Of a DNA stretch of 64,000 nt, positions 1-64,000 are shown piece by piece. The notes under the pieces are model-generated. The model saw nothing but the letters and a program-made list of their open reading frames with translations, did no database searches and was not told the origin of the DNA. The stretch is from [Synechococcus] sp. NIES-970 (GTDB lineage Bacteria; Cyanobacteriota; Cyanobacteriia; Cyanobacteriales; MRBY01): assembly GCA_002356215.1 (NCBI GenBank), contig AP017959.1, forward strand, positions 2,062,195-2,126,194. Direction: 5' to 3'. A program made the translations under genes and the position numbers. Numbering within the stretch: position 1 is the stretch's first letter; every line of letters begins with the position of its first letter.

Positions 1-16
1 ACCCGTCTCTGTTGCC

Positions 17-1210
17 ATGGCTTGGCCTTCTGCCTTTTCCGTCGCCCTACGCCGCTGGTTTCCCCTCAGTTTTCTGATTACGCTTACATCCCTTGGTATC
101 TTCGGCTTTCGCCATTATCACGTCCGGCAACGAGCAGCGAGCCCTAGTCCCCTAGTAGCCATTAGCGATAATACCTCGCTTGATCTAACGCTAGATGCGG
201 CCCAGCTAGCCCCAGAGCCCCAAACCAAGACCACTGTCATCACTATCAAAGCAGTTGGTGACATGGCCCCCGGTACTCGGTATTCTAAAACGCCCCAGAT
301 TGACAAAAAAATGCAGATGTTTGCAGGCGTTGAAGGGCAACTCAAGTGGAGCGATCTGCTCATTGGCAATCTCGAAACGACCCTGACTAACTATCCCCAT
401 CCAGCCAAAGATATCAGTCGCCCGAATGTTTTTGCTTTTCGCACGGCTCCCAGCTATACGAATCTCCTCAGAGACGCCGGTTTTCAGATCCTCAGCATCG
501 CCAATAACCACACCTTCGACTATGGCCAACAGGGTTTTCAAGATACAAAAACGAACCTTGAGGCCGCCGGTATTGCTCCCATTGGCATCAAAAACCAAAT
601 TCACTACCACCAGCATAAAGATCTCACCATCGCCCTGATTGGTTTCAGTACCTATGACTATCACAACAACATCAATAACCTTGAAGCAGCCGTAACACTC
701 GTCAAACAGGCCAACGAGCAAGCTGACATTACCATCATTTCTGTCCACGCGGGAGCAGAAGGGACAGGGGCGAATCGCGTTCGTCCTGGTACAGAATGGT
801 TTTTCAGGGAAAATCGCGGCGATCTCCACAAGTTTTCCCGGGCAGTAATTGATGCCGGGGCTGATTTGATCCTTGGCCATGGCCCCCATGTCCTCCGGGC
901 CGTGGAACTTTACCAAGGCCGCCTCATTGCTTATTCTCTGGCCAATTTTGTGGCTGACGGTGCTCTATCTGTGGCAGGAACCTTATCGGAAAGTGTGATT
1001 TTAGAAGCAACCCTCTCCAGTGAAGGAGCTTTTCTTCAGGGAAGACTTCATCCTGTTCGCATCAACTACCAAGGTTTTCCGTTCTATGACGCCAGTGGGA
1101 CGGCGATTCAGCGGCTGCGATCGCTTACCCAACAGAATTTTCCAGATACTTCCCTGACCATTCAAGAGGATGGGCAAATGTTTCCCAAAATCCTATCGGG
1201 AGGGAATTGA
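17..1210 (+). CDS. CapA-family (PGA-capsule type) metallophosphatase-like protein, membrane-anchored
   Basis: The 397-residue protein has one N-terminal hydrophobic segment (about residues 15-32, after two Arg), so the catalytic part probably faces the periplasm. The body matches the CapA / poly-gamma-glutamate capsule family, which has a calcineurin-like fold. Visible motifs are IGNLETTLT near residue 116, SIANNHTFDYG near 160, HAGAEG near 245 and GHGPHVLRAVE near 288, followed by YSLANFV. In the family these positions carry the metal ligands (D, N, H, H). No capB or capC partner is nearby, so a real role in capsule synthesis is unproven; it may process another surface polymer. Only 16 bases precede the chosen ATG, so an upstream start outside the window is possible. 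The next genes encode secreted proteins. Confidence 0.8.
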   Translation: MAWPSAFSVALRRWFPLSFLITLTSLGIFGFRHYHVRQRAASPSPLVAISDNTSLDLTLDAAQLAPEPQTKTTVITIKAVGDMAPGTRYSKTPQIDKKMQMFAGVEGQLKWSDLLIGNLETTLTNYPHPAKDISRPNVFAFRTAPSYTNLLRDAGFQILSIANNHTFDYGQQGFQDTKTNLEAAGIAPIGIKNQIHYHQHKDLTIALIGFSTYDYHNNINNLEAAVTLVKQANEQADITIISVHAGAEGTGANRVRPGTEWFFRENRGDLHKFSRAVIDAGADLILGHGPHVLRAVELYQGRLIAYSLANFVADGALSVAGTLSESVILEATLSSEGAFLQGRLHPVRINYQGFPFYDASGTAIQRLRSLTQQNFPDTSLTIQEDGQMFPKILSGGN

Positions 1211-1234
1211 GAACAAAATTTTTCAGGACAAGAT

Positions 1235-1270
1235 AAACTGCATAAGCCAAAAATTGGGGTCACTATCACC
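1235..1270 (+). promoter_or_regulatory. Putative promoter element, copy A of a pair
   Basis: This 36-base block matches 10955-10990 at 27 of 36 positions without a gap. The conserved parts are AAACTGCAT at the left and GTCACTAT plus ACC at the right, with a variable middle that keeps AAATT. Two conserved blocks about 17 bases apart look like -35 and -10 boxes; AAC and GTC cores are typical of ECF-type promoters. It would give a leader of about 36 bases for the secreted repeat protein at 1307. The similarity is seen directly; promoter function is inference. Confidence 0.45.
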
Positions 1271-1306
1271 TGGCAACACACATCCAATCAAACAGGTAAC
1301 TGACCC

Positions 1307-1786
1307 ATGATTCTTTCCCTCTCCTCCCGTTCCCAATCTTTCAAGCTCGCCACTGCTGGTGCTTTTCTCGCCCTCAGTGTTCTCAGCCTCGCCCAACCTG
1401 CTAAAGCCGACAACTCCTCTGTCAGCACGATGGTTTCAGAACAAACCAGTGCTGCCGTTGGCGTGGGCAACTCCACCTCTAACGTCATGGGCCAATCCAG
1501 CTTCCAGAACCAGAGCGGCTTCTTTAGTGGTGGTAACAACGGCGCTCAATCCACAATCATCGGTTCCCAAACCGCTGTTGCTGATGGTCTTTTCAATAAT
1601 GTCAACAATACCCTCGGTCAATCCACTACCCAACAGCAATCTGATGCCTTCGGGTTTGGGAACAATGGCAGCGTGGCCGACGTGGAAGCTCACCAAACTG
1701 GCGCAGGGATTGGTTTTGGGAACAATGTTGACAACAGCAGTTTCCAGAACAGCTTCCAGAACCAAAACTCTATCTTTTCTTTCTAA
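1307..1786 (+). CDS. Secreted Q/N/G repeat protein, curlin-like amyloid candidate
   Basis: The 159-residue protein starts with a signal peptide: SRSQSFK, a hydrophobic core, then PAKA-D, with cleavage likely after residue 34. The mature part is almost all Q, N, G, S, A and F. It has a regular repeat: unit 1 at residues 46-87, unit 2 at 88-129 and a partial unit 3 at 130-159. Units 1 and 2 are 42 residues long and each divides into subunits of 23 and 19 residues. Every subunit begins with Q-[TS] and has a G-x-x-N or G-N-N turn. Units 1 and 2 are identical at 17 of 42 positions. Curlin (CsgA) repeats have a comparable Q-x-G-x-x-N-x-x-x-x-x-Q logic, so a beta-solenoid amyloid is a reasonable inference. 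There is no cysteine. Two further secreted genes follow on the same strand. Confidence 0.72.
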   Translation: MILSLSSRSQSFKLATAGAFLALSVLSLAQPAKADNSSVSTMVSEQTSAAVGVGNSTSNVMGQSSFQNQSGFFSGGNNGAQSTIIGSQTAVADGLFNNVNNTLGQSTTQQQSDAFGFGNNGSVADVEAHQTGAGIGFGNNVDNSSFQNSFQNQNSIFSF

Positions 1787-1793
1787 GTCCCTT

Positions 1794-1830
1794 GGGACAG
1801 TGGCCGAATTTTTAGACAAACCATTGTCCC
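1794..1830 (+). promoter_or_regulatory. Intercistronic stem-loop
   Basis: GGGACAGTGG (1794-1803) pairs with CCATTGTCCC (1821-1830): ten pairs, one a G-U, around a 17-base loop. A 12-base palindrome, GTCCCTTGGGAC (1787-1798), overlaps its left arm and offers an alternative fold. No T-run follows, so this is more likely a processing, stabilising or attenuating element between the repeat-protein gene and the next secreted gene than a terminator. Confidence 0.5.
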
Positions 1831-1860
1831 TGTCTCCTCCCTTCTGCTGAGGCCCAAGCC

Positions 1861-2289
1861 ATGAAAATCATCTTCCCCGGATCCCCGTTTTGGATCATCT
1901 TTACCCCTTCTCTGCTCGTGCCGGTTACGTCCATCCAGATGCCTGCCCAGGCGGCCTGCGTGATGACTGATGTTTCTCTCCAGGTGGCGATCCACGGTTC
2001 TCCCAACCCTGCCAACCAAAGCAATCAAGTGTTTATGGGAACGGGTGTTCAACCCTGTTGGGGCAATACCACCACCCACACTAGCACCCAGCTCTATGTG
2101 GGCTCTGGGAATACAACCCAACAACGTACCAGTGGCCACTTTATCGAGGGTAATGGTGATCATCCCCTTGCCCCCTACGGTATCCAAAGCCCAGTCGTTG
2201 GCACCCAAATCAGCGTCCCGATCGATATCTACAGTCCCGCCCATGATCCGAATTTTCTCGAATCTTTAGGACTACCCATTAACCCTTAA
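1861..2289 (+). CDS. Small secreted protein of unknown function
   Basis: The 142-residue protein has a signal peptide ending near MPAQA-A (about residue 31). The mature part is about 110 residues and contains only two cysteines (ACVM and QPCWG), which could form a disulfide. It is rich in T, N, G and S and ends in a proline-containing tail. No family is recognised. It lies 74 bases after the amyloid-like repeat protein and 31 bases before the next secreted gene, so the three probably form one transcript. A role as chaperone, nucleator or minor subunit for the repeat protein is inferred from position only. Confidence 0.6.
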   Translation: MKIIFPGSPFWIIFTPSLLVPVTSIQMPAQAACVMTDVSLQVAIHGSPNPANQSNQVFMGTGVQPCWGNTTTHTSTQLYVGSGNTTQQRTSGHFIEGNGDHPLAPYGIQSPVVGTQISVPIDIYSPAHDPNFLESLGLPINP

Positions 2290-2320
2290 TTGTTTTATGA
2301 AACCCCCGGAGCAACAAACC

Positions 2321-2734
2321 ATGTCTAACACAACCCGCAATCTGGCTGTTTTCGGTTTATCACTACTAATGCCTCTGAGTTTTGCGACCGGGGCGATCGC
2401 CGACGGCTATCAACCTTGGTTGAGCGTCGAAGATGCAAAAGAGTTTTGCAATACCCAAGAGATGCAGGACATGACCCAGGTCAATGCTTTCCACAACGAA
2501 GCGACGGTAAACAATACCACCACCACCCCCGACACCACCACCGAGCAAAATATCCAAGCCCAAAACACAGGCTGGGGGATGCAGACCATCGGCTCGATGA
2601 GTGCCAAGGATTGTTCGGCGGTGATCCAAGCCGAAGCCCATCGCTACGCCACCTACCAACAGGCCGAAAATGTTCGTTATGTAAATGATTCCAACCTGCG
2701 TCAAGGTCTTTTGGGGAACATGTTGGCTTGGTGA
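2321..2734 (+). CDS. Small secreted protein with Thr/Asn-rich linker, unknown function
   Basis: I use the ATG at 2321, which has a GGAG about nine bases upstream; an in-frame ATG at 2297 would add eight charged residues before the signal peptide. The 137-residue product has a signal peptide (MSNTTRN, hydrophobic core, AIA-D). The mature part reads YQPWLSVEDAKEFC near its start, then a T/N-rich stretch, then a short helix-like C-terminus. It has two cysteines (EFCNT and KDCSA). No family is recognised. It is third in the run of secreted genes 1307-2734 and precedes the sigma-like gene by 107 bases. Confidence 0.6.
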   Translation: MSNTTRNLAVFGLSLLMPLSFATGAIADGYQPWLSVEDAKEFCNTQEMQDMTQVNAFHNEATVNNTTTTPDTTTEQNIQAQNTGWGMQTIGSMSAKDCSAVIQAEAHRYATYQQAENVRYVNDSNLRQGLLGNMLAW

Positions 2735-2741
2735 CTGGTTG

Positions 2742-2757
2742 TTACGAAAAAACGTAA
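2742..2757. promoter_or_regulatory. Inverted repeat upstream of the sigma-like gene
   Basis: TTACG, six A residues, then CGTAA form a perfect dyad about 85 bases before the ATG of the sigma-like gene. It could be an operator for this operon or a weak hairpin closing the upstream one. No T-run follows on either strand. Function is inferred. Confidence 0.35.
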
Positions 2758-2841
2758 TTAACATGTATGGCGGCGAGATAATGGTAGTTAAAAAGAAACC
2801 GCTATGCATGTTTGTGTTAATTGGGAGAACCTTAGGGCGTC

Positions 2842-4260
2842 ATGAGTTATCCGCAGCAGTATTGGCATCTCTATCGCATTAGTCTCCAACGGCGTCAGGG
2901 TTACGAACAGATGTCGCTACCCACGGCCCAAACTTGGTTAAACCAGGCCAAACCGGACAGTCAGGGACTCCCAGAACAACTGCTACAACTTTTTCGCGAT
3001 CGCCAAGGGGACTTACAAGGGCAAGCTTTAGCGGGGCTGTGTTTGCGCTGTTATGTATCCCAACCAATTCTCCAGAGTTGTCAGCGGCTGGCCAGTCTAT
3101 TTAGCGCCCAACAGAATTTTACCTATCAAGAATTACTGCCCTTCGCTCTCAATGATGACGGTCAAAAATTGATTCTGCTTGACGAAGCTACGGATAGTCA
3201 TCAAGTCCAACTGAACCCCAATAACGCCCTCCACCCCTGCCAGTTTCAGATCTTTGGGGTGGAAATTTTGCGATCCTATGGAGCCCAGCGGGACAACAAA
3301 CTCAGTTTGAAAAACTGGGCTTTTTTGAAAACAAAGCAACATCCAGAGATTCGCGCCTTTCTCTCGGAATTTGGCTTTCAACATCTAACAGATTGGGCTT
3401 TGTTAAACCGCGCCCGCAAAACTCAATTTGATCAACTTGCCCCCGCTGACCAAACCCTCCTCCAAGGATTCCATGGGGTATACCGCCGCGATCGCCGTTG
3501 CCAGGCCAACCAGCGCAGCAAGTGCAAACCGCCCACCGAAGCGCAACTTTTAGAAATAGACAGTTACTGTTTAGAGCAGGGTTATCCGAGCCGGGAACCG
3601 AAGCTATTACTCCGGGATTTGCAGCGCCTTGCCGAACAGTTGCGCCAATATGATTTGTGGCGATCGCGCGAAAGCCTAGAAACCTACGATGCCGAAAGTG
3701 GCGACTACGCCCCCAGACGGGATCTGCCCCAGGAGAGCTTTGATGAAGGGGATTTAGAACAACGGGAATTGCAGCAATTTCTCCACAGGCAATTGGCGAT
3801 CGCCTTTGAAGAAAGTCTCCAGCATAGCCTCACAGAAAAACAACAGCAGCTCGCCAAAAGTAAACGCTACAAACCCTTTGCCGAGCTTTATTTCACCGGA
3901 CTGTCTCTTTACTATGTCCAGGCCCAATCCCTCGCGGAGATCGCCCCCCAACTGGGGATGAGTAGCTGGGATCAAGCCCGTCGCATTCTCAATCCAGGCG
4001 ATCTGCTTAACCAGGTGCGCCGCCAAACCACCGAAAAGCTCCTTGCCAAACTCCTTGACCTCGCCCGCCAAAAGGGAATTATCAGCGCCGAGCCGGAACC
4101 CAACTACCTAAGTTCCCTCTGCCAGCAACTAGACCAGTTTGTAGACCAAGAACTGTTTGCCGAAGCCGCCGCTGAAATCCGTAGCGGTAAGAATCGTCGC
4201 TTCGATAGTGCCTACGCCCAAAAACTTAAGCATTATCTCCCCAATATCACCCCGAACTAA
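2842..4260 (+). CDS. Sigma-70-like helix-turn-helix protein, first gene of the CHAT operon
   Basis: The 472-residue soluble protein has no signal peptide. Near residues 365-395 it carries a region-4-like helix-turn-helix: SLAEIAPQLGMSSWDQARRI, followed by a basic helix with NQVRRQ. Cyanobacteria have large, poorly studied proteins with this kind of C-terminal sigma-like HTH, often beside DUF1822 and CHAT genes; that recollection is family knowledge, not a search. The N-terminal 330 residues are helical, Q/L-rich and lack recognisable sigma regions 2 and 3, so it may not be a true sigma factor. A Cys/Arg-rich patch (RRDRRCQANQRSKCK) lies near residue 215. The DUF1822 gene starts 34 bases downstream. 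DNA-binding control of this block is inferred. Confidence 0.55.
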   Translation: MSYPQQYWHLYRISLQRRQGYEQMSLPTAQTWLNQAKPDSQGLPEQLLQLFRDRQGDLQGQALAGLCLRCYVSQPILQSCQRLASLFSAQQNFTYQELLPFALNDDGQKLILLDEATDSHQVQLNPNNALHPCQFQIFGVEILRSYGAQRDNKLSLKNWAFLKTKQHPEIRAFLSEFGFQHLTDWALLNRARKTQFDQLAPADQTLLQGFHGVYRRDRRCQANQRSKCKPPTEAQLLEIDSYCLEQGYPSREPKLLLRDLQRLAEQLRQYDLWRSRESLETYDAESGDYAPRRDLPQESFDEGDLEQRELQQFLHRQLAIAFEESLQHSLTEKQQQLAKSKRYKPFAELYFTGLSLYYVQAQSLAEIAPQLGMSSWDQARRILNPGDLLNQVRRQTTEKLLAKLLDLARQKGIISAEPEPNYLSSLCQQLDQFVDQELFAEAAAEIRSGKNRRFDSAYAQKLKHYLPNITPN

Positions 4261-4294
4261 TCTCTAATCTTGCCCGACGCCGAGGAGCCCCAAA

Positions 4295-5296
4295 ATGTTC
4301 ACCCCATCTGAATTCCGCCTACTCATCCCCGAAGAAATAACCCTCAGCGAGCTTGACTATGCCCTCGTCCAAACCTGGCCTGATGGGAATTTGTCCGAAG
4401 CTGACCAGTGGCAAGCCTATCTCAATGGGCTCGGGTTGATCGCCTTTGAACAATGGTTAGGCGATCGCCTGCCGGAAAAACGTCCCCAACGGGATCTCAC
4501 CCATCTGTCCAAGGTGGCCTATGTGACCGTGGGGGGCTTCAAGGTTTGTCTCCTGGCCCAAAGCGACTACCTCGACGAACAGGTGCTGTGGCCCCAGGCA
4601 TCCGTTGAACAGCCGGAACTGGCTGCCCATTTCTACGGCATTGTCGAGGTGGATGAAGAAGCTGAAACCGTAATTTTAAGAGGCATCAGTCGGGGCGATC
4701 GCCTACGTAATTCTCCTAAACGGGATGGCTATTATCAGCTTAGCCTTGACCACTTCGATGCCGAGCTGAATCACTTTCTCGCCGACTGCCGTTATCTTTC
4801 CCCAGCCGCTATTTCTCTCCCCACAAATGCCTTTGCTCACCTCCAAGCCCAGATCAGTGAAACCGCGACAAAACTGGGAAATTGGGTGGATGGTCTGTTG
4901 GAACAAGGTTGGCAAGCCCTCGATCAGCTGATGGTCCCCGAAGCGCAACTGGCCTTTGCCACCCGTAACCTCAGTGAAGATGTCCAAGCCGGTAAACTAC
5001 TCGACCTTGGCCTCAGCGTGGGTAATCAACAGGTGGTTCTACTCGTGACCCTGACCCCCGCCGAAGACGATAAATTTCGGATCCAAGCCCGGCTTCTCCC
5101 CTTTGAAGCGGCCTATCTCCCAGCAAATCTGAGTATTTCCCTCAAGTCTAAATCTGGCAAAGCTTTGCAAACTGTCACCAGTCGTCAGCAAGACAGCTAT
5201 ATCCAACTCAAACCCTTTAAGGGCGTCCCCGGTAAAGTATTCCAAGTGGAGGTGAGCGGCGATGGTTGCACCGTCAACGAAACCTTTGAAATTTAA
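4295..5296 (+). CDS. DUF1822 family protein
   Basis: The 333-residue protein matches the cyanobacterial DUF1822 family in its opening (a PEEI-like stretch, then QTWPDG...QAYLNGLGLIAFEQWL) and in its three-part make-up. An alpha-helical N-terminus is followed by a barrel-like part around YVTVGGFKVCLL and a C-terminal beta domain with LGLSVGNQQVVLLVTL and an immunoglobulin-like end. Function is unknown. The family is known from CHAT-protein neighbourhoods in cyanobacteria, which is the situation here. Its last 35 bases overlap the CHAT-STAND gene, indicating translational coupling. There is no membrane segment or signal peptide, so it is probably cytoplasmic and may be a substrate or adaptor of the CHAT protein. 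Confidence 0.75.
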   Translation: MFTPSEFRLLIPEEITLSELDYALVQTWPDGNLSEADQWQAYLNGLGLIAFEQWLGDRLPEKRPQRDLTHLSKVAYVTVGGFKVCLLAQSDYLDEQVLWPQASVEQPELAAHFYGIVEVDEEAETVILRGISRGDRLRNSPKRDGYYQLSLDHFDAELNHFLADCRYLSPAAISLPTNAFAHLQAQISETATKLGNWVDGLLEQGWQALDQLMVPEAQLAFATRNLSEDVQAGKLLDLGLSVGNQQVVLLVTLTPAEDDKFRIQARLLPFEAAYLPANLSISLKSKSGKALQTVTSRQQDSYIQLKPFKGVPGKVFQVEVSGDGCTVNETFEI

Positions 5297-8200
5297 CTGG
5301 CTCAGTGATGGGAGCGTCACCATTGCCCTCGCCTTTGGTCGGGGGAGCTTAACGACAGGCTTTCTGGGGGTGACTGCCCAAATCTGGGAACTCGATGCCC
5401 CCTTACCCCAGCAATTCATTGGGCAACTCCCGCCTTTTCCAGACCTGCTCAATAGCCTGCAACAATGGCAAGCGGTGTATCTGGCCCTCGCCCAACGGCT
5501 GCAACTGGGACGGCAACGACATCTGGAAGGCCTGCGCAGTTTTGACGATGACGACGATGATTTTGAAATCGAAGAAGATGCTGTGACCCATGTGTCCCAG
5601 GTGAGTTTTGAGGACCTGTCCCAACGGCTGCAGCGGCAACTGAATGAATGGCTCCTCAGCCCTGGGTTTACGCTTATTGTCCAGGCGCTGCGATCGCATC
5701 TTTCCCCAGACATGCCCCTGCGGTTAATTTTGCAGACAGATGACGCGCATCTGCACCATTTGCCCTGGCAGGGTTGGCAATTTTTAGTGGATTACCCCTT
5801 GGCGGAGGTGGCCCTTAGTCAGCCCCAGTTTTATCGGCCCAAGGCGATCGCCCCCCAGAAAAAACGGCAACGGGTGCGCATTTTAGCGATTCTCGGCAGT
5901 AGCCAGGGCATCGATCTGGCCGCCGAAAAACAGCAATTGACAGCCGTCCCCGATGCGGAAGTGCAATTTCTCTCGCAACCTTCTCGCCAGGAATTTGATG
6001 CGGCCCTCTGGGACGATCAAGGCTGGGATATTTTATTTTTTGCGGGCCACAGCCAGACAGAACAACAAACGGGCCGCCTCTATCTCCACGATGGGCCAGA
6101 GCACCGCAGTTTAACCCTGGAACATTTACAGGAAGCCCTGCGCACGGCCCTAGAACGGGGTTTGCAGCTGGCGATTTTTAACTCCTGTGATGGCTTGGGT
6201 CTGGCCAATAGTTTAGGCAATCTCCAAATTCCCGTGACGATCGTGATGCGCGAACCCGTGCCCAATCGAGTCGCCCAGGACTTTTTTCAACATTTTCTCG
6301 CCGGTTATGCGATCGCCCAACTGCCCCTCTATCAGGCGGTAAAACAGGCCCGGCGCCAACTACAAGGGCTCGAAAACGATTATCCTGGGGCCGCTTGGTT
6401 ACCGATCATTTGTCAAAACAGCGCCCTCTTGCCCCCCACCTGGTTGCAGCTCGGCGGCCTGCCCCCCTGTCCCTATCGCGGTTTAAATACCTTTCAAGAG
6501 CAGGATGCGGCGGTTTACTTCGGGCGGGAGAACCTGCAAGAGCAGTTGCGAGAACGACTCCAAACTCAACCGCTGTTACCGCTGGTGGGGGCATCTGGCA
6601 GTGGTAAATCGTCCCTGGTGTTTGCGGGGTTGCTGCCTCGGTTGCGTCAAGACTCGCGCTATGACTGGGCGATCCAGGTGATGCGTCCAGAAAACAACCC
6701 CCTAGCCAGGCTGGCCCATGTTGTGGCCGCTTGGCAGGCTGATCTGACAGAGGCAGAGATATGCCAGAGTTTCCAAAAAGATCCCCAAAGCTTGGTCGCG
6801 GTATTGGGGATGATTTCCCAAACTCAACCGAGGCAAACGCGCCGCCTCTTGATCATCGATCAATTTGAGGAACTGTTTACCCTTAATAGCCCGGAGAGCC
6901 AACGACAATTTTTAGACCTGTTGGTGGCGGCCATTGAAGAAGTGCCCCAGTTTGTCATGCTACTGACCCTGCGGGCCGATTGCGTGGGGACAGTGCTAGA
7001 ACATCCTGGCCTGGGGAAACTCTGGCAAAAGCATGAACCGGAATTTTTGCTGCCCCTTTCCCGTGAGGATCTCCACCAGGCGATCGCCCAACCAGCGGCC
7101 CTGATGGGGGTGCGGTTTGAGCCGGGTTTAGTGGAAAAAATACTCACAGAGGTGCAGGACCAAGCGGGAAATTTACCCCTCCTCGAATTTGCCCTCACCC
7201 AACTGTGGCCCCACCAGGAACAGGGCTGGCTCACCCACGCTGCCTATGACCAATTAGGGGGAATCACCGCCGCCCTCCGGGACTATGCCGAACAGGTTTA
7301 CGGGAAACTAGCCCCTGCCCAGCGACCCCAGGTGCAGGCCCTCTTTTTACAGCTGATCCAAGTACGGGAAGGGGCAGAGGCAACCCGGCGCATTCTACCG
7401 AAACCAGAAATTCAGAATTGGCCGCTGGCAGTGCAGTTAGCTTCAGAGCGCTTACTCACCACCAACCGCGACTCGATCCAGGACACAGAAACAGTGGAAA
7501 TTGTCCATGAAGCGCTGATTCGTCACTGGCACCGTCTCCAGACCTGGATTGCCGATAATGCCGATTTTTTGCGCTGGCAAACCCGTCTAAACAACGCCAT
7601 CGCCCAATGGGAAAGCCACAACAATAGCGATGGCTACCTATTGCGCCAAGCGCCCTTGGTGGAGGCAGAGTTTTGGCTTGATAAAAGTCCCGATCGCCTC
7701 AGTGATGTCCAGCGCTTTTTTATCAATTTGGGGCTGGATTTACGCACCCAAGAAGAAACGGCGATCGCCCTTAGGCAGCAGCGAGAATTAGACCAGGAAC
7801 GGCGGATCCGGCGGGGAGCCCAAAAGCTGGCAGTGCTCTCTTCGGTGGCTTTGGTATTGCTGACTTTGGCGGGGGGCTGGACCTGGTGGGAGCGGCAGCG
7901 ATCGCTCCAAATCATCGAGACGGTATCGATCAACAGCGCCGCCACAACGCCCACTCTCCTCAGGGATCTACCCCGTTTTCTCAACCTAGCCCAGCGGCGA
8001 CAGCGGCGGGGGGAATTTGACTTGGCGATCGCCTATTACCAGAAAATTTTGCAGGAAATCACCAAGCTCCAGACGCGGCCTGATTTAGCGACGGCCCAAC
8101 AGCAGCAGCTCCAAACCCTCACCGAAAATGCCCAAGCAAGCCTGGTGGAAGTAATCCAGCAGCAACAATTACCCACGCTTGAAATGGCCCTAGCCCAAGG

Positions 8201-8585
8201 GGAATTTGGCAACCTGAAATCGGCGACGAATTTGTTGGATTATGAAGATCAATATACCGCTGGGGCACTCCGGGAAACCTATCGTCTACTGCTACGTCCC
8301 CAGGGAGCAAATGCCGATCTCAATCAGGACGGGGAGATCAACCACAGCACCGAAGCCCAACAGTTGCCCTGTCCACTTTTGCAAGCCATTGAAACCCTCT
8401 GGCGTGACCACAGCGATCAACAGTGCGGCTTCTATGGCGATCGCTCCTTTTATAATGCCCCTACCTGTACGCCCCTCGCTGGCCGCACCCTCACAGAAAC
8501 GATTTTCGTCGGTGACTATGGGGCGGTTGGCGATCGCCTCAAAGCCTGTCAAGTAGCCCCTAGGGATGCCGACCCCTACCAGTAA
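5262..8585 (+). CDS. CHAT-domain protease fused to STAND NTPase, membrane-anchored
   Basis: The 1107-residue multidomain protein begins with about 150 residues that include an acidic run (near 90-110). A CHAT (caspase-like) domain follows, about 150-390, with the His-Cys dyad intact: H263 in FFAGHSQ and C309 in NSCDG. From 410 to 800 lies an nSTAND1-type P-loop NTPase: Walker A GASGSGKSS with K449, Walker B LLIIDQFEELF with D533, then the winged-helix part ending in IVHEALIRHW. A transmembrane segment lies at about 856-878. The C-terminal about 230 residues contain helical TPR-like sequence and an EF-hand/dockerin-like loop DLNQDGE near 1019. The known logic of CHAT-STAND proteins is signal sensing, ATP-driven assembly, then proteolysis of a partner. 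The ATG lies inside the DUF1822 gene. Confidence 0.85.
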   Translation: MVAPSTKPLKFNWLSDGSVTIALAFGRGSLTTGFLGVTAQIWELDAPLPQQFIGQLPPFPDLLNSLQQWQAVYLALAQRLQLGRQRHLEGLRSFDDDDDDFEIEEDAVTHVSQVSFEDLSQRLQRQLNEWLLSPGFTLIVQALRSHLSPDMPLRLILQTDDAHLHHLPWQGWQFLVDYPLAEVALSQPQFYRPKAIAPQKKRQRVRILAILGSSQGIDLAAEKQQLTAVPDAEVQFLSQPSRQEFDAALWDDQGWDILFFAGHSQTEQQTGRLYLHDGPEHRSLTLEHLQEALRTALERGLQLAIFNSCDGLGLANSLGNLQIPVTIVMREPVPNRVAQDFFQHFLAGYAIAQLPLYQAVKQARRQLQGLENDYPGAAWLPIICQNSALLPPTWLQLGGLPPCPYRGLNTFQEQDAAVYFGRENLQEQLRERLQTQPLLPLVGASGSGKSSLVFAGLLPRLRQDSRYDWAIQVMRPENNPLARLAHVVAAWQADLTEAEICQSFQKDPQSLVAVLGMISQTQPRQTRRLLIIDQFEELFTLNSPESQRQFLDLLVAAIEEVPQFVMLLTLRADCVGTVLEHPGLGKLWQKHEPEFLLPLSREDLHQAIAQPAALMGVRFEPGLVEKILTEVQDQAGNLPLLEFALTQLWPHQEQGWLTHAAYDQLGGITAALRDYAEQVYGKLAPAQRPQVQALFLQLIQVREGAEATRRILPKPEIQNWPLAVQLASERLLTTNRDSIQDTETVEIVHEALIRHWHRLQTWIADNADFLRWQTRLNNAIAQWESHNNSDGYLLRQAPLVEAEFWLDKSPDRLSDVQRFFINLGLDLRTQEETAIALRQQRELDQERRIRRGAQKLAVLSSVALVLLTLAGGWTWWERQRSLQIIETVSINSAATTPTLLRDLPRFLNLAQRRQRRGEFDLAIAYYQKILQEITKLQTRPDLATAQQQQLQTLTENAQASLVEVIQQQQLPTLEMALAQGEFGNLKSATNLLDYEDQYTAGALRETYRLLLRPQGANADLNQDGEINHSTEAQQLPCPLLQAIETLWRDHSDQQCGFYGDRSFYNAPTCTPLAGRTLTETIFVGDYGAVGDRLKACQVAPRDADPYQ

Positions 8586-8634
8586 TATTCCGTCCAATAC
8601 CCGCAAATTTTAAAACTTTAAAGGAGACCCCGCG

Positions 8635-9801
8635 ATGAACCCCCGAAATACTGCCCTTGCCTTGAGCCTTTGCTGTCTCGGTTTGGCCCCCCTAACTGTG
8701 GCCAGTACCCCCCAGGCCAGTCAATTGGTTTCTATGCGGGGGACCTATGTGATGATCCAGCGCGGCAGTGAACGACCCGCCTTCGCTCGGGTGGGAAATC
8801 GCCTCGAAAGCCGTAACCAAACCCTCCTGATTCCTGGCAATAATTATTCCCTGGCCCGTCTCTCCTTTGTGGGGGGTGGCCAGGGCTATGCGGGCTTAGT
8901 GGTCCAGGCGGGCCCAGATTTACAGCAGACCCATTATCAGTTTCCCTGTGTGGTCAGTCGCGGCAAGGTGACCCTCAGTTGGCGCCAGGGCAACAATCGC
9001 GGTTGTGAAGAGGGGATCCATCTCAGTCCGAATCGCTCTGGGGCTAAACACCATAAACAGAGCACGAAACAAACAGCCCCCCAGAACATGGAAGGGATTA
9101 TTATTCAACCGGCTAATGACAATGCGGTGATCCTCCAGGCCCGCACCATTGGCGATCGCAAAATTGTTGATGCCCTCGAAGGGGAAATCAACCTGATCTC
9201 GGCCGCCCACCCCCAAGGGTTTACCCTCCAGCCTGGTCAACGTTATAGTCTCGATGGCAGCAATCCAACTGCCAGCCCCCAGGTAGAACCGATCAATACC
9301 GCAGCGATTCTTAATTCCCCAGAACTGCAAGATTTTCTCAATCCCAGCAATTGGACTGCCCCAGGGGATACCCATGCCAGCGGCCCAGAGCAGACTCCCC
9401 CGAGAACCCCAGACCGTCAACCCCCGACGGGATATCCCTCGAACACCGGGAGCAATGGCGGTCTTTGTGAAAACTATTTCACAACCCTGCAAAGGTTTAT
9501 CCAGGAAGCCCAGGCGATCGCCCCAGAAATTTGGGCTTTTACGGATAATCCCTACGCTTTTTTAAATCAGGTCAATAATGGGCAGGCCACAACCCTCGAT
9601 GGGGCGCAACAAGACCGTCTGCGCCAATGGGCAGAGGACTTTATTCAAGAGCTCGAGCGTTGTCAATTTGCGCTCCCAGGCCTCCCGCCGACCACGGAAA
9701 CGGAACCAGAGAACTCCGACGGCACGCCCAACGATCCCCCCCCTGCCAGCCTTGATCCAGATACATCCCCAGAACTAAGGCCAAATTCTTCCCGGTACTA
9801 A
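8635..9801 (+). CDS. Exported protein with FecR-like repeats, paralogue 1
   Basis: The 388-residue protein has a signal peptide (cleavage near LTVAS-T). Residues 30-130 (ASQLVSMRGTYVMIQRG onward) resemble a FecR-type beta domain, with two cysteines (FPCVV and RGCEE) shared with the next gene. A second beta domain around 155-245 ends in ELQDFLNPSNWT, also shared. A Pro/Thr-rich linker leads to a unique helical C-terminus of about 75 residues, then a Pro-rich tail. Ribosome site AAAGGAGA precedes the ATG by about ten bases, and the CHAT gene ends 49 bases upstream. FecR-like assignment is by pattern only. It could be the periplasmic sensor or target for the membrane-bound CHAT protein. Confidence 0.6.
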   Translation: MNPRNTALALSLCCLGLAPLTVASTPQASQLVSMRGTYVMIQRGSERPAFARVGNRLESRNQTLLIPGNNYSLARLSFVGGGQGYAGLVVQAGPDLQQTHYQFPCVVSRGKVTLSWRQGNNRGCEEGIHLSPNRSGAKHHKQSTKQTAPQNMEGIIIQPANDNAVILQARTIGDRKIVDALEGEINLISAAHPQGFTLQPGQRYSLDGSNPTASPQVEPINTAAILNSPELQDFLNPSNWTAPGDTHASGPEQTPPRTPDRQPPTGYPSNTGSNGGLCENYFTTLQRFIQEAQAIAPEIWAFTDNPYAFLNQVNNGQATTLDGAQQDRLRQWAEDFIQELERCQFALPGLPPTTETEPENSDGTPNDPPPASLDPDTSPELRPNSSRY

Positions 9802-9803
9802 CC

Positions 9804-10955
9804 ATGCAACTTTTTAAACCGATTGCGTTCGTTCATCTCACGCTTTTTGGGTTACTAGGTCTGACGCCCCTGCTCCGGGCCAGTACCCCCAGCGCCAGCC
9901 AGATCGTCTCCCTCCAAGGCGATCGCCTCCTCCTCCAAACAGGTAACCAGCGCCCCAACCCCGCCCAAGTGGGCAGCCGTCTCGCAAGCCAAAACCAGGC
10001 CCTCATCGTTCCAGGAAACAATATCTCCCTCGCCCGACTTGCTTTTCTGGGAGGCGGCCAAAGCTACGCTGGCCTGCTACTCCAGGCGGGCCCCGACCGA
10101 CAACAAACCCAGTATCGTTTTCCCTGCGTTGTTGCTGGGGGACGGATCACCCTCAGTTGGCGACGGGGAGAACAGCGAGGCTGCATCGATGGCATCCGCC
10201 TGGGGACTGGAACCACAGCTCCCAAACAGCAGACCAAGGCTAATCCCAAAGATCAAGGGCTTGCCCTAACCCCAGCAATAGCCATGGCCCTGACCATTCA
10301 ACCCGAAAGCCACGAGGCAATTTTGTTACGGGCGGTGACCGATGACAATTTTCAAGCCGTTGAGACGCTCCAGGGGGCAATCCGCATCACCTCGGCCCAA
10401 CATCCCCAGGGTTTTATCCTCCGTGCTGGGGAGATTTATTACAGACTAGCCAATGGTCAAGAACAAACTGAATCTTTTGAACCCGCCGCGGCGATCGCCA
10501 ACTCTTCAGAACTCCAAGAATTCTTAAATCCGCATAATTGGACCCATTCCCCAACTCCTCAACCCATTTCCCAAGACATCACTAACCACCTGGTCGCCCT
10601 CCGGGATCCAGGGCAGCATCCTGGCACCGATCCCCAGAGCATGCCCGAATTAACTGCCAGTTGCCAAGCAGAAGTAGATGTTTATCTAGCCAATCTCAAA
10701 GCCACCATGGGAAATACCTGGCGTCCCCCCTATCCACCTTCCCCTGGGGTCTGGCGCACTGAAGTCACCTATCTGCTCACCAGGGAGGGCCGGGTGCAGA
10801 ATCTCCAAATTGTCAGATCCAGCGGTGTTCCCAACCTCGACCAAGCTGCTCTCAGCCATGTGCGTGCCCTAGAACAGCGTTTTGTGCCCTTTCCCAGTTG
10901 CTATCCAGGCACATCATTGCCCGTAGATAACAACTTCACTGTCCGCTATCAATAA
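9804..10955 (+). CDS. Exported FecR-like protein with TonB C-terminal domain, paralogue 2
   Basis: The 383-residue protein has a signal peptide or anchor (MQLFKPIAFVHLTLFGLLGL). Its first about 250 residues align throughout with the preceding gene, including the paired cysteines (FPCVV, RGC), the GNNxSLARLxFxGGGQxYAGL stretch and the FLNPxNWT end. The C-terminal about 100 residues differ: they match the TonB C-terminal domain, with VTYLLTREGRVQNLQIVRSSG, then LDQAALSHVRA and FVPFP. TonB domains contact outer-membrane proteins. Only two bases separate it from the upstream gene, so they are co-translated. Tandem duplication with a C-terminal domain exchange is the simplest reading. Confidence 0.68.
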   Translation: MQLFKPIAFVHLTLFGLLGLTPLLRASTPSASQIVSLQGDRLLLQTGNQRPNPAQVGSRLASQNQALIVPGNNISLARLAFLGGGQSYAGLLLQAGPDRQQTQYRFPCVVAGGRITLSWRRGEQRGCIDGIRLGTGTTAPKQQTKANPKDQGLALTPAIAMALTIQPESHEAILLRAVTDDNFQAVETLQGAIRITSAQHPQGFILRAGEIYYRLANGQEQTESFEPAAAIANSSELQEFLNPHNWTHSPTPQPISQDITNHLVALRDPGQHPGTDPQSMPELTASCQAEVDVYLANLKATMGNTWRPPYPPSPGVWRTEVTYLLTREGRVQNLQIVRSSGVPNLDQAALSHVRALEQRFVPFPSCYPGTSLPVDNNFTVRYQ

Positions 10956-10990
10956 AACTGCATTAGTTCCAAATTCCAGTCACTATTACC
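10955..10990 (+). promoter_or_regulatory. Putative promoter element, copy B of a pair
   Basis: This is the second copy of the 36-base element described at 1235-1270: AAACTGCAT, AAATT, GTCACTAT and ACC are conserved in the same spacing. It begins at the last base of the TonB-domain gene and would drive the exported protein at 11059 with a leader of about 68 bases. Promoter function is inferred. Confidence 0.45.
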
Positions 10991-11058
10991 CCCCATCGAG
11001 GCAAGGTGATGATTCTCCCCCACCCCTCGAAGCCCACTGTTTTACTGGAATACCCGCC

Positions 11059-11850
11059 ATGCTATTCAACACCCTGATCAAATCCGCCGCAATTCCTTTC
11101 CTCTCGCTTCTCGTGATGGGCACGGCGACGCCCGCCTTTGCTAACCCCCAAGCCGCTGAACCGTCCCTAGAAATTCAATTGCAACAGCTCAAAGACCGCC
11201 TTGCAGGTCTTGAAGCCCAGACCCATTCCCTTGAGGGAAGCTCTCAAGCTGTGGCGATCGCCCCCAGCTCCCATTCCTCCAACCACCAGGGCACCGTCCA
11301 GGGGAATCTGCACCATACCTCCCCTGCGATGCCAACGTCCTTGGCGGCTCAGTTAACCCCTGCCACAGCTATTTTGGTGAACTTCCCCAGTGCCGTGGTG
11401 GTAGATGTGGGTCAAAAAGATGACTATCCCCTCACCCTGCCCCTGTTCCAAGATTTACGGAGCCCCGTTGGAGAGCTGCTCGCTCCTGCCAATACCCCCG
11501 TTACCCTGCGGATTAAGCCCCACGAAGATGGTGCCATTCTCGTGACCGACTCGATTATCGTCAATGGTCAAGTGGTCAATCTCCAAGCCCAGAGCAGCAC
11601 GATGATCCCAGGTCGCACCGTTACCCAACGGACTGCCCAGGAAATGGCCAGACAAAACGGCGCCGTCTGGGGCAACCTCAGCACAGCGATCGCTGGGGCA
11701 ACGGGGACAAATATCCGCACTCAGCAACAGTTCGGTTTCCTCGGGGCAGCGGTAGGTATCCTCTCTGGGATGGGCTCTCCCGATAGCCTCCGGATTGTAG
11801 AAATTCCCGCTGGCTCCGTCCATCTCCTCCAGGTGCAAGGCCAACATTAA
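11059..11850 (+). CDS. Exported protein of unknown function, short coiled coil then beta domain
   Basis: The 263-residue protein has a signal peptide ending at PAFA-N (about residue 29). Residues 37-60 form a short amphipathic coiled coil (IQLQQLKDRLAGLEAQ). After an S/H/Q-rich linker comes a beta-rich domain at about 110-200 (LPLFQDLRSPVGELLAPANTP, IKPHEDGAILVTDSIIVNG). Its pattern of an untunable default followed by INGQVVNLQAQS recalls the TrbI/VirB10-like cores of some cyanobacterial exported proteins; that likeness is weak. A Gly-rich hydrophobic stretch (FGFLGAAVGILSGMG) near 225 may insert in a membrane. It carries promoter element copy B and ends before a terminator, so it is a separate unit. 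Confidence 0.6.
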   Translation: MLFNTLIKSAAIPFLSLLVMGTATPAFANPQAAEPSLEIQLQQLKDRLAGLEAQTHSLEGSSQAVAIAPSSHSSNHQGTVQGNLHHTSPAMPTSLAAQLTPATAILVNFPSAVVVDVGQKDDYPLTLPLFQDLRSPVGELLAPANTPVTLRIKPHEDGAILVTDSIIVNGQVVNLQAQSSTMIPGRTVTQRTAQEMARQNGAVWGNLSTAIAGATGTNIRTQQQFGFLGAAVGILSGMGSPDSLRIVEIPAGSVHLLQVQGQH

Positions 11851-11894
11851 AGCATGGCCCACTTTCAGTAATCCAACAAAATTAAAGCATTCCG

Positions 11895-11933
11895 GGGTAA
11901 AGGGTTTGGGAATCACCTTTTACCCTTTTTTTA
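11895..11933 (+). terminator. Rho-independent terminator
   Basis: GGGTAAAGG pairs with CCTTTTACCC (one bulged base) around an 11-base loop, followed by a run of seven T. It closes the exported-protein gene ending at 11850 on the plus strand. Confidence 0.75.
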
Positions 11934-11950
11934 TCCATCCCCCCCAAGGT

Positions 11951-12403
11951 TTAGGAGACCATCGCCAGCAGGCGCGCCGCAATGGTGTCGGCAACGGGCA
12001 GCACCGAGAGACGATTGCCCCGGCGCACCACGGCAAATTCTTCGGGGGAAAAGTTTTCTTTTAGCTGATCGAGGCTGATGGTCTGTGGGAAAGTCTCCAG
12101 ATAGCTCACCTCAACGGTGTACCAGCGGGGTTTTTCGGGGGTGGCTTTGGGGTCGAAATATTTGCTCTCGGGGTTAAATTGTGTCGGATCGACTAGGTTG
12201 CTTTGGCTGACCGTGGCAAGGCCGACAATGCCGGGGGGTTTGGTGTTGGAGTGATAAAAAAAGAGGCGATCGCCTTGGGCCATTTGTTGTAAAAAATTGC
12301 GGGCCTGGTAGTTACGAACCCCATCCCAGAGCTCTGGGCCAGTGGCGGCGAGGTCAGCCAAACTGTATTCACTGGGTTCTGATTTAATCAGCCAATATTG
12401 CAT
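11951..12403 (-). CDS. EVE-domain protein (thymocyte nuclear protein 1 family)
   Basis: The 150-residue protein is a single EVE domain. MQYWLIKSEPSEYS at the N-terminus, W-DGVRNYQARNFL near residue 30, then GDRLFFYHSNTKPPGIVG are the family's landmark segments. EVE domains share the PUA-like fold and are thought to bind modified bases in nucleic acid. The length is normal for the bacterial stand-alone form. It is transcribed toward the terminator at 11895-11933. No restriction or methylation gene is next to it, so no defence role is suggested by context. Confidence 0.85.
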   Translation of the reverse strand: MQYWLIKSEPSEYSLADLAATGPELWDGVRNYQARNFLQQMAQGDRLFFYHSNTKPPGIVGLATVSQSNLVDPTQFNPESKYFDPKATPEKPRWYTVEVSYLETFPQTISLDQLKENFSPEEFAVVRRGNRLSVLPVADTIAARLLAMVS

Positions 12404-12452
12404 CGTAAAGTTGGGGGAATGTCGATTTATCTTGGACGTTATTTAGGACAGG

Positions 12453-12962
12453 TTAGGTGCTGTTTGTCTCACAAAAATCAGCACTAACTGTGGCTATATC
12501 CTGATTAGTGTAGCGGCCCGTCCGGGTCATGCCGATAAAATTTGAGACCACCAGGCAGCGTTTATATTCGGTATTGTCGCTATAGACGACGATGGTACGT
12601 CTCTGGCTGAGGCGACCTTGGTAATTAATCTGAATTTGATTTGTTTGGTTATATTGGATCGCGACATTTCGCAGTTGGCGATCGCCCGTCACCGAGCAGT
12701 TTGAGGAAATTACCGGATTGCGAGTCTGCTTCGGGGGAAGACGGATAATGCAATCGCGACTTTTTTTGATCGCTTCCCGTTGGGAGGTCTGGATTAAACC
12801 CCGGAGCACATTCGCCGCTTCATTAACCCGCCCCCGCTCCACCATACCGAGAAAACTCACGGAGGCGATCGCCCCTAAAATACCGACAATACCCAAGCCC
12901 GCCAACAGTTCAAACAAGGTAAACCCAGCGGTCTGTTTAGACTTGGCGATCGAGCATTTCAC
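12453..12962 (-). CDS. Type IV pilin-like / GspH-type prepilin
   Basis: The 169-residue protein has a prepilin leader: KSKQTAGFTLFELLAGLGIV. The peptidase site lies between G and F (about residues 13-14), with the conserved Glu at +5 and a hydrophobic helix after it. The remainder is a short pseudopilin head with three cysteines (DCIIR, NCSVT, RCLVV) and a fourth near the C-terminus. The start is GTG. Cyanobacteria scatter such minor pilins, which serve type IV pili in motility and DNA uptake. No pil operon is next to it; serS lies upstream on the same strand, 82 bases away. Confidence 0.8.
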   Translation of the reverse strand: MKCSIAKSKQTAGFTLFELLAGLGIVGILGAIASVSFLGMVERGRVNEAANVLRGLIQTSQREAIKKSRDCIIRLPPKQTRNPVISSNCSVTGDRQLRNVAIQYNQTNQIQINYQGRLSQRRTIVVYSDNTEYKRCLVVSNFIGMTRTGRYTNQDIATVSADFCETNST

Positions 12963-13044
12963 AACACCAGAGGATGACCTAGCATCCTTTCAAGATGAAC
13001 CCGTTTGGCCCTATCTTATCGACAAAATTCCAGAACAGACACCA

Positions 13045-14328
13045 TTACAAAAAATCCCGTTTTACATAGGGCCGCAACACCTCTGGAACCGAAACAGTAC
13101 CGTTGGGCTGTTGATAATTTTCAAGAATTGCCGCCATGGTTCGTCCGATCGCCAAACCAGATCCGTTTAGAGTATGCACAAATTGGGTACCTTTTTTACC
13201 CGCCTCCTTAAAGCGAATCCTGGCCCGCCGCGCTTGAAAATCATAAAAATTCGAGCAACTAGAAATCTCCCGGTAAGTACCCGCCGAAGGGAGCCATACC
13301 TCGAGGTCATAGCATTTACCTGCCCCAAAACCGAGGTCGCCACTACAGAGTTCGAGAACGCGGTAGGGCAACTGCAACGCCTTCAAAATTGCTTCAGCAT
13401 TTGCCACTAATTTTTCATGCTCCGCCGCCGACGTTTCTGGGTGCACGAACTTCACCAGTTCCACCTTATTGAATTGGTGCAGGCGAATTAGCCCCCTGGT
13501 ATCTTTCCCATAACTACCTGCTTCGCGCCGAAAGCAAGGGGTATAGGCACAGTGGTAAATGGGGAGATTGTCTGCTTCTAGAATTTCATCGCGATAAAGG
13601 TTCGTCACGGGCACTTCCGCTGTGGGGGTGAGCCAGAGGTCATCGTCGGCACACCGGAAGCTTTCTTCCGAAAATTTGGGCAACTGCCCCGTACCCATTA
13701 GGGAGTCGCTATTCACCAATACTGGCGGCATCACTTCCACGTAGCCAGCGGCGATCTGCTGATCCAACATAAAGTTAATCAAAGCCCGTTCGAGGGCAGC
13801 CCCAGCCCCGATCAGGCTAACAAAACGGCTCTGGGCCACCTTTACCGACCGGGCAAATTCTAAAATGCCGAGCTGTTCCCCAATGTCCCAGTGGGGCAAA
13901 ATCTGATCGTTGCTTGGCTTATATTCATCTCCCCAGCGGCGCACCTCTACATTTTCGGTTTCGTTCGCCCCCACAGGTGTGCTGGGATCGGGTAGGTTCG
14001 GTAGGGCGAGGAGGAGGGTTTGAATCTGGGTTTTGAGTTCTTTTTCTTTGGGTTCTAGATCGGCCAGCTTTTGCTTAATTTCGTTCCCTTCTGCTTTGAG
14101 GGTTGCAATCTCTTCTCCACTGGGATCAACGCCACCTTTAATTTTTTGGCCAATGAGTTTGCCGATTTCGTTCCCCCGGGCCTGGAGCTGGCTGCGATCG
14201 CCTTCGAGGGTCCGTTGTTGGATATCCAGATCAAGAATTGGCTGGATGTCATACTCTCCCGCTTTACGGGCATCAAGACGTTCTTGAACAAGGGCAGGAT
14301 TTTCGCGGAGGAGTTTGATGTCTAACAC
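13045..14328 (-). CDS. serS: Seryl-tRNA synthetase
   Basis: This class II synthetase charges tRNA-Ser and tRNA-Sec. The 427 residues are normal length. The N-terminal coiled-coil arm (about 30-105) is followed by the catalytic core with class II motif 2 ([22 protein letters not shown]) near 265-285 and motif 3 ([14 protein letters not shown]) near 390. The start codon is GTG and has no clear Shine-Dalgarno sequence. It is transcribed divergently from ndhC, with a 286-base spacer that must hold both promoters. Confidence 0.97.
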
Positions 14329-14614
14329 GGAATTTGGGGGGCTGCGGTTGAATCACCCAACATTATTCACGATGGCCCCGCAATAATCAATCGGCCCTCC
14401 GGCGGCCCTCTTGAGAAAGCCAAACTGACGGGAATTTTGTTAAACGCTCTTTTCTCGCCCTTTGGGATCGCCTGGAGGAGAGTCGGCGTAAACGAAGAAG
14501 TAGCGCTGGCGGCAGCACACTTCGTCTGTTGAATCCAGAATCAAGTCAATATAGGTTTTATACTGAATAAGACAAAAACTTCAAGTCAAAGAACTGCGAG
14601 GTATTACAACACCA

Positions 14615-14977
14615 GTGTTTGTCCTCTCCGGCTATGAATACTTCCTAGGCTTTCTGATCGTCAGTAGCCTAGTCCCGATCCTTGCCCTCACGGCCTCAAA
14701 ACTACTGCGTCCCAAAGGGGGCGGCCCTGAACGTAAAACCACCTACGAATCCGGGATGGAACCCATTGGCGGTGCGTGGATTCAGTTCAATATCCGCTAT
14801 TACATGTTCGCCCTTGTATTCGTCGTCTTCGATGTGGAAACGGTCTTTCTCTATCCTTGGGCCGTTGCTTTCAATCAATTGGGCCTCCTCGCCTTTGTGG
14901 AAGCCCTAATCTTTATCGCAATTCTCGTCATTGCCCTTGTGTACGCCTGGAGAAAAGGAGCCCTTGAATGGTCATGA
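14615..14977 (+). CDS. ndhC: NAD(P)H-quinone oxidoreductase subunit 3
   Basis: NdhC is a membrane subunit of the thylakoid NDH-1 complex, used in respiration and cyclic electron flow. The 120-residue protein has three membrane helices and the conserved loop [24 protein letters not shown] followed by [13 protein letters not shown]. The start is GTG. The end overlaps the ndhK start by ten bases, giving the ndhC-ndhK-ndhJ order universal in cyanobacteria and plastids. Confidence 0.96.
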
Positions 14978-15699
14978 ATCCCACATCCTTTGAACAACAG
15001 CAAACCGAAAAACTGCTTAACCCGATGGGGCGATCGCAGGTCACCCAGGATTTGTCCGAGAATGTCATTCTCACCACCGTTGACGATCTGTACAACTGGG
15101 CACGTCTTTCCAGTCTTTGGCCCCTCCTTTATGGCACGGCTTGTTGCTTTATCGAATTCGCTGCCCTCCTAGGTTCCCGCTTTGACTTTGACCGCTTTGG
15201 CCTTGTGCCCCGGTCTAGCCCGCGCCAGGCAGATTTGTTACTCGTGGCAGGGACAGTGACCATGAAAATGGCCCCAGCCCTTGTGCGCCTCTATGAAGAG
15301 ATGCCTGAACCTAAATATGTGATCGCCATGGGTGCTTGCACGATCACTGGCGGCATGTTCAGCAGCGACTCCACCACTGCTGTCCGGGGAGTCGATAAAT
15401 TGATTCCTGTCGATCTCTATATTCCCGGCTGTCCGCCCCGCCCCGAAGCGATCATTGATGCGATCATCAAGTTGCGCAAGAAAGTTTCGAACGAAACTAT
15501 CCAAGAACGTTCGATCAAAACAGAGCAGACCCACCGCTACTACAGCACGACCCACAATATGAAAGTGGTTGAGCCGATCCTCACCGGGAAGTATCTCGGC
15601 CTGGATACTTGGAATAATCCCCCTGCAACCCTAACGGAAGCAATGGGGATGCCAGTGCCCCCTGCACTGCTCACTGCAAAACAAAGAGACGAGGCCTAA
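14968..15699 (+). CDS. ndhK: NAD(P)H-quinone oxidoreductase subunit K
   Basis: NdhK is a peripheral-arm subunit that carries the N2-type [4Fe-4S] cluster next to the quinone site. The 243 residues show the four cluster cysteines: Cys59 and Cys60 in GTACCFIEF, Cys124 in MGACTITGG and Cys155 in PGCPPRPE. The first ATG overlaps the end of ndhC; an alternative ATG lies two codons downstream. ndhJ starts three bases after the stop codon, so the three genes are one operon. Confidence 0.97.
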
Positions 15700-15702
15700 G
15701 CC

Positions 15703-16227
15703 ATGGCAGAAGAAAATCAAACCCCCACTCCCGAAGACACATCCATTGTCAAAGCTGGCCCAGTATCTGCACTTCTGACGGAAAACGGGTTTAGTCATGT
15801 TTCCCTTGAACGAGACCATGCAGGCATCGAAATCATCAAGGTTGATGCTGATTTACTCATCCCCCTCTGTACGGCCCTCTATGCCTTTGGCTACAACTGT
15901 CTCCAGTGCCAAGGGGCCTATGACCTGGGGCCAGGGCAAGAGTTAGTCAGTTTTTATCACCTAATCAAGGTCGGTGATAACGTCACTGCACCGGAAGAAG
16001 TCCGGGTCAAGGTCTTTTTGCCCAGGGAAAATCCGGTGATCCCTTCGGTGTACTGGATCTGGAAAGGGGCCGACTGGCAGGAACGGGAAAGCTACGATAT
16101 GTATGGCATTGTCTACGAGGGACATCCCAATCTGAAGCGGATTTTGATGCCGGAAGATTGGATCGGTTGGCCTTTGCGCAAGGACTATGTTTCGCCGGAC
16201 TTTTATGAACTTCAGGACGCTTATTAA
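15703..16227 (+). CDS. ndhJ: NAD(P)H-quinone oxidoreductase subunit J
   Basis: This 174-residue peripheral-arm subunit (30-kDa-type, NuoC-like) contains the family signature [20 protein letters not shown] near residue 125 and ends [14 protein letters not shown]. The acidic N-terminal extension is typical of cyanobacterial NdhJ. It is the last ndh gene of the set. The following FHA-flavoprotein gene begins 23 bases downstream on the same strand and may be read through. Confidence 0.96.
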
Positions 16228-16250
16228 ACATACAGTGGCGATCGCCCGGC

Positions 16251-18206
16251 ATGACGACATTGCAGCAGGTTTGGCTAAGTTGGCAAGATCCGACAACAAA
16301 TGATGTTGGGACCCTCGCTCTCAGGGTTCCCATTGCCCTTGGGCGAGATCCCAACTCCATGCCAGCGGCCCTGGCTAACCACCCGTCTGTCGCCAAGGTG
16401 ACGCTCAATAGCTCCCAGGTTTCCCGGTACCATGCGCTCATTTTTTCCCAGGGCGATCAGCTGTGGATCGCTGACCAAAACAGTAGTAATGGCCTCTTAG
16501 TCAATGGCCAGCGCCAGACCCAAAGCCTTCTAAAGCACGGGGATACCATTCAGATTGGCCCCTACAAAATTACAGTTACGACGACCCCTAGCCCTCAGCC
16601 TGGAAACCGCCGGGCCAGTGATTCCTTTATTCAAGTGCCGGGGACGCCCAGCCCAGAGGCGGCAGTCAAGGAAAACCAAGGAATAACACCGACTTTTCCG
16701 CCGGCTGAGTTTCAGCAGCACCTCGTCAATGTCCAGGCTCTGTATGCGACGCGATCGCCCGTAGAAGAAATTGATTACCTCGCCGTTGGAGCGGGCCTCG
16801 GCAGTTATATTTGGGTCGATTTTTTAAGAATTTACGGTGTCCCAGGGCAACACATTCGCGCCCTAGGCTTAGAAGAAAAACCCTATGGGCGCTACCAACG
16901 GCTTTGTCTAAACTCTCAAATTCCGGCCCATGAGCGGCTCCGGTCAAACTCAGACTCCTGTCCGGACAATTTGTGGGGTTGGCCCAGCTACGCCCTGCGG
17001 GAGGCTTACCATGATTTTTTGCAGGGTCATTTTTCGGAGGCAATGGGATATCTGTGGCAGGTATTTGGGGAGCCGACCTTTGCCGAAACCTACACTCCCC
17101 GGTCGGGCAATGTATTTAGATCGATCGACCGGGAAACCCAGCGGATCGGTTGGCCAGATATTTATCGCTTTGGGCGGGTGCGGGCGATCCGCAAAACCGA
17201 TGATGGCCGCTATGCGATCGCCTATTCTGCCGGTCAGGGTCGCCATGCCTTAGTCATTAGCCGCTATGTGCACCTCTGTACAGGTTATCCCGTGATCCAA
17301 TTTTTACCCGATCTCCAGGAGTACCGCGAAAAAACAGGTGATTTTAAAAGCGTCGTCAATGCCTACGAAAACCATGACCATGTGTACAGCACCCTCGAAC
17401 GGCAGGGGGGCACTGTCTTGATTCGAGGTCGGGGTATTGTGGCTTCCCGGGTGATCCAGCGGCTCTACGAAGCCCGGAAAAAAAATCCCAACATTTCAAT
17501 CTTGCACCTGATGCGATCGCCAAAACCCGTAGGCAACCAATTTGGCCGCGCCCAGCGAGCGGTGAAAAATCACTTTGAACTGCAGCCCTTCAATTGGCCC
17601 AAAGCCTGTTGGGGCGGGACATTACGAGAACAACTCGAAGCCGCCTCTCCCCCAGAGCGCCTCAACCTCATCGCCGACTGGGGCGGCACCACCACCGCCG
17701 ATCGCCGAGACTGGCGCACCATCATCCAAACGGGCCTCGACAAAGGCTGGTACCAAGTAATCTTTGGGGAAGTGATGGCCGTAGAACCCGATGGCCAGGG
17801 CCGCCCCCTGACCCGGATTCGGGAAAAGGCGATCGCCGGTGAACTCAGTCTCACCGCCAACTACATCATCGATGCCACCGGTTTAGACGGCAAAGTTAAA
17901 GCCACCCCCCTATTGAGTGACCTCGTCACCCATTACCAACTGCCCCTCAATGCCCTCGGTCGCCTAGGCGTCAACAATGACTTTGAGCTACCAGAAATGC
18001 GCAATCGCTCCGGGCGCATGTATGCCGCCGGGGCAATTACCTTTGGTGGCCCCCACGCCGCCGTCGATAGTTTTTTGGGGTTACAATACTCTGCTCTAAA
18101 ATCAGTAGAGGCACTGGTGCGGGAAAAATCACCCCAGATTAAACCCCTCCATCCCCTCGCCTCTTTTTTGCAATGGTTGAAATGGGTTAACCATCAAGCC
18201 CCATGA
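16251..18206 (+). CDS. FHA domain fused to FAD/NAD(P)-dependent oxidoreductase
   Basis: The N-terminal part of this 651-residue protein (about 12-105) is an FHA phosphothreonine-binding domain: GRDPNS, SSQVSRYHA, NSSNGLLVNG and GDTIQIGPY are in canonical order. After a Pro-rich linker comes a two-Rossmann flavoprotein. It has GAGLGS near residue 180 for FAD, a second dinucleotide site around GRGIVASRVIQ (about 392), and NYIIDATGLDG near 541. The layout resembles lysine/ornithine N-monooxygenase or CzcO-like enzymes, but the substrate is unknown. FHA implies docking to a Thr-phosphorylated partner, and a Ser/Thr kinase gene lies one gene further on. The next ORF overlaps it by four bases (ATGA). 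Confidence 0.82.
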   Translation: MTTLQQVWLSWQDPTTNDVGTLALRVPIALGRDPNSMPAALANHPSVAKVTLNSSQVSRYHALIFSQGDQLWIADQNSSNGLLVNGQRQTQSLLKHGDTIQIGPYKITVTTTPSPQPGNRRASDSFIQVPGTPSPEAAVKENQGITPTFPPAEFQQHLVNVQALYATRSPVEEIDYLAVGAGLGSYIWVDFLRIYGVPGQHIRALGLEEKPYGRYQRLCLNSQIPAHERLRSNSDSCPDNLWGWPSYALREAYHDFLQGHFSEAMGYLWQVFGEPTFAETYTPRSGNVFRSIDRETQRIGWPDIYRFGRVRAIRKTDDGRYAIAYSAGQGRHALVISRYVHLCTGYPVIQFLPDLQEYREKTGDFKSVVNAYENHDHVYSTLERQGGTVLIRGRGIVASRVIQRLYEARKKNPNISILHLMRSPKPVGNQFGRAQRAVKNHFELQPFNWPKACWGGTLREQLEAASPPERLNLIADWGGTTTADRRDWRTIIQTGLDKGWYQVIFGEVMAVEPDGQGRPLTRIREKAIAGELSLTANYIIDATGLDGKVKATPLLSDLVTHYQLPLNALGRLGVNNDFELPEMRNRSGRMYAAGAITFGGPHAAVDSFLGLQYSALKSVEALVREKSPQIKPLHPLASFLQWLKWVNHQAP

Positions 18207-18643
18207 CCCCAACACTCCTTGGCCGCTGGCAAACTCGACTGCTTCTGATGGGAACCGTTGGCGCCCCCCTGACGGTTTGTTTTGCAGAAGGACTCTGGGG
18301 CAACCCCCCTGGCCTGATCTACTGGGCTATTTTTGGCTACATCACCATGTTGGGCTGTGGCTGGGATTGTTTCTATATCCATCTCCAAAGCTATCGTTGG
18401 GATCAAGATTGGCCAGCTGCTTTGCAATGGCTCGTCGCCCTATGGGAAGGTTTATTTATCCTGCTGCTACACTACGCTTTCCCAAGGGTCTTTGGGGTTG
18501 AGCTGCCCCTGACCGAAAACCTGTCGTTAATTTGGTTTGTGGCCCACTATGGCTCCGTGTGGCTTGGGGTCTTTATTGCATCCCAGAGTATCATGCGCAT
18601 TTTATTTCCCCTGTGGCGTTTCCATGGAGGCCGTTGGTTTTAG
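18203..18643 (+). CDS. Small multi-pass membrane protein
   Basis: The 146-residue protein has about four predicted membrane helices, around residues 12-28, 33-55, 73-95 and 108-135, and aromatic-rich loops. No named family is recognised. Its ATG overlaps the stop of the FHA-flavoprotein gene (ATGA), which indicates translational coupling and suggests it anchors or supplies electrons to that enzyme. The partnership is inference from position. Confidence 0.65.
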   Translation: MTPTLLGRWQTRLLLMGTVGAPLTVCFAEGLWGNPPGLIYWAIFGYITMLGCGWDCFYIHLQSYRWDQDWPAALQWLVALWEGLFILLLHYAFPRVFGVELPLTENLSLIWFVAHYGSVWLGVFIASQSIMRILFPLWRFHGGRWF

Positions 18644-18750
18644 GGGCAATTGGCGAAAATTGCGCAATTTTAAGGATTTGAGAAAACTCCTAAGTACAGC
18701 GGAAATCTAGGTCTATGATGAAAGCATCTAGGGCAGGCGGCTCGCCTTAG

Positions 18751-20382
18751 ATGTCCTACTATTTCCCTGAAGCCATGACGCAGCAGACAATCGGTTCTGG
18801 TCGATATCAAATTCTCCGTGAGTTAGGCAGTGGCGGATTTGGTGTCACATACCTAGTCAAAGATGGTTATATGCCTTCCCAGCCCGTCCGCGTGGCGAAG
18901 CAACTTAGACCCCTTGAAGATCAGCCTGCGATTTATCGCCTGGTGCAGGAGCGGTTTCAGCGGGAGGCCGTTCTTCTGGAGGAACTGGGGAGTTATCCTC
19001 AAATTCCGAGTCTTTATGCCTACTTTGAAGAGGATGGCAAATTTTATCTAGTACAGGAATATGTTGAAGGCCAGACCCTAGAGGCTTTGTTGCAGTCCCA
19101 GGGGCCTCAGTCGGCTGAAGTTGTCCGGCAAATTCTCTTGGATACTCTCGATATTTTAGATTTTATTGAGACAAAGCAAATTATCCATCGGGACATTAAA
19201 CCGGAAAATATTATTTTGCGGGCCGCAGATCAAAAACCAGTGTTGATTGATTTTGGGGCTGTCCGGGAAATTATGGGCACCCAAATGATGAGTAGTGGGG
19301 CGACCCCAAAAAGTTCGATCGTCATTGGGACACCGGGCTTTATGCCACCAGAGCAGGCTTCAGGTCGCCCTGTTTTTTCGAGTGATTTGTATGCCCTGGC
19401 TTTGACGATGATTTATCTATTGACTGGGTTGCCCCCCCAAGATCTCCAGCACGACCCGATTACCGGGGATCTCACCTGGCCCAGTGGCGCGATCGCCGAT
19501 CAACATCTTGTGGCGGTGTTGAATTTTGCCATTAAGCCTAACCCCAAGGAACGTTTTATGACCGCGAAGGCGATGAAGGCCGCTTTGGGGGCGATCGCCG
19601 CAAATCATCAGGCGACGGAAGTCGCCCCAGAAATGTTACCGACCATTGTTGCTTCGACGATTGCCTCGGCGCCCGTCAGTACCCCCCAGGCTTCTCCCAA
19701 TCATCTGGGAAGCGCCTCCATTGTCCCGCCCACAGAAATGCCCTCCGGGGCACGTTCCCCCCAGCATTACCAAGAAGAGTTGCAATACACATCCTCGCTC
19801 GACCCAACAACCGAAAAGAGAAGTCGGGGGAACCCTTGGGGTTTAGTGGTTGGCTTGGTGGTCTTGGGGTTGGGGGGCTATCAAGTCTATCGAGTGGCCC
19901 AACGACAACCGACCACTGGCACGGTTCAGCCCGGGACTACCCCGACTAATCCCACACCTGGCACCACGCCTTCTGTAAACCCACCATCAACACCGCCCTC
20001 TAATCCTGGAGAATCACCCCAAACGCCCCCACCGCCAACACCGACACCGCCCAGCACTCCCCCCGTCAGTGGAGTCTTATTTGGGGCGATCGCCTTTTCG
20101 GAGGCCACCGGAGAATATGGTTATGTCATCGATGTGGCCAGCCAAGCGGAGGCAGAACAGGCAGCGGTGGACGATTGTGAATTCTTTGCGGAATCTGGCG
20201 ATTGTCGTGCCCTGGTCTGGTTCCAAAATGCTTGCGGGGCGATCGCCATGGGCCCAGAGGCCTATGGCAGCGGTTGGGGGGCGGATGTGGCAACGGCTGA
20301 GGCCGCCGCTGTGGATGTGTGTAGTGACTTTGGGTCGGGGTGCGCGGTCGTAGATTCTATTTGTACGACGCCCCCAGAGTAA
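18751..20382 (+). CDS. Ser/Thr protein kinase with transmembrane segment and DUF4189-type sensor domain
   Basis: The 543-residue protein has a Hanks-type kinase domain at about 14-285: glycine loop LGSGGFGVTY, VRVAKQL with the ATP lysine, HRDIKPEN with D148 and DFGAVRE with D167. One membrane helix lies near 365-385 (GLVVGLVVLGLGGYQVYRV), followed by a Pro/Thr linker of about 65 residues. A C-terminal DUF4189-like domain (GAIAFSEATGEYGYVIDV, AEAEQAAVDDC) contains six cysteines. The kinase is cytoplasmic and the tail periplasmic or lumenal. It lies 108 bases after the FHA-flavoprotein/membrane-protein pair. An ATG at 18775 is an alternative start. Confidence 0.88.
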   Translation: MSYYFPEAMTQQTIGSGRYQILRELGSGGFGVTYLVKDGYMPSQPVRVAKQLRPLEDQPAIYRLVQERFQREAVLLEELGSYPQIPSLYAYFEEDGKFYLVQEYVEGQTLEALLQSQGPQSAEVVRQILLDTLDILDFIETKQIIHRDIKPENIILRAADQKPVLIDFGAVREIMGTQMMSSGATPKSSIVIGTPGFMPPEQASGRPVFSSDLYALALTMIYLLTGLPPQDLQHDPITGDLTWPSGAIADQHLVAVLNFAIKPNPKERFMTAKAMKAALGAIAANHQATEVAPEMLPTIVASTIASAPVSTPQASPNHLGSASIVPPTEMPSGARSPQHYQEELQYTSSLDPTTEKRSRGNPWGLVVGLVVLGLGGYQVYRVAQRQPTTGTVQPGTTPTNPTPGTTPSVNPPSTPPSNPGESPQTPPPPTPTPPSTPPVSGVLFGAIAFSEATGEYGYVIDVASQAEAEQAAVDDCEFFAESGDCRALVWFQNACGAIAMGPEAYGSGWGADVATAEAAAVDVCSDFGSGCAVVDSICTTPPE

Positions 20383-20448
20383 TTGTGAGACATGGCCCCC
20401 AGCCAGTAGAGTAGTGGTTAGTCCGAATTTTTCTACCCTTGGTTCACC

Positions 20449-22380
20449 ATGGCTACCCCCGAAATTGCCCCCTATGGCGCTTGGCGATCGCCTATTACCT
20501 CCGATTTAATCGTTTCTAGCAGCATTGGCCTAGGGGCCGTGGCCTGGGCTGGGGGCGAACTCTATTGGCTGGAGGGCAGACCCCAGGAAAAAGGGCGTAA
20601 TGTCCTGGTGAAAAGAACTGCCGCCGAGACTGCGGTAGATATTACTCCCCCTGGCTTTAATGTGCGTAGCCGGGTCCATGAATATGGCGGCGGGGCCTTT
20701 GTCATTGCCGAAGATGGCACGGTGTATTTTTCTAATGATGGCGATCGCCGGGTTTATGTCCAGGCTCCCGGGCAAGCTCCCCGGGCGTTAACCCCAGAAA
20801 ATGAGCGCCGCTACGCTGACTTTATGCTCGATGCAGCCCGCAATCGCCTGATTTGCGTCAGTGAAGACCATAGCGATGGCGGCCACGAACCCAAAAATGA
20901 CCTGGTGGCGATCGCCCTCGATACCGGCGCTGTAGAAATTTTGGTAGAGGGGAATGATTTTTATACCTCGCCCCGCCTCTCCCCCGATGGTCAAAGCCTC
21001 GCCTGGGTGAGCTGGGATCACCCTGATATGCCCTGGGACAACAGCCAACTCTGGGTCGCCGCCATTCAAGCCGATGGTAGCCTTGGAGAAAAAACGTTAA
21101 TTGCTGGGGGCAACGATGAATCAGTGGTGGAACCCCGCTGGTCTCCTGGTGGCGTTTTGTACTTTAGTAGCGATCGCAGCGGCTATTGGAATCTCTATCG
21201 TTACAACGAGGGTCAAGTTGAGGCGATCTATCCCGCCGAAGCTGAATTTGGTTATCCCCATTGGGTATTTGGGGAATCAATCCTCGGTTTTATCGATGAA
21301 CAGACCCTGGTTTGCACCTACAACGACCAAGGCACTTGGAAACTGGCCACCCTCAACCCCCAACGACGCGCCCTAACCCCGATCCCTGTGCCCTACAGCA
21401 CCATTAGTTATCTCCAGGTCCACGGCACAACCCTTGCGTTTATCGGTGGCAGTGCGACCCGACCCACGGCGATTGTCACCCATGACCTCTTTCGGGGTGA
21501 AAGTCACCGGGTTAAGGAAGCAAGCACTTTACAAATTGAGGCTGGCTATCTGTCCCAACCCCAGGCGATCGCCTTCCCGACCGAAAACGGCCAGGTTGCC
21601 CATGGCTGGTATTACCCACCCACTAACCCAGATTTCCAAGCCCCTGCCGACACAGCGCCGCCCCTCCTGGTCAAAAGTCATGGCGGCCCCACCGCAATGG
21701 CCTCGGCCAGTTTAAATTTGCGGATTCAATATTGGACGAGTCGCGGTTTTGCCTTTGTGGATGTAAACTACGGCGGCAGCACAGGTTACGGCCGGGCCTA
21801 TCACCAACGTCTCGATGGCCATTGGGGGATTGTCGATGTCCAGGATTGTGTCAATGTTGCAAAATACCTTGTCGCAAAAGGCCTAGCCGACGGGGAAAAA
21901 TTGGCGATCGCCGGGGGCAGCGCCGGCGGTTACACGACCCTCGCCGCCCTGACTTTCCATGATGTTTTTAAAGCAGGGGCCAGCTACTATGGCATCTCAG
22001 ATCTAGAAGTTTTGGCCACCGACACCCACAAATTTGAGGCCCGCTATCTCGATCGCCTGATCGGGAAATACCCTGAAGAAAAAGATAAATACGTCGCGCG
22101 ATCGCCAATTCATTTCCCAGAAAAACTGGCCTGCCCTGTCATTTTTTTCCAAGGACTAGAAGATAAAGTGGTGCCCCCCAACCAAGCCGAAATGATGGTT
22201 GATGCCCTGAAAACCAAGGGACTACCCGTGGCCTATGTGCCCTTTGCAGGAGAACAACATGGTTTTCGCCAGGCTGAAAATATCAAAAAAGCCCTGGACA
22301 GTGAATTCTATTTCTATAGTCAAATCTTTGGGTTTACCCCGGCTGATGCCCTAGAGCCCGTCGAAATTTTCAACCGTTAA
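20449..22380 (+). CDS. Prolyl-oligopeptidase family (S9) serine peptidase
   Basis: The 643-residue enzyme has an N-terminal beta-propeller (about 1-370) with WD/PD-like repeats such as SPDGQSLAWVSW and SPGGVLYFSSDRSG. It is followed by an alpha/beta-hydrolase domain. The catalytic triad is visible: S491 in GGSAGGYT, D572 in LEDKVVPP and H604 in GEQHGF. This is the dipeptidyl/acylaminoacyl-peptidase architecture. There is no signal peptide, so it is probably cytosolic and involved in peptide turnover. It stands alone, 66 bases after the kinase gene. Confidence 0.92.
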   Translation: MATPEIAPYGAWRSPITSDLIVSSSIGLGAVAWAGGELYWLEGRPQEKGRNVLVKRTAAETAVDITPPGFNVRSRVHEYGGGAFVIAEDGTVYFSNDGDRRVYVQAPGQAPRALTPENERRYADFMLDAARNRLICVSEDHSDGGHEPKNDLVAIALDTGAVEILVEGNDFYTSPRLSPDGQSLAWVSWDHPDMPWDNSQLWVAAIQADGSLGEKTLIAGGNDESVVEPRWSPGGVLYFSSDRSGYWNLYRYNEGQVEAIYPAEAEFGYPHWVFGESILGFIDEQTLVCTYNDQGTWKLATLNPQRRALTPIPVPYSTISYLQVHGTTLAFIGGSATRPTAIVTHDLFRGESHRVKEASTLQIEAGYLSQPQAIAFPTENGQVAHGWYYPPTNPDFQAPADTAPPLLVKSHGGPTAMASASLNLRIQYWTSRGFAFVDVNYGGSTGYGRAYHQRLDGHWGIVDVQDCVNVAKYLVAKGLADGEKLAIAGGSAGGYTTLAALTFHDVFKAGASYYGISDLEVLATDTHKFEARYLDRLIGKYPEEKDKYVARSPIHFPEKLACPVIFFQGLEDKVVPPNQAEMMVDALKTKGLPVAYVPFAGEQHGFRQAENIKKALDSEFYFYSQIFGFTPADALEPVEIFNR

Positions 22381-22761
22381 ATGGTTTGGCGATCGCCCAG
22401 CCAAGTAGAATCCCTCCCCTCGGCCATGACCCTGCTCGAAAAGCAGAATTTTGGCAGGGCTCCCCAACCCAAACCTTTTTACTTCTCAGATTTAGGGCCG
22501 TTTTATTATTTTTTTTAAAGAAATGTAATCAGCACGCCCCGAAACCTGGGATTATAAATGCCGTATAAAATTACATGGGAGCAGACATCCTCCAATTCCC
22601 TGGGCGATGTAATACGGGTTTGTCCTAGAGTCAACTGCCCAACGGGAAAAGTCCATGTACGTCAGTCATGGGAGTATGTCAATATAAAACGAAGCTTTTC
22701 ATCCCCCTGGGGTGATCTTTTCTAAACGCGCTTAATAAAACTGCTGTTCGGAGAAAATTTA
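22381..22761 (+). other. Gene-free interval, presumed apcF promoter and leader
   Basis: No supported ORF lies in these 381 bases. The first part contains one HIP1 site and a T-rich run near 22500. The second half has CCATG...CATGG symmetry near 22652-22670, an AT-rich TATAAA-like stretch around 22682, and a short hairpin (ATCCCC/GGGGTGAT) near 22700. A leader of some 70 bases before apcF is plausible. No element can be assigned with certainty. Confidence 0.35.
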
Positions 22762-23271
22762 ATGCGGGACGCTGTTACAAGTCTGATCAGAAATTACGAT
22801 ACTACCGGGCGTTACTTTGACCGTGATGCCATCGAAAACCTCAAAAGCTACTTCGCTTCGGGGAACGACCGAATTGCCGTGGCCGCGATGATCAATAGCC
22901 AATCTGCAGATCTCGTGAAAGCTGCCGCCAATAACCTCTTTGAAGCGGTGCCTGAGCTACTCTTAGCCGGGGGCAATGCCTACACGACTCGGCGCTTCTC
23001 TGCTTGTTTGCGGGATATGGACTACTACTTGCGTTATGGCACTTATGCCCTCATCGCGGGAGATATGGATGTCCTCAACGAGCGGGTACTCCAGGGGCTC
23101 AGAGAAACCTATAATTCTTTAGGTGTGCCCATTGCACCGACGGTGCGGGGGATTCAGTTTCTCAAAGAGGCGATTAAAGACATGGCAGCAGCTGCAGGTA
23201 TCGCCAATACAGCCTTCATCGATGAACCCTTTGACCATATGACCCGGGAACTGAGCGAAGTTGATCTCTAA
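22762..23271 (+). CDS. apcF: Allophycocyanin beta-18 subunit (phycobilisome core)
   Basis: ApcF is a minor beta-type allophycocyanin that pairs with the ApcE chromophore domain in the core and helps pass energy to photosystem II. The 169 residues match the family throughout. C82 in RRFSACLRDMDYYLRYG is the phycocyanobilin attachment cysteine. N72 in GGNAYTT corresponds to the methylated Asn of beta subunits. MRDAVTSLIRNYD at the start and PFDHMTRELSE at the end separate it from ApcB, which is 161 residues. It is monocistronic, with a terminator downstream. Confidence 0.93.
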   Translation: MRDAVTSLIRNYDTTGRYFDRDAIENLKSYFASGNDRIAVAAMINSQSADLVKAAANNLFEAVPELLLAGGNAYTTRRFSACLRDMDYYLRYGTYALIAGDMDVLNERVLQGLRETYNSLGVPIAPTVRGIQFLKEAIKDMAAAAGIANTAFIDEPFDHMTRELSEVDL

Positions 23272-23343
23272 GAAAAAATTTAAGGGACTGTTTTGCCTCA
23301 AGATGACTTGAAATGACAGCCCATGGATTTTGAGTTTGTTTGT

Positions 23344-23371
23344 TGCTCTGGCCGCAGTCGGAGCATTTTTT
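23344..23371 (+). terminator. Terminator downstream of apcF
   Basis: TGCTCT pairs with GGAGCA (one G-U), loop of ten bases, followed by six T. It lies between the convergent apcF and LysR genes and its T-run serves the plus strand. Confidence 0.55.
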
Positions 23372-24299
23372 ATGGGATACCTGCTGTTCTAAGGAGGTCT
23401 ATTTGGGGCTGGGACAGCAGTTGGGTAATAAGATTACAGAAATATTGGATGGGGGGAATCTCAAGGCGATCGCTCGTCGTGACCAAAACAACTTCGCGCA
23501 TATCAATTTCATCGGGGAGGGGCTTGACCACGAGGGCAGGGTCCGTGCGGGCTTCTACCAGGGCCGATTGGGGCAATAGGGCAATCATATCTCCCTGGCG
23601 AACTAACCCCCGGAAGGCGTCGAGACTATTGAGTTCGACGGTGGCGGTGGGGGCAAGGCCATAATTAGCCAGTTGATCTTGCACATACCGCTGCATGCCA
23701 TAGCCATCTTTAAACACCACCTGGGGATAGTTGGCGATATCAATCCAACTGAGTTTTTCCTTAGGGGCAAGGGGATGATATTTACTCAGCAGTACCTCGA
23801 CGCTTTCTTTGTAGAGGGGGATCACCACCATGTCTGGGCTGGCGGTCAAAAAGCGATTGTTCATGACGATCGCCACATCTACCAGGCTATCCCGGAGCAC
23901 TTTCAGAGCACGATCACTACCAAGGGCAGTCACCCGCAGTTGGGTTTGGGGGTACATCCGACAAAACTGTTGCAGTACCGGGGGGAGATGATAGGCACAG
24001 ACAGAATGGATTGCGGCGACACAGAGTTCCGACTGGTTCCCTGCAAGGAGGTCGTTGATTTCGGCGCGGGCGTTATCCCAACTGTTACAAATTTTGCGGG
24101 CATAGGGTAGGAAACGTTCCCCGGCAAGGGTGAGCTTGACCTGGGCGCTCCGGTGAAATAGGGGCATCCCGACGGCGGCTTCAAGGCTCTGAATTTGACG
24201 ACTGACGGTGGATTGGGTGACCCCACATTGCTGGGCTGCTTGACCAAAATTCCCGGTGGCGGCGATCGCCAAAAATGCTTGCAGTTGCTCCAGACGCAT
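23370..24299 (-). CDS. LysR-family transcriptional regulator
   Basis: The 309-residue protein has the LysR N-terminal winged helix (MRLEQLQAFLAIAATGNFGQ, then CGVTQSTVSRQIQSLE), with the recognition helix at about 28-45. A type 2 periplasmic-binding-protein-like effector domain follows (about 90-295). Cyanobacterial members of this size include NtcB, CmpR, NdhR and RbcR, each responding to a metabolite of nitrogen or carbon metabolism. I cannot assign this one to any of them from sequence alone. It converges on apcF and is divergent from nothing close by. A palindrome with a T-N11-A core lies 41 bases upstream and fits autoregulation. Confidence 0.9.
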   Translation of the reverse strand: MRLEQLQAFLAIAATGNFGQAAQQCGVTQSTVSRQIQSLEAAVGMPLFHRSAQVKLTLAGERFLPYARKICNSWDNARAEINDLLAGNQSELCVAAIHSVCAYHLPPVLQQFCRMYPQTQLRVTALGSDRALKVLRDSLVDVAIVMNNRFLTASPDMVVIPLYKESVEVLLSKYHPLAPKEKLSWIDIANYPQVVFKDGYGMQRYVQDQLANYGLAPTATVELNSLDAFRGLVRQGDMIALLPQSALVEARTDPALVVKPLPDEIDMREVVLVTTSDRLEIPPIQYFCNLITQLLSQPQIDLLRTAGIP

Positions 24300-24339
24300 G
24301 GGCCATCCCCTTCACTAAAATGTTCTCTTGTCATGTGCC

Positions 24340-24358
24340 CAATGAGTTTACTGCATTG
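24340..24358. promoter_or_regulatory. Putative LysR-type binding site
   Basis: CAATG, nine bases, CATTG form a perfect dyad that contains the T-N11-A spacing typical of LysR boxes. It is 41 bases upstream of the LysR gene start. Autoregulation is the inferred role. Confidence 0.45.
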
Positions 24359-24538
24359 ATTTTGAGAAATTTTGTTGGGGATGTTACAAACTCAGAGAAA
24401 GCAGCATCACAAAAACCAGAGAAAATCCTTGAGAATCTAAGCAAAGTTGTAATTTTTCTTCCTTAGGCTAGACTGGAGCCCTTAAACTCTGAACTAGGCC
24501 CAGTTTTTCTTTGCCAAATCCTGGCGATCGCCTAGCGA

Positions 24539-25309
24539 TTAGGTGGGCCGCACGGGTACCTGATGCTGCTGGAGGTAAGTTTTAATTTCAGCGACGGTCA
24601 GTTGGCCATAGTGGAGCAGAGAAGCCAGGAGGGCAGCTTCGGCCTTTCCTGTCGTCAGCGCTTCATAGATGTGGTGGGTATTGCCCGCGCCCCCGGAGGC
24701 AATCACTGGGATTTCTACCGCCGAGGCGATCGCCCGGGTTAATTCCAGGTCGTAACCAGCTTGGGTGCCATCGGCGTCCATACTGGTGACTAACAGTTCC
24801 CCGGCGCCCCGTTGGGCCATTTCTTGAGCCCAGCTCAAGGCGTCAATCCCTGTATTTTCCCGGCCACCGCGCACATACACATCCCAACCGGGATTGGTCG
24901 GATCCGGGCGACGACGCGCATCGATCGCCACCACAATACATTGATTGCCGAAGCGATCGGCCGCCTCATTGATGAAATCTGGGTTGCGCACCGCCGAAGA
25001 ATTGATACTCACCTTGTCAGCCCCGGCCCGCAATAGATTCTTAATCTGGCCGGTGGTGCTGATCCCCCCGCCGACGGTGAGGGGAATAAACACCTGTTCC
25101 GCTGTTTGGTAGACCACATCGATGATCGTGTCCCGGTCTTCATGGGTGGCGGTGATATCGAGAAAAACCAGCTCATCAGCCCCCGCTTCGTTATAAACCT
25201 TCGCCAATTCCACCGGGTCGCCAGCATCCTTGAGATCCACAAAATTGACCCCCTTGACAACCCGACCGGCATTGACATCAAGGCAGGGCAAAATTCGTTT
25301 GGCAAGCAT
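24539..25309 (-). CDS. hisF: Imidazole glycerol phosphate synthase, cyclase subunit
   Basis: HisF closes the imidazole ring in histidine synthesis, using ammonia from HisH. The 256-residue TIM barrel starts [20 protein letters not shown] (catalytic Asp11-type residue in LDV). It contains [32 protein letters not shown] and, in the second half, the catalytic [12 protein letters not shown] and the phosphate loop [11 protein letters not shown] start at the ATG at 25309 because AGGAG lies ten bases upstream; the longer frame would need a TTG. hisH is not in the window, and hisA lies 14 kb away. Confidence 0.96.
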
Positions 25310-25395
25310 CGTCAACAATCTCCTGGAGCGGGGGCAAGGTCATATTTTACGCGGTTTGCGTCCCGACTAGAGCTTTCTGTTCGTTGAAAATAGCA

Positions 25396-26121
25396 TCAAA
25401 TCGCCCGCTGAATGGCTTTGGTTTGTAAATTCACAATTGCTTGAATCCCCGTTTCGGCCACATCCAGCATTTGGTTTAACTGAGTGCGGCTATAGCTGCC
25501 AGATTCCGCCGTGCCCTGCACTTCGATCAAATTTTTACCACCGATCATCACCACATTAAAATCTACATCCGCCGCCACATCTTCGAGATAATTCAGATCT
25601 AAGTAGGCTTGGCCTTCAATGAGTCCTACGGAAATCGCTGCCACCGGGGCAATAATCGGTGATTTTTCTAGAATCCCTTCTTGGGCTAAACGCTCGCAGG
25701 CGATCGCCAAACCCACATAGCCCCCTGTAATTGCTGTGGTGCGTGTGCCGCCATCTGCCTGGAGCACATCCGCATCAATGGTAATCGTTCGCTCCCCCAG
25801 GCCTGTCAAATCTAGGGCTGCCCGTAAGCTGCGCCCGATAAGTCGTTGAATTTCTTGGGTACGTCCCGACAGTTTCATAAATTCCCGCCGCTGCCGTTCT
25901 GGTGTTGAACCAGGCATCATCCGATATTCTGCCGTGAGCCAGCCTTGACCACTATTGCGCAAAAAAGGTGGCACTCCTTCCTCTACGGAAACAGTACATA
26001 ATACCTTGGTATCACCACAGGTGGTGAGGACAGAGGCTTTAGCGAATTTTGTAAAATCTAGCTCAAAATGAAAAGGACGGAGTTGATCAAAGGAGCGAGC
26101 GTCAGGACGTTGCCAAGCCAT
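25396..26121 (-). CDS. rph: Ribonuclease PH
   Basis: This phosphorolytic exoribonuclease trims tRNA 3' ends. The 241 residues include the N-terminal [12 protein letters not shown], the phosphate-site region around [30 protein letters not shown], and the active-site stretch [21 protein letters not shown]. It ends normally after [11 protein letters not shown]. It sits 122 bases from tRNA-Lys on the same strand, with an inverted repeat between them. Confidence 0.96.
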
Positions 26122-26193
26122 AGATAAAAATCAAAATTCAAACACCGCCTATCATACCCGAGGGTTGCGGCACAGCTGTGATGAACCCAAATG

Positions 26194-26232
26194 AAGAAGC
26201 CCCGCAAACATTTGTGAATTGCAGGGCTTCTT
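26194..26232 (-). terminator. Stem-loop downstream of tRNA-Lys
   Basis: AAGAAGCCCCGCAA and TTGCAGGGCTTCTT can form a 14-pair stem, with the single mismatch becoming G-U when read on the minus strand. The loop is 11 bases. The T-run after it is poor. The position, 12 bases past the tRNA 3' end, favours a terminator or processing hairpin for the tRNA transcript. Confidence 0.6.
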
Positions 26233-26243
26233 GTCTAAAAAAA

Positions 26244-26315
26244 TGGGTTGTCAGAGATTCGAACTCTGGACCGATCGGTTAAAAGCCGAGTGCTCTACCG
26301 CTGAGCTAACAACCC
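26244..26315 (-). tRNA. tRNA-Lys (anticodon TTT)
   Basis: Reading the minus strand, a 72-base cloverleaf can be drawn. The acceptor is GGGTTGT paired with ACAACCC, with A as discriminator. The D arm contains AGCTCAGCGGTAGAGC. The anticodon loop is CTTTTAA with anticodon TTT, and the T arm has GTTCGAATC. CCA is not encoded. Confidence 0.96.
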
Positions 26316-26574
26316 GTTGTGTTTTTCAACACAGTTATACAATGTAGCACTGTATTTTTAAAAGTGCAACACTTTTTTGGGTTTTTTGAAAAAAAAGCCT
26401 AGGATGTTGCCCCGGAGCAAAGCCTCCTTGTCAAGGCTAGGGGTTCTCCCTAGAATGAAAAGTAAGGGCGCTTGGCCCGAGTCATCCCCTTTAGTTAACG
26501 GATGCACAAGTTTTTTTAGACAATTTAATTCTAAAATTTTTGTCGTCTATCGTCGCAACGCTCAATAGGTTTCT

Positions 26575-26868
26575 ATGGCCCCTGCTCCCGGTATTCTCAA
26601 GGAACGCGATCGCCAAACGGTGCGTAAACCCTACCCGAACTTTAAGGTGATTGTGCTCAATGACGATTTTAATACCTTCGAGCATGTGGCCCATTGTCTC
26701 ATGACCTACATCCCCAAGATGACCGCGGATCTAGCTTGGAACCTCACCAATCAGGTGCACTTCGATGGTCAGGCAGTGGTCTGGACTGGCCCCCAAGAGC
26801 CGGCAGAACTTTACCATCAGCAGTTACGGCGGGAAGGGTTGACCATGGCGCCCCTTGAGGCAGCATAG
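26575..26868 (+). CDS. clpS: ATP-dependent Clp protease adaptor ClpS
   Basis: ClpS delivers N-degron substrates to the Clp ATPase (ClpC in cyanobacteria). The 97-residue protein has the family core: PNFKVIVLNDDFNTFEHVAHCL, where NDD binds the substrate N-terminus, then NQVHFDGQAVVWTG with the conserved His. It differs from textbook ClpS in the C-terminal half (QEPAELYHQQLRREGL), and cyanobacteria often have two ClpS versions, so this may be the divergent one. It abuts the DUF2103 gene (stop and ATG adjacent). Confidence 0.88.
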   Translation: MAPAPGILKERDRQTVRKPYPNFKVIVLNDDFNTFEHVAHCLMTYIPKMTADLAWNLTNQVHFDGQAVVWTGPQEPAELYHQQLRREGLTMAPLEAA

Positions 26869-27156
26869 ATGGCCGCAGAAGAGAAAGGTCGCCTTGTTTG
26901 GAACCATTCGACCCATATTGAGGGGTTGATTCCTGTGCTCAAAAAATTAGTTGATTGTGAAGGGATTCGCACCATTACCCCCGGTGCTTTGAGCCGAACT
27001 AGGGGGAATATCCCTAAGTTGAAGCTGCGGATTTCGGTACCACTCCAGGGAGGCTTTAAGGTCATTGCCCGCAAGGGAAAGTCAGTACAAGAGGTTTTTA
27101 TTGTGACGGATCTCGCACAGGAACAACTCCAAGCCGCGATCGCCACGGTACTCTAA
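26869..27156 (+). CDS. DUF2103-family small protein
   Basis: The 95-residue protein matches the DUF2103 (predicted metal-binding) pattern found in cyanobacteria and archaea. The HHSTHI-like segment reads NHSTHIEGLIPVLKKL, followed by IRTITPGALSRTRG and PLQGGFKVIARKGKSVQEVF. Function is unknown. Its ATG follows the clpS stop directly, so the two are co-translated; a link to protein or translation quality control is inferred from that. It ends in a short helix. Confidence 0.7.
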   Translation: MAAEEKGRLVWNHSTHIEGLIPVLKKLVDCEGIRTITPGALSRTRGNIPKLKLRISVPLQGGFKVIARKGKSVQEVFIVTDLAQEQLQAAIATVL

Positions 27157-27197
27157 GAAAATGCAAAAAAGCATTTTTTTAAAATCCTGGGAGTGCC

Positions 27198-28127
27198 ATG
27201 AAAAAGGTCTGTCTTGTTTTTAATCCGGTGTCTGGTGCTGGGAATGCAGCTGAGGAATTAGAGCAAATCCGTGCGCAATTATTGGATCAAGTAGACCTTG
27301 ATGTGCAATTTACTTCCCCAGAAGACAGTGCGGGGGCTTTGGCGAAACAGGCGATCGCCAATGGTGCAGAAATGATCATCGCCTCTGGGGGAGACGGCAC
27401 AATTTCCGCCGTGGCCGACACATTAATCCACAATGATATTCCCCTGGCCGTTATTCCTAGGGGAACAGCCAATGCCTTCGCTGCTGCCTTAGGTTTACCA
27501 ACAGCGATCGAGGAGGCATGCCAAGTGATTTTGCAAGGGGAACCCCAACAGATTGACTGCGCCACCTGCAATGATCAGCCGATGATCCTCCTGGCGGGGA
27601 TTGGCCTAGAAGCAAACACCATTGGCGAAACGGACCGCGACAGTAAGCAACGGTTTGGGTTTTTGGCTTATTTATCCACGGCGGTACAACAACTGCAAAA
27701 TTTACAGCCCTTTGAGGCAACCCTAGACTTTGGCGATCGCCAGGAGACCTTTCAAGAGGTTTTAGCAATTACCGTGGCGAATCTAGCTCCTAGCACTTCC
27801 ATTTTGGCACAGGGCACAGGACAAGTTTCGGCCCAGGATGCCCTGTTGGATGTCACCATTTTGACGAGGGCCGATGAAGGGGAAGTTTTAGGGGTATTAA
27901 GTGCATCCTATGAGTTATTCCAAGCCGCGCTCCAAGCAAATCCTGCAGAGCATCCTCAGATCCAATCCTGGCGCACCGCCCAGTTAACGGTCACTACCCC
28001 AGCGCCCCAAGGACTCTTGGTAGATGGAGAGCTGCTCGAACAAACGACTACAACACGATTTCAGGTGCTGCCCCGTAGCCTCTGGGTGCAGTTACCGATT
28101 GCTGAAGACATGGCTCCAGTAAGCTAA
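27198..28127 (+). CDS. Diacylglycerol/lipid kinase family protein (YegS/BmrU-like)
   Basis: The 309-residue protein has the DAGK catalytic fold. It begins VCLVFNPVSGAGNA; then ASGGDGTISAVADTLI is the nucleotide-binding GGDGT motif (about residues 62-70), and PRGTANAFAAALGLP follows near 95. The C-terminal domain ends with DGELLEQTT, also a family landmark. Substrates range from diacylglycerol to sphingoid bases and cannot be chosen here. It lies 41 bases after DUF2103. After it comes the 708-base gene-free interval. Confidence 0.88.
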   Translation: MKKVCLVFNPVSGAGNAAEELEQIRAQLLDQVDLDVQFTSPEDSAGALAKQAIANGAEMIIASGGDGTISAVADTLIHNDIPLAVIPRGTANAFAAALGLPTAIEEACQVILQGEPQQIDCATCNDQPMILLAGIGLEANTIGETDRDSKQRFGFLAYLSTAVQQLQNLQPFEATLDFGDRQETFQEVLAITVANLAPSTSILAQGTGQVSAQDALLDVTILTRADEGEVLGVLSASYELFQAALQANPAEHPQIQSWRTAQLTVTTPAPQGLLVDGELLEQTTTTRFQVLPRSLWVQLPIAEDMAPVS

Positions 28128-28835
28128 TTTCAGTAAACCCTGCTCCCCGGTGATGTTTCCTAGGCGATCATCTTTGCGCCCAGGCCTGCTTAGGGCGAGA
28201 AAAATTACATTTTCCCGAAAGAGACATGGGCTAAATCCCCAACAACAACATTCGTTGTTTTTGCACTAGAGCAACGATGGGCGTTAATTAAAACAAAATT
28301 TTCTCCCCCATAAACCACCTGGGCATCATTTATTTATTTCATACCATCAATGGGAGGGAATACTGACAACAGCGCTTTTTGAAATCCCGAAGGGAACATC
28401 TTTATGCAGTAGTTTAGAAATCACTCAAGTAGACAATTAAAATCAAACGTCTTCGTATTTATACTCAGAATATTGTCGAATTCAAAAAAAAATTATTTGT
28501 TTGATTGCCTACAAAAATGTGCGTTTAAATTTTTGTTTCTTTTTGTTGATTTTCCAAAATGTCCCTTGTGGGTGCAGAAAAGCCGAAGTTAGAATAGCGC
28601 ACATAGCACTGAATTAGTAGATGCTCAAGCTTTTATAGCAAAAGTCTTTAAGCTGTATTTTCTTTATCTTTTATTTACTTCTTTCTTGGTACTTAAGTAT
28701 TTAGTTTGGGTTCAAAAAATCAACGAATGGACGCTGATTTTTTAATAAAAATTTAATTTTTTCTTGGCGGTGGTCGCGCCAAACAAACTCAGCACAGAAA
28801 AGAATTTCTAAATCTCATTGGGGAGATTGACGTAA
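28128..28835 (+). other. 708-base gene-free AT-rich interval with operator-like dyad
   Basis: No supported ORF, tRNA or known RNA lies here. The stretch is clearly more AT-rich than its flanks and has no HIP1 site. A dyad TTGGCG-N7-CGCCAA lies at 28764-28782, 54 bases before the secreted-protein gene, and looks like an operator. Runs such as AAAAAAAAATTA near 28485 and TTTTTAATAAAAATTTAATTTTTT near 28740 are low complexity. GGGGAG about 15 bases before 28836 is a plausible ribosome site. Confidence 0.4.
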
Positions 28836-29903
28836 ATGAAAAAGCAATGGCGTCAAGTTTCTTTGTTGATCATCGTGGTGGGACTCCTGGGGATGCCAAA
28901 TAATGACGGCATTGCCCACAGTCCGACCAATCTTTTGACTACACCGGATGCAGAGAAGTCAGCAGGGCTGGAGTTCCTTGTCAGTGCATCGGAACTCGTT
29001 ATTTTGGGGGAAGTGATTGATATTCAATATCGCAATTCCCAACCTACCCGAGAGCAACCCCAAGGGCTTCCCCATACCTTTGTCACCTATAAGGTACAGG
29101 AAGTTCTCCGGGGAAAAGCACCGGGTGAAACGATTACATTGCGTGTGCCCGGTGGGGCCGATGGCAGTGGTGGTATTTATCTAGAAACCAATGCGCCGAT
29201 GTTTGCCCGTAGTCAGACAGATGTCCTTTTTTTGGAGGGCGGTGAAATGACAGGCTGTCCCCTTGTGAGTTGTGTGGATGGGCGTTTTCGGGTCGTTGGC
29301 GATCGCGTTTTCAATGGCTGGGGAATCCCCGTGGTTGAAGCAGGCGAGAGATTGCGAATTGGTGGCAGACCCCGCTTTGATCTCAATGTGATGGAATTAC
29401 CCCGGCCAGCCTTTGAGGTGCTTTTGAAGCAACCTGAAACCCAAAAATTAATCGAACAAGAAAGCCAAAGAACAGGTCAGAGCATCACCGAATTACAACG
29501 ACGTTACGAAACAGAAGCACCTGCTTCCTATCGTATTGGCTATGGTTTCCAGGGCACCCCTGCCCCCGGGGATAACTTCAATTTCTCTGAAGCAGAGCCC
29601 ATAGAAAGTTTCGGCCCCCCTTTAAGTGTGTCCGCTTTTACAACAGCAATTCGTCAATGGAATGAACGGGTACAGCCTCCGCAAACTTCAGTTTTATCAG
29701 TTGATCCAAATCAGTCGTTCAATGTCGCTGATCCTAAAGTAGATGGCGTTCAGGCGATCGCCGCACCAGAGCAGATGACTGAAGAAGAAAAAAATGATTC
29801 CCAAGCCCGGGAAGGCGAAACTCCAATCCGTGACATTACACCCAATCTACGAAATCCTTCTCTTCAGCCAATTTCTCCCGAATTAAGAAGAACATTGCCT
29901 TAA
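28836..29903 (+). CDS. Secreted protein of unknown function, partner of the metalloprotease
   Basis: The 355-residue protein has a signal peptide (MKKQWRQVSLLIIVVGLLGM...AHS). The mature N-terminal half (about 45-190) is a beta-rich domain: LVSASELVILGEVIDIQYRN, FVTYKVQEVLRGKAPGE and ITLRVPGGADGSGGIYLET, with a cysteine pair in GCPLVSC. The rest is polar, Pro/Gln-rich and probably disordered, with ITELQRRYE near 215. No family is recognised with confidence. It lies 34 bases upstream of the matrixin-like protease, so the two are one operon. A role as inhibitor, chaperone or substrate is possible but unproven. Confidence 0.65.
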   Translation: MKKQWRQVSLLIIVVGLLGMPNNDGIAHSPTNLLTTPDAEKSAGLEFLVSASELVILGEVIDIQYRNSQPTREQPQGLPHTFVTYKVQEVLRGKAPGETITLRVPGGADGSGGIYLETNAPMFARSQTDVLFLEGGEMTGCPLVSCVDGRFRVVGDRVFNGWGIPVVEAGERLRIGGRPRFDLNVMELPRPAFEVLLKQPETQKLIEQESQRTGQSITELQRRYETEAPASYRIGYGFQGTPAPGDNFNFSEAEPIESFGPPLSVSAFTTAIRQWNERVQPPQTSVLSVDPNQSFNVADPKVDGVQAIAAPEQMTEEEKNDSQAREGETPIRDITPNLRNPSLQPISPELRRTLP

Positions 29904-29937
29904 TCCAAACATTGTTAAAACTACGGGGACATTTGCC

Positions 29938-31062
29938 ATGAAGCTCAACACCATCTTTCAGCCCTCCTTGCTTGCGGCATCGGTCATTCTCTCTGCCTGT
30001 TTCGGCTTCTCAACACCAGCGACGGCCGCTTCTTGGTTGGAGTGCAACGGTGATAGCGGCAAAAAATTGCGGTGGGGCGGCAATTCGACCACTGCACGCA
30101 TCAACACGGTAAGCTTTCCGGCGGGTCATCTGCTGCAATCGGTCGAACGGGGCGTTAGTGCCACCAATAGGAATCCTTCTCCCTTCGTGATCAACACCAC
30201 AACAGAAACAGGCGGTGTGGGCAGTGGCAATGGCCAAAATGAAATTTACGCCAGTAGCATTTCACCCCCTGGAGTAGCCCGGATGCGCTACCACTGCTAC
30301 TGGTTATTTGGTTGGCATTATGGCTTGGATGAAGTAGATATCGTCCTCGACTCGTCCGACCGCTCTTGGACAACCTCCCAAAATAAAAGCGCCAATACAG
30401 TCTATACAGGTTCCCATTTACCCATTGATGCGGTGATTAACCATGAAGCTGGGCATTATCTAGGATTAATGCATGTGAATTGGGAATACAACGTGATGGG
30501 AGATTCGTGGCGCCATCACCATACGAATGGGGCAGTGGCAAAAACCTATTTTGGGGAAGATGCGTCCCATGGTTCCCGAGTCCTATATGGTGACCAGACT
30601 ACGAGTTTTAATGATGTTTCTGCTTCCCATTGGCGGCGCACCGGGGCAAGTGGTGAATACTCCAGTCATGGGCGGGTCAGAATTCGGAACAGCAACGATA
30701 CGGCGACCTTGAGTAGTATAACGATCGCCGGGGAACCGGGTTATCGAGTGAGCCGTGGTAGTACAGTACGGCCCGAGTTTACGCTCGAAAACAACGGTAA
30801 GCAAACCCACAATAATGTGTCCTTCGGCATTTATGTTTCAACGAATGATTACATCAGTTACAGTGATATGCGCATTGGCGGCGGCACCTTTGGTTCTCTC
30901 CACCCGGCGGATGTTGCCACAACAACAATTCCGGTAACGATTCCAAATAATTTGACCCCGGGTCAGAACTATTGGCTAGGAATTATCGTGGACGAAAACA
31001 ATACGATCGCCGAAGTGGATGGTGCGAATAACCGGGCCTATATTCCGATTCGAGTGGAATAG
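29938..31062 (+). CDS. Secreted zinc metalloprotease (matrixin-like) with CARDB domain
   Basis: The 374-residue protein has a signal peptide cleaved near ATA-A (about residue 30). The catalytic part has the metzincin motif HEAGHYLGLMH with ligands H169, H173 and H179 and catalytic E170; M189 in NVMGDS is a candidate Met-turn. From about 260 to 374 it carries a CARDB-type adhesive beta-sandwich: STVRPEFTLENNGKQTHNN, YWLGIIVDENNTIAEVDGANN. Matrixins degrade extracellular proteins. The gene is downstream of the secreted protein at 28836 and shares its AT-rich leader. It ends 18 bases before a convergent gene. Confidence 0.85.
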   Translation: MKLNTIFQPSLLAASVILSACFGFSTPATAASWLECNGDSGKKLRWGGNSTTARINTVSFPAGHLLQSVERGVSATNRNPSPFVINTTTETGGVGSGNGQNEIYASSISPPGVARMRYHCYWLFGWHYGLDEVDIVLDSSDRSWTTSQNKSANTVYTGSHLPIDAVINHEAGHYLGLMHVNWEYNVMGDSWRHHHTNGAVAKTYFGEDASHGSRVLYGDQTTSFNDVSASHWRRTGASGEYSSHGRVRIRNSNDTATLSSITIAGEPGYRVSRGSTVRPEFTLENNGKQTHNNVSFGIYVSTNDYISYSDMRIGGGTFGSLHPADVATTTIPVTIPNNLTPGQNYWLGIIVDENNTIAEVDGANNRAYIPIRVE

Positions 31063-31080
31063 AAGTCTGGGAGGGATGGG

Positions 31081-32397
31081 CTATTGACCCTCGTTTAAGC
31101 GTCGGTCCCAATCTTCTGCTTCATCATCTCGGCCTTGGAGTTGCTGATCCAAGAGGTCTTGGTCGGTGCTGTAGGCGATCGCCTCTGGGGAAAGAATTTT
31201 TTGGTTGGCAAATTGCTGGGCGTAGGTGAGCTTTTGCTGCAGTTTTGGTTCTCCAGCGGCGAGGAGAGCGGCACGATCTTGGCGCGCGGCGTTACGCTGT
31301 TCTACCTTTTGGTTGCGGGTTTGGAGCCAGAAATAACGGCCCAGGGGAACCCCGAGAAAGGCGATCGCATAACCCAGCAGCACCGGATAGAGCACCTGCA
31401 CCAAGACCACTAAGCCGCCCACTTCCGCGACTAATTCTGCATCCCCAAGGAGTACTCCCAACATCAACGCCAGGATGAGATTCACGCCCCCGAGGGCGAT
31501 CGCCAAAAATTTCTGTCCCGTGGGGGCTTGGGTAAAGGTCCACCGCTGTTCTTCTAAATATTGGGGTACTGTGGCTTTGCGACGTTCTTGGGCTTTGACC
31601 TGCAATTCCGGGAAATAATAAACTAAATCCCCCGTAGGCGACACTTCCGGGTAGCCATTAAACCGCGCCAACACAGGCAACATATGGCTTTCCTCTTCGA
31701 GTTCCCTCGGAGTTAGTTCATCAAAGTAAGGAGTAAGTTGTTCAGCAATCACAGTTCCAGAATGGTTTTGGATCACCTGACCAATGGCCTGCCAGCGGCG
31801 CTCTTCTAAATTTGGATTCGGGTCGCCATCACCAAACAGGAACGAAAACACCGCCTCCAGGAAATTCATTTCTGGTTTATCTTTGACCCGGGCACTGCCA
31901 GCCGAATAATTACCATAGCGGCGGCGGCGGTAATAGTTGGGGCTAAACACCCGGAATAGATCCGGCCCCCACCAAATCAGCCAGGGCATATTAAAAGAGG
32001 AACTGCGGCGGCGGGAGTTATTGTCATTGTCCTGGCTACTAGCGGCAATCACCAAGGCGAGGATGGCGATCGTCATCAATACAATGGAGAGGATTAGGGC
32101 GACCCCAAAGGAAATACGAATTAGGAAAAAGACCACCTGCCAAAGTTGATCGAGCTTCTCCTGGAGACGGATTTTGAAATATTTGTTACGGAGGATGGTG
32201 CGAAAATTTTGGGGAAATTCAAAAACGACATCCCCCGTTTCTGCCACCTGGAGGTGTCCTCCCGCATCGGCGGCAAGGTTATAGAGTCCATTTTGGGCCA
32301 CATTAAGGTCTAAGCCTGCCTGGGTTGCCACTTCTCCGACAGTCACGCGGTATTGGAGGGTTTCGACGGCACGCATCAGTTGAGGCGAAAAGGTCAT
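31081..32397 (-). CDS. Conserved multi-pass membrane protein, unknown function
   Basis: The 438-residue protein starts with a winged-helix-like segment (ETLQYRVTVGEVATQAGLDL). A membrane segment follows at about 90-115, with a polar loop rich in Arg and Ser after it. A second stretch has the same helix-like module (LPVLARFNGYPEVSPTGDLVYYF), and two or three more helices lie at about 300-370. The C-terminus is Q/D/E-rich. The duplicated module near residues 10-65 and 215-275 suggests internal duplication. It is convergent with the metalloprotease gene and divergent from the TspO gene. Confidence 0.6.
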   Translation of the reverse strand: MTFSPQLMRAVETLQYRVTVGEVATQAGLDLNVAQNGLYNLAADAGGHLQVAETGDVVFEFPQNFRTILRNKYFKIRLQEKLDQLWQVVFFLIRISFGVALILSIVLMTIAILALVIAASSQDNDNNSRRRSSSFNMPWLIWWGPDLFRVFSPNYYRRRRYGNYSAGSARVKDKPEMNFLEAVFSFLFGDGDPNPNLEERRWQAIGQVIQNHSGTVIAEQLTPYFDELTPRELEEESHMLPVLARFNGYPEVSPTGDLVYYFPELQVKAQERRKATVPQYLEEQRWTFTQAPTGQKFLAIALGGVNLILALMLGVLLGDAELVAEVGGLVVLVQVLYPVLLGYAIAFLGVPLGRYFWLQTRNQKVEQRNAARQDRAALLAAGEPKLQQKLTYAQQFANQKILSPEAIAYSTDQDLLDQQLQGRDDEAEDWDRRLNEGQ

Positions 32398-32484
32398 GGT
32401 GATCCGATTCCTGAAAGGTTTTTGGAAAAAAATGCTTCCCTATACCAGTATAGAATTGGGTTGAAATTCTGGGGGGAGATGGAG

Positions 32485-32958
32485 ATGCTGGGGACAGGAT
32501 TATTAATTACCTTGGGGGCGATCGCCCTAGGGCTTGGGTTAAATCGCCTGATTCGCGCTGATCAACGGTGGTTTTTCCAGTTGCGCCGTCCGGCCTGGCT
32601 CACCTTTGAGGGCATTATTCCGGTGGTATGGACGAGCATTTTTATCTGCGGCATCATCTCGGCCAATTATGTATGGCACGCCGACCCCCAGGGGTTTCGC
32701 ACTTGGTTACTCATGGCGGGCTATGGCCTGTTAGAGCTAGTGATTTTGGCTTACACTCCGCTGATGTGCAAAACCCGCAGCTTGACGGTGGGTACCATCA
32801 TTGGGGCTGCGGGTTTTGTTGTAGGTTTGTTGTTGGCGATCGCCGTTTTGCCAATTTCACCAACAAGTTTCTGGTTACTCGTGCCTTTCTTGGCGTGGAG
32901 TCCCATTGGCACTTACATCACCTGGGAAATGATTTGGCTGAATCCCGGCAAAGGCTAA
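32485..32958 (+). CDS. TspO/MBR family membrane protein
   Basis: TspO proteins have five membrane helices and bind tetrapyrroles; in cyanobacteria they are tied to stress and pigment regulation. The chosen 157-residue form keeps the family landmarks RRPAWLTFEGIIPVVWTSIF (usually KP-W-PP-VF-PVW) and LVPFLAWSPIGTYITWEMIW near the end. An upstream in-frame start at 32353 would run back through the divergent gene's 5' end and is rejected. GGGGGGAG lies six bases before 32485; ATG 32479 is the alternative. It ends three bases before the convergent TPM gene. Confidence 0.75.
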   Translation: MLGTGLLITLGAIALGLGLNRLIRADQRWFFQLRRPAWLTFEGIIPVVWTSIFICGIISANYVWHADPQGFRTWLLMAGYGLLELVILAYTPLMCKTRSLTVGTIIGAAGFVVGLLLAIAVLPISPTSFWLLVPFLAWSPIGTYITWEMIWLNPGKG

Positions 32959-32961
32959 TCC

Positions 32962-33660
32962 CTAGCGCACATACCACCAATAGGTGGCCATGGGGATGAT
33001 CGTCGCCAGGAGCAGCAACACCACCACCCAGATGGTTGAACTGGTGGTTTTTGTATCTTCAGCTTTGGTAAAGGTACTTTCGATATTAATTTCGGCGATT
33101 TCTGGGGGGCCAGGATCCGCTTCCCCATTGAGGATGGCGCCGATGCGCGCTTCCGCATCTAAAAGGGCTTGGTTGTAAGCACTATTGCGCAATGGATAAC
33201 CCAGAGTTTCTCCGGTGATGCTTGCCGCTGTCTCCGGAGGAATCACATTTTGAAGATTTTCACCAATGGCGATCGCCACGTTGTTGGTGAGTACATCCAT
33301 CGCTACTACCACTTCATTGGCTCCCGCCTCTGGGGTCGGAAACCACTTCGCAAAGACTTTATCGGTAAACTCTTCCATGGTTTGACCATAATCTAAGCGA
33401 CGGATCGCCACAAAATGCAAACCTTTTCCTGTCGTTGCGGCCAGATCACTTAATTCTCGATTTAGACGTCCCTCATTGGCACGGCTAACCGCCTCGGCCT
33501 GATCCACCAACCAAACGGGCTGATCTGCTGTGGCGTAGGGCACATCATAGACACCAGTGGCCAGGGCAGAGGGCGTCACTCCCCCCATGGCTAACAGCAC
33601 CGCCGCCAGCCAGACCCCCAGTTTTTGCCACCATTGCAAGCTTTTGGGTTGAAATTTCAT
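32962..33660 (-). CDS. TPM-domain lumenal protein (Psb32/TLP18.3-like)
   Basis: The 232-residue protein has a signal peptide (KLGVWLAAVLLAMGGVTPSALA), a TPM domain at about 45-185 (WLVDQAEAVSRANEGRLNREL, then FATxWFPTPEAGANEVVVAMDV), and a C-terminal membrane helix with a short basic tail (WVVVLLLLATIIPM). In plants and Synechocystis this class (Psb32, TLP18.3) assists repair of photosystem II in the thylakoid lumen. That role is transferred by family. It is transcribed after a 229-base spacer that follows the psaL terminator. Confidence 0.75.
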   Translation of the reverse strand: MKFQPKSLQWWQKLGVWLAAVLLAMGGVTPSALATGVYDVPYATADQPVWLVDQAEAVSRANEGRLNRELSDLAATTGKGLHFVAIRRLDYGQTMEEFTDKVFAKWFPTPEAGANEVVVAMDVLTNNVAIAIGENLQNVIPPETAASITGETLGYPLRNSAYNQALLDAEARIGAILNGEADPGPPEIAEINIESTFTKAEDTKTTSSTIWVVVLLLLATIIPMATYWWYVR

Positions 33661-33769
33661 CTTAAAAACAAGTCCAAAAATTTAGGCATATCACTTTAAT
33701 TCAAGGATAAACTAAGGGCGATTACCACCGAAACCAATCTCCCCAAACCCCGAGACCTAAAAATACAAA

Positions 33770-33795
33770 AAACCCGGTGAAATTTCACCGGGTTT
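33770..33795 (-). terminator. Terminator of psaL
   Basis: AAACCCGGTGAAATTTCACCGGGTTT is a near-perfect stem with a loop of only a few bases. Read on the minus strand it is followed by TTTTGTATTTTT. It lies about 95 bases past the psaL stop. Confidence 0.8.
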
Positions 33796-33889
33796 CAACA
33801 ACAAACTCAACTGACTAGATTTACCAAATTTTATGATCCACAAAGGCCACAAGTGACTTGAGGACCATGGCCATGCACTCAAAAATTTT

Positions 33890-34348
33890 CTAGAGGGTGT
33901 ACATCATCGGCATAGCGATACAGAGACCATAGGCCACGAGAGCACCACCACAACCACCGATGAGAAAGCCAGCCGCGAATTCGCTCCAGCCTTCCTTTGT
34001 ACCAAGATTCTCGGGGGGATTTGGCGTCGTCAAGGTTGCCGTTGGTGTGCTTACGCCTGCGCTGCCATAGAGAGACAAAGCAAGAGTCAGCAGAGAAACT
34101 AAAGCCACCGTAGATAATAGACCCGCAACCCCAGCAAAATCAGCATTCCGCAGGGGGCCAAGAAGGGCAAAGGGGCCATAGAGGAAATAGCCATGGGCCA
34201 TGCCGACTTCTAAACCCCGGCGTTGGGCCGAAAGCCCGGGACGATAGCCAGGCAGATTATTAATAAAAGCTTTACTAAAGGCAGAGGCATTGATTGGTGT
34301 TGCGAGGTTCCCGACTTGGGGATCGCCACCATGTTGAATAACGTCCAT
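33890..34348 (-). CDS. psaL: Photosystem I reaction centre subunit XI
   Basis: PsaL holds cyanobacterial photosystem I monomers together as trimers. The 152-residue protein has the N-terminal GDPQVGNLATPINASAF, then the conserved NNLPGYRPGLSAQRRGLEVGMAHGYFLYGPF and three membrane helices. GAGAGGAG lies upstream of the ATG on the minus strand. psaI is divergent, 249 bases upstream. In Synechocystis the two genes are adjacent and co-directional. The divergent order here is reported for Synechococcus sp. PCC 7002 (recollection). Confidence 0.96.
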   Translation of the reverse strand: MDVIQHGGDPQVGNLATPINASAFSKAFINNLPGYRPGLSAQRRGLEVGMAHGYFLYGPFALLGPLRNADFAGVAGLLSTVALVSLLTLALSLYGSAGVSTPTATLTTPNPPENLGTKEGWSEFAAGFLIGGCGGALVAYGLCIAMPMMYTL

Positions 34349-34597
34349 TGAATGTTTAAGCTCCTCTCAAAACAAACTTACAAATTAAGTTTCAGGTAAA
34401 CACTTGTTAGGGATTATAAGAGATATCGCTAGATTTACAGGCTTTCTTAGTATTTGGCAACATTTAGCCCCAGTCCTGGGAATTGGCGGCATTTATGTTA
34501 AGAATCGTAATGTCTCGGCGATCGCCTAGGCCCTAGCAGTAATATCCGAGGTATTGTGAAATTCCATTTGTTAATAGCATTTAGGAAAGATTTAAAT

Positions 34598-34714
34598 ATG
34601 AACGGTGCTTACGCAGCTTCTTTTCTCCCCGTTATCCTTGTGCCCCTCGTGGGTGTAGTATTCCCGGCCCTCGCCATGGGATTACTCTTCAAGTACATCG
34701 AGTCTGAAGCCTAA
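34598..34714 (+). CDS. psaI: Photosystem I subunit VIII
   Basis: The 38-residue one-helix membrane protein reads [20 protein letters not shown] at the start and ends YIESEA. The hydrophobic segment (about residues 9-30) and the acidic C-terminus are diagnostic of PsaI, which packs against PsaL at the trimer interface. It is divergent from psaL and is followed by its own terminator. Confidence 0.93.
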
Positions 34715-34766
34715 GGTCAAAACCCCGAGCTATTTTCGCAAACTCCATAACATTTAGCATTTTTAG

Positions 34767-34813
34767 AATTTCCCCATGAGCCTGGCTTCCAGTGCTGTGG
34801 GGAATTGTTTTTT
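34767..34813 (+). terminator. Terminator of psaI
   Basis: AATTTCCCCA pairs with TGGGGAATT (one bulged T). The loop contains a second short stem, CTGG-CTT-CCAG. It is followed by G and six T. It lies 52 bases after the psaI stop. Confidence 0.8.
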
Positions 34814-34942
34814 GGTTGTGGCACATTGGGATAGGGAGTCCATGGGTTGTTTGAGTACTCATGCAGCAGAAAGTCCTGCCAGGAATTCAGGACAAAACAG
34901 ATGCGACTCCCGCACTATCAAGCGCTTTCCAGAGGAGAATCA

Positions 34943-35446
34943 ATGGAACTATACCTGTTTCGCCACGGCATTGCGGCAGACCGCACAGAATATACAAAAG
35001 ATGCTGATCGTCCCCTCACCCCTGAGGGCACAGCCCGGACAAACCTGGTTGCCCAACGGTTACATCAACTGGGAATTACATTTGATGGGATTTTAAGCAG
35101 TCCTCTAGTCCGGGCCAGACAAACGGCAGATATTCTCACGGCGGCACACCTCGGACCGCAACCACAGATCTTTTCGGCCTTGGCCCCCGGCGGATCCCTG
35201 GGGGGATTTTTACCCTGGCTCGCCCACTGGGAAGCCCCCCCGGAGGCTCGCTTGGTGCTGGTGGGCCATCAGCCAGATTTGGGAGAATGGGCGGCGGCGA
35301 TCGCCTTTGGCCATTCCAACAACGGGAATAATCTGATTCTCAAAAAAGCTGGGATTATCGGGATTCGTTCAGGGGCAGCACGCATTCAGGCCCACACCGA
35401 CAATCAACTTTTTCTGCTCACCTCACCAAAATGGCTACTACCATAA
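34943..35446 (+). CDS. sixA: Phosphohistidine phosphatase SixA
   Basis: The 167-residue protein of the histidine-phosphatase branch has the phosphoacceptor motif LFRHGIA at its start and VGHQPDLGEW near residue 112. SixA removes phosphate from histidine phosphotransfer proteins. The ATG at 34943 has AGAGGAG six bases upstream; a longer frame from TTG 34847 has no such site. It is isolated between psaI and gltA. Confidence 0.9.
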   Translation: MELYLFRHGIAADRTEYTKDADRPLTPEGTARTNLVAQRLHQLGITFDGILSSPLVRARQTADILTAAHLGPQPQIFSALAPGGSLGGFLPWLAHWEAPPEARLVLVGHQPDLGEWAAAIAFGHSNNGNNLILKKAGIIGIRSGAARIQAHTDNQLFLLTSPKWLLP

Positions 35447-35531
35447 CCCCCGTGATAGGCTAAGTTAGCCACTGGCACGAAGAATATCAGCCTGAATATT
35501 TATTTTTTAGAATCTCATCAAGGTACAGAGT

Positions 35532-36674
35532 ATGACGACTGGTTGCGAATTTAAACCCGGCTTAGAAGGAATTCCTGCAGCCCAATCCAGCATTAGCTTT
35601 GTCGATGGTAAAAATGGCATCCTCGAATACCGGGGCATCCCAATCCAAGAGCTGGCTACAAAAAGTTCTTTTCTCGAAGTTGCTTACCTTTTAATTTGGG
35701 GAAATTTGCCTACCCACCAAGAACTTGAAGATTTTAAAAACGATATTCTCTACCACCGTCGGATTAAATATCGCATTCGGGACATGATGAAATGTTTTCC
35801 CGAAACAGGTCACCCAATGGATGCCCTCCAAACCTCGGCGGCGGCCCTGGGGCTTTTCTATGCGCGGCGGGCCTTGGATGATCCAGAATATATCCGTCAT
35901 GCCGTCGTTCGCCTACTGGCAAAAATCCCCACCATGGTGGCGGCGGCGAACTCCATGCGCAATGGCAATGATCCGGTACAGCCCAACGACAGTCTGGATT
36001 ATGCGGCTAATTTCCTCTACATGATGACAGAGCAGCGCCCCTACGAGCTCCAGGCAAAAATTTTTGACATTTGTTTGATGCTCCATGCCGAACATACGAT
36101 TAATGCCTCCACCTTTTCGGCGATGGTAACGGCTTCAACCTTGACAGATCCCTATGCGGTGATTGCTTCGGCGGTGGGAACTTTGGCAGGTCCCCTCCAT
36201 GGTGGGGCGAACGAAGAAGTGCTCTTAATGTTGGAGCAAATTGGTTCGGTCGAGAATGTGCGGGACTATGTAGAAAACTGCGTTGCCAATAAGCAGAAAA
36301 TCATGGGCTTTGGCCACCGGGTCTATAAAGTCAAAGATCCCCGGGCGGTGATTCTCCAGGGATTAGCCGAGCAGTTATTTGAACTGGAAGGGGAAGACCC
36401 CTACTATAAAATTGCCCTAGAACTGGAAAAAATTGTCGAAGAAAAGTACGGTCAGAAGGGGATCTACGCCAACGTCGATTTTTATTCGGGCCTGGTTTAC
36501 CGAAAGCTGGGAATTCCTAGTGATCTGTTCACGCCCCTGTTTGCGATCGCCAGGGTAGCGGGCTGGTTAGCCCACTGGAAAGAACAACTGGGGGTCAACC
36601 GGATTTTCCGGCCAACCCAGGTCTATACAGGGCTTCATGATCAGCCTTATATTCCCGTTGAGGAACGCCACTAA
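35532..36674 (+). CDS. gltA: Citrate synthase
   Basis: This 380-residue type I-like bacterial citrate synthase condenses oxaloacetate and acetyl-CoA. The catalytic residues are visible: the His in HAEHTINAST, the His in GPLHGGANEEV, the nearby GFGHRVYKVKDPR, and the Asp in NVDFYSGLVY. The length matches the short cyanobacterial form. The TCA enzyme is expressed alone or with the lipoprotein gene that begins eight bases after its stop codon. Confidence 0.96.
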   Translation: MTTGCEFKPGLEGIPAAQSSISFVDGKNGILEYRGIPIQELATKSSFLEVAYLLIWGNLPTHQELEDFKNDILYHRRIKYRIRDMMKCFPETGHPMDALQTSAAALGLFYARRALDDPEYIRHAVVRLLAKIPTMVAAANSMRNGNDPVQPNDSLDYAANFLYMMTEQRPYELQAKIFDICLMLHAEHTINASTFSAMVTASTLTDPYAVIASAVGTLAGPLHGGANEEVLLMLEQIGSVENVRDYVENCVANKQKIMGFGHRVYKVKDPRAVILQGLAEQLFELEGEDPYYKIALELEKIVEEKYGQKGIYANVDFYSGLVYRKLGIPSDLFTPLFAIARVAGWLAHWKEQLGVNRIFRPTQVYTGLHDQPYIPVEERH

Positions 36675-36681
36675 GAGGAAA

Positions 36682-37287
36682 ATGGCGATGAACTCATTGA
36701 CTCTGCGACGGGCTTTGGGATTGGGTCTTCTCCTGTTGGGCTTGGGAAGCTGTGGAACAAATGCATCTGTCGAGACAGCAATTCTCACCCCCAGTGACCA
36801 GTGGCAAACCCTCACCACAGCAAACGTGCAACTGGATCTCCCTCCGGGTTATGTGGGGGGCGATCCGGGCCGTGATCTAGAAGCTTTGCAAAGGACTTTA
36901 GTGGCCTGGGAGCAAGGCGATCGCACCGAATGGCTTAGTCAAAACGCAGCCGAATTCGAGCTCTTGGCCTTCCAACGGGCAGGAGAGGTGCTGAATAGCA
37001 TCAATATTGTCCAGGAAGATCGTCCAAAAACCTTGACCCTTGCGGACTACCTACAACGGCAAACCGAAAAGCTTGAAGCAGCCGGAATTACTGCCACCAG
37101 CACCATAACAGCTACCAGTGCCAGCCTCGAACTCAGGAGTATGAACCTGTATCAACGCATTTATATCTATCCCACTGAGACAGTTTTTTGGGTAATTACC
37201 TATAGTAGTGGTAGCCCCAATGCTGAGTTCACCGCTGGGGTTGAGCAGAGTCAGCAAAGCTTTCAAGTGCGTCTGGAGCCGTCTTAA
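36682..37287 (+). CDS. Putative lipoprotein of unknown function
   Basis: The 201-residue protein has a lipoprotein signal peptide ending in the lipobox LGSC (RRALGLGLLLLGLGSCGTNAS), so it is likely anchored by a diacylglyceryl-Cys. The mature part has an alpha/beta pattern that resembles the cyanobacterial DUF1795/PsbP-like fold in general shape (TLTLADYLQRQTEKLEAAGI, then YQRIYIYPTETVFWVITYSS). I use ATG 36682, because AGAGG lies nine bases upstream and the longer frame would overlap gltA. The nadK gene starts nine bases downstream. Confidence 0.68.
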   Translation: MAMNSLTLRRALGLGLLLLGLGSCGTNASVETAILTPSDQWQTLTTANVQLDLPPGYVGGDPGRDLEALQRTLVAWEQGDRTEWLSQNAAEFELLAFQRAGEVLNSINIVQEDRPKTLTLADYLQRQTEKLEAAGITATSTITATSASLELRSMNLYQRIYIYPTETVFWVITYSSGSPNAEFTAGVEQSQQSFQVRLEPS

Positions 37288-37295
37288 AAAAATCT

Positions 37296-38216
37296 GTGAA
37301 ACTTGACCAAGTGATCATCGCCTATAAAGCTGGTGACCCCTTTGCAAAAAAATGGGCCGAACGGTGTGCCCATGAACTAGAGGCGGCGGGCAGCAAAATT
37401 CTCCTGGGCCCCAGTGGTTTTAAGGACAATCCCTATCCGGTTTTTTTGGCTTCGGTGAGTGAACCGATTGATCTGGCAATTGTCCTTGGAGGAGATGGTA
37501 CAGTCCTTGCGGCGGCCCGCCATTTATCTAAGGAAAATATTCCTATTTTGGCCGTCAATGTGGGGGGACACCTGGGTTTTCTCACGGAACCCTTTGAACA
37601 GCTCCAGGATAGTGAGGCCCTCTGGCAGCGGCTCCGCAGTGATACCTATGCGGTGGAAACCCGGATGATGCTGGAGGCGAAAGTCTGTGAAGGCGATCGC
37701 CATGACCCTGAGATTATTAGCGAAACCTTTTATGCCCTCAACGAGATGTGCGTCAAACCCGCCGCCATTGACCGGATGCCTACCGCCGTCTTTGAGATGG
37801 AGGTCGATTGTACCATCGTTGACCAATACCATGGGGATGGCCTGTTGGTGGCCACTTCCACTGGTTCTACCTGCTATACTGCCTCGGCCAATGGGCCAAT
37901 TATGCACCCTGGCCTAGAGGCGATCGTTGTTACACCCATCTGCCCTCTCAGCCTTTCTAGTCGGCCCATCGTCCTACCGGCCCGATCCAATGTAGACATC
38001 TGGCCCCTGGGGGACTATGACCTGAATAATAAACTCTGGAGTGATGGCGCCCTGGCCACTTCCATTTGGCCAGGGCAATGGGTGAATGTCCAAAAAGCCC
38101 ACTGTGATTGCAAATTTATTATCCTGCGAGAAACTTACTCCTTTTACCAAACGATTCGGGACAAACTCCAGTGGGCGGGCTCCCGGATCCATCATCAAAA
38201 TGCCCACCGCAACTAA
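37296..38216 (+). CDS. nadK: NAD kinase
   Basis: NAD kinase makes NADP from NAD and ATP or polyphosphate. The 306-residue protein shows the nucleotide motif LGGDGTVLAAARH near residue 66, the NE motif ALNEMCVKP, and the second substrate motif STGSTCYTASANGPIMHP near 195. The start codon is GTG, nine bases after the lipoprotein gene. Cyanobacteria carry two NadK types; this is the type with the longer C-terminus. Confidence 0.93.
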   Translation: MKLDQVIIAYKAGDPFAKKWAERCAHELEAAGSKILLGPSGFKDNPYPVFLASVSEPIDLAIVLGGDGTVLAAARHLSKENIPILAVNVGGHLGFLTEPFEQLQDSEALWQRLRSDTYAVETRMMLEAKVCEGDRHDPEIISETFYALNEMCVKPAAIDRMPTAVFEMEVDCTIVDQYHGDGLLVATSTGSTCYTASANGPIMHPGLEAIVVTPICPLSLSSRPIVLPARSNVDIWPLGDYDLNNKLWSDGALATSIWPGQWVNVQKAHCDCKFIILRETYSFYQTIRDKLQWAGSRIHHQNAHRN

Positions 38217-38280
38217 TGCTTTATGAGGTTTAATCAACACTCAAATCAGGGGCTTTAATAGAAGACATTGAATTAGCACC

Positions 38281-38480
38281 ATGGCCCAACGCTGGATAGA
38301 CGAAATGCTTGATGAGTTCGGAGATGACGTTAAAGAGCTTAGCGAATCTATCAAAACCCAACAAGAAGAACAGAGAGAACTGACCATCAGGTTCAATGCT
38401 TACCAGATGTAGCTAACTTAGCCTTTGGCCTTTTGGCAACCATCACCATTACGACCATCATCACCGCCGTCGTCAAATAA
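38281..38480 (+). pseudogene. Small coiled-coil/membrane protein gene with a frame break
   Basis: ATG 38281 opens a 43-residue frame (MAQRWIDEMLDEFGDDVKEL, charged and coiled-coil-like) that stops at TAG 38410. In the minus-one frame the sequence continues without a stop as DVANLAFGLLATITITTIITAVVK up to TAA 38478, which is a convincing membrane helix. Together they would make a normal 60-70-residue protein of soluble coil plus membrane anchor. Either a base is lost or gained near 38395-38410, or ribosomes shift frame. No homologue can be compared here, so the reading is tentative. Confidence 0.4.
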
Positions 38481-38516
38481 AACGATTTTAAATTCTCCGA
38501 TCAAAGGGGTTGGGGA

Positions 38517-39140
38517 CTATTTGCCAAACCTCTTTTCGTTTTCTATGCGCGCTTTCAGTCGAGCCAGCTCTAAATCAACTTCTCTTTTCCGGGTCTCTGG
38601 TGTCAGCTCAGTTTTTGGTGGCTTTTTCTCCAGGTTGATCCGTTGCTCCGGTGGCGTAAAATATCGCCTCAAGACCTCAGGATGTCGCACCAAATATTCC
38701 AGGTGGTACAGATATAAAGCGATCGCCGAATACATGATGAAGACCATTGCAATTTCAGCATTGCTTACCTCCAGAGTCTCTGGATCGACAAAGGGAGCGC
38801 CGATATAAGTCCCGGCACAAAGCAAGATCACCAAGAAAAGACTATTCACCGTCACCATCACCAACAGCACCGCTTCCCAGAGACTATCAATCATCCCCAG
38901 CTCTCGAATGCCTTCTAATCTCACTAATATCCATTGAGATAAATAATGCAGCCCAAAGGCCAGCCCGCCCATAAACACCAGCATAAACAGCACAAACAAG
39001 GGATGAACCGTTAAAACGCGATTGCGAGAGGCTGCATCAAAAAAGCCCCCCGCAACTCCAAGCACAACGAAATTAATTAACAAACGTAACCAGGCCAACG
39101 GGTAGGGTATCGCCGGAGACCAGCCAAATTTCTTAGCCAT
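38517..39140 (-). CDS. Multi-pass membrane protein, unknown function
   Basis: The 207-residue protein has an N-terminal aromatic/hydrophobic segment (WLRLLINFVVLGVAGGFFDA), two further helices (VHPLFVLFMLVFMGGLAFGL and EAVLLVMVTVNSLFLVILLC), a fourth around IAMVFIMYSAIALYLYHL, and a charged coiled-coil tail (LTPETRKREVDLELARLKAR). No family is recognised. It is convergent with the broken small gene at 38281. It is upstream of nothing on its own strand within 400 bases. Confidence 0.6.
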   Translation of the reverse strand: MAKKFGWSPAIPYPLAWLRLLINFVVLGVAGGFFDAASRNRVLTVHPLFVLFMLVFMGGLAFGLHYLSQWILVRLEGIRELGMIDSLWEAVLLVMVTVNSLFLVILLCAGTYIGAPFVDPETLEVSNAEIAMVFIMYSAIALYLYHLEYLVRHPEVLRRYFTPPEQRINLEKKPPKTELTPETRKREVDLELARLKARIENEKRFGK

Positions 39141-39355
39141 GATATTTTTTCTCTCATTGCCCTAATCTTACCCAGCAGAAAAAATGTTTTCATCGCAAAA
39201 TGCCTCCTCAAAAGACCATTAAAAGAGAGCGTTTTTCTAATCATTGTGAGCGCTGGGCAAAGACCATAAATATCTGTATCAAGTAATTTTTTGAGTGTTT
39301 GCCCCTACTATCTTCCCAAAAGCAAGGGCCTTGAACTGTTCTTAATAGTCAAATA

Positions 39356-39393
39356 AAAAATCCCTAAAAAGTGCTCACTTCCTAGGAATTTTT
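39356..39393 (-). terminator. Strong stem-loop, terminator for tRNA-Cys or bidirectional
   Basis: AAAAATCCCTA pairs with TAGGAATTTTT (the one mismatch is G-U on the minus strand). An inner AAGT/ACTT stem caps it. The minus strand reads into a T-run (TTTTTTATTT), which fits termination of a minus-strand transcript such as tRNA-Cys. The plus strand also ends in five T. Confidence 0.7.
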
Positions 39394-39417
39394 ATCCATA
39401 GGTTGAGGTGACAACAA

Positions 39418-39522
39418 ATGGACAATGGTTACTTTGATTCGGAACTTTTAAATCCTGATTGGGAAGATTGCCCAAAAACAGGAAAGCCGGGAATCCCATC
39501 TGTGGAGCGGGTTCCAGTTTAA
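39418..39522 (+). CDS. Candidate small protein, 34 residues
   Basis: ATG at 39418 is preceded by GAGGTG eight bases upstream and opens a 34-residue frame ending at TAA 39520. The product begins MDNGYFDSELLNPDWEDCPK and ends SVERVPV; it is acidic, polar, and has one cysteine. It lies between a stem-loop and tRNA-Cys, on the opposite strand to both. No family is recognised. It may be chance, but the ribosome site and the lack of a competing gene are in its favour. Confidence 0.4.
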   Translation: MDNGYFDSELLNPDWEDCPKTGKPGIPSVERVPV

Positions 39523-39538
39523 GTTTGCTTACAAGATA

Positions 39539-39610
<72 letters not shown>

Positions 39611-39669
39611 GGGTCAACAGTTCGCTATTATAACAGGGCTTTTGTTCATATCACAACATTTTTTTCGCT

Positions 39670-40440
39670 ATGGAAGTTATCCCCGCAATTGATCTGCTTG
39701 GTGGTCAATGTGTACGCCTCTACCAGGGGGACTATCAACAGGCTCAGGTTTTTAACAATGATCCGGTGCAGGTGGCCAAGACTTGGGCGGCACAGGGGGC
39801 AACCCGACTCCATGTGGTGGATCTCGATGGTGCCAAACAAGGAGAGTCGGTGAACTTGGGCGTCATCCAAAAAATTGCGGCGGCGATCGCCATTCCGGTG
39901 CAGGTGGGGGGCGGCCTCCGCACAATCGCGAGCGTAGATCAGTTGTTTGCTGTGGGAGTAGAGCGAGCAATTTTAGGGACAGCGGCGGTAGAAAATCCAG
40001 AATTGGTGACAGAACTTTGTGGCAAATATCCTGGACGCATTGCCGTCGGCATTGATGCGCGCAATGGCAAGGTCGCCACGAAGGGCTGGTTAGAAACCTC
40101 TGAAGTTTTGGCGACGGATTTGGCCCAACAAATGGCGATTCAAGGAGTGGCCGCGATTATTTATACCGATATTCACCGGGATGGTACGATGGCAGGCCCA
40201 AATCTAGAAGCTTTACGGGAATTAGCTTCGACCATCGATATTCCGGTCATTGCTTCCGGGGGCGTGAGTTCCCTGGGAGATTTAATCAATCTTGTCGCCC
40301 TCGAAAGCCTTGGGGTGACCGGGGCGATCGTTGGCCGCGCAATCTATACCGGTGATATTGATGTGGCAGAGGCAGTGAAGGCTGTCGGCCCCCAACGGCT
40401 CCAGGACGTTTACCCTAGCGATGGCACGGCGATCGCCTAA
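39670..40440 (+). CDS. hisA: 1-(5-phosphoribosyl)-5-[(5-phosphoribosylamino)methylideneamino]imidazole-4-carboxamide isomerase
   Basis: HisA performs the Amadori isomerisation of histidine synthesis. The 256-residue TIM barrel begins [20 protein letters not shown] with the catalytic Asp in IDL. It continues [36 protein letters not shown], then [14 protein letters not shown] with the second catalytic Asp, and [10 protein letters not shown]. It starts 60 bases after tRNA-Cys on the other strand and is not next to the other his gene in the window. Confidence 0.95.
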
Positions 40441-40588
40441 ATTTCATGTTAGATTGAGCCATAAAATTTGCAGTAGGATACTGTTGGAACAAATTTATCC
40501 AGCCGTCGTTCTAAACTAGAGCGGCATAGGGGCAACGGCAAATGGCATCGCCCAAAGCAATCAGTACCTTTATCGATGATTTAATAAT

Positions 40589-41719
40589 GTGGCTATGGTG
40601 AGACCTTTACGCAGATTGATTGGACATTCCTGGACTCTGGCAGGACTGATTTGGCTCGCGAGCCTCGCCCCAGCTCCAGCACAAGCAGCGGTTAATCTGC
40701 GGGTGGCGGTACGGCAAACAACCGCTAATCTTCAGGTAGGCAGCTCTAGTAATGCGGTGATTAGGAATGGCCAAGGCCAAGTCCTGGGGGAAATTGCTGG
40801 GATGAGCTCCTTTGAGGTGAGCCGTCAAGGAAATCAACTGGCCTTTGATCGGTGGCAGGCCTCAGAATTATGGGTCGAACCTAAGGGCGATGGCTATGTT
40901 TGGATTGGCGATCGCTGGTATCGGGGCCGTACCCAACTCCGTGCAAGCGGTAATCAAATCCTCGCCATTAACCATGTTGACCTCGAAGAATATCTCTACA
41001 GCGTGGTAGGAGCCGAAGCGATTCCCAGTTGGCCCCAAGAAGCACTCAAGGCCCAAGCTGTTGCTGCCCGCACCTATGCCCTCAAAAAGCGTGCCGAAAA
41101 TGCAGGGCGGCCCTTTGATCTAGATACCACCACCGCCACCCAGGTTTATAAAGGCCTCAATAGCGAATATAGTACGACCCACGCAGCAGTAAATGCCACG
41201 GCCAACCAGGTGATGACCTACAATGGCGATGTGATTTTGGCTGTTTTCCATTCTTCTTCTGGTGGCCATACCGAAAATGTTGAAGATGTTTGGAGCCAAC
41301 CGCTGCCCTATTTACGGGGGGTAGTGGACTATGACCAGTCAGCTCCGGTATATCAGTGGAATAAAACTATTTCGGCCGCACAATTGGGCCAGTTGGTCGG
41401 CGGGGTTGGCACCGTGCAACAACTGGTTCCCCAGCGGGCTACTCCCCAGGGCCGGGTAGTGACGATGCGGATTATTGGCGATCGCGGCACCAAAGATATT
41501 AGTGGAGACCAATTGCGTCAGCTCTTGGAACTGCGGAGCACCCTCATTAACGCCCGTATCCAACAGGGGGACGTTTACATCTATGGGAAAGGCTTTGGTC
41601 ACGGTGTCGGAATGAGTCAATGGGGTGCTAATAGCCTTGCCGCCCAGGGGATTAATTACCAGCAAATTTTGCGCCACTACTATCAGAATGCCACCATTGC
41701 TAGATTGACCCCCCGTTAA
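40589..41719 (+). CDS. SpoIID/LytB-domain protein
   Basis: The 376-residue protein has a signal peptide cleaved near AQA-A (about residue 34). It has an N-terminal beta region and a SpoIID domain (about 110-370) with DLEEYLYSVVGAEAIPSWPQEALKAQAVAARTYA, FHSSSGGHTENVEDVW and GKGFGHGVGMSQWGA, all family landmarks. SpoIID proteins are lytic transglycosylases acting on peptidoglycan, and cyanobacteria keep homologues without sporulation. The start is GTG at 40589 or ATG at 40595. It is convergent with the BrkB-family gene. Confidence 0.85.
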   Translation: MAMVRPLRRLIGHSWTLAGLIWLASLAPAPAQAAVNLRVAVRQTTANLQVGSSSNAVIRNGQGQVLGEIAGMSSFEVSRQGNQLAFDRWQASELWVEPKGDGYVWIGDRWYRGRTQLRASGNQILAINHVDLEEYLYSVVGAEAIPSWPQEALKAQAVAARTYALKKRAENAGRPFDLDTTTATQVYKGLNSEYSTTHAAVNATANQVMTYNGDVILAVFHSSSGGHTENVEDVWSQPLPYLRGVVDYDQSAPVYQWNKTISAAQLGQLVGGVGTVQQLVPQRATPQGRVVTMRIIGDRGTKDISGDQLRQLLELRSTLINARIQQGDVYIYGKGFGHGVGMSQWGANSLAAQGINYQQILRHYYQNATIARLTPR

Positions 41720-41752
41720 GGCAGTCCCTAATACTGGGAAGACGTGCGGGCT

Positions 41753-42943
41753 TCAACTAGATGTTTCTTCAGGCAATGGGGAATTGCCATAGGAGATCAA
41801 ATTGCCACGCTTGAGGGCATCTTCGAGCATTGCTTCCCCCACTACGGCATTTAATTGATCTCCTAAAAGCATTACAAGGGCACTGAGTTGGAGCCAAAGC
41901 ATGAGAATAATTGCCGTTCCTACGGCGCCATAAACGCGGTTGTATTGCCCAAAATTAGTGACATAAAGACGAAATAACGAAGAAATAATCGCCCAGGAAA
42001 TCGCCCCAAGAATTGCTCCAGGGAGGACAGGCATCCCTTTAATCAGACGACTAGAGCCCATGCTATAGATAAAAGCAAAGGCGATCGAAACGATCGCCAA
42101 AGCGACGGGTAGACTCAAGAATCGCCAGAGGGTGACCAATAAGTTAGCCAGATCATAGTCAATTTTCATATCCACAATGAGGCTTTGGATAAAGAGAATT
42201 GAAAAACAGAGGGCAAAAAAAGCGCAGAGGGCGATCGCCAAGCTAAAAGACATCTGTTTTAGTTTCCGCCAGGGATGGCGGCGATCGGGTGGGCTCATGA
42301 GTAGATTTAAAACCATTGCCACGATCCCTGCCCCCAGCCCCAGGGCTAAGGGAAAACTCAGTAAGCGCCACAGAGTTACCAGCACATTAACCCCCGCCGA
42401 ATTCACCGGTAAACGCACGATCAAATCCAACGCGACCTTAACGACGTTATCCCCCACCAGTACCAAAAACGAGGCAAAAATCAGGAGGGCGATCGCTCCG
42501 AGGGTAATAAAAATCGAGATTAATTTTGCTTTCCAGAAAGGACGCCGCTGATCCAATGGGATTTCATGGATTTGATCAAGGGCATTCATTGCTGCACTAA
42601 ACGCCCCGGAAGATACCCAGATCGTTGCGATAAAACTTGCCGAAAAAAGACTCCGACTGGGAGTTTTACCAATTTCTGATGTAAATTCCCGCAGTAGCAT
42701 CCACACCGATTCTGGCATCACATCTTCGTAGTAGCTGGCCAATTGGATAATCGTCTGGTCTAAGGTTTCCGTAAATGAGCCTAGGGCAGTCAATGCCATG
42801 ATAATGATCGGAAAGAGAGACAGCATCACATTAAAGGCAATCTCCGCAGAGAGGCCAAACAGTCGCCGCCGCAACGCCTGACGAATTGTCCAGTAGACCG
42901 TCCGGTGATTGAGAAACAAAAAAAATCGTAAAAAACGTTTCAT
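41753..42943 (-). CDS. YihY/virulence factor BrkB family membrane protein
   Basis: The 396-residue protein has six hydrophobic segments and the family pattern: LSAEIAFNVMLSLFPIIIMALTALGSF near residue 35, ASAFIATIWVSSGAFSAAMNAL near 110, and the terminal GAVGTAIILMLWLQLSALVMLLGDQLNAV. The family is often (once mistakenly) called ribonuclease BN; it is a probable membrane transport or envelope protein. Function here is unknown. It lies 34 bases from the SpoIID gene, convergent. Confidence 0.82.
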   Translation of the reverse strand: MKRFLRFFLFLNHRTVYWTIRQALRRRLFGLSAEIAFNVMLSLFPIIIMALTALGSFTETLDQTIIQLASYYEDVMPESVWMLLREFTSEIGKTPSRSLFSASFIATIWVSSGAFSAAMNALDQIHEIPLDQRRPFWKAKLISIFITLGAIALLIFASFLVLVGDNVVKVALDLIVRLPVNSAGVNVLVTLWRLLSFPLALGLGAGIVAMVLNLLMSPPDRRHPWRKLKQMSFSLAIALCAFFALCFSILFIQSLIVDMKIDYDLANLLVTLWRFLSLPVALAIVSIAFAFIYSMGSSRLIKGMPVLPGAILGAISWAIISSLFRLYVTNFGQYNRVYGAVGTAIILMLWLQLSALVMLLGDQLNAVVGEAMLEDALKRGNLISYGNSPLPEETSS

Positions 42944-43083
42944 GGCATGATCACTGGGGGCAATAAATTAATTTTTGCAGATGCACGCTTAGACATAGGC
43001 TGAAACGTTTGGGGATCCTAAAGGATCACACTACTATAAATTTATGGTTTAAATCTGCTCTCGCCTGGGAGGAGGCCGTCAAT

Positions 43084-43539
43084 ATGGATGAAGAAGTCGT
43101 GCAATGGCTTGCTGAAATTAAGCGCCTTAAACAACAATTGGCCCAAACTCAACAGGCACTCCAAACCTGTAAATCTCGCGAACTAAAGTGGCGTCAACAC
43201 TATACAGAAGAAGCCCAACAGCGTCGCACCGAAGTCCGTCTCGCTGCAGAGCAGTTGGCTCAAGCAGAGCTCTCCCTACAAGCTTTACAACAAAACTTTT
43301 TATCCGCCGCCGATACCCCAGAAACCAGCCAAGCGCTCTGGCAGGAATTAGCGGCGATCACCGATCTTGATCTTCTCAAGCAGCAGCTCTTTCAGGTTAC
43401 CCAGGAGCGAAATCGAGCTCTCCAGACTCTCCAACTAGAACAGCAGCACCATCGTCAAACCCAGGAAAATCTCACCAGTGTCATCAATGATTTGGTGGAG
43501 CAGTTGAATAAATACAGGCAGAGAAACGACCCTGAATAG
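43084..43539 (+). CDS. Coiled-coil protein, unknown function
   Basis: Choosing ATG 43084, which has GGGAGGAGG seven bases upstream, gives a 151-residue protein. Nearly all of it is coiled coil: EEVVQWLAEIKRLKQQLAQT, then Q/E/L heptads up to about residue 140. It has no membrane segment or signal. No family is recognised. A longer frame from 43009 has no ribosome site. It stands alone, divergent from the BrkB-family gene. Confidence 0.6.
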   Translation: MDEEVVQWLAEIKRLKQQLAQTQQALQTCKSRELKWRQHYTEEAQQRRTEVRLAAEQLAQAELSLQALQQNFLSAADTPETSQALWQELAAITDLDLLKQQLFQVTQERNRALQTLQLEQQHHRQTQENLTSVINDLVEQLNKYRQRNDPE

Positions 43540-43961
43540 GGCGAAATATTTGCAATACAGAGGTATTACTTGGGACTGTTCAACTGGGTTTGAAAAAAAT
43601 TTCTAGCTGCCTCAAAAGGATGACTGTGGATTGATTTAAGGCGAAGAAATACAACAATCCATTTTTAAAAATAAGACTGATTTTTTTGCTAAATCATAAA
43701 ATTATTCTATTGCGGCGATCGTCTACTGGCGAAGACGTATTTTTCCTAAATTAAGCGAATTTTTTAGCTGATCTCAATAATTGCCAGGTCAAAATATTGC
43801 CCGAATAAATTTGTGCTCAAAACCGAGAGAAATTCTTTGAGACTGGGCGCTTTCAAAACTTATTTTTGTTATTACTTTTTATAAAAAAATCCCGTTACAT
43901 ACCCAAGAAATAGCGAAAATATTATTGTGCCTATCCATTTCTTCAAGGAGGGGATCACACC
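43540..43961 (+). other. 422-base gene-free interval
   Basis: I see no supported ORF or RNA. The stretch is AT-rich, with T-runs near 43680 and 43870 and one near-HIP1 (GCGATCG) at 43716. AAGGAGGGG lies just before the secreted-protein start at 43962 and is a strong ribosome site. No promoter can be assigned with confidence. Confidence 0.35.
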
Positions 43962-44507
43962 ATGAAATCCTCTACCATCCGCCATCTTTTTAGCTTCCCA
44001 CTCCTCCCCCTAGGGCTTCTCTTCGCCGCCGCCCTTGCTCTACCGAAGCCTCTCCAGGCTCAACCCTGCTATGTCTCTATGGGGAGAGCTGTCACGGGTG
44101 CTAATGTTAGCGTTGATCGCTGCTCTATTCGCAGAGCCAGTGAGCGCAGTGTGAACTTCACTTATGAGCTCGGGCAAATGAGAATCAATGCCCAAGCCCA
44201 CTGCTGGGACAACACCTGGACGAGTTTCCATGATGGTGTGACCCACAGCCCGATGTCTACGGCAACCCAAAATATGTTGAATTTTGTCTGCGACGGTGGC
44301 ACGGGCAATCTGGGTAACCCCGGGGCAATCAATACGGCGTTTGTTTTTGCACCGCCATCTAACGTCCGTACCTATCCCAATGGTCCTATTCTTTGTACTG
44401 TGCGATCGCCCCGGACGATCAACCTCTATGGGAATCAAGGTGATTGGTTCCATACCGATGCCTGCGGCAGTATGGGAATGATTCATAACAGTCAATTGCG
44501 ATTCTAG
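43962..44507 (+). CDS. Small secreted cysteine-rich protein, SH3-like C-terminus
   Basis: The 181-residue protein has a signal peptide (MKSSTIRHLFSFPLLPLGLL...LQAQ). The mature part has six cysteines (PCYV, DRCSI, AHCWD, FVCDG, LCTVR, DACGS), an even number that could make three disulfides. The C-terminal about 55 residues (VRTYPNGPILCTVRSPRTIN, GNQGDWFHTDACGSMGMIHNSQL) have the look of a bacterial SH3 domain, usually a cell-wall binder. No family is assigned with certainty. AAGGAGG is six to eight bases before the ATG, and a terminator follows. Confidence 0.68.
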   Translation: MKSSTIRHLFSFPLLPLGLLFAAALALPKPLQAQPCYVSMGRAVTGANVSVDRCSIRRASERSVNFTYELGQMRINAQAHCWDNTWTSFHDGVTHSPMSTATQNMLNFVCDGGTGNLGNPGAINTAFVFAPPSNVRTYPNGPILCTVRSPRTINLYGNQGDWFHTDACGSMGMIHNSQLRF

Positions 44508-44529
44508 GTCTGAACTGTCATTGCCTCAG

Positions 44530-44569
44530 CCGGAGCCAGGGAAAAGTTCTGCCATCCCTGGCCGGTTTT
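44530..44569 (+). terminator. Terminator downstream of the secreted cysteine-rich gene
   Basis: CCGG plus CCAGGGA pair with TCCCTGG plus CCGG around a 12-base loop, interrupted only by two left-arm bases, and are followed by TTTT. It lies 22 bases after the stop. Confidence 0.72.
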
Positions 44570-44733
44570 GGCGTTGCCCCAGGACAAATGAATGATTGAA
44601 GCCAAAATGTTGCGCTTTGTTTTGACCTGTCGCCGGGAAAATTGCACGAAGTCGGAGTTGTGTGACAATCTACAGGGGGATATACACTAAATAATAGTGC
44701 TAGGGTCATTCGATTTAGCAAAGTGAGGACAGT

Positions 44734-45873
44734 ATGCCCATCGATAATGCACAACTAGAGCGCCTACTCTCTTTGGTGAAAACAGCGCAACTCACCCAGG
44801 AGGAGTTTGATGTCCTCCAATCTCACTTTGGCTTGCTCAAAAAACCGACCTCTCAACCCTTGCCCTCCCCGGAGACTGCCAAAGCTGAAACCAGTGCCCC
44901 TAGTTCTTTTTGGCAAAAGCCAATCTTTGGTAACAAAAGCCTTGTAGAAAAGGTTTCTAATTACTTCGCAAAACAGCCTGTACCTCCTTACTCCCTAGAT
45001 CGTTATACGCAGTTGTGGAAGCAACTGGAAACAAAAACTATTACCCTCAAGGGTCTGGAGAACAGAAAATTCAGCGGCCAAGAATTTCTCGACTTCTTTC
45101 GGATTCGCATTTTGATTGATTTAAATATGGGAACCTTCAAAAACTTGAAGGATACCATCGATCTATTTGAGGTGATGTTATTTTCCCTCGAAAGTTTTGT
45201 CTTAATTAATGAGACGGAGTTTCTATATCGCAGCCCTTCTCAGCTCAAAGTCTATGAGGCGATCGCCGAAATCTTAGACCACCATACCGACAGCACTGAA
45301 ATTTTGCTGCAGATGAAAAAAAATGTAACGCCCCTACTCAAGGACTTTAAAACCGAAGAAGGGTTAAATGTAGCCAAGAATTATATTTTGGCGATTAAAG
45401 AAGTTACCCGCTACAAGAATGGCATTAAACTGCTCAATATTCTGCGTAACCTCAACTCCCGTTATTCCCTTCTCCTGTCAACCTTTAATCTTGCCCAGGA
45501 AGTCCTCACCCAGCCAATCGGTACCGATCTAGAGGTGCTCGAAAAACGTGTTTCTGAAATTGAAGAAACCATCTATACCCTCTGTTCAGCGATGGGGATG
45601 CCGAAAAATCAAAATAACCTGCTCGGCCATGTCAAAGTCTTCCATTTCCTCGCCCTGGACTACCGCAACAAGAATGCAGGAAATGAGTTTAAAGCATTGT
45701 TGGGTGACCTCAAGAAATGGGAAAAAATTGCTGGGGAGCTACAAAATATTAAAGATACTTATCCGCCAAATGATTATGAAGTTCCTGACTCATTCAAGCA
45801 GGATCTTCCGGGTTTGTCCCTTTATCAAAAGTATCAGCGCTTCTTGAATATCCGTAAAACTATCGGGGCTTAA
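44734..45873 (+). CDS. Soluble protein of unknown function with short N-terminal helical motif
   Basis: The 379-residue protein has no signal peptide or membrane helix. Its first 35 residues (LLSLVKTAQLTQEEFDVLQSHFG) resemble a SHOCT-like oligomerisation module at the unusual N-terminal position. A linker rich in Pro, Ser and Thr follows, then about 280 residues of helices (FFRIRILIDLNMGTFKNLKD, LDFFRIR and LQEVLTQ-like segments). No family is recognised. It is convergent with larC across an 85-base spacer. Confidence 0.55.
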   Translation: MPIDNAQLERLLSLVKTAQLTQEEFDVLQSHFGLLKKPTSQPLPSPETAKAETSAPSSFWQKPIFGNKSLVEKVSNYFAKQPVPPYSLDRYTQLWKQLETKTITLKGLENRKFSGQEFLDFFRIRILIDLNMGTFKNLKDTIDLFEVMLFSLESFVLINETEFLYRSPSQLKVYEAIAEILDHHTDSTEILLQMKKNVTPLLKDFKTEEGLNVAKNYILAIKEVTRYKNGIKLLNILRNLNSRYSLLLSTFNLAQEVLTQPIGTDLEVLEKRVSEIEETIYTLCSAMGMPKNQNNLLGHVKVFHFLALDYRNKNAGNEFKALLGDLKKWEKIAGELQNIKDTYPPNDYEVPDSFKQDLPGLSLYQKYQRFLNIRKTIGA

Positions 45874-45958
45874 GTGATCGCTTTCTAGGCAGAACTGGAG
45901 AGGCTTCGGTAAAATCCAACCTCCTCCCCGGAAGATAAGCGGCCTGATTTTTTCTGAC

Positions 45959-47263
45959 TTAGTCAAAAAATTGTTTAAGGATTTGCTGGGCGATCGCCTG
46001 CCAGGGTTGCCCAGTTTTTTCAGCGATTTTTACCACGTCTTCGTATTCGGGTTGCACGTTAAAAAGGCGATCACCCTGGTAGCCAATTTTGAGTTTGACG
46101 TCACCATGGGCTGTGGCAATGGTTTCAAAGCGGCGATCAAGCACAGAACGAAATTGAGTTTGGCGGCGGATACCAAGGGTGCTGGTTTCAGTGAATAAAA
46201 TCTCTTCGCAGCAATCTACCAAATCGACGGGACAAATGACCGTTAACAGGGTTCCCAGGCGATTTTTTTTCATCGTAATCCCCTGACTGAATACATCTAA
46301 CGCGCCGGCTTGGCGCAATTTTTCGCTGGCATAGGCGATCGCCTGGGGGTTGAGATCATCGATTTGGGTTTCGAGGGTGACGATGGTTTCTAAATTTGGT
46401 GTTTCTGCCCGATAACCAAGCCAAAGCCTTAATAAATTCGGTAAAGGTAAATCAATGGTACCGGAGCCCAAGGCAACTTTTTCTAGGGTCATCGCGGGGG
46501 GTTTCCCAAAATCCTTCGCTAGGGTAGTGGCGATCGCCGCTCCGGTGGGCGTAACCAATTCCTTATCAATCCCGTTGCTGTAAATCGGCACTTTTCGCTG
46601 TTGCCAAAGCTGTAAAACCGCAGGCACGGGCACAGGCAATATGCCATGGGCCGCTTTAACTGTTCCGCCTCCAGTGGGCATGGGCGAACAATATAATTCG
46701 TCAATCCCGAGCCAATCCAAACCGAGGCAAGTGCCGACAATATCCACTAGGGCATCCGTCGCCCCCACCTCATGGAAATGCACCATGTCCGGTGTGGTGC
46801 CATGGACCGTCGCTTCGGCGATCGCCAAATTTTGAAAAATCTCTAAACTCCATCGTTCTACCCGTTCCGGGAGTGCTGCCTGCCGAATGAGCTGCTGAAT
46901 TTCAGGCAAATGGCGGTGGGGAGTATGGCCATCATGGTGATGGTGGGATTCACGGCCCTCTACCTGTTCATGGGAGTGGGGGTGATCGTGGTGCTGGTGA
47001 GGAATAGCGGCGGTGTTTGAGGTTGTGGAGGCCAAATCCCTACCGGGATGATCATCGGTTTCTAATAACTGCACATAGACCTTCGTTGCCCGCTGTCCTT
47101 GACGAATCACCGTTTCCGCCCGAAGATCGTATTCATGGGTGATTCCGAGACGATTTAGCTGATTTTTGAGATATTCCAGCGGTACGCCCCCATCTACCAA
47201 TGCACCGAGGCACATGTCCCCTGCAATTCCCGTCGGGCATTCGAGATAGGCAATTTTTTTCAT
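45959..47263 (-). CDS. larC: LarC, nickel-pincer cofactor biosynthesis (nickel insertion)
   Basis: LarC inserts nickel into the pincer cofactor of lactate racemase and related enzymes, using CTP. The 434-residue protein shows the family start [21 protein letters not shown], the [16 protein letters not shown] segment near 165, and [22 protein letters not shown] near 320. A His-rich insert (about 85-125, with [22 protein letters not shown]) is a metal store typical of many LarC. larB and larE are not in this window, so the acceptor enzyme is unknown here. It diverges from the Sua5-family gene by 14 bases. Confidence 0.88.
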
Positions 47264-47277
47264 AGCGGCAAAAACTA

Positions 47278-47952
47278 ATGGCTAAGTTCTATTCACTCCA
47301 TCCCCAAAATCCTCAACAGCGTGACCTTGAGGCGATCGCCAAACAGCTCAGGTCGGGGGCAGTGATGTTGTATCCCACAGATACAGTGTACGCCATTGGC
47401 TGTGATCTCACTGCGAAAAACGCTGTGCAAAAAGTCCGGCAACTCAAGCGCCTTGCCAACGACAAGCCCCTGACGTTTCTCTGCTCATCTCTCTCGAATA
47501 TTTCCGAATATGCCATGGTCAGTGATGATGCCTATCGGATTATGAAACGGGTTATCCCTGGCCCTTATACTTTCCTGCTGCCAGCCACCAAACAAGTGCC
47601 CAAACTGGTAATGAGCCCCAAGCGCCGTAGTACAGGAATCCGCGTCCCCGACAATGCCATCTGCCAAGGTTTACTGCAAGCTCTGGGGAATCCCATTATT
47701 TCCACCTCAGCCCACCTCCCTGACGAAGATGGTGAGCCTTTTACCCTTGACCTCGAAAAAGCGCTTTTGTTTGATGCCCTAGAGCCCCTTGTGGATATCA
47801 TCATCGATAGTGACGCTGAACCCGGCAATAAAACTTCAACAATTCTCGATTTTTGCGATCGCCAACCTGCCCTCATCCGTAAAGGCTTAGGTTGGGATGC
47901 CCTCGCCAGTTGGATCGACCTCGTCGATCTCTCCGAGGCCGCCCCAGATTAA
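47278..47952 (+). CDS. L-threonylcarbamoyladenylate synthase (Sua5/YciO/YrdC family)
   Basis: The 224-residue protein has the YrdC fold, with [60 protein letters not shown] and [13 protein letters not shown]. The family makes the TC-AMP used for the t6A modification of tRNAs that read ANN codons. YciO-type paralogues share these motifs, and the family includes both essential and accessory members, so the exact role is not fixed. It runs to within 11 bases of phoU, convergent. Confidence 0.85.
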
Positions 47953-47963
47953 TGCGCCTTCGC

Positions 47964-48632
47964 CTAAGTCCGTTGGCCAGTAATAATGTAAGAAACCCGC
48001 TGGGCAATATTCGTTGCATGGTCAGCCATACGCTCTAGGTCCCGAATAATCAGCGCCATCAAAATAAACGGCTCAATCATCCCCGGCAAATTTTGCTGTT
48101 GGGCTAGGGCCGCATAGATGCGGTCAAAGTCATCATCCACCCGGTCATCTAGCTTTTTCACATAGGGCCCTGCATTGGGGTCAAGTTCCGCGAGGGCGAC
48201 CAAACTCGTCGACAACATTAGCTGGGCATGTTCCGACATCCCTTCAATCTCTGACATTAACCCATGGGGTGAATAGGGAACCAAACGAATAGCTTTTTCT
48301 GCCAAATCCTCTGCATAGTCCGCAATCCGCTCTAGATCTCGCACCAATTGCATAAAGGCACTGACAAAGCGGCAATCTTGACTCACTGGTGCTTTAAGGG
48401 TCAGCATCGCCGAACAATCGGCTTCGATCTGACGATAATAGCGGTCAATTTCCTTATCCAAAGCCCGGAGTGTTTCGTAAGCCTCCAAATCTTCCTTAAA
48501 GAGGCAATTATGACCCAACCGGAAAGCTTGCTCAACCAACGCCCCCATCCGCAAAACTTCTTGTTCTAAACGCTGGAGAGAACGCTCAAAATGGGTACGT
48601 TCTTTCTGGGGAGACTGATGGAATAACTGCAT
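47964..48632 (-). CDS. phoU: Phosphate signalling complex protein PhoU
   Basis: PhoU links the phosphate transporter with PhoR and thereby represses the Pho regulon when phosphate is plentiful. The 222-residue helical protein has two PhoU repeats with the metal-binding motif pattern: ALDKEIDRYYRQIEADC and LVRDLERIADYAEDLAE in the first half, and LDDRVDDDFDRIY plus IIRDLERMADHATNIAQRV in the second. No pst or pho genes are next to it. An inverted repeat lies 28-84 bases upstream. Confidence 0.93.
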   Translation of the reverse strand: MQLFHQSPQKERTHFERSLQRLEQEVLRMGALVEQAFRLGHNCLFKEDLEAYETLRALDKEIDRYYRQIEADCSAMLTLKAPVSQDCRFVSAFMQLVRDLERIADYAEDLAEKAIRLVPYSPHGLMSEIEGMSEHAQLMLSTSLVALAELDPNAGPYVKKLDDRVDDDFDRIYAALAQQQNLPGMIEPFILMALIIRDLERMADHATNIAQRVSYIITGQRT

Positions 48633-48659
48633 AGGATATTAAAATTGGATTTCTTTATA

Positions 48660-48716
48660 TCAATCTTTTGTGATGAACATTCTTACATTATAAATCCAAA
48701 ATCCACAAAAGATTGA
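48660..48716. promoter_or_regulatory. Perfect 13-bp inverted repeat upstream of phoU
   Basis: TCAATCTTTTGTG (48660-48672) and CACAAAAGATTGA (48704-48716) are perfect reverse complements, 31 bases apart. They lie between the 3' end of the helicase gene and the 5' end of phoU. They may be an operator for phoU, a looped RNA, or the ends of a tiny inverted-repeat element. No known Pho-box tandem repeat was seen. Confidence 0.55.
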
Positions 48717-48815
48717 GTTATATTTTGGTTAACAATATTTGCAGATCTTTTTTTAGATAACAAAGTCATTATCGAATCTTTATTGACTTTTTTGTGCTTG
48801 AAAAAATCATTTAAA

Positions 48816-50306
48816 TCATTCCTCTTCGGTGGGTGTAGCACTCCCTTGGAATCCTTCCTTGTAAAGGGCTTTGGACTCTGCTGCCCTGAGTGAAATTTCT
48901 TTTTTAGAGAGGGTTGTGAGGTGTGTTTCAGTCGGGGTCAGGGAGCCCCGTCGCCGCTGGGAAAGTTGCTCTTCATTTGTGTTTTCTGATACCAATTCAT
49001 ATAAAAGAGCCAACTTTGTTCCTGATTTTCCTTGGCGTAAAATACGACCTAAGCGTTGGATATATTCCCGGGTTGATCCTGTTCCTGAAAGGATGATCGC
49101 AATGCGTGCATTGGGCACATCAACTCCTTCGTTGAGGACATGGGAGGTGACTAAAACGGGATAGACCCCATGGCGAAATTTTTTGAGGGTTTGGTGTCGC
49201 TCTTTAACTGGGGTTTGGTGAGTAATTGCCGGAATTAAGAAGGTTTCGGAGATCTGATAAACGGTGGCATTGTCATGGGTGAAAATCAGGATTTGTGCAG
49301 GGTAGTGCTGTTGAAGCAACTGGGCGAGGGTGCGTAATTTTCCGGCAGTGCCAGCGGTGATATCTTTTGCTTGGCGATGGGCTAACATGGCACGGCGTCC
49401 GGCGGTGGAACGGCCACTGGCGGCGACAAATGCTTGCCAACCTTTGAGGGAACCTAGACGAATATTTTGATCGCGCAAAAATTGATTGCGAGTGGCGATA
49501 AGTTCGTGATACTGCGCTTCTTCGGTTTCACTGAGGGGAATCTTGAGTTGAATGACCTGGTGGTCAGCGAGGGCTTGGCCAGCGAGGGACGCGGGGGTGC
49601 GATTGTAGAGCACAGGGCCGATGAGTTGCTGGAGATCGCTTTCCTTGCCGTCGCTACGGTCGGGGGTGGCGGTAAGGCCGAGGCGATAGGGGGCGATGGA
49701 ATATTCGGCGATCGCCCGAAAAAAATCACTGGGTAAATGATGACACTCATCAAAAATGATCAGAGCATAGCGATTGCCTAGGGTTTCGGCATGGATTGCG
49801 GCGCTGTGGTAGGTGGCAATCAGAATGGCACTACGATCGCGGGAGCCGCCCCCCAGGAGTCCAATTTCGACATTAGGAAAGGCCTGGATAAGCTGGGCAT
49901 ACCACTGGTGCATCAAATCCAGGGTGGGGACTATGACGAGGGTGGTGCGCGGGGTGCTGGCGATCGCTAACTGGGCTAGATAGGTTTTCCCGGCAGCGGT
50001 GGGCAGTACGATGACCCCCTGGCGATCGCCTTTTTTCCAAGCCAAGAGCGCTTCCCGTTGGTGGGGGTAGGGCTCTTGAGACAGCTCTGTGACCAAATCT
50101 AAGGGTGAAAATTGTTGGGCCTCATCGATAAAATCAATCGACTCTTGGCGGAGGCGCTCCACTAGGGGCCGATAGTCCCGCGCCAGAAGTCGAAATTTTT
50201 CAATGCGGTCATCCCAGGTAACAAAATCAAGCCAGACTTTGCCCTGAGGTGGGGGATGGAGAATAAGAGTGCCTCGGTCATAGGTGAGTTTAGGCCGTCG
50301 TCTCAT
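48816..50306 (-). CDS. DEAD/DEAH-type superfamily 2 helicase, XPB-like
   Basis: The 496-residue protein (ATG 50306) has the SF2 motifs: PTAAGKT (Walker A, I), DECHHLPS (II), GLTATP (III) and, in the second RecA domain, TSHVLNEGVDVPNA (V) and YIQRLGRILRQG (VI). Together with the short N-terminal domain this resembles the Ssl2/XPB group of DNA repair or transcription helicases. Its ATG overlaps the end of rnhA by 17 bases, so translation is coupled. A longer TTG start at 50315 is possible. Confidence 0.9.
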   Translation of the reverse strand: MRRRPKLTYDRGTLILHPPPQGKVWLDFVTWDDRIEKFRLLARDYRPLVERLRQESIDFIDEAQQFSPLDLVTELSQEPYPHQREALLAWKKGDRQGVIVLPTAAGKTYLAQLAIASTPRTTLVIVPTLDLMHQWYAQLIQAFPNVEIGLLGGGSRDRSAILIATYHSAAIHAETLGNRYALIIFDECHHLPSDFFRAIAEYSIAPYRLGLTATPDRSDGKESDLQQLIGPVLYNRTPASLAGQALADHQVIQLKIPLSETEEAQYHELIATRNQFLRDQNIRLGSLKGWQAFVAASGRSTAGRRAMLAHRQAKDITAGTAGKLRTLAQLLQQHYPAQILIFTHDNATVYQISETFLIPAITHQTPVKERHQTLKKFRHGVYPVLVTSHVLNEGVDVPNARIAIILSGTGSTREYIQRLGRILRQGKSGTKLALLYELVSENTNEEQLSQRRRGSLTPTETHLTTLSKKEISLRAAESKALYKEGFQGSATPTEEE

Positions 50307-51189
50307 CACCACCAATGATGCGGTCTAGTTGCCAGAGAATTTGATTGCCTTCACGTTTCACACGGGAAACAATCCAATTGCGCCATGTCCACTCATGGCC
50401 GCGACTGGTGACAGCACTGGCGTTAACATCCATCAAATCTGCCAGCTCAGAACTACTGATGAAATAGCCATTTTCTGCAATTTCGTCGGCAATGCGGAGG
50501 CTTTCAATGACATCGGTTAACCGTTGCACCCGCTCATGGTGAGAATCGGTGGTGGCATCGTCAGAAACAAAACTCTGGGTTTCAGTCATAGTGATTTCCT
50601 TAGGAGATGGATTGGATGGTAAGAGATTTACCGAGGGAAAGTCTACGGTTAATTGTCGAGGGCTTTCTGGGGGGTTACCTCTTGATTTTGGTAGATTTTT
50701 CGGCATGGAGGCGCTTTGGCTGTTCCGGAGGTGGGGCTTTTGACCCCGGGCAAAACCATTGGCGATCGCATCGGCCCGCTCGTTGCCTGGTTCACCGCTG
50801 TGGCCCTTGACATGGCACCAGGAGATTTGGGGATGATTGAGCTGATGGAGTCGTTGCCAGAGGTCTTGGTTGAGGACTGGTTTGCCGGCGGCGGTTTTCC
50901 AGCCTTTTTTTTGCCAGCCTTTGATCCACTTCGTGATCCCATCGATCACATATTTACTGTCCGTTAAGAGACGCACGGGCTCCTGTTGATCGCATTCACG
51001 AACATATTCAAGGGCTTGGATCGCAGCTTGCATTTCCATGCGATTGTTGGTGGTCTCTGGTTGGCGATCGCCCATTTCAAGCACAGAACCATCGGTAAAT
51101 TGGACAACCACACCCCACCCGCCGGGGCCAGGGTTATGGATGCAGCCACCATCAGTGTAAATACAGTCAATCAATTGTTGTTGTGCCAT
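50290..51189 (-). CDS. rnhA: Ribonuclease HI with a C-terminal extension
   Basis: RNase HI cleaves RNA in RNA-DNA hybrids. The 299-residue protein has a normal N-terminal catalytic domain (about 1-150) with the active-site residues visible: D13 in YTDGG, E52 in MEMQAA, D77 in LTDSK, H130 in KGHSG and D140 in ERADAIA. The extra about 145 residues hold a polar linker, then about 90 residues of a helical C-terminal domain (ISSSELADLMDVNASAVTSR, EWTWRNWIVSRVKREG) that looks DNA-binding. Its stop overlaps the helicase start. ATG 51189 is preferred over upstream in-frame starts. Confidence 0.9.
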   Translation of the reverse strand: MAQQQLIDCIYTDGGCIHNPGPGGWGVVVQFTDGSVLEMGDRQPETTNNRMEMQAAIQALEYVRECDQQEPVRLLTDSKYVIDGITKWIKGWQKKGWKTAAGKPVLNQDLWQRLHQLNHPQISWCHVKGHSGEPGNERADAIANGFARGQKPHLRNSQSASMPKNLPKSRGNPPESPRQLTVDFPSVNLLPSNPSPKEITMTETQSFVSDDATTDSHHERVQRLTDVIESLRIADEIAENGYFISSSELADLMDVNASAVTSRGHEWTWRNWIVSRVKREGNQILWQLDRIIGGDETTA

Positions 51190-51236
51190 AGAGAAAAAAT
51201 AGGTTGTCATCCGTAGACAGCAACGGTGCAAACTGT

Positions 51237-52442
51237 CTAATCAGTCCAAGGATCCGTTGCTTCGGTCATAGGCGCAGGATTAGCGCCAATGCCTTCTAGG
51301 GCGGTTAAACGTTCCTGGGCTTTTTCAAACTCTGGAACGAGACTCAGGACACGCCGATAGTTGATCACCGCGTTTTCGGGCTTGTGGAGCTGCTCTAGGG
51401 TTAGACCGCGCTGATACCAAGCCTCCGCCATGTCATCTCGCAACTCGATGGTGTGATTCCAGCTTTTGAGGGCTGTTTCCCACTGTTCAAGGGCCATGAG
51501 AACATAGCTTTGATCCCGCCAAATTAAGACATTATCCGGGGCTAGTTGGCGTGCTTGTTCTAAGGAACTGAGGGCTTTGGCATACTGCCCCTGTTTGCCC
51601 AGGGCGCTCCCCCGGTTATGCCAGACTTCGGCAATGGTCGGCTGGATTGCAATGACTTGATCCCAGGCAGCGATCGCCCCAGAAAAGTCTCCCACCTCTG
51701 CTTTGGCTAAACCCTCTTTAAATAGGGCCTCGATGGTTGGCCCTAAGTCTTTTGGTTCACTGGCTTCAGCCATTTCTGTGGTGGTTGCTGGAATGGAGCT
51801 TTCTGTCTCTGTTTCCATTGGTGATCCTTCGGCAGCCACGGCCACTTCTACCTCGGCCTCAACAACAGTCGGCGATATTATGGTTTCAGGGGCATCAGGG
51901 GTTCCGGCAATCTCTGCGGTGGGAGTCGCTGCAAGCGCTGATGTTGGTTCTGACTCTAGGAGGGTTCTCGGATCGAGGATAATTTCTGGGGCTGGTGCGG
52001 CGATCGCCTCAGTTTCTGCGAGGGCATCGACACCGTCATACTCCCAAATTGTCGCGGTAATTTTGCCGCGTCCTGTCACAAGCTGTTGACCGATCTCCGC
52101 AAAAGCTTTTGCAAAACGCCCCAACTTCGGAGAATTGCGGAAGGCATTGCCCACAAACAATAGTCTTGTCCCGATGAGATGTTGTTGGGGGGGAGGAGAT
52201 TGTGCTAGTATTTTCGTACTGTAGCGTTCTAGCCAAGCTTCCCAGGCGGTGACTTTGCCCCGAACCCCAAGATCGGCGATAAATACCTCCAGGCGATCGG
52301 GCTGCCAACCCCGAGCAATACCCTGGAGAAGTTGCTCGAAAAGAAATTCAAAATCTGCATCAGTGAGGGGTGGCAGGTCTGTGGTGGATGTTTGCCCCTG
52401 ACCTTGAGAGGGAGAAAATAGCTTTTTTAACCAACCCGCCAT
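51237..52442 (-). CDS. TPR-repeat protein
   Basis: The 401-residue protein has a small N-terminal domain (about 20-130, ADFEFLFEQLLQGIARGWQP, WLERYSTKIL), an Ala/Thr/Glu-rich linker (about 135-220), and at least four tetratricopeptide repeats in the C-terminal part. Repeat signatures include AEVWHNRGSALGKQGQYAKAL, LIWRDQSYVLMALEQWETAL, and AEAWYQRGLTLEQLHKPENAV. TPRs mediate protein-protein contacts; the partner is unknown. It lies 47 bases from rnhA on the same strand and shares no obvious operon with dnaX. Confidence 0.85.
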   Translation of the reverse strand: MAGWLKKLFSPSQGQGQTSTTDLPPLTDADFEFLFEQLLQGIARGWQPDRLEVFIADLGVRGKVTAWEAWLERYSTKILAQSPPPQQHLIGTRLLFVGNAFRNSPKLGRFAKAFAEIGQQLVTGRGKITATIWEYDGVDALAETEAIAAPAPEIILDPRTLLESEPTSALAATPTAEIAGTPDAPETIISPTVVEAEVEVAVAAEGSPMETETESSIPATTTEMAEASEPKDLGPTIEALFKEGLAKAEVGDFSGAIAAWDQVIAIQPTIAEVWHNRGSALGKQGQYAKALSSLEQARQLAPDNVLIWRDQSYVLMALEQWETALKSWNHTIELRDDMAEAWYQRGLTLEQLHKPENAVINYRRVLSLVPEFEKAQERLTALEGIGANPAPMTEATDPWTD

Positions 52443-52596
52443 ATCCTTAATAATCCTTTTGCTTGCTCGAATTGTTGCTTGTACTCACCCATTCTATGTC
52501 GTTCGTTCCCTGATTTCTGGAATCTGATTGTAGATCCCAATCCTTTTTTATTTTGTTGATAACCCTATCCTGCATTATTGGCGTCTGACCGTTTCC

Positions 52597-54774
52597 ATGG
52601 CCTACGAACCGCTCCACCACAAATATCGCCCCCAGACTTTCGCGCAGTTGGTTGGTCAAGGGGCGATCGCCATGACCTTGAGTAATGCCCTTGAACAGCG
52701 ACGGATTGCCCCTGCCTATTTGTTTTCAGGGCCGAGGGGGACCGGAAAAACCTCTAGCGCTCGGATTCTGGCCAAATCTCTCAATTGTTTAAATTCAGCC
52801 AATCCGACCCCAAACCCCTGCGGCGAATGTGAAGTCTGTCGGGCGATCGCCAATGGCTCTGCTTTAGATGTGATCGAAATTGATGCGGCCAGTAATACAG
52901 GTGTAGATAATATTCGAGAATTAATCGAGCGATCGCAGTTTGCCCCGGTGCAATGTCGCTACAAAGTATATGTGATTGACGAATGCCATATGCTCAGCGT
53001 AGCGGCGTTTAATGCCCTATTAAAAACCCTGGAGGAACCGCCTGCCCATGTGGTTTTTGTATTAGCGACGACCGATCCCCAAAGGGTTTTGCCGACGATT
53101 ATTTCCCGTTGTCAGAGATTCGACTATCGCCGCATTCCCCTCGACGCGATGGTGGGGCATTTGCGAAAAATTGCCCAACTCGAAAATATTGAGATTCCCC
53201 TCGAATCTGTGACTCTGATTGCCCAAATTGCCAACGGGGGACTGCGAGATGCAGAAAGCTTGCTTGATCAGTTGAGCCTGCTCGCTGGTGAAATTACCCC
53301 CGATAAGGTGTGGGATCTGGTGGGTGCGGTGCCAGAGCGGGACTTATTGGACCTGATCCAAGTCATTCGCAACGACAGTCCAGAGGCTGTGATTCAACAA
53401 TGTCGCAGTTTGCTTAATCGAGGCCGAGAACCCTTAGTTGTGCTCCAAAATTTAGCGAGTTTTTATCTTAATTTACTAATCGCAAAAACAGCGCCGCAGC
53501 GGAGTGATCTCATGGCGGTGACCCAACCGACTTGGGTGGCCCTCTGTGAGGAAGCTAATTTTTGGCCCACGGCCACCATTTTACAGGGGCAACAACGGCT
53601 TAAGGAAAGCGAATATCAACTCAAAAATACAACCCAACCGCGTCTCTGGTTAGAAATTACGCTCCTGGGACTATTGCCCGGTGCTTTGAACCAGACCGAA
53701 ACCCAAGGCACAGCGATCGCCCCACCGTTGAGTCGCTCAACCTCAGCGGCCCTCCCCCCACCGTCCTCGAAACCAGAAGCACCATCACATCCTTTTGGGC
53801 CGGTTCCCACAGCCCCACATGTAGAGTCTCAGCCCTCTCCCCCCCCGGTTGTGTCTCCGGCGACAGTACCGATCCAAAGTCCCCCTCCACCCCTGACTTC
53901 TCCGGGGATTAGTCCGCCTCCAGGGGGGCCATTGACTCCTGAGTTTATTAATGGCGATCGCCCAGTGTCACCACCCCAAAACAGTCCTCCAGCGCCTCCC
54001 CAACAATCCCAAAGTGCGCTTAATAATGGGGCGATTGCCAGTGCCGCATCATCCACTACCACGACAGGGAGCGCCATTTCTAGCCTCGAACGGGAGGAAT
54101 TATGGCGCGGGATCGTCGCCCAATTGCCACTCTTGAGTCAATCTTTATTTCAAGACCATGGCAAATTGCTCCAATTTTCTGGCCATAGCGCCCTGGTGGG
54201 GATCAAAAGTCCGAATCTCTTAAAAATCGCCCAAAGTAAAACGACGCAACTGGAAGAGGCCTTTGAAAAAATTGCTGGTCAGGCGGTTAGGGTGATTCTC
54301 CAAATGGGCCATGATCTTGATGAAGCCCATCCCCTTGCGGCCCCGGTGGCCATGAATTCGGCCCCAACAACGCTCCCCTTAAGAGAAACTTCCGGGGCGA
54401 TCGCCCCCCCGCCACCACCAAGGGCGATGGCTGCGCCCCAAATGCCCCCTCCTCTTGTGCCAGAAATCAAATCTGTCGCCTCCCCCCCAGAAATATCGGC
54501 ACCAGTCGCACCCATAACACCCCCCACAGTTGCCCCAGAACCCTTAGTAGAGGCTGATCCCCAAGAAAGTAATCTCCAGGCGATCGCCCAACAATTTGCC
54601 GAATTTTTTGCTGGGGAAGTGATTGAACTCACCCATTTAGTCCCCCAGGAAAAAGTACAAACCCCGATCCCTGTACCAGAACCAAGCCCAGCCGCTCCCC
54701 CATCAACGACCACACCGGTAGTTCAGGGTCGTCCCACCAAACCCCCAGCCCCAGACGATGAAATTCCTTTCTAG
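52597..54774 (+). CDS. dnaX: DNA polymerase III subunits gamma and tau
   Basis: DnaX is the clamp-loader ATPase. The 725-residue protein has Walker A FSGPRGTGKTSSARILA near residue 44, zinc-binding cysteines in CGECEVC near 70-80, Walker B YVIDECHMLS near 125, and the SRC motif TIISRCQRF near 170. The C-terminal half is a long Pro/Ser/Ala-rich tail. No intein interrupts it. Unlike the gamma form of E. coli, any frameshift product is not visible to me, though several A-rich stretches exist. gcvT starts 43 bases after it. Confidence 0.95.
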   Translation: MAYEPLHHKYRPQTFAQLVGQGAIAMTLSNALEQRRIAPAYLFSGPRGTGKTSSARILAKSLNCLNSANPTPNPCGECEVCRAIANGSALDVIEIDAASNTGVDNIRELIERSQFAPVQCRYKVYVIDECHMLSVAAFNALLKTLEEPPAHVVFVLATTDPQRVLPTIISRCQRFDYRRIPLDAMVGHLRKIAQLENIEIPLESVTLIAQIANGGLRDAESLLDQLSLLAGEITPDKVWDLVGAVPERDLLDLIQVIRNDSPEAVIQQCRSLLNRGREPLVVLQNLASFYLNLLIAKTAPQRSDLMAVTQPTWVALCEEANFWPTATILQGQQRLKESEYQLKNTTQPRLWLEITLLGLLPGALNQTETQGTAIAPPLSRSTSAALPPPSSKPEAPSHPFGPVPTAPHVESQPSPPPVVSPATVPIQSPPPPLTSPGISPPPGGPLTPEFINGDRPVSPPQNSPPAPPQQSQSALNNGAIASAASSTTTTGSAISSLEREELWRGIVAQLPLLSQSLFQDHGKLLQFSGHSALVGIKSPNLLKIAQSKTTQLEEAFEKIAGQAVRVILQMGHDLDEAHPLAAPVAMNSAPTTLPLRETSGAIAPPPPPRAMAAPQMPPPLVPEIKSVASPPEISAPVAPITPPTVAPEPLVEADPQESNLQAIAQQFAEFFAGEVIELTHLVPQEKVQTPIPVPEPSPAAPPSTTTPVVQGRPTKPPAPDDEIPF

Positions 54775-54816
54775 GAAGCCTTTATCATGGGAGATCATCT
54801 CCTTTGGGTAAGTCCT

Positions 54817-55932
54817 ATGGCATTACATCGCACCCCCCTCTACGACTTGGCTGTTACCGGCGGCGCTAAATTTGTCCCCTTTTCTGGTTGGGAAATGGCC
54901 GTCCAATACAGAGGCTTAAAGGCCGAACACCAAGCCGTACGCACGGCAGTGGGGATGTTTGATATTTCCCACATGGGTAAGTTCCAGTTGGCTGGGGAAA
55001 ATCTAATTGCGGCAATGCAAAAACTTGTGCCATCTAACCTGGGGCGTCTCACTCCAGGTCAAGCGCAATATACAGTCCTCCTCAATGATCACGGGGGCAT
55101 TATTGACGATGTGATCTACTATCACCAAGGCACATCACAGAGTGGACCTCTTCGAGATCACCAAGGATTTTTAATTGTGAATGCGGCCACTACCCAGAAA
55201 GATTGGGCATGGTTAACGGGCCACTTAGGAGCCCAGGACATTACCCTAACGGATGTTTCCCAAGACAATGTTTTACTGGCAATTCAGGGGCCAAAGGCCG
55301 CAGCGACGTTACAGCCTTTGGTGAAAAATTTAGATTTAAGTACGTTGAAATTATTCAACCATGGCCAAGGGGAAATTTTGGGCACAACGGCTTTCATTGC
55401 CCGCACAGGTTACACCGGGGAAGATGGCTTTGAAGTGATGCTTAATCCCATTGCAGGTCAAAAACTCTGGGCGGCATTACAAGCGGCCGGGGCAGTGCCC
55501 TGTGGTCTGGGGGCGCGGGATACTTTGCGACTAGAAGCCGGCCTGCATCTCTATGGCCAAGATATGGATGATGATACAACCCCCCTAGAAGCGGGCTTAG
55601 GCTGGTTGATCCATTGGTCAGAAAAAGATGATTTTATCGCTAAGGAAATTTTACAAGCCCAAAAGGCGGAGGGGCTCAAGCGGCGGTTGGTGGGCCTAGA
55701 GATGCAAGGGCGCGGCATTGCCCGCCATGGTTATCCTGTTTTAGTCAGTGGCACGCCAGTTGGCGTTGTGACCAGTGGCACTCTGTCCCCTACCCTCGAA
55801 AAGGCGATCGCCTTGGCCTACCTACCACCGACATTCAGTCAAGTCGGCCAGGCTGTTGAGATTGAGATTCGGGGCAAATTGTACCCGGCCCGAGTGGTTA
55901 AAAAACCTTTCTATCGCCCTGGGCAGCAATAA
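54817..55932 (+). CDS. gcvT: Aminomethyltransferase (glycine cleavage T protein)
   Basis: GcvT transfers the methylene group of glycine to tetrahydrofolate; in cyanobacteria the pathway handles photorespiratory glycine. I use ATG 54817, giving 371 residues, the usual length. The alternative at 54787 adds ten residues unlike the family. Landmarks are RTPLYDLAVTGGAKFVPFSGWEM, GMFDISHMGKF, ARTGYTGEDGFEVML and EAGLHLYGQDMDDDTTPLEAGLGWL. dnaX lies 43 bases upstream on the same strand. A bidirectional terminator separates it from rpoC2. Confidence 0.95.
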   Translation: MALHRTPLYDLAVTGGAKFVPFSGWEMAVQYRGLKAEHQAVRTAVGMFDISHMGKFQLAGENLIAAMQKLVPSNLGRLTPGQAQYTVLLNDHGGIIDDVIYYHQGTSQSGPLRDHQGFLIVNAATTQKDWAWLTGHLGAQDITLTDVSQDNVLLAIQGPKAAATLQPLVKNLDLSTLKLFNHGQGEILGTTAFIARTGYTGEDGFEVMLNPIAGQKLWAALQAAGAVPCGLGARDTLRLEAGLHLYGQDMDDDTTPLEAGLGWLIHWSEKDDFIAKEILQAQKAEGLKRRLVGLEMQGRGIARHGYPVLVSGTPVGVVTSGTLSPTLEKAIALAYLPPTFSQVGQAVEIEIRGKLYPARVVKKPFYRPGQQ

Positions 55933-56028
55933 TCTAATCGCTTGGGCCAGAAAATCACATCCAGTGTTCACCCCCTGATATCACTAATATCAGACAGCCA
56001 GCCTACAATTTTTGGCTTGACAAAAAAA

Positions 56029-56060
56029 ATGGATCAGCCCTGGAAGCTGATCCATTTTTT
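56029..56060. terminator. Bidirectional terminator between gcvT and rpoC2
   Basis: ATGGATCAGC (56029-56038) pairs perfectly with GCTGATCCAT (56046-56055) around a seven-base loop. A run of eight A lies on the left and T-residues on the right, so it can end both the plus-strand gcvT and the minus-strand rpo transcript. Confidence 0.9.
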
Positions 56061-56090
56061 TAGAAATTTACTGGGATCAAATCTCCCTGA

Positions 56091-59000
56091 TTATTCCTTC
56101 AGCCAATTGTCATCAATCATCGCATCATCATCAATGACGGCAGCTTGACCCGCCGCATCCGAAGGAATTGGCGTCGCATCGGAGATGAGTTCATCACCGG
56201 AGATAATGTCCGTGTGATTTGCTTTTCCTTCGGTAAAGGCCCGCGCTGTTTGGTCGTCAAGAATTTCGCTGCCATCGAGATCGTCGTAGGAACGGCTCGA
56301 TAGACCTGCGCCATTGTCACTGGCAACTACATTGCTATAGCCATTCGGCGATCGCCCTGTACCTTCATCCACGAAGTCATTTTGGCTGGCAAAACCTGTC
56401 CCCGCCGGAATCAAGCGACCAATAATCACGTTTTCCTTCAGACCACGCAACCAGTCAGATTTCCCTTCAATCGCGGCTTCGGTGAGCACCCGGGTCGTCT
56501 CCTGGAAGGACGCTGCAGAAATGAAACTATCGGTATTCAAGGAAGCCTTGGTGATCCCGAGTAGAACAGGAGTGTAACGGGCTGGGGCCGCACCGGTAAT
56601 AGACATCGCTTCATTGACCTGTTCCACCTGACGCAGTTCGATCAATTCACCCGGCAGCATGGTGGTATCACCACCATCATCAATGCGGACTTTTGCCGTC
56701 ATCTGACGCACAATCACTTCGATGTGTTTGTCAGAAATATCAACCCCTTGGGATTGGTATACCCGTTGTACTTCTTCGACAAGGAACCGCTGGGATTCAC
56801 GCAAACCGATGAGGGCAGCTTCGTACATGCCTTTACTTTCAGCGTAGTACTCAAAGAAGATTTCCAAGATTTCGTGGGGGTTATTGAGGCCGTCCGTCAA
56901 TCTTTCTGCTGCACCGACTCGCTGACCATCAACCACCATCACACTCTGGTTCATCCCGATGGGATATTCGGTGATCACGCCATCATCTTCAATGACCTTT
57001 ACATCTACGGTTTCATCGTTGGCGTATTCCACTTGGCAGACCCCAGGGCGACGAGCCAAAACAGCGGCTTCTTTTGGTTTACGGGCTTCGAGAAGTTCCT
57101 CAATTCGGGGTAGACCCTGGATGATATCCCCGGTTTTTGCCCGTTCGAAGACCAAGAGCACAAGATTATCTCCCCGCTGAACCAGGTCTCCTTCATCAAT
57201 GTGAAGAACAGCACCACTAGAGACGCGGTAGGGACGGGCATGGCGGAGAACAACTTCGGTGTCGCTAACTTTTAGGACCTGGGCGGAGTCTTCAACGACA
57301 ACACCTTCGGCAATCTCTGTGCCAGCAACAATGAGGTCATTTTCTTTGACCTTTGCTTCGCCTTGGATTTCGAGGGTTTGGCGATCGCCATCCCGCACGA
57401 TGAGTAGGCGACGAATTGCTTCTTGACCCGAAGGGATCCCCCGGACTTCACCGGGTTCCTTACATTGAATTTCGGTGCGAGCGACTACGGCTCCCGGGGG
57501 GATTTCTTGGTTATCTTCTACCATCAAGCGGGTATGGATTTGTCCCCCAAAGGGATCGTTGTCGGAATCTCGACGGAGGATCAAAGACTCAAGAATCACT
57601 AACTGGAGGCGTTTCACCTCATCGTCAGTGGGGTCATCTTGCAGCTCGATATCCGCATAAAGATTGGAGAGGACATCTTCATCTTCCCCTTCAATGGCAC
57701 CAATTTCAATCACCAGTTGGGTGCTGAGGAGGGAGACTCCGTCGACGGATTTTACCCGTTCGCCGTCTTTAAAAAATAGGCGCTGGACAGAATGGAGCTG
57801 AATATTGCGGCCAGCTCCCTGCTCATTGATCGAACCTTGGGAAGGTTCAACCGGGGTTTCATCCACCTGAAATTCTTCGACTGGCCGAACGAGAAGGGCA
57901 ACCCCTTCGGTGCTGATCACTTTTTCGCCATAGCTGAGTTTGTCGATGGTGACACCAGGGAGAATTTCTTCGCCAGGTTGAATCAATTGCTCATGGTATT
58001 TGTCGGCGATCGCCTCTTCGGTGAGGTGCAATTCACCGGGTTTGATGATCACTTCCCGCAGGATGTCGTTTTTCTCAACAACCTCTGCAACCCCAGCAGA
58101 TTGGGAGAAGATATCTTTGACAACTTCTGTGCCCGCCTCGACATACTGGCCGTCTTCGACAATGCGGAGAGAGCTATCTTTGTTTACCTCATGACTTTCT
58201 TCGGGGATCCATAGCAAAGTACCGCCTTTGATGACTTCGTAGCCTTGCTTTTTAGTGCCCTTGGCCACTTCAACACCCGCATACTTGATAATCCCGCCTG
58301 TTTTCGTCCGGTAGCGATCATCAATTAATTCAGCAATGTTGGCGTTATTTTGTACTTTTGTGCCCGGGGCGGTCTTCAGGAGGAACTGATCTCCTTTAGA
58401 CGTTTCAATAATATATTGCTCTGAGCCGCCACCTGTTTCGTGGAGCACCTTGGCTTCATCGAGCAGGACAGAGGCGGTCACAATTTCAATTTCCCGGCTA
58501 TTGGGCACAAGGCGCACAACCCCACCGGAAAGGGAGACCAACTTTGTCTCCGCCAGAATATCACCTACTTCTACATGGGTCCCGTTTTCAACAACAGGTT
58601 CTGCCCCGGCAGGTAAGTTATAGACGTCCCCAGCTAGAACCCACATCAAACCGCTTCTTTGGGCAGAACGGGTGGTATTCCCTTGGCGATCAGTTTTTTC
58701 CTCAGCGACCAAATTTTGATCAAAGAGAATTTCTCCGGCTAAATCAGAAGAAACGTCCTTGGAAGCTCGCTCGGTGGACTTTTGTGTCTTTTGACCAGCC
58801 CCCACTTCGACCAGGAGCTCTCCTTTTTTCACGGCTTGGCCTTCGAAGACCCAGATCATTGAACCCGGCGAAAGGGCATGACTAATCATTTTGCCGTTAT
58901 CACTGGGTTTGATCACGAGAGTCCCGGCGACTTCTACCTGCTCAACTTCGTCCCCATGGCTTGTCCGGAAACGGCGGGTACTGAGGCCATCTTTGAACTG

Positions 59001-60086
59001 GATAACACCGGCTTTAGAGGCTTTAATCGTCCGCGCTGCTTCCTTAGTGAATACCCCCCCGGTGTGGAAAGTCCGCATGGTAAGCTGGGTTCCAGGCTCT
59101 CCAATGGATTGGGCTGCAATAATCCCTACGGCTTCGCCCATGTCAACCATGTGCCCATGGGCCAGACTCCAGCCATAACATTTACGGCAAACGGAGCGAG
59201 CGGCTTCACAGGTCAGGGGCGATCGCACTTCTACTTCATCTACGGTGTCCGCGATTTTCTTCGCTAGATCTAAGTCGATGTCTTGATTGCGTTGGGCAAT
59301 CACTTCTCCGGTTTTCGGATCGATAACATCGGCATTGAGAATGCGCCCAAAGAGGCGATCTTCTAGGGAAATTTGCTCCCGTTCACCATCATGCATCGCC
59401 CGCAGAGTCAGACCCCGAGCTGTGCCACAATCTTCTTCGCGTACGATGACATCCTGGGACACATCTACCAGACGGCGGGTGAGGTAACCAGAGTCTGCCG
59501 TGCGCAGTGCAGTATCGACCAGACCTTTACGAGCACCATAGGAGGAAATGATGTACTCAGTTACCGTCAGGCCTTCTCGGAAGTTGGTTTTGATAGGCAA
59601 GTCAATAATTTCCCCTTGGGGATCTGCCATCAAACCCCGCATCCCTACCAACTGACGCACCTGGGACAGGTTCCCCCGCGCACCACTGAAAGCCATCATA
59701 TAAACGGAGTTGAGGGGGTCTGTTTCCCGGAAGTTTTTAACGACTTCATCCTTGAGGGCTTCGGAGGTACTATTCCAGGTATCAATAACTTTCTGAAAAC
59801 GCTCAACCTCAGTGATTTCACCGCGAGAATAGCGCGCTTCTGTGGTTTTAATTTCCTGTTCGGCGCTCTCGAGCATCTGCCGTTTGATGGGGGGTACTTG
59901 GAGGTCATCCACACTAATGGACACCCCCGCCTGGGTAGCATACCGGAAGCCGAGAGTCTTGAGTTCGTCCGCCATAGTAGCGCAATGGGCTGAACCAAAG
60001 CTTGTGTAGGCCCAAGACATGAGCTTTTTGAGGCGACCTTTATCAATGATACGGTTATAAAAAACGGCGGGTTTTTCCTTGGTCAT
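56091..60086 (-). CDS. rpoC2: RNA polymerase subunit beta'' (RpoC2)
   Basis: In cyanobacteria and plastids the beta' subunit is split; RpoC2 is its C-terminal part. The 1331 residues begin with the trigger-loop/bridge-helix region ([20 protein letters not shown], and [20 protein letters not shown]). They then carry the large cyanobacterial insertion (repeated SBHM-like beta modules, about residues 340-950) and end with the conserved clamp and jaw region ([36 protein letters not shown]). The length is typical of the family. rpoC1 lies 85 bases upstream. Confidence 0.97.
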
Positions 60087-60171
60087 GGTTTTTGTGATCT
60101 GTGGTGGTAGTAACTAAAAACAAAAGAGGGGGAGAGAGGCGATCGCCCTTTCCCCTTACATCATGAATCGC

Positions 60172-62082
60172 TTAAACAGGTAGTCCCTCCGGTAGCACCC
60201 GCTCCGTCAGATCCAGAGCATTCTGAATCGTCTTGTTATAGATAATTCGGCCTGGGGTGGTGCGGATAAATTGACTAATCATTGCTCCATCCGCTGTTTC
60301 CCGTACCTTACGCTCACGGTAAACCTTTAGCACAGAACCATCCTCTAAAGTTTGGGACTCAAGCACCTTATCATCAGCCTCATGGGTTTCAACATCACCC
60401 AAATAACGGAGCCAGACATAGGCATGCAAATCCACATCCCCCTGCTCATAGGCACGCAACGCATCATCCATACTGCTAAAGTAGCGTCCCGCACCCCGTT
60501 GTGCCCCAGGGTTTTCTGCCGTCAGATAATAACAACCCAAAACCATGTCCTGGGATGGTGCCACAATCGGTTTACCCGTTGCCGGAGACAGAATATTATG
60601 GCAAGCCAACATAAGTAGACGTGCCTCTGCTTGAGCTTCCAAGGACAGCGGCACATGGACGGCCATTTGGTCACCGTCAAAGTCCGCGTTAAAAGCAGGA
60701 CAGACAAGGGGATGGAGTTGGATCGCGCGACCTTCCACCAAAATCGGCTCAAAAGCCTGAATCCCCAGACGGTGGAGGGTTGGTGCCCGGTTCAGCATCA
60801 CAGGGTGTCCGGTGATAACCTCCGCCAAAACATCCCAAACACTTTCATCTCCCCGTTGAATCAGCTTCTTCGCCGCCTTGATATTGCTGACAATCGTGCT
60901 CTTAATCAAGCGTTGAATCACAAAAGGCTGGAACAGCTCGATCGCCATTTCCCGGGGCAGACCACATTGATAAATTTTGAGGTTTGGGCCAACAACAATG
61001 ACCGAACGACCCGAATAGTCAACCCGTTTACCCAGAAGGTTTTGACGAAAACGACCCTGCTTCCCTTCAATAATGTCCGACAGAGACTTGAGGGGACGAT
61101 TATTCGCACCCACCACCGTCCGACCACGACGGCCATTATCAATCAGGGCATCAACCGCCTCTTGCAACATCCGTTTTTCGTTACGGACAATGATTTCAGG
61201 GGCAAGAATTTCCTGTAGACGGGCGAGACGGTTATTCCGGTTAATTACCCGGCGGTACAAATCATTCAAATCAGACGTCGCAAAACGTCCACCATCGAGT
61301 TGTACCATTGGGCGCAAATCAGGTGGAATGACGGGAATACTGTTCAACACCATCCACTCAGGGCGAGCACCAGTGGCAATGAAGTTATCAATTACCCGCA
61401 GACGCTTGATCAATTTAGCGCGTTTTTGTCCCTTGGAGTTTGCAATGCCTTCTCTGAGTTCTTCCGCAATTTCTTCAAGGGCAAGTTCCTGTAATAACCG
61501 CTCGATCGCCTCAGCACCAATCCCGACTTCTACATCTTCCAGCTGAGAATCTTCGCTATAAAGTTGCTCTTCAATTTCTAGCCACTGATCTTCCGTCAGC
61601 AATTGCTTATAGCTGAGGTTTGTGGCGTTACCGGGGTCGAGAACAACATAGGCGTTGAAGTAAACAATTTGCTCCACATCGCGCAATGCCATATCCAACA
61701 AAATGCTGAGATAGCTCGGAATCCCTTTCAGATACCACACATGGGTAACGGCTGCCGCTAGTTTGATATAGCCCATGCGGTGGCGACGGACGCGAGATTC
61801 TGTAACCTCTACCCCACAGCGTTCGCAAACAATCCCACGGTGGCGTACGCGCTTATATTTGCCGCAGTGACATTCCCAGTCCTTTGCCGGACCAAAAATT
61901 CGTTCACAAAATAAACCATCCATTTCTGGCTTTAAAGTTCGATAGTTGATGGTTTCTGGTTTTGTGACTTCCCCAACGGTTTGGCCATTTGGCAAAGTGC
62001 GCTCCCCCCACTGGCGGACCCGTTCCGGGGAAGCGATACCAATTTTGACGTAATCAAAATGCTGTTCTTGTTGACTTTTCAT
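60172..62082 (-). CDS. rpoC1: RNA polymerase subunit gamma (RpoC1, N-terminal beta' part)
   Basis: RpoC1 carries the N-terminal half of beta'. The 636-residue protein shows the zinc motif [20 protein letters not shown] (about 70-88), RNAP clamp residues, and the catalytic magnesium loop [16 protein letters not shown] near residue 463. The upstream [20 protein letters not shown] is typical of the plastid-cyanobacterial form. The stop is 85 bases before the rpoC2 start, and rpoB ends 107 bases upstream. Confidence 0.97.
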
Positions 62083-62189
62083 GGACGTAACTGCTCTCTA
62101 AACTACTCAGCGAATAAATTGGGTCTAGACCAGATTGAGGTGATGGGGAGCCCAGACTATATATCGGCTCCACCACCTGTTTAAAAGAC

Positions 62190-64000
62190 TTAGTCCGCAG
62201 CTTCCTCGACTAAATCTTCTTGCTCCTCATCAGTCACGGATTCATAGGTCGGTCGATTGGGGGCGCGGCGCTGATTGTCCATCATCAAATCAACCTCCAC
62301 ATCCCGACTTGTACCATCATCAGCGGCCTCTACCTTGTGGACAGCAATGTCTAAGCCAAGGGATTGCAACTCACGCATCAAGACCTTGAAAGACTCTGGT
62401 GTGCCAGGACGGGGAATCGGTTTGCCCTTAACAATCGCATTTAGAGCCTCGTTCCGTCCCTGCATATCATCTGATTTGACCGTCAGAAGTTCCTGGAGAG
62501 TGTAGGCAGCCCCGTAAGCTTCCAAGGCCCAAACTTCCATTTCCCCAAACCGCTGACCACCCTGCTGGGCTTTACCACCAAGGGGCTGTTGAGTCACGAG
62601 GGAGTAAGGGCCAGTGGAACGAGCATGGATCTTGTCATCCACCAAGTGGACTAACTTCAGCATATACGCTTTCCCGACGGTGACAGCTCGGTCAAAAGGC
62701 TCCCCGGTACGGCCATCATAGACCTGAATTTTGCCAGGTTCTGCTTCGTTAAAGACCCACTCTTTCCCTGGTTTGTGGGCCGCTTCTCGAATCTTGCCAT
62801 GGACTGTTTCGCGAGAGGCCTCAGCACCGTGCATCTCATCAAAGGGCATCATCTTAAAGCGGGCATTAAGGTGTTCCCCGGCCCAACCCAATAGACATTC
62901 AAAAACCTGACCCACGTTCATCCGGGACGGCACACCTAGAGGATTGAGGACAATATCCACAGGGGAACCATCGGGGAGGTAGGGCATATCCTCAATCGGT
63001 AAGATCCGCGAGATAATCCCTTTATTCCCGTGGCGACCTGCCATCTTGTCACCCACTTGGATCTTCCGTTTTTGGGCAACATAAACACGGACAACCATGT
63101 TTGCACCAGGGGGCAGTTCATCGCCCTGTTCACGGGTAAAGACGCGCACATCTACAACTCGGCCTTTCTCACCATTGGGAACTCGCAGGGAATTGTCCCG
63201 TACATCTCTGGCCTTCTCACCGAAGATTGCCCGGAGAAGTTTTTCTTCGGGGGGCTGGTCAGATTCCCCTTTCGGGGTGACTTTCCCGACCAGAATATCT
63301 CCAGATTCGACCCAAGCACCAATGCGAATAATCCCCTGTTCATCGAGGTTACGGAGGGCATCTTCTCCAACGTTGGGGATCTCACGGGTAATTTCTTCAG
63401 GGCCTAGTTTCGTCTGGCGGGCTTCAATCTCGAATTTTTCGATGTGAATACTAGTGTAGACGTCGTCATAAACGAGCCGCTCGCTGATTAGGATTGCATC
63501 CTCGTAGTTATAGCCTTCCCAGGGCATATAAGCGACGGTAACGTTTTGACCAAGGGCGATTTCACCTCCTTCCGTGGCAGAGCCATCGGCCAACACCTGC
63601 CCCGCCACCACGTCTTCTCCAATGTCTACAAGGGGACGCTGATTGAGGCAGGTATCTTGGTTAGAGCGTTGATATTTTTGTAATGGATAGACAATTTCAG
63701 CGGCGTCTTCTGTGCCTTCCCCAGTGGGTTGAACACGAATCACGGTAGCATCAACAAAAGTTACAACACCATCACAGCGGGAAACGATAACCATCCCAGA
63801 GTCTCGGGCAGCTTGCGCTTCTAAACCAGTACCGACAAGGGGACGTTCCGGACGAAGGAGAGGTACAGCTTGCCGCTGCATGTTTGACCCCATAAGAGCA
63901 CGGTTAGCGTCGTCATGCTCCAAGAAAGGAATCAGAGAGGTCGCAACGGACACGATTTGCAGGGGCGAAACAGCTACATAATCTACCTGTTCTGGAGTTG
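62190..64000 (-). CDS. rpoB: RNA polymerase subunit beta (RpoB), 5'-truncated by the window edge
   Basis: Only the C-terminal about 600 residues are in the window. The frame is open to base 64000, where it reads [20 protein letters not shown], so it continues beyond the edge. An apparent start at 63953 is an internal GTG. Family landmarks include [73 protein letters not shown] and KPGEEW-like [15 protein letters not shown] near the C-terminus. rpoB, rpoC1 and rpoC2 are in the standard order. Confidence 0.97.

Follow-up and report, generated by a model that had tools for sequence, protein, structure and literature searches.

A cyanobacterial sigma-like, DUF1822 and CHAT-nSTAND1 gene cassette as a candidate link between envelope and transcription

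Introduction

To our knowledge, the trigger and the readout of predicted bacterial caspase-like conflict systems are mostly not known. A locus of [Synechococcus] sp. NIES-970, in which genes for a sigma-like protein, a DUF1822 protein, a membrane-anchored CHAT-nSTAND1 protein and two exported proteins lie head to tail, raises the question of what such a system might sense and what it might switch on. We analyzed a window of 64,000 nt (AP017959.1, 2,062,195-2,126,194, forward strand) from this 3.1-Mb genome, within which all coordinates below are given, and surveyed the families across 386 cyanobacterial genomes. Taken as a whole, the cassette is probably an envelope-to-transcription signaling device, a protease-gated switch with exported proteins as its output.

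Results

Gene order and extent of the locus

A sequence-only reading of this DNA had described a unit of five genes. All five are present where it placed them, with spacings of 34 bases, a 35-base overlap, 49 bases and 2 bases as it reported. The unit itself is larger: four further exported genes belong to it, three of them ahead of the first of the five (1307-2734) and the fourth (11059-11850) after the last.

1307..1786, + strand: s1, exported, 159 aa, Q/N/G-rich repeats, signal peptide-like N terminus; same place in related loci L062, L063 and L173
1861..2289, + strand: s2, exported, 142 aa; same place in L062, L063 and L173
2297..2734, + strand: s3, exported, 145 aa, directly upstream of the sigma-like gene
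2760..2812, + strand: RNA hairpin, terminator/attenuator-like, between s3 and the sigma-like gene (fold z-score -2.7)
2842..4260, + strand: sigma-like HTH protein, 472 aa; iterated profiles connect it with relatives that match Pfam sigma regions 2 and 4
4295..5296, + strand: DUF1822 protein, 333 aa (Pfam E 4e-47)
5262..8585, + strand: CHAT - nSTAND1 - TM - four-Cys domain protein, 1107 aa
8635..9801, + strand: b1, exported FecR-fold protein, 388 aa, paralogue of b2, with invariant Cys105 and Cys124
9804..10955, + strand: b2, exported FecR-fold protein, 383 aa, with a TonB/TolA-like C-terminal domain (fold comparison; Pfam TonB_C E 5e-7)
11059..11850, + strand: x6, exported, 263 aa, contains a coiled coil; also a neighbor of the cassette in L062, L063 and L173

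The order sigma-like - DUF1822 - CHAT/X was found in nearly all loci examined and is among the most conserved features of the cassette; the lack of a conserved order, which the earlier reading had itself held to count against its proposal, is not what many cyanobacteria present. The translational overlap between the DUF1822 and CHAT genes occurs in the window, L062 and L063, and an inverted repeat resembling the hairpin is also visible in the latter two. The s3 gene occurs in only 4 of the 386 genomes, each of which has the cassette with s3 directly upstream of the sigma-like gene.

A single-crossing CHAT-nSTAND1 protein

The protein encoded by the third gene of the cassette combines a predicted protease, an NTPase, one membrane segment and a C-terminal domain with four conserved cysteines.

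6048..6188, + strand: CHAT catalytic stretch, codons H263 to C309 (dyad conserved among relatives)
6471..7631, + strand: nSTAND1 NTPase domain, residues 404-790 (Pfam PF20703, E 4e-116)
7815..7886, + strand: sole membrane helix, residues 852-875, following RRIRRGAQK (hydropathy)
7902..8582, + strand: predicted extracytoplasmic sensor domain, with Cys 1037, 1055, 1069 and 1096 invariant in 8 aligned homologues

The catalytic dyad stands as first described, with the histidine kept in 37 and the cysteine in 38 of 41 aligned CHAT domains. Both residues of this predicted protease sit in the contexts that mark a CHAT peptidase (FAGHS and NSCDG). The window's CHAT domain gave no Pfam CHAT match; the full-length relative L070 (2e-13) and all 42 other scanned relatives did. 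The NTPase is likewise intact, with a Walker A motif (GASGSGKS) at residue 443 and a Walker B motif (LLIID) at 529, and the one membrane segment bears out the idea of a membrane-spanning sensor-STAND-protease protein, with the four-Cys domain predicted to lie outside the cytoplasm. By sequence, the only solved structures that the CHAT protein matched were consensus-TPR designs. GUN4 membership of the sensor domain was considered and rejected, the Pfam matches being below cut-off and covering only part of the model.

Relatives of this protein often carry a conserved N-terminal module ahead of CHAT, and their C-terminal parts vary (CHASE2, WD40 or four-Cys). In two of the eight loci with a four-Cys domain, a C14 caspase with intact histidine and cysteine takes the place of CHAT.

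Exported FecR-fold partners

The exported FecR-fold partners proposed to accompany the CHAT-nSTAND1 gene are present. Their FecR likeness is invisible to Pfam at the level of sequence and is confirmed by fold: residues 61-240 of the b2 model resemble FecR-type anti-sigma periplasmic domains (4m0n, 4m0h and 6ovk_R; Z 13.0-13.3 over 126-132 residues). Residues 287-383 resemble TonB/TolA C-terminal domains with a Z of about 9, which, with the Pfam match, upholds the TonB C-terminus assigned to the fifth protein; this domain is found in b2 and not in b1. Neither protein has a cytoplasmic anti-sigma domain or a membrane helix, each having just an N-terminal signal-like helix.

The four-Cys sensor domain was found in 8 strong genomes among the 386, and in all eight, spanning six genera, it co-occurs with an exported FecR-fold gene. 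The single-crossing CHAT-nSTAND1 protein with its terminal four-Cys domain, this pairing and the C14 caspase swap are new here.

A two-box motif ahead of exported genes

A promoter-like motif, AACTGCATNAG-N15/16-CTATNA, occurs twice around the cassette.

1236..1268, + strand: AACTGCATAAG-N16-CTATCA, promoter-like, before s1
10956..10988, + strand: AACTGCATTAG-N16-CTATTA, second promoter-like site, before x6

The window, L062, L063 and L173 share exactly the same 12-base core AAACTGCATAAG before s1, and sites equivalent to that upstream of x6 are present in L062 and L063 and, on the opposite strand, in L173. The exact form, CTGCATNAG-N14..18-TATNAC, has three sites in the 3.1-Mb genome, which precede s1, x6 and an s1 paralogue. 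An exported lipoprotein gene follows a site with one mismatch, a grade of match expected by chance about once per cyanobacterial genome. All of these motif-linked genes encode exported proteins. The window's own sigma-like gene has no motif directly before it; in other cyanobacteria the motif is frequently immediately 5' of that gene, as in L081 and about ten scanned loci.

The spacing of the boxes is sharply defined. Across 41 loci with the sigma-like family, 22 pairs have a gap of 16, against a mean of 1.5 at other gaps, and 39 loci without the family have no pair at gaps 15-18. The motif also tracks the sigma-like clade of the window, occurring at 13 of 17 such loci as against 1 of the 25 that are more distant (p about 1e-6). 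A blind scan of 257 Gb matched 34 contigs, 25 of them cyanobacterial; cassette genes are present on 16 of these 25 and on none of the nine others, where every match falls within an ORF. Chance was rejected as an explanation, as reversed-pattern controls gave no site in the window genome and, at gaps 15-16, where 25 pairs were observed, Markov-simulated sequence yielded about 2. Both the motif and its association with this clade are new here, and the proposed link of the cassette to transcription is supported.

Sigma factor or activator

The name sigma-like, given in the sequence-only reading, holds through relatives and not for the window's 472-aa protein directly, in which no Pfam sigma region was matched. 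Region 4 is matched by 4 of 41 family members, the window's not among them, and region 2 by one of 41 at E<0.01, with a weak match in L122. The slot is occupied in most other loci by a short ECF-like protein, to which the window's family shows a weak likeness by profile comparison. An ECF sigma factor is also the label that Kaur et al. 2021 give to this slot in their outline of such loci (PMC8195603).

Because the family HTH fits the DeoR (deoxyribonucleoside-regulator) and SorC types (E 1.7e-6) better than SigF (1.4e-3), and direct Pfam sigma matches are lacking in the window protein, it could instead be a DNA-binding activator bound to AACTGCATNAG at the -35 position, with a housekeeping sigma factor reading the TATNA box and the rest of the circuit unchanged. 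The length and strong conservation of the first box would suit such a role. We nevertheless consider an activator less likely, given the fixed 15-16 bp between the boxes, the sigma-region matches of relatives at the same position (region 4, and once region 2), the ECF-like proteins that fill the slot elsewhere and the label used by Kaur et al. In the favored reading, the HTH protein would read the motif as a sigma factor.

DUF1822 as a candidate inhibitor

An AlphaFold2 model of DUF1822 (pLDDT 87.5), with fold comparison, has an alpha/beta N-terminal part and an Ig-like C-terminal sandwich. This differs from the TPR assignment made for the family in the account of Kaur et al. (PMC8195603), which we rejected on the basis of the model. 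Neither by sequence nor by fold did DUF1822 match solved anti-sigma factors, an absence that is no proof against such a function.

We infer that DUF1822 may be both inhibitor and substrate, with CHAT acting on it. A doubtful alternative is that CHAT activates itself or directly trims the sigma-like protein, leaving DUF1822 to tether the complex as an adaptor. Autopeptidase activation was put forward by Kaur et al. for such proteins (PMC8195603), the modeled Ig-like part has what is frequently an adaptor fold, and an NB-ARC NTPase occurs in one case fused to a DUF1822 C-terminal half. Against the adaptor stand the Craspase precedent, which favors cleavage of a sigma inhibitor (PMC10028731), and the position of the DUF1822 gene between the sigma-like and protease genes, with its overlap into CHAT in the window, L062 and L063.

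Least probable is a separate death or defence response served by CHAT and DUF1822, with the motif merely co-regulating the cassette and its secreted neighbors: it follows the conflict/apoptosis treatment of CHAT and caspase STAND proteins in Kaur et al. (PMC8195603), but the sigma-like - DUF1822 - CHAT order is highly conserved, the motif-bearing genes encode exported proteins and not toxic effectors, and PADLOC gave only sub-threshold matches, all to the NTPase, so that the defence role first suggested finds no sign here.

Discussion

Gene order, domain make-up, the topology signal, the pairing of sensor and partner and the protease swap outline a path whose direction would run from the envelope inward. 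A condition beyond the inner membrane would be sensed by b1, b2 and the four-Cys domain, and the lone membrane helix would relay the signal to the nSTAND1 NTPase. The NTPase may then assemble and switch on the clan-CD protease attached to it, which is CHAT here and in some relatives a C14 caspase. Once active, this protease would free the sigma-like protein from restraint, most likely through cleavage of DUF1822, its putative inhibitor. The freed protein would guide RNA polymerase to AACTGCATNAG-N15/16-CTATNA promoters and turn on the s1-s2-s3 operon, the s1 paralogue, x6, the lipoprotein gene and probably its own operon.

The locus offers both ends of a circuit: at the input, FecR-fold exported proteins that go with one particular extracytoplasmic domain, and at the output, a short promoter suited to reporter fusions. 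Because the cassette has its own motif, found almost only near its relatives and genes for exported proteins, a circuit of the predicted cell-death or immunity type becomes directly measurable. More tentatively, and with somewhat less conviction than doubt, we propose that these cyanobacterial sigma-like factors form a class not recognised before, with a promoter of their own. A membrane-anchored CHAT- or caspase-STAND protease, informed by exported FecR-fold sensors, would gate them, and caspase-like proteolysis would here serve the everyday control of envelope genes instead of suicide. If true, this would add a promoter class to cyanobacteria and wire a caspase/CHAT protease to ordinary envelope gene control, a parallel to Craspase without CRISPR.

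The core order sigma-like - DUF1822 - CHAT/X, which recurs across cyanobacteria, is already known. The sequence-only reading knew of no described system with this combination; that view fails, since Kaur et al. outlined the core in 2021 as 'EACC2-caspase' loci that include DUF1822 and a sigma factor, and predicted a transcriptional output for them (PMC8195603). The gene neighbors are shared, with sigma-like and DUF1822 genes adjoining that of a caspase-like protease, and the variable C-terminal domains of that system are matched by relatives of the present cassette. The promoter, target genes, FecR-fold exported partners and four-Cys sensor are not named in the outline that Kaur et al. give of these loci.

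Craspase, the type III-E CRISPR system with Csx29 TPR-CHAT, Csx30 and CASP-sigma, likewise encodes a CHAT protease, a sigma factor and a partner protein together, and cleavage of a sigma inhibitor by the protease is its proposed switch (PMC10028731). Cleavage of DUF1822 would by analogy resemble this CHAT/anti-sigma logic. Craspase is activated via RNA, whereas activation here is proposed to pass through a membrane-anchored STAND module; its protease is a TPR-CHAT protein and not CHAT-nSTAND1-TM, Csx30 shows no demonstrated likeness to DUF1822, and no Cas family, and hence no gRAMP/Cas neighbor, was found among the ten window proteins scanned.

As in FecI/FecR and PupR cell-surface signaling, an exported domain with the FecR-type periplasmic fold is linked to a sigma-like gene; here, that domain is a separate exported protein and the membrane is crossed by the protease protein. 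SigJ of Nostoc has the J-box consensus GGGaAtacT (PMC6495340), which is unlike AACTGCATNAG-N15/16-CTATNA, and identity of the two motifs was rejected. The J-box nonetheless offers a likeness in kind, being a dedicated promoter class of a cyanobacterial alternative sigma factor.

The cassette and its protease

The five open reading frames of the cassette and the spacings between them are as the sequence-only reading had described. Pfam searches place DUF1822 in the second protein (E = 4e-47), nSTAND1 in the CHAT protein (E = 4e-116) and TonB_C on the fifth, the exported b2 (E = 5e-7), with no significant family for the sigma-like first protein or for the fourth, b1. Pfam CHAT is matched by 42/42 other relatives scanned, and the catalytic dyad is kept, H263 in 37 and C309 in 38 of 41 relatives. 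A single membrane helix (residues 852-875) follows a positively charged stretch, and the positive-inside rule predicts that the 230 residues at the C-terminal end are on the outer side of that membrane, the inner one. The predicted sensor domain carries an EF-hand-like loop, DLNQDGEIN (window positions 8316-8342, residues about 1019-1027), and after it LPC..L..IE.LW, a GUN4-like motif that stays under the Pfam threshold.

At two loci (L122 and L119), CHAT is replaced by a Peptidase_C14 caspase whose His and Cys are intact, in an otherwise unchanged layout of sigma-like, DUF1822, nSTAND1-TM-four-Cys and b genes. This exchange of one clan-CD protease for another, with the rest kept, argues for proteolysis as the probable function of the CHAT/C14 module. 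At L086, L089 and L096, loci of this type, the CHAT-like proteins near DUF1822 have lost both catalytic residues and are likely pseudoproteases.

A putative sensor paired with an exported protein

The C-terminal domain of the window's CHAT protein is rare, with strong matches in 8 of 386 genomes, and the four cysteines of this domain are invariant in 8/8 homologues. All eight loci with this domain, from six genera, also have an exported b-type gene; the locus neighbour comparison found no b gene adjoining a CHAT gene that lacks this domain. In 20 loci (for example L083, L094, L101 and L187), a CHAT gene without nSTAND1, mostly of the CHASE2 type, is instead followed by a gene for an exported DUF928 protein, which points to DUF928 as the extracytoplasmic partner in this version. 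Modelled with AlphaFold2 (mean pLDDT 70, with 80-93 in the domain blocks), b2 resembles FecR-type anti-sigma periplasmic domains (4m0n, 4m0h and PupR 6ovk_R; Z 13.0-13.3, aligned over 126-132 residues), and the C-terminal domain of the model resembles TonB/TolA (Z about 9). Two cysteines of the N-domain do not vary among 13 homologues, and among the b members seen TonB_C occurs only in the window's genus.

At L120 (G332), a b gene adjoins an nSTAND1-TM-four-Cys protein without a fused protease; a separate CHAT gene lies two genes further, and sigma-like and DUF1822 genes are absent from the locus. A third, stand-alone FecR-fold copy (L124:8988-9927, G001) has a weaker motif-like site (13/15) 124 bases upstream.

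A larger unit with its own putative promoter

The cassette unit extends beyond five genes and comes with a putative promoter. Upstream, s1, s2 and s3 encode small exported proteins, and x6 downstream encodes another exported protein; all four genes are kept with the cassette in L062, L063 and L173, the last from another family; s3 occurs in only 4/386 genomes, with the cassette in 4/4. The sequence AAACTGCATAAG upstream of s1 is identical at the window and these three loci, with CTATNA 15-16 bases after it. The pattern CTGCATNAG-N14..18-TATNAC has exactly three sites in the window genome, before s1, x6 and an s1 paralogue elsewhere. With one mismatch allowed at fixed spacing, a single further site appears, in front of a gene for a lipoprotein; orthologues of this gene in G001 and G002 likewise have the motif. 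The x6 gene of L173 lies on the opposite strand, and the motif is still there.

A second s1 copy is nearly identical, stands alone and has an identical promoter region (L220:7763-8242, minus strand; G000:C1, about 1.888 Mb). Since s1 copies are more alike within one genome than between genomes, their sequences suggest gene conversion. In Cyanothece sp. BG0011 (L293:5388-5506, minus strand), the motif occurs three times in tandem, 59 bases apart, upstream of the cassette's s1 homologue.

The motif follows the window's sigma-like clade, being present at 13/17 loci with a sigma-like protein close to the window's versus 1/25 others (p about 1e-6). Among the 41 loci that carry the sigma-like family, box pairs peak sharply at a gap of 16, with 22 pairs, and other gaps average 1.5; none at gaps 15-18 was found in 39 loci without the family, and about 2 pairs with gaps of 15-16 were obtained from Markov-simulated sequence. 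When 84,980 genomes were scanned blind with AACTGCATAAGCT-N14-CTAT, a pattern drawn from loci of this analysis, 34 contigs were returned, 25 of them cyanobacterial, some being close relatives of those loci (e.g. Moorena, Nostoc); relatedness inflates the counts. Cassette genes lie within the fetched stretch in 16 of the 25, and in about ten scan loci the motif immediately precedes the sigma-like gene. None of the nine non-cyanobacterial contigs contained cassette genes, and all nine motif matches fell inside ORFs.

Proposed circuit and relation to known systems

The circuit probably runs from envelope state to exported proteins. The FecR-fold proteins and the four-Cys domain would read envelope state, the STAND module would turn the protease on, the sigma-like protein would be freed from restraint, most likely via DUF1822, and exported proteins would be produced as output. 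A hairpin in the s3-sigma intergenic region may allow transcription from the s1 promoter to continue into the cassette in reduced amount. Two links are the least secure: whether the HTH protein is a sigma factor or an activator, and what DUF1822 does. The DUF1822 model showed no likeness to known anti-sigma factors in fold comparison. At L097:6062-8029, the C-terminal half of DUF1822 is joined behind an NB-ARC/NACHT NTPase, so DUF1822 is modular.

DUF1822 is present in 54 genomes and CHAT/nSTAND1 homologues in 46 (60 relatives). Nearly all fetched loci share the order HTH/sigma-like, DUF1822, CHAT/X, bearing out the conserved gene order looked for in other cyanobacteria. The part joined to CHAT (X) varies between CHASE2 (31/42 CHAT proteins without nSTAND1), nSTAND1 with WD40 and the four-Cys domain. 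The combination had been taken for an undescribed system, but Kaur et al. 2021 (PMC8195603) had already reported the core, an ECF sigma factor and DUF1822 adjoining 'EACC2'-plus-caspase proteins with variable C termini. Widespread and previously reported, the core is therefore of a known, predicted kind. What this variant adds is a putative sensor paired with an exported partner, the exchange of one protease for another, and a putative promoter together with its target genes; with these additions the circuit becomes testable. A precedent exists in Craspase, whose CHAT protease cleaves Csx30, an inhibitor of a sigma factor (PMC10028731).
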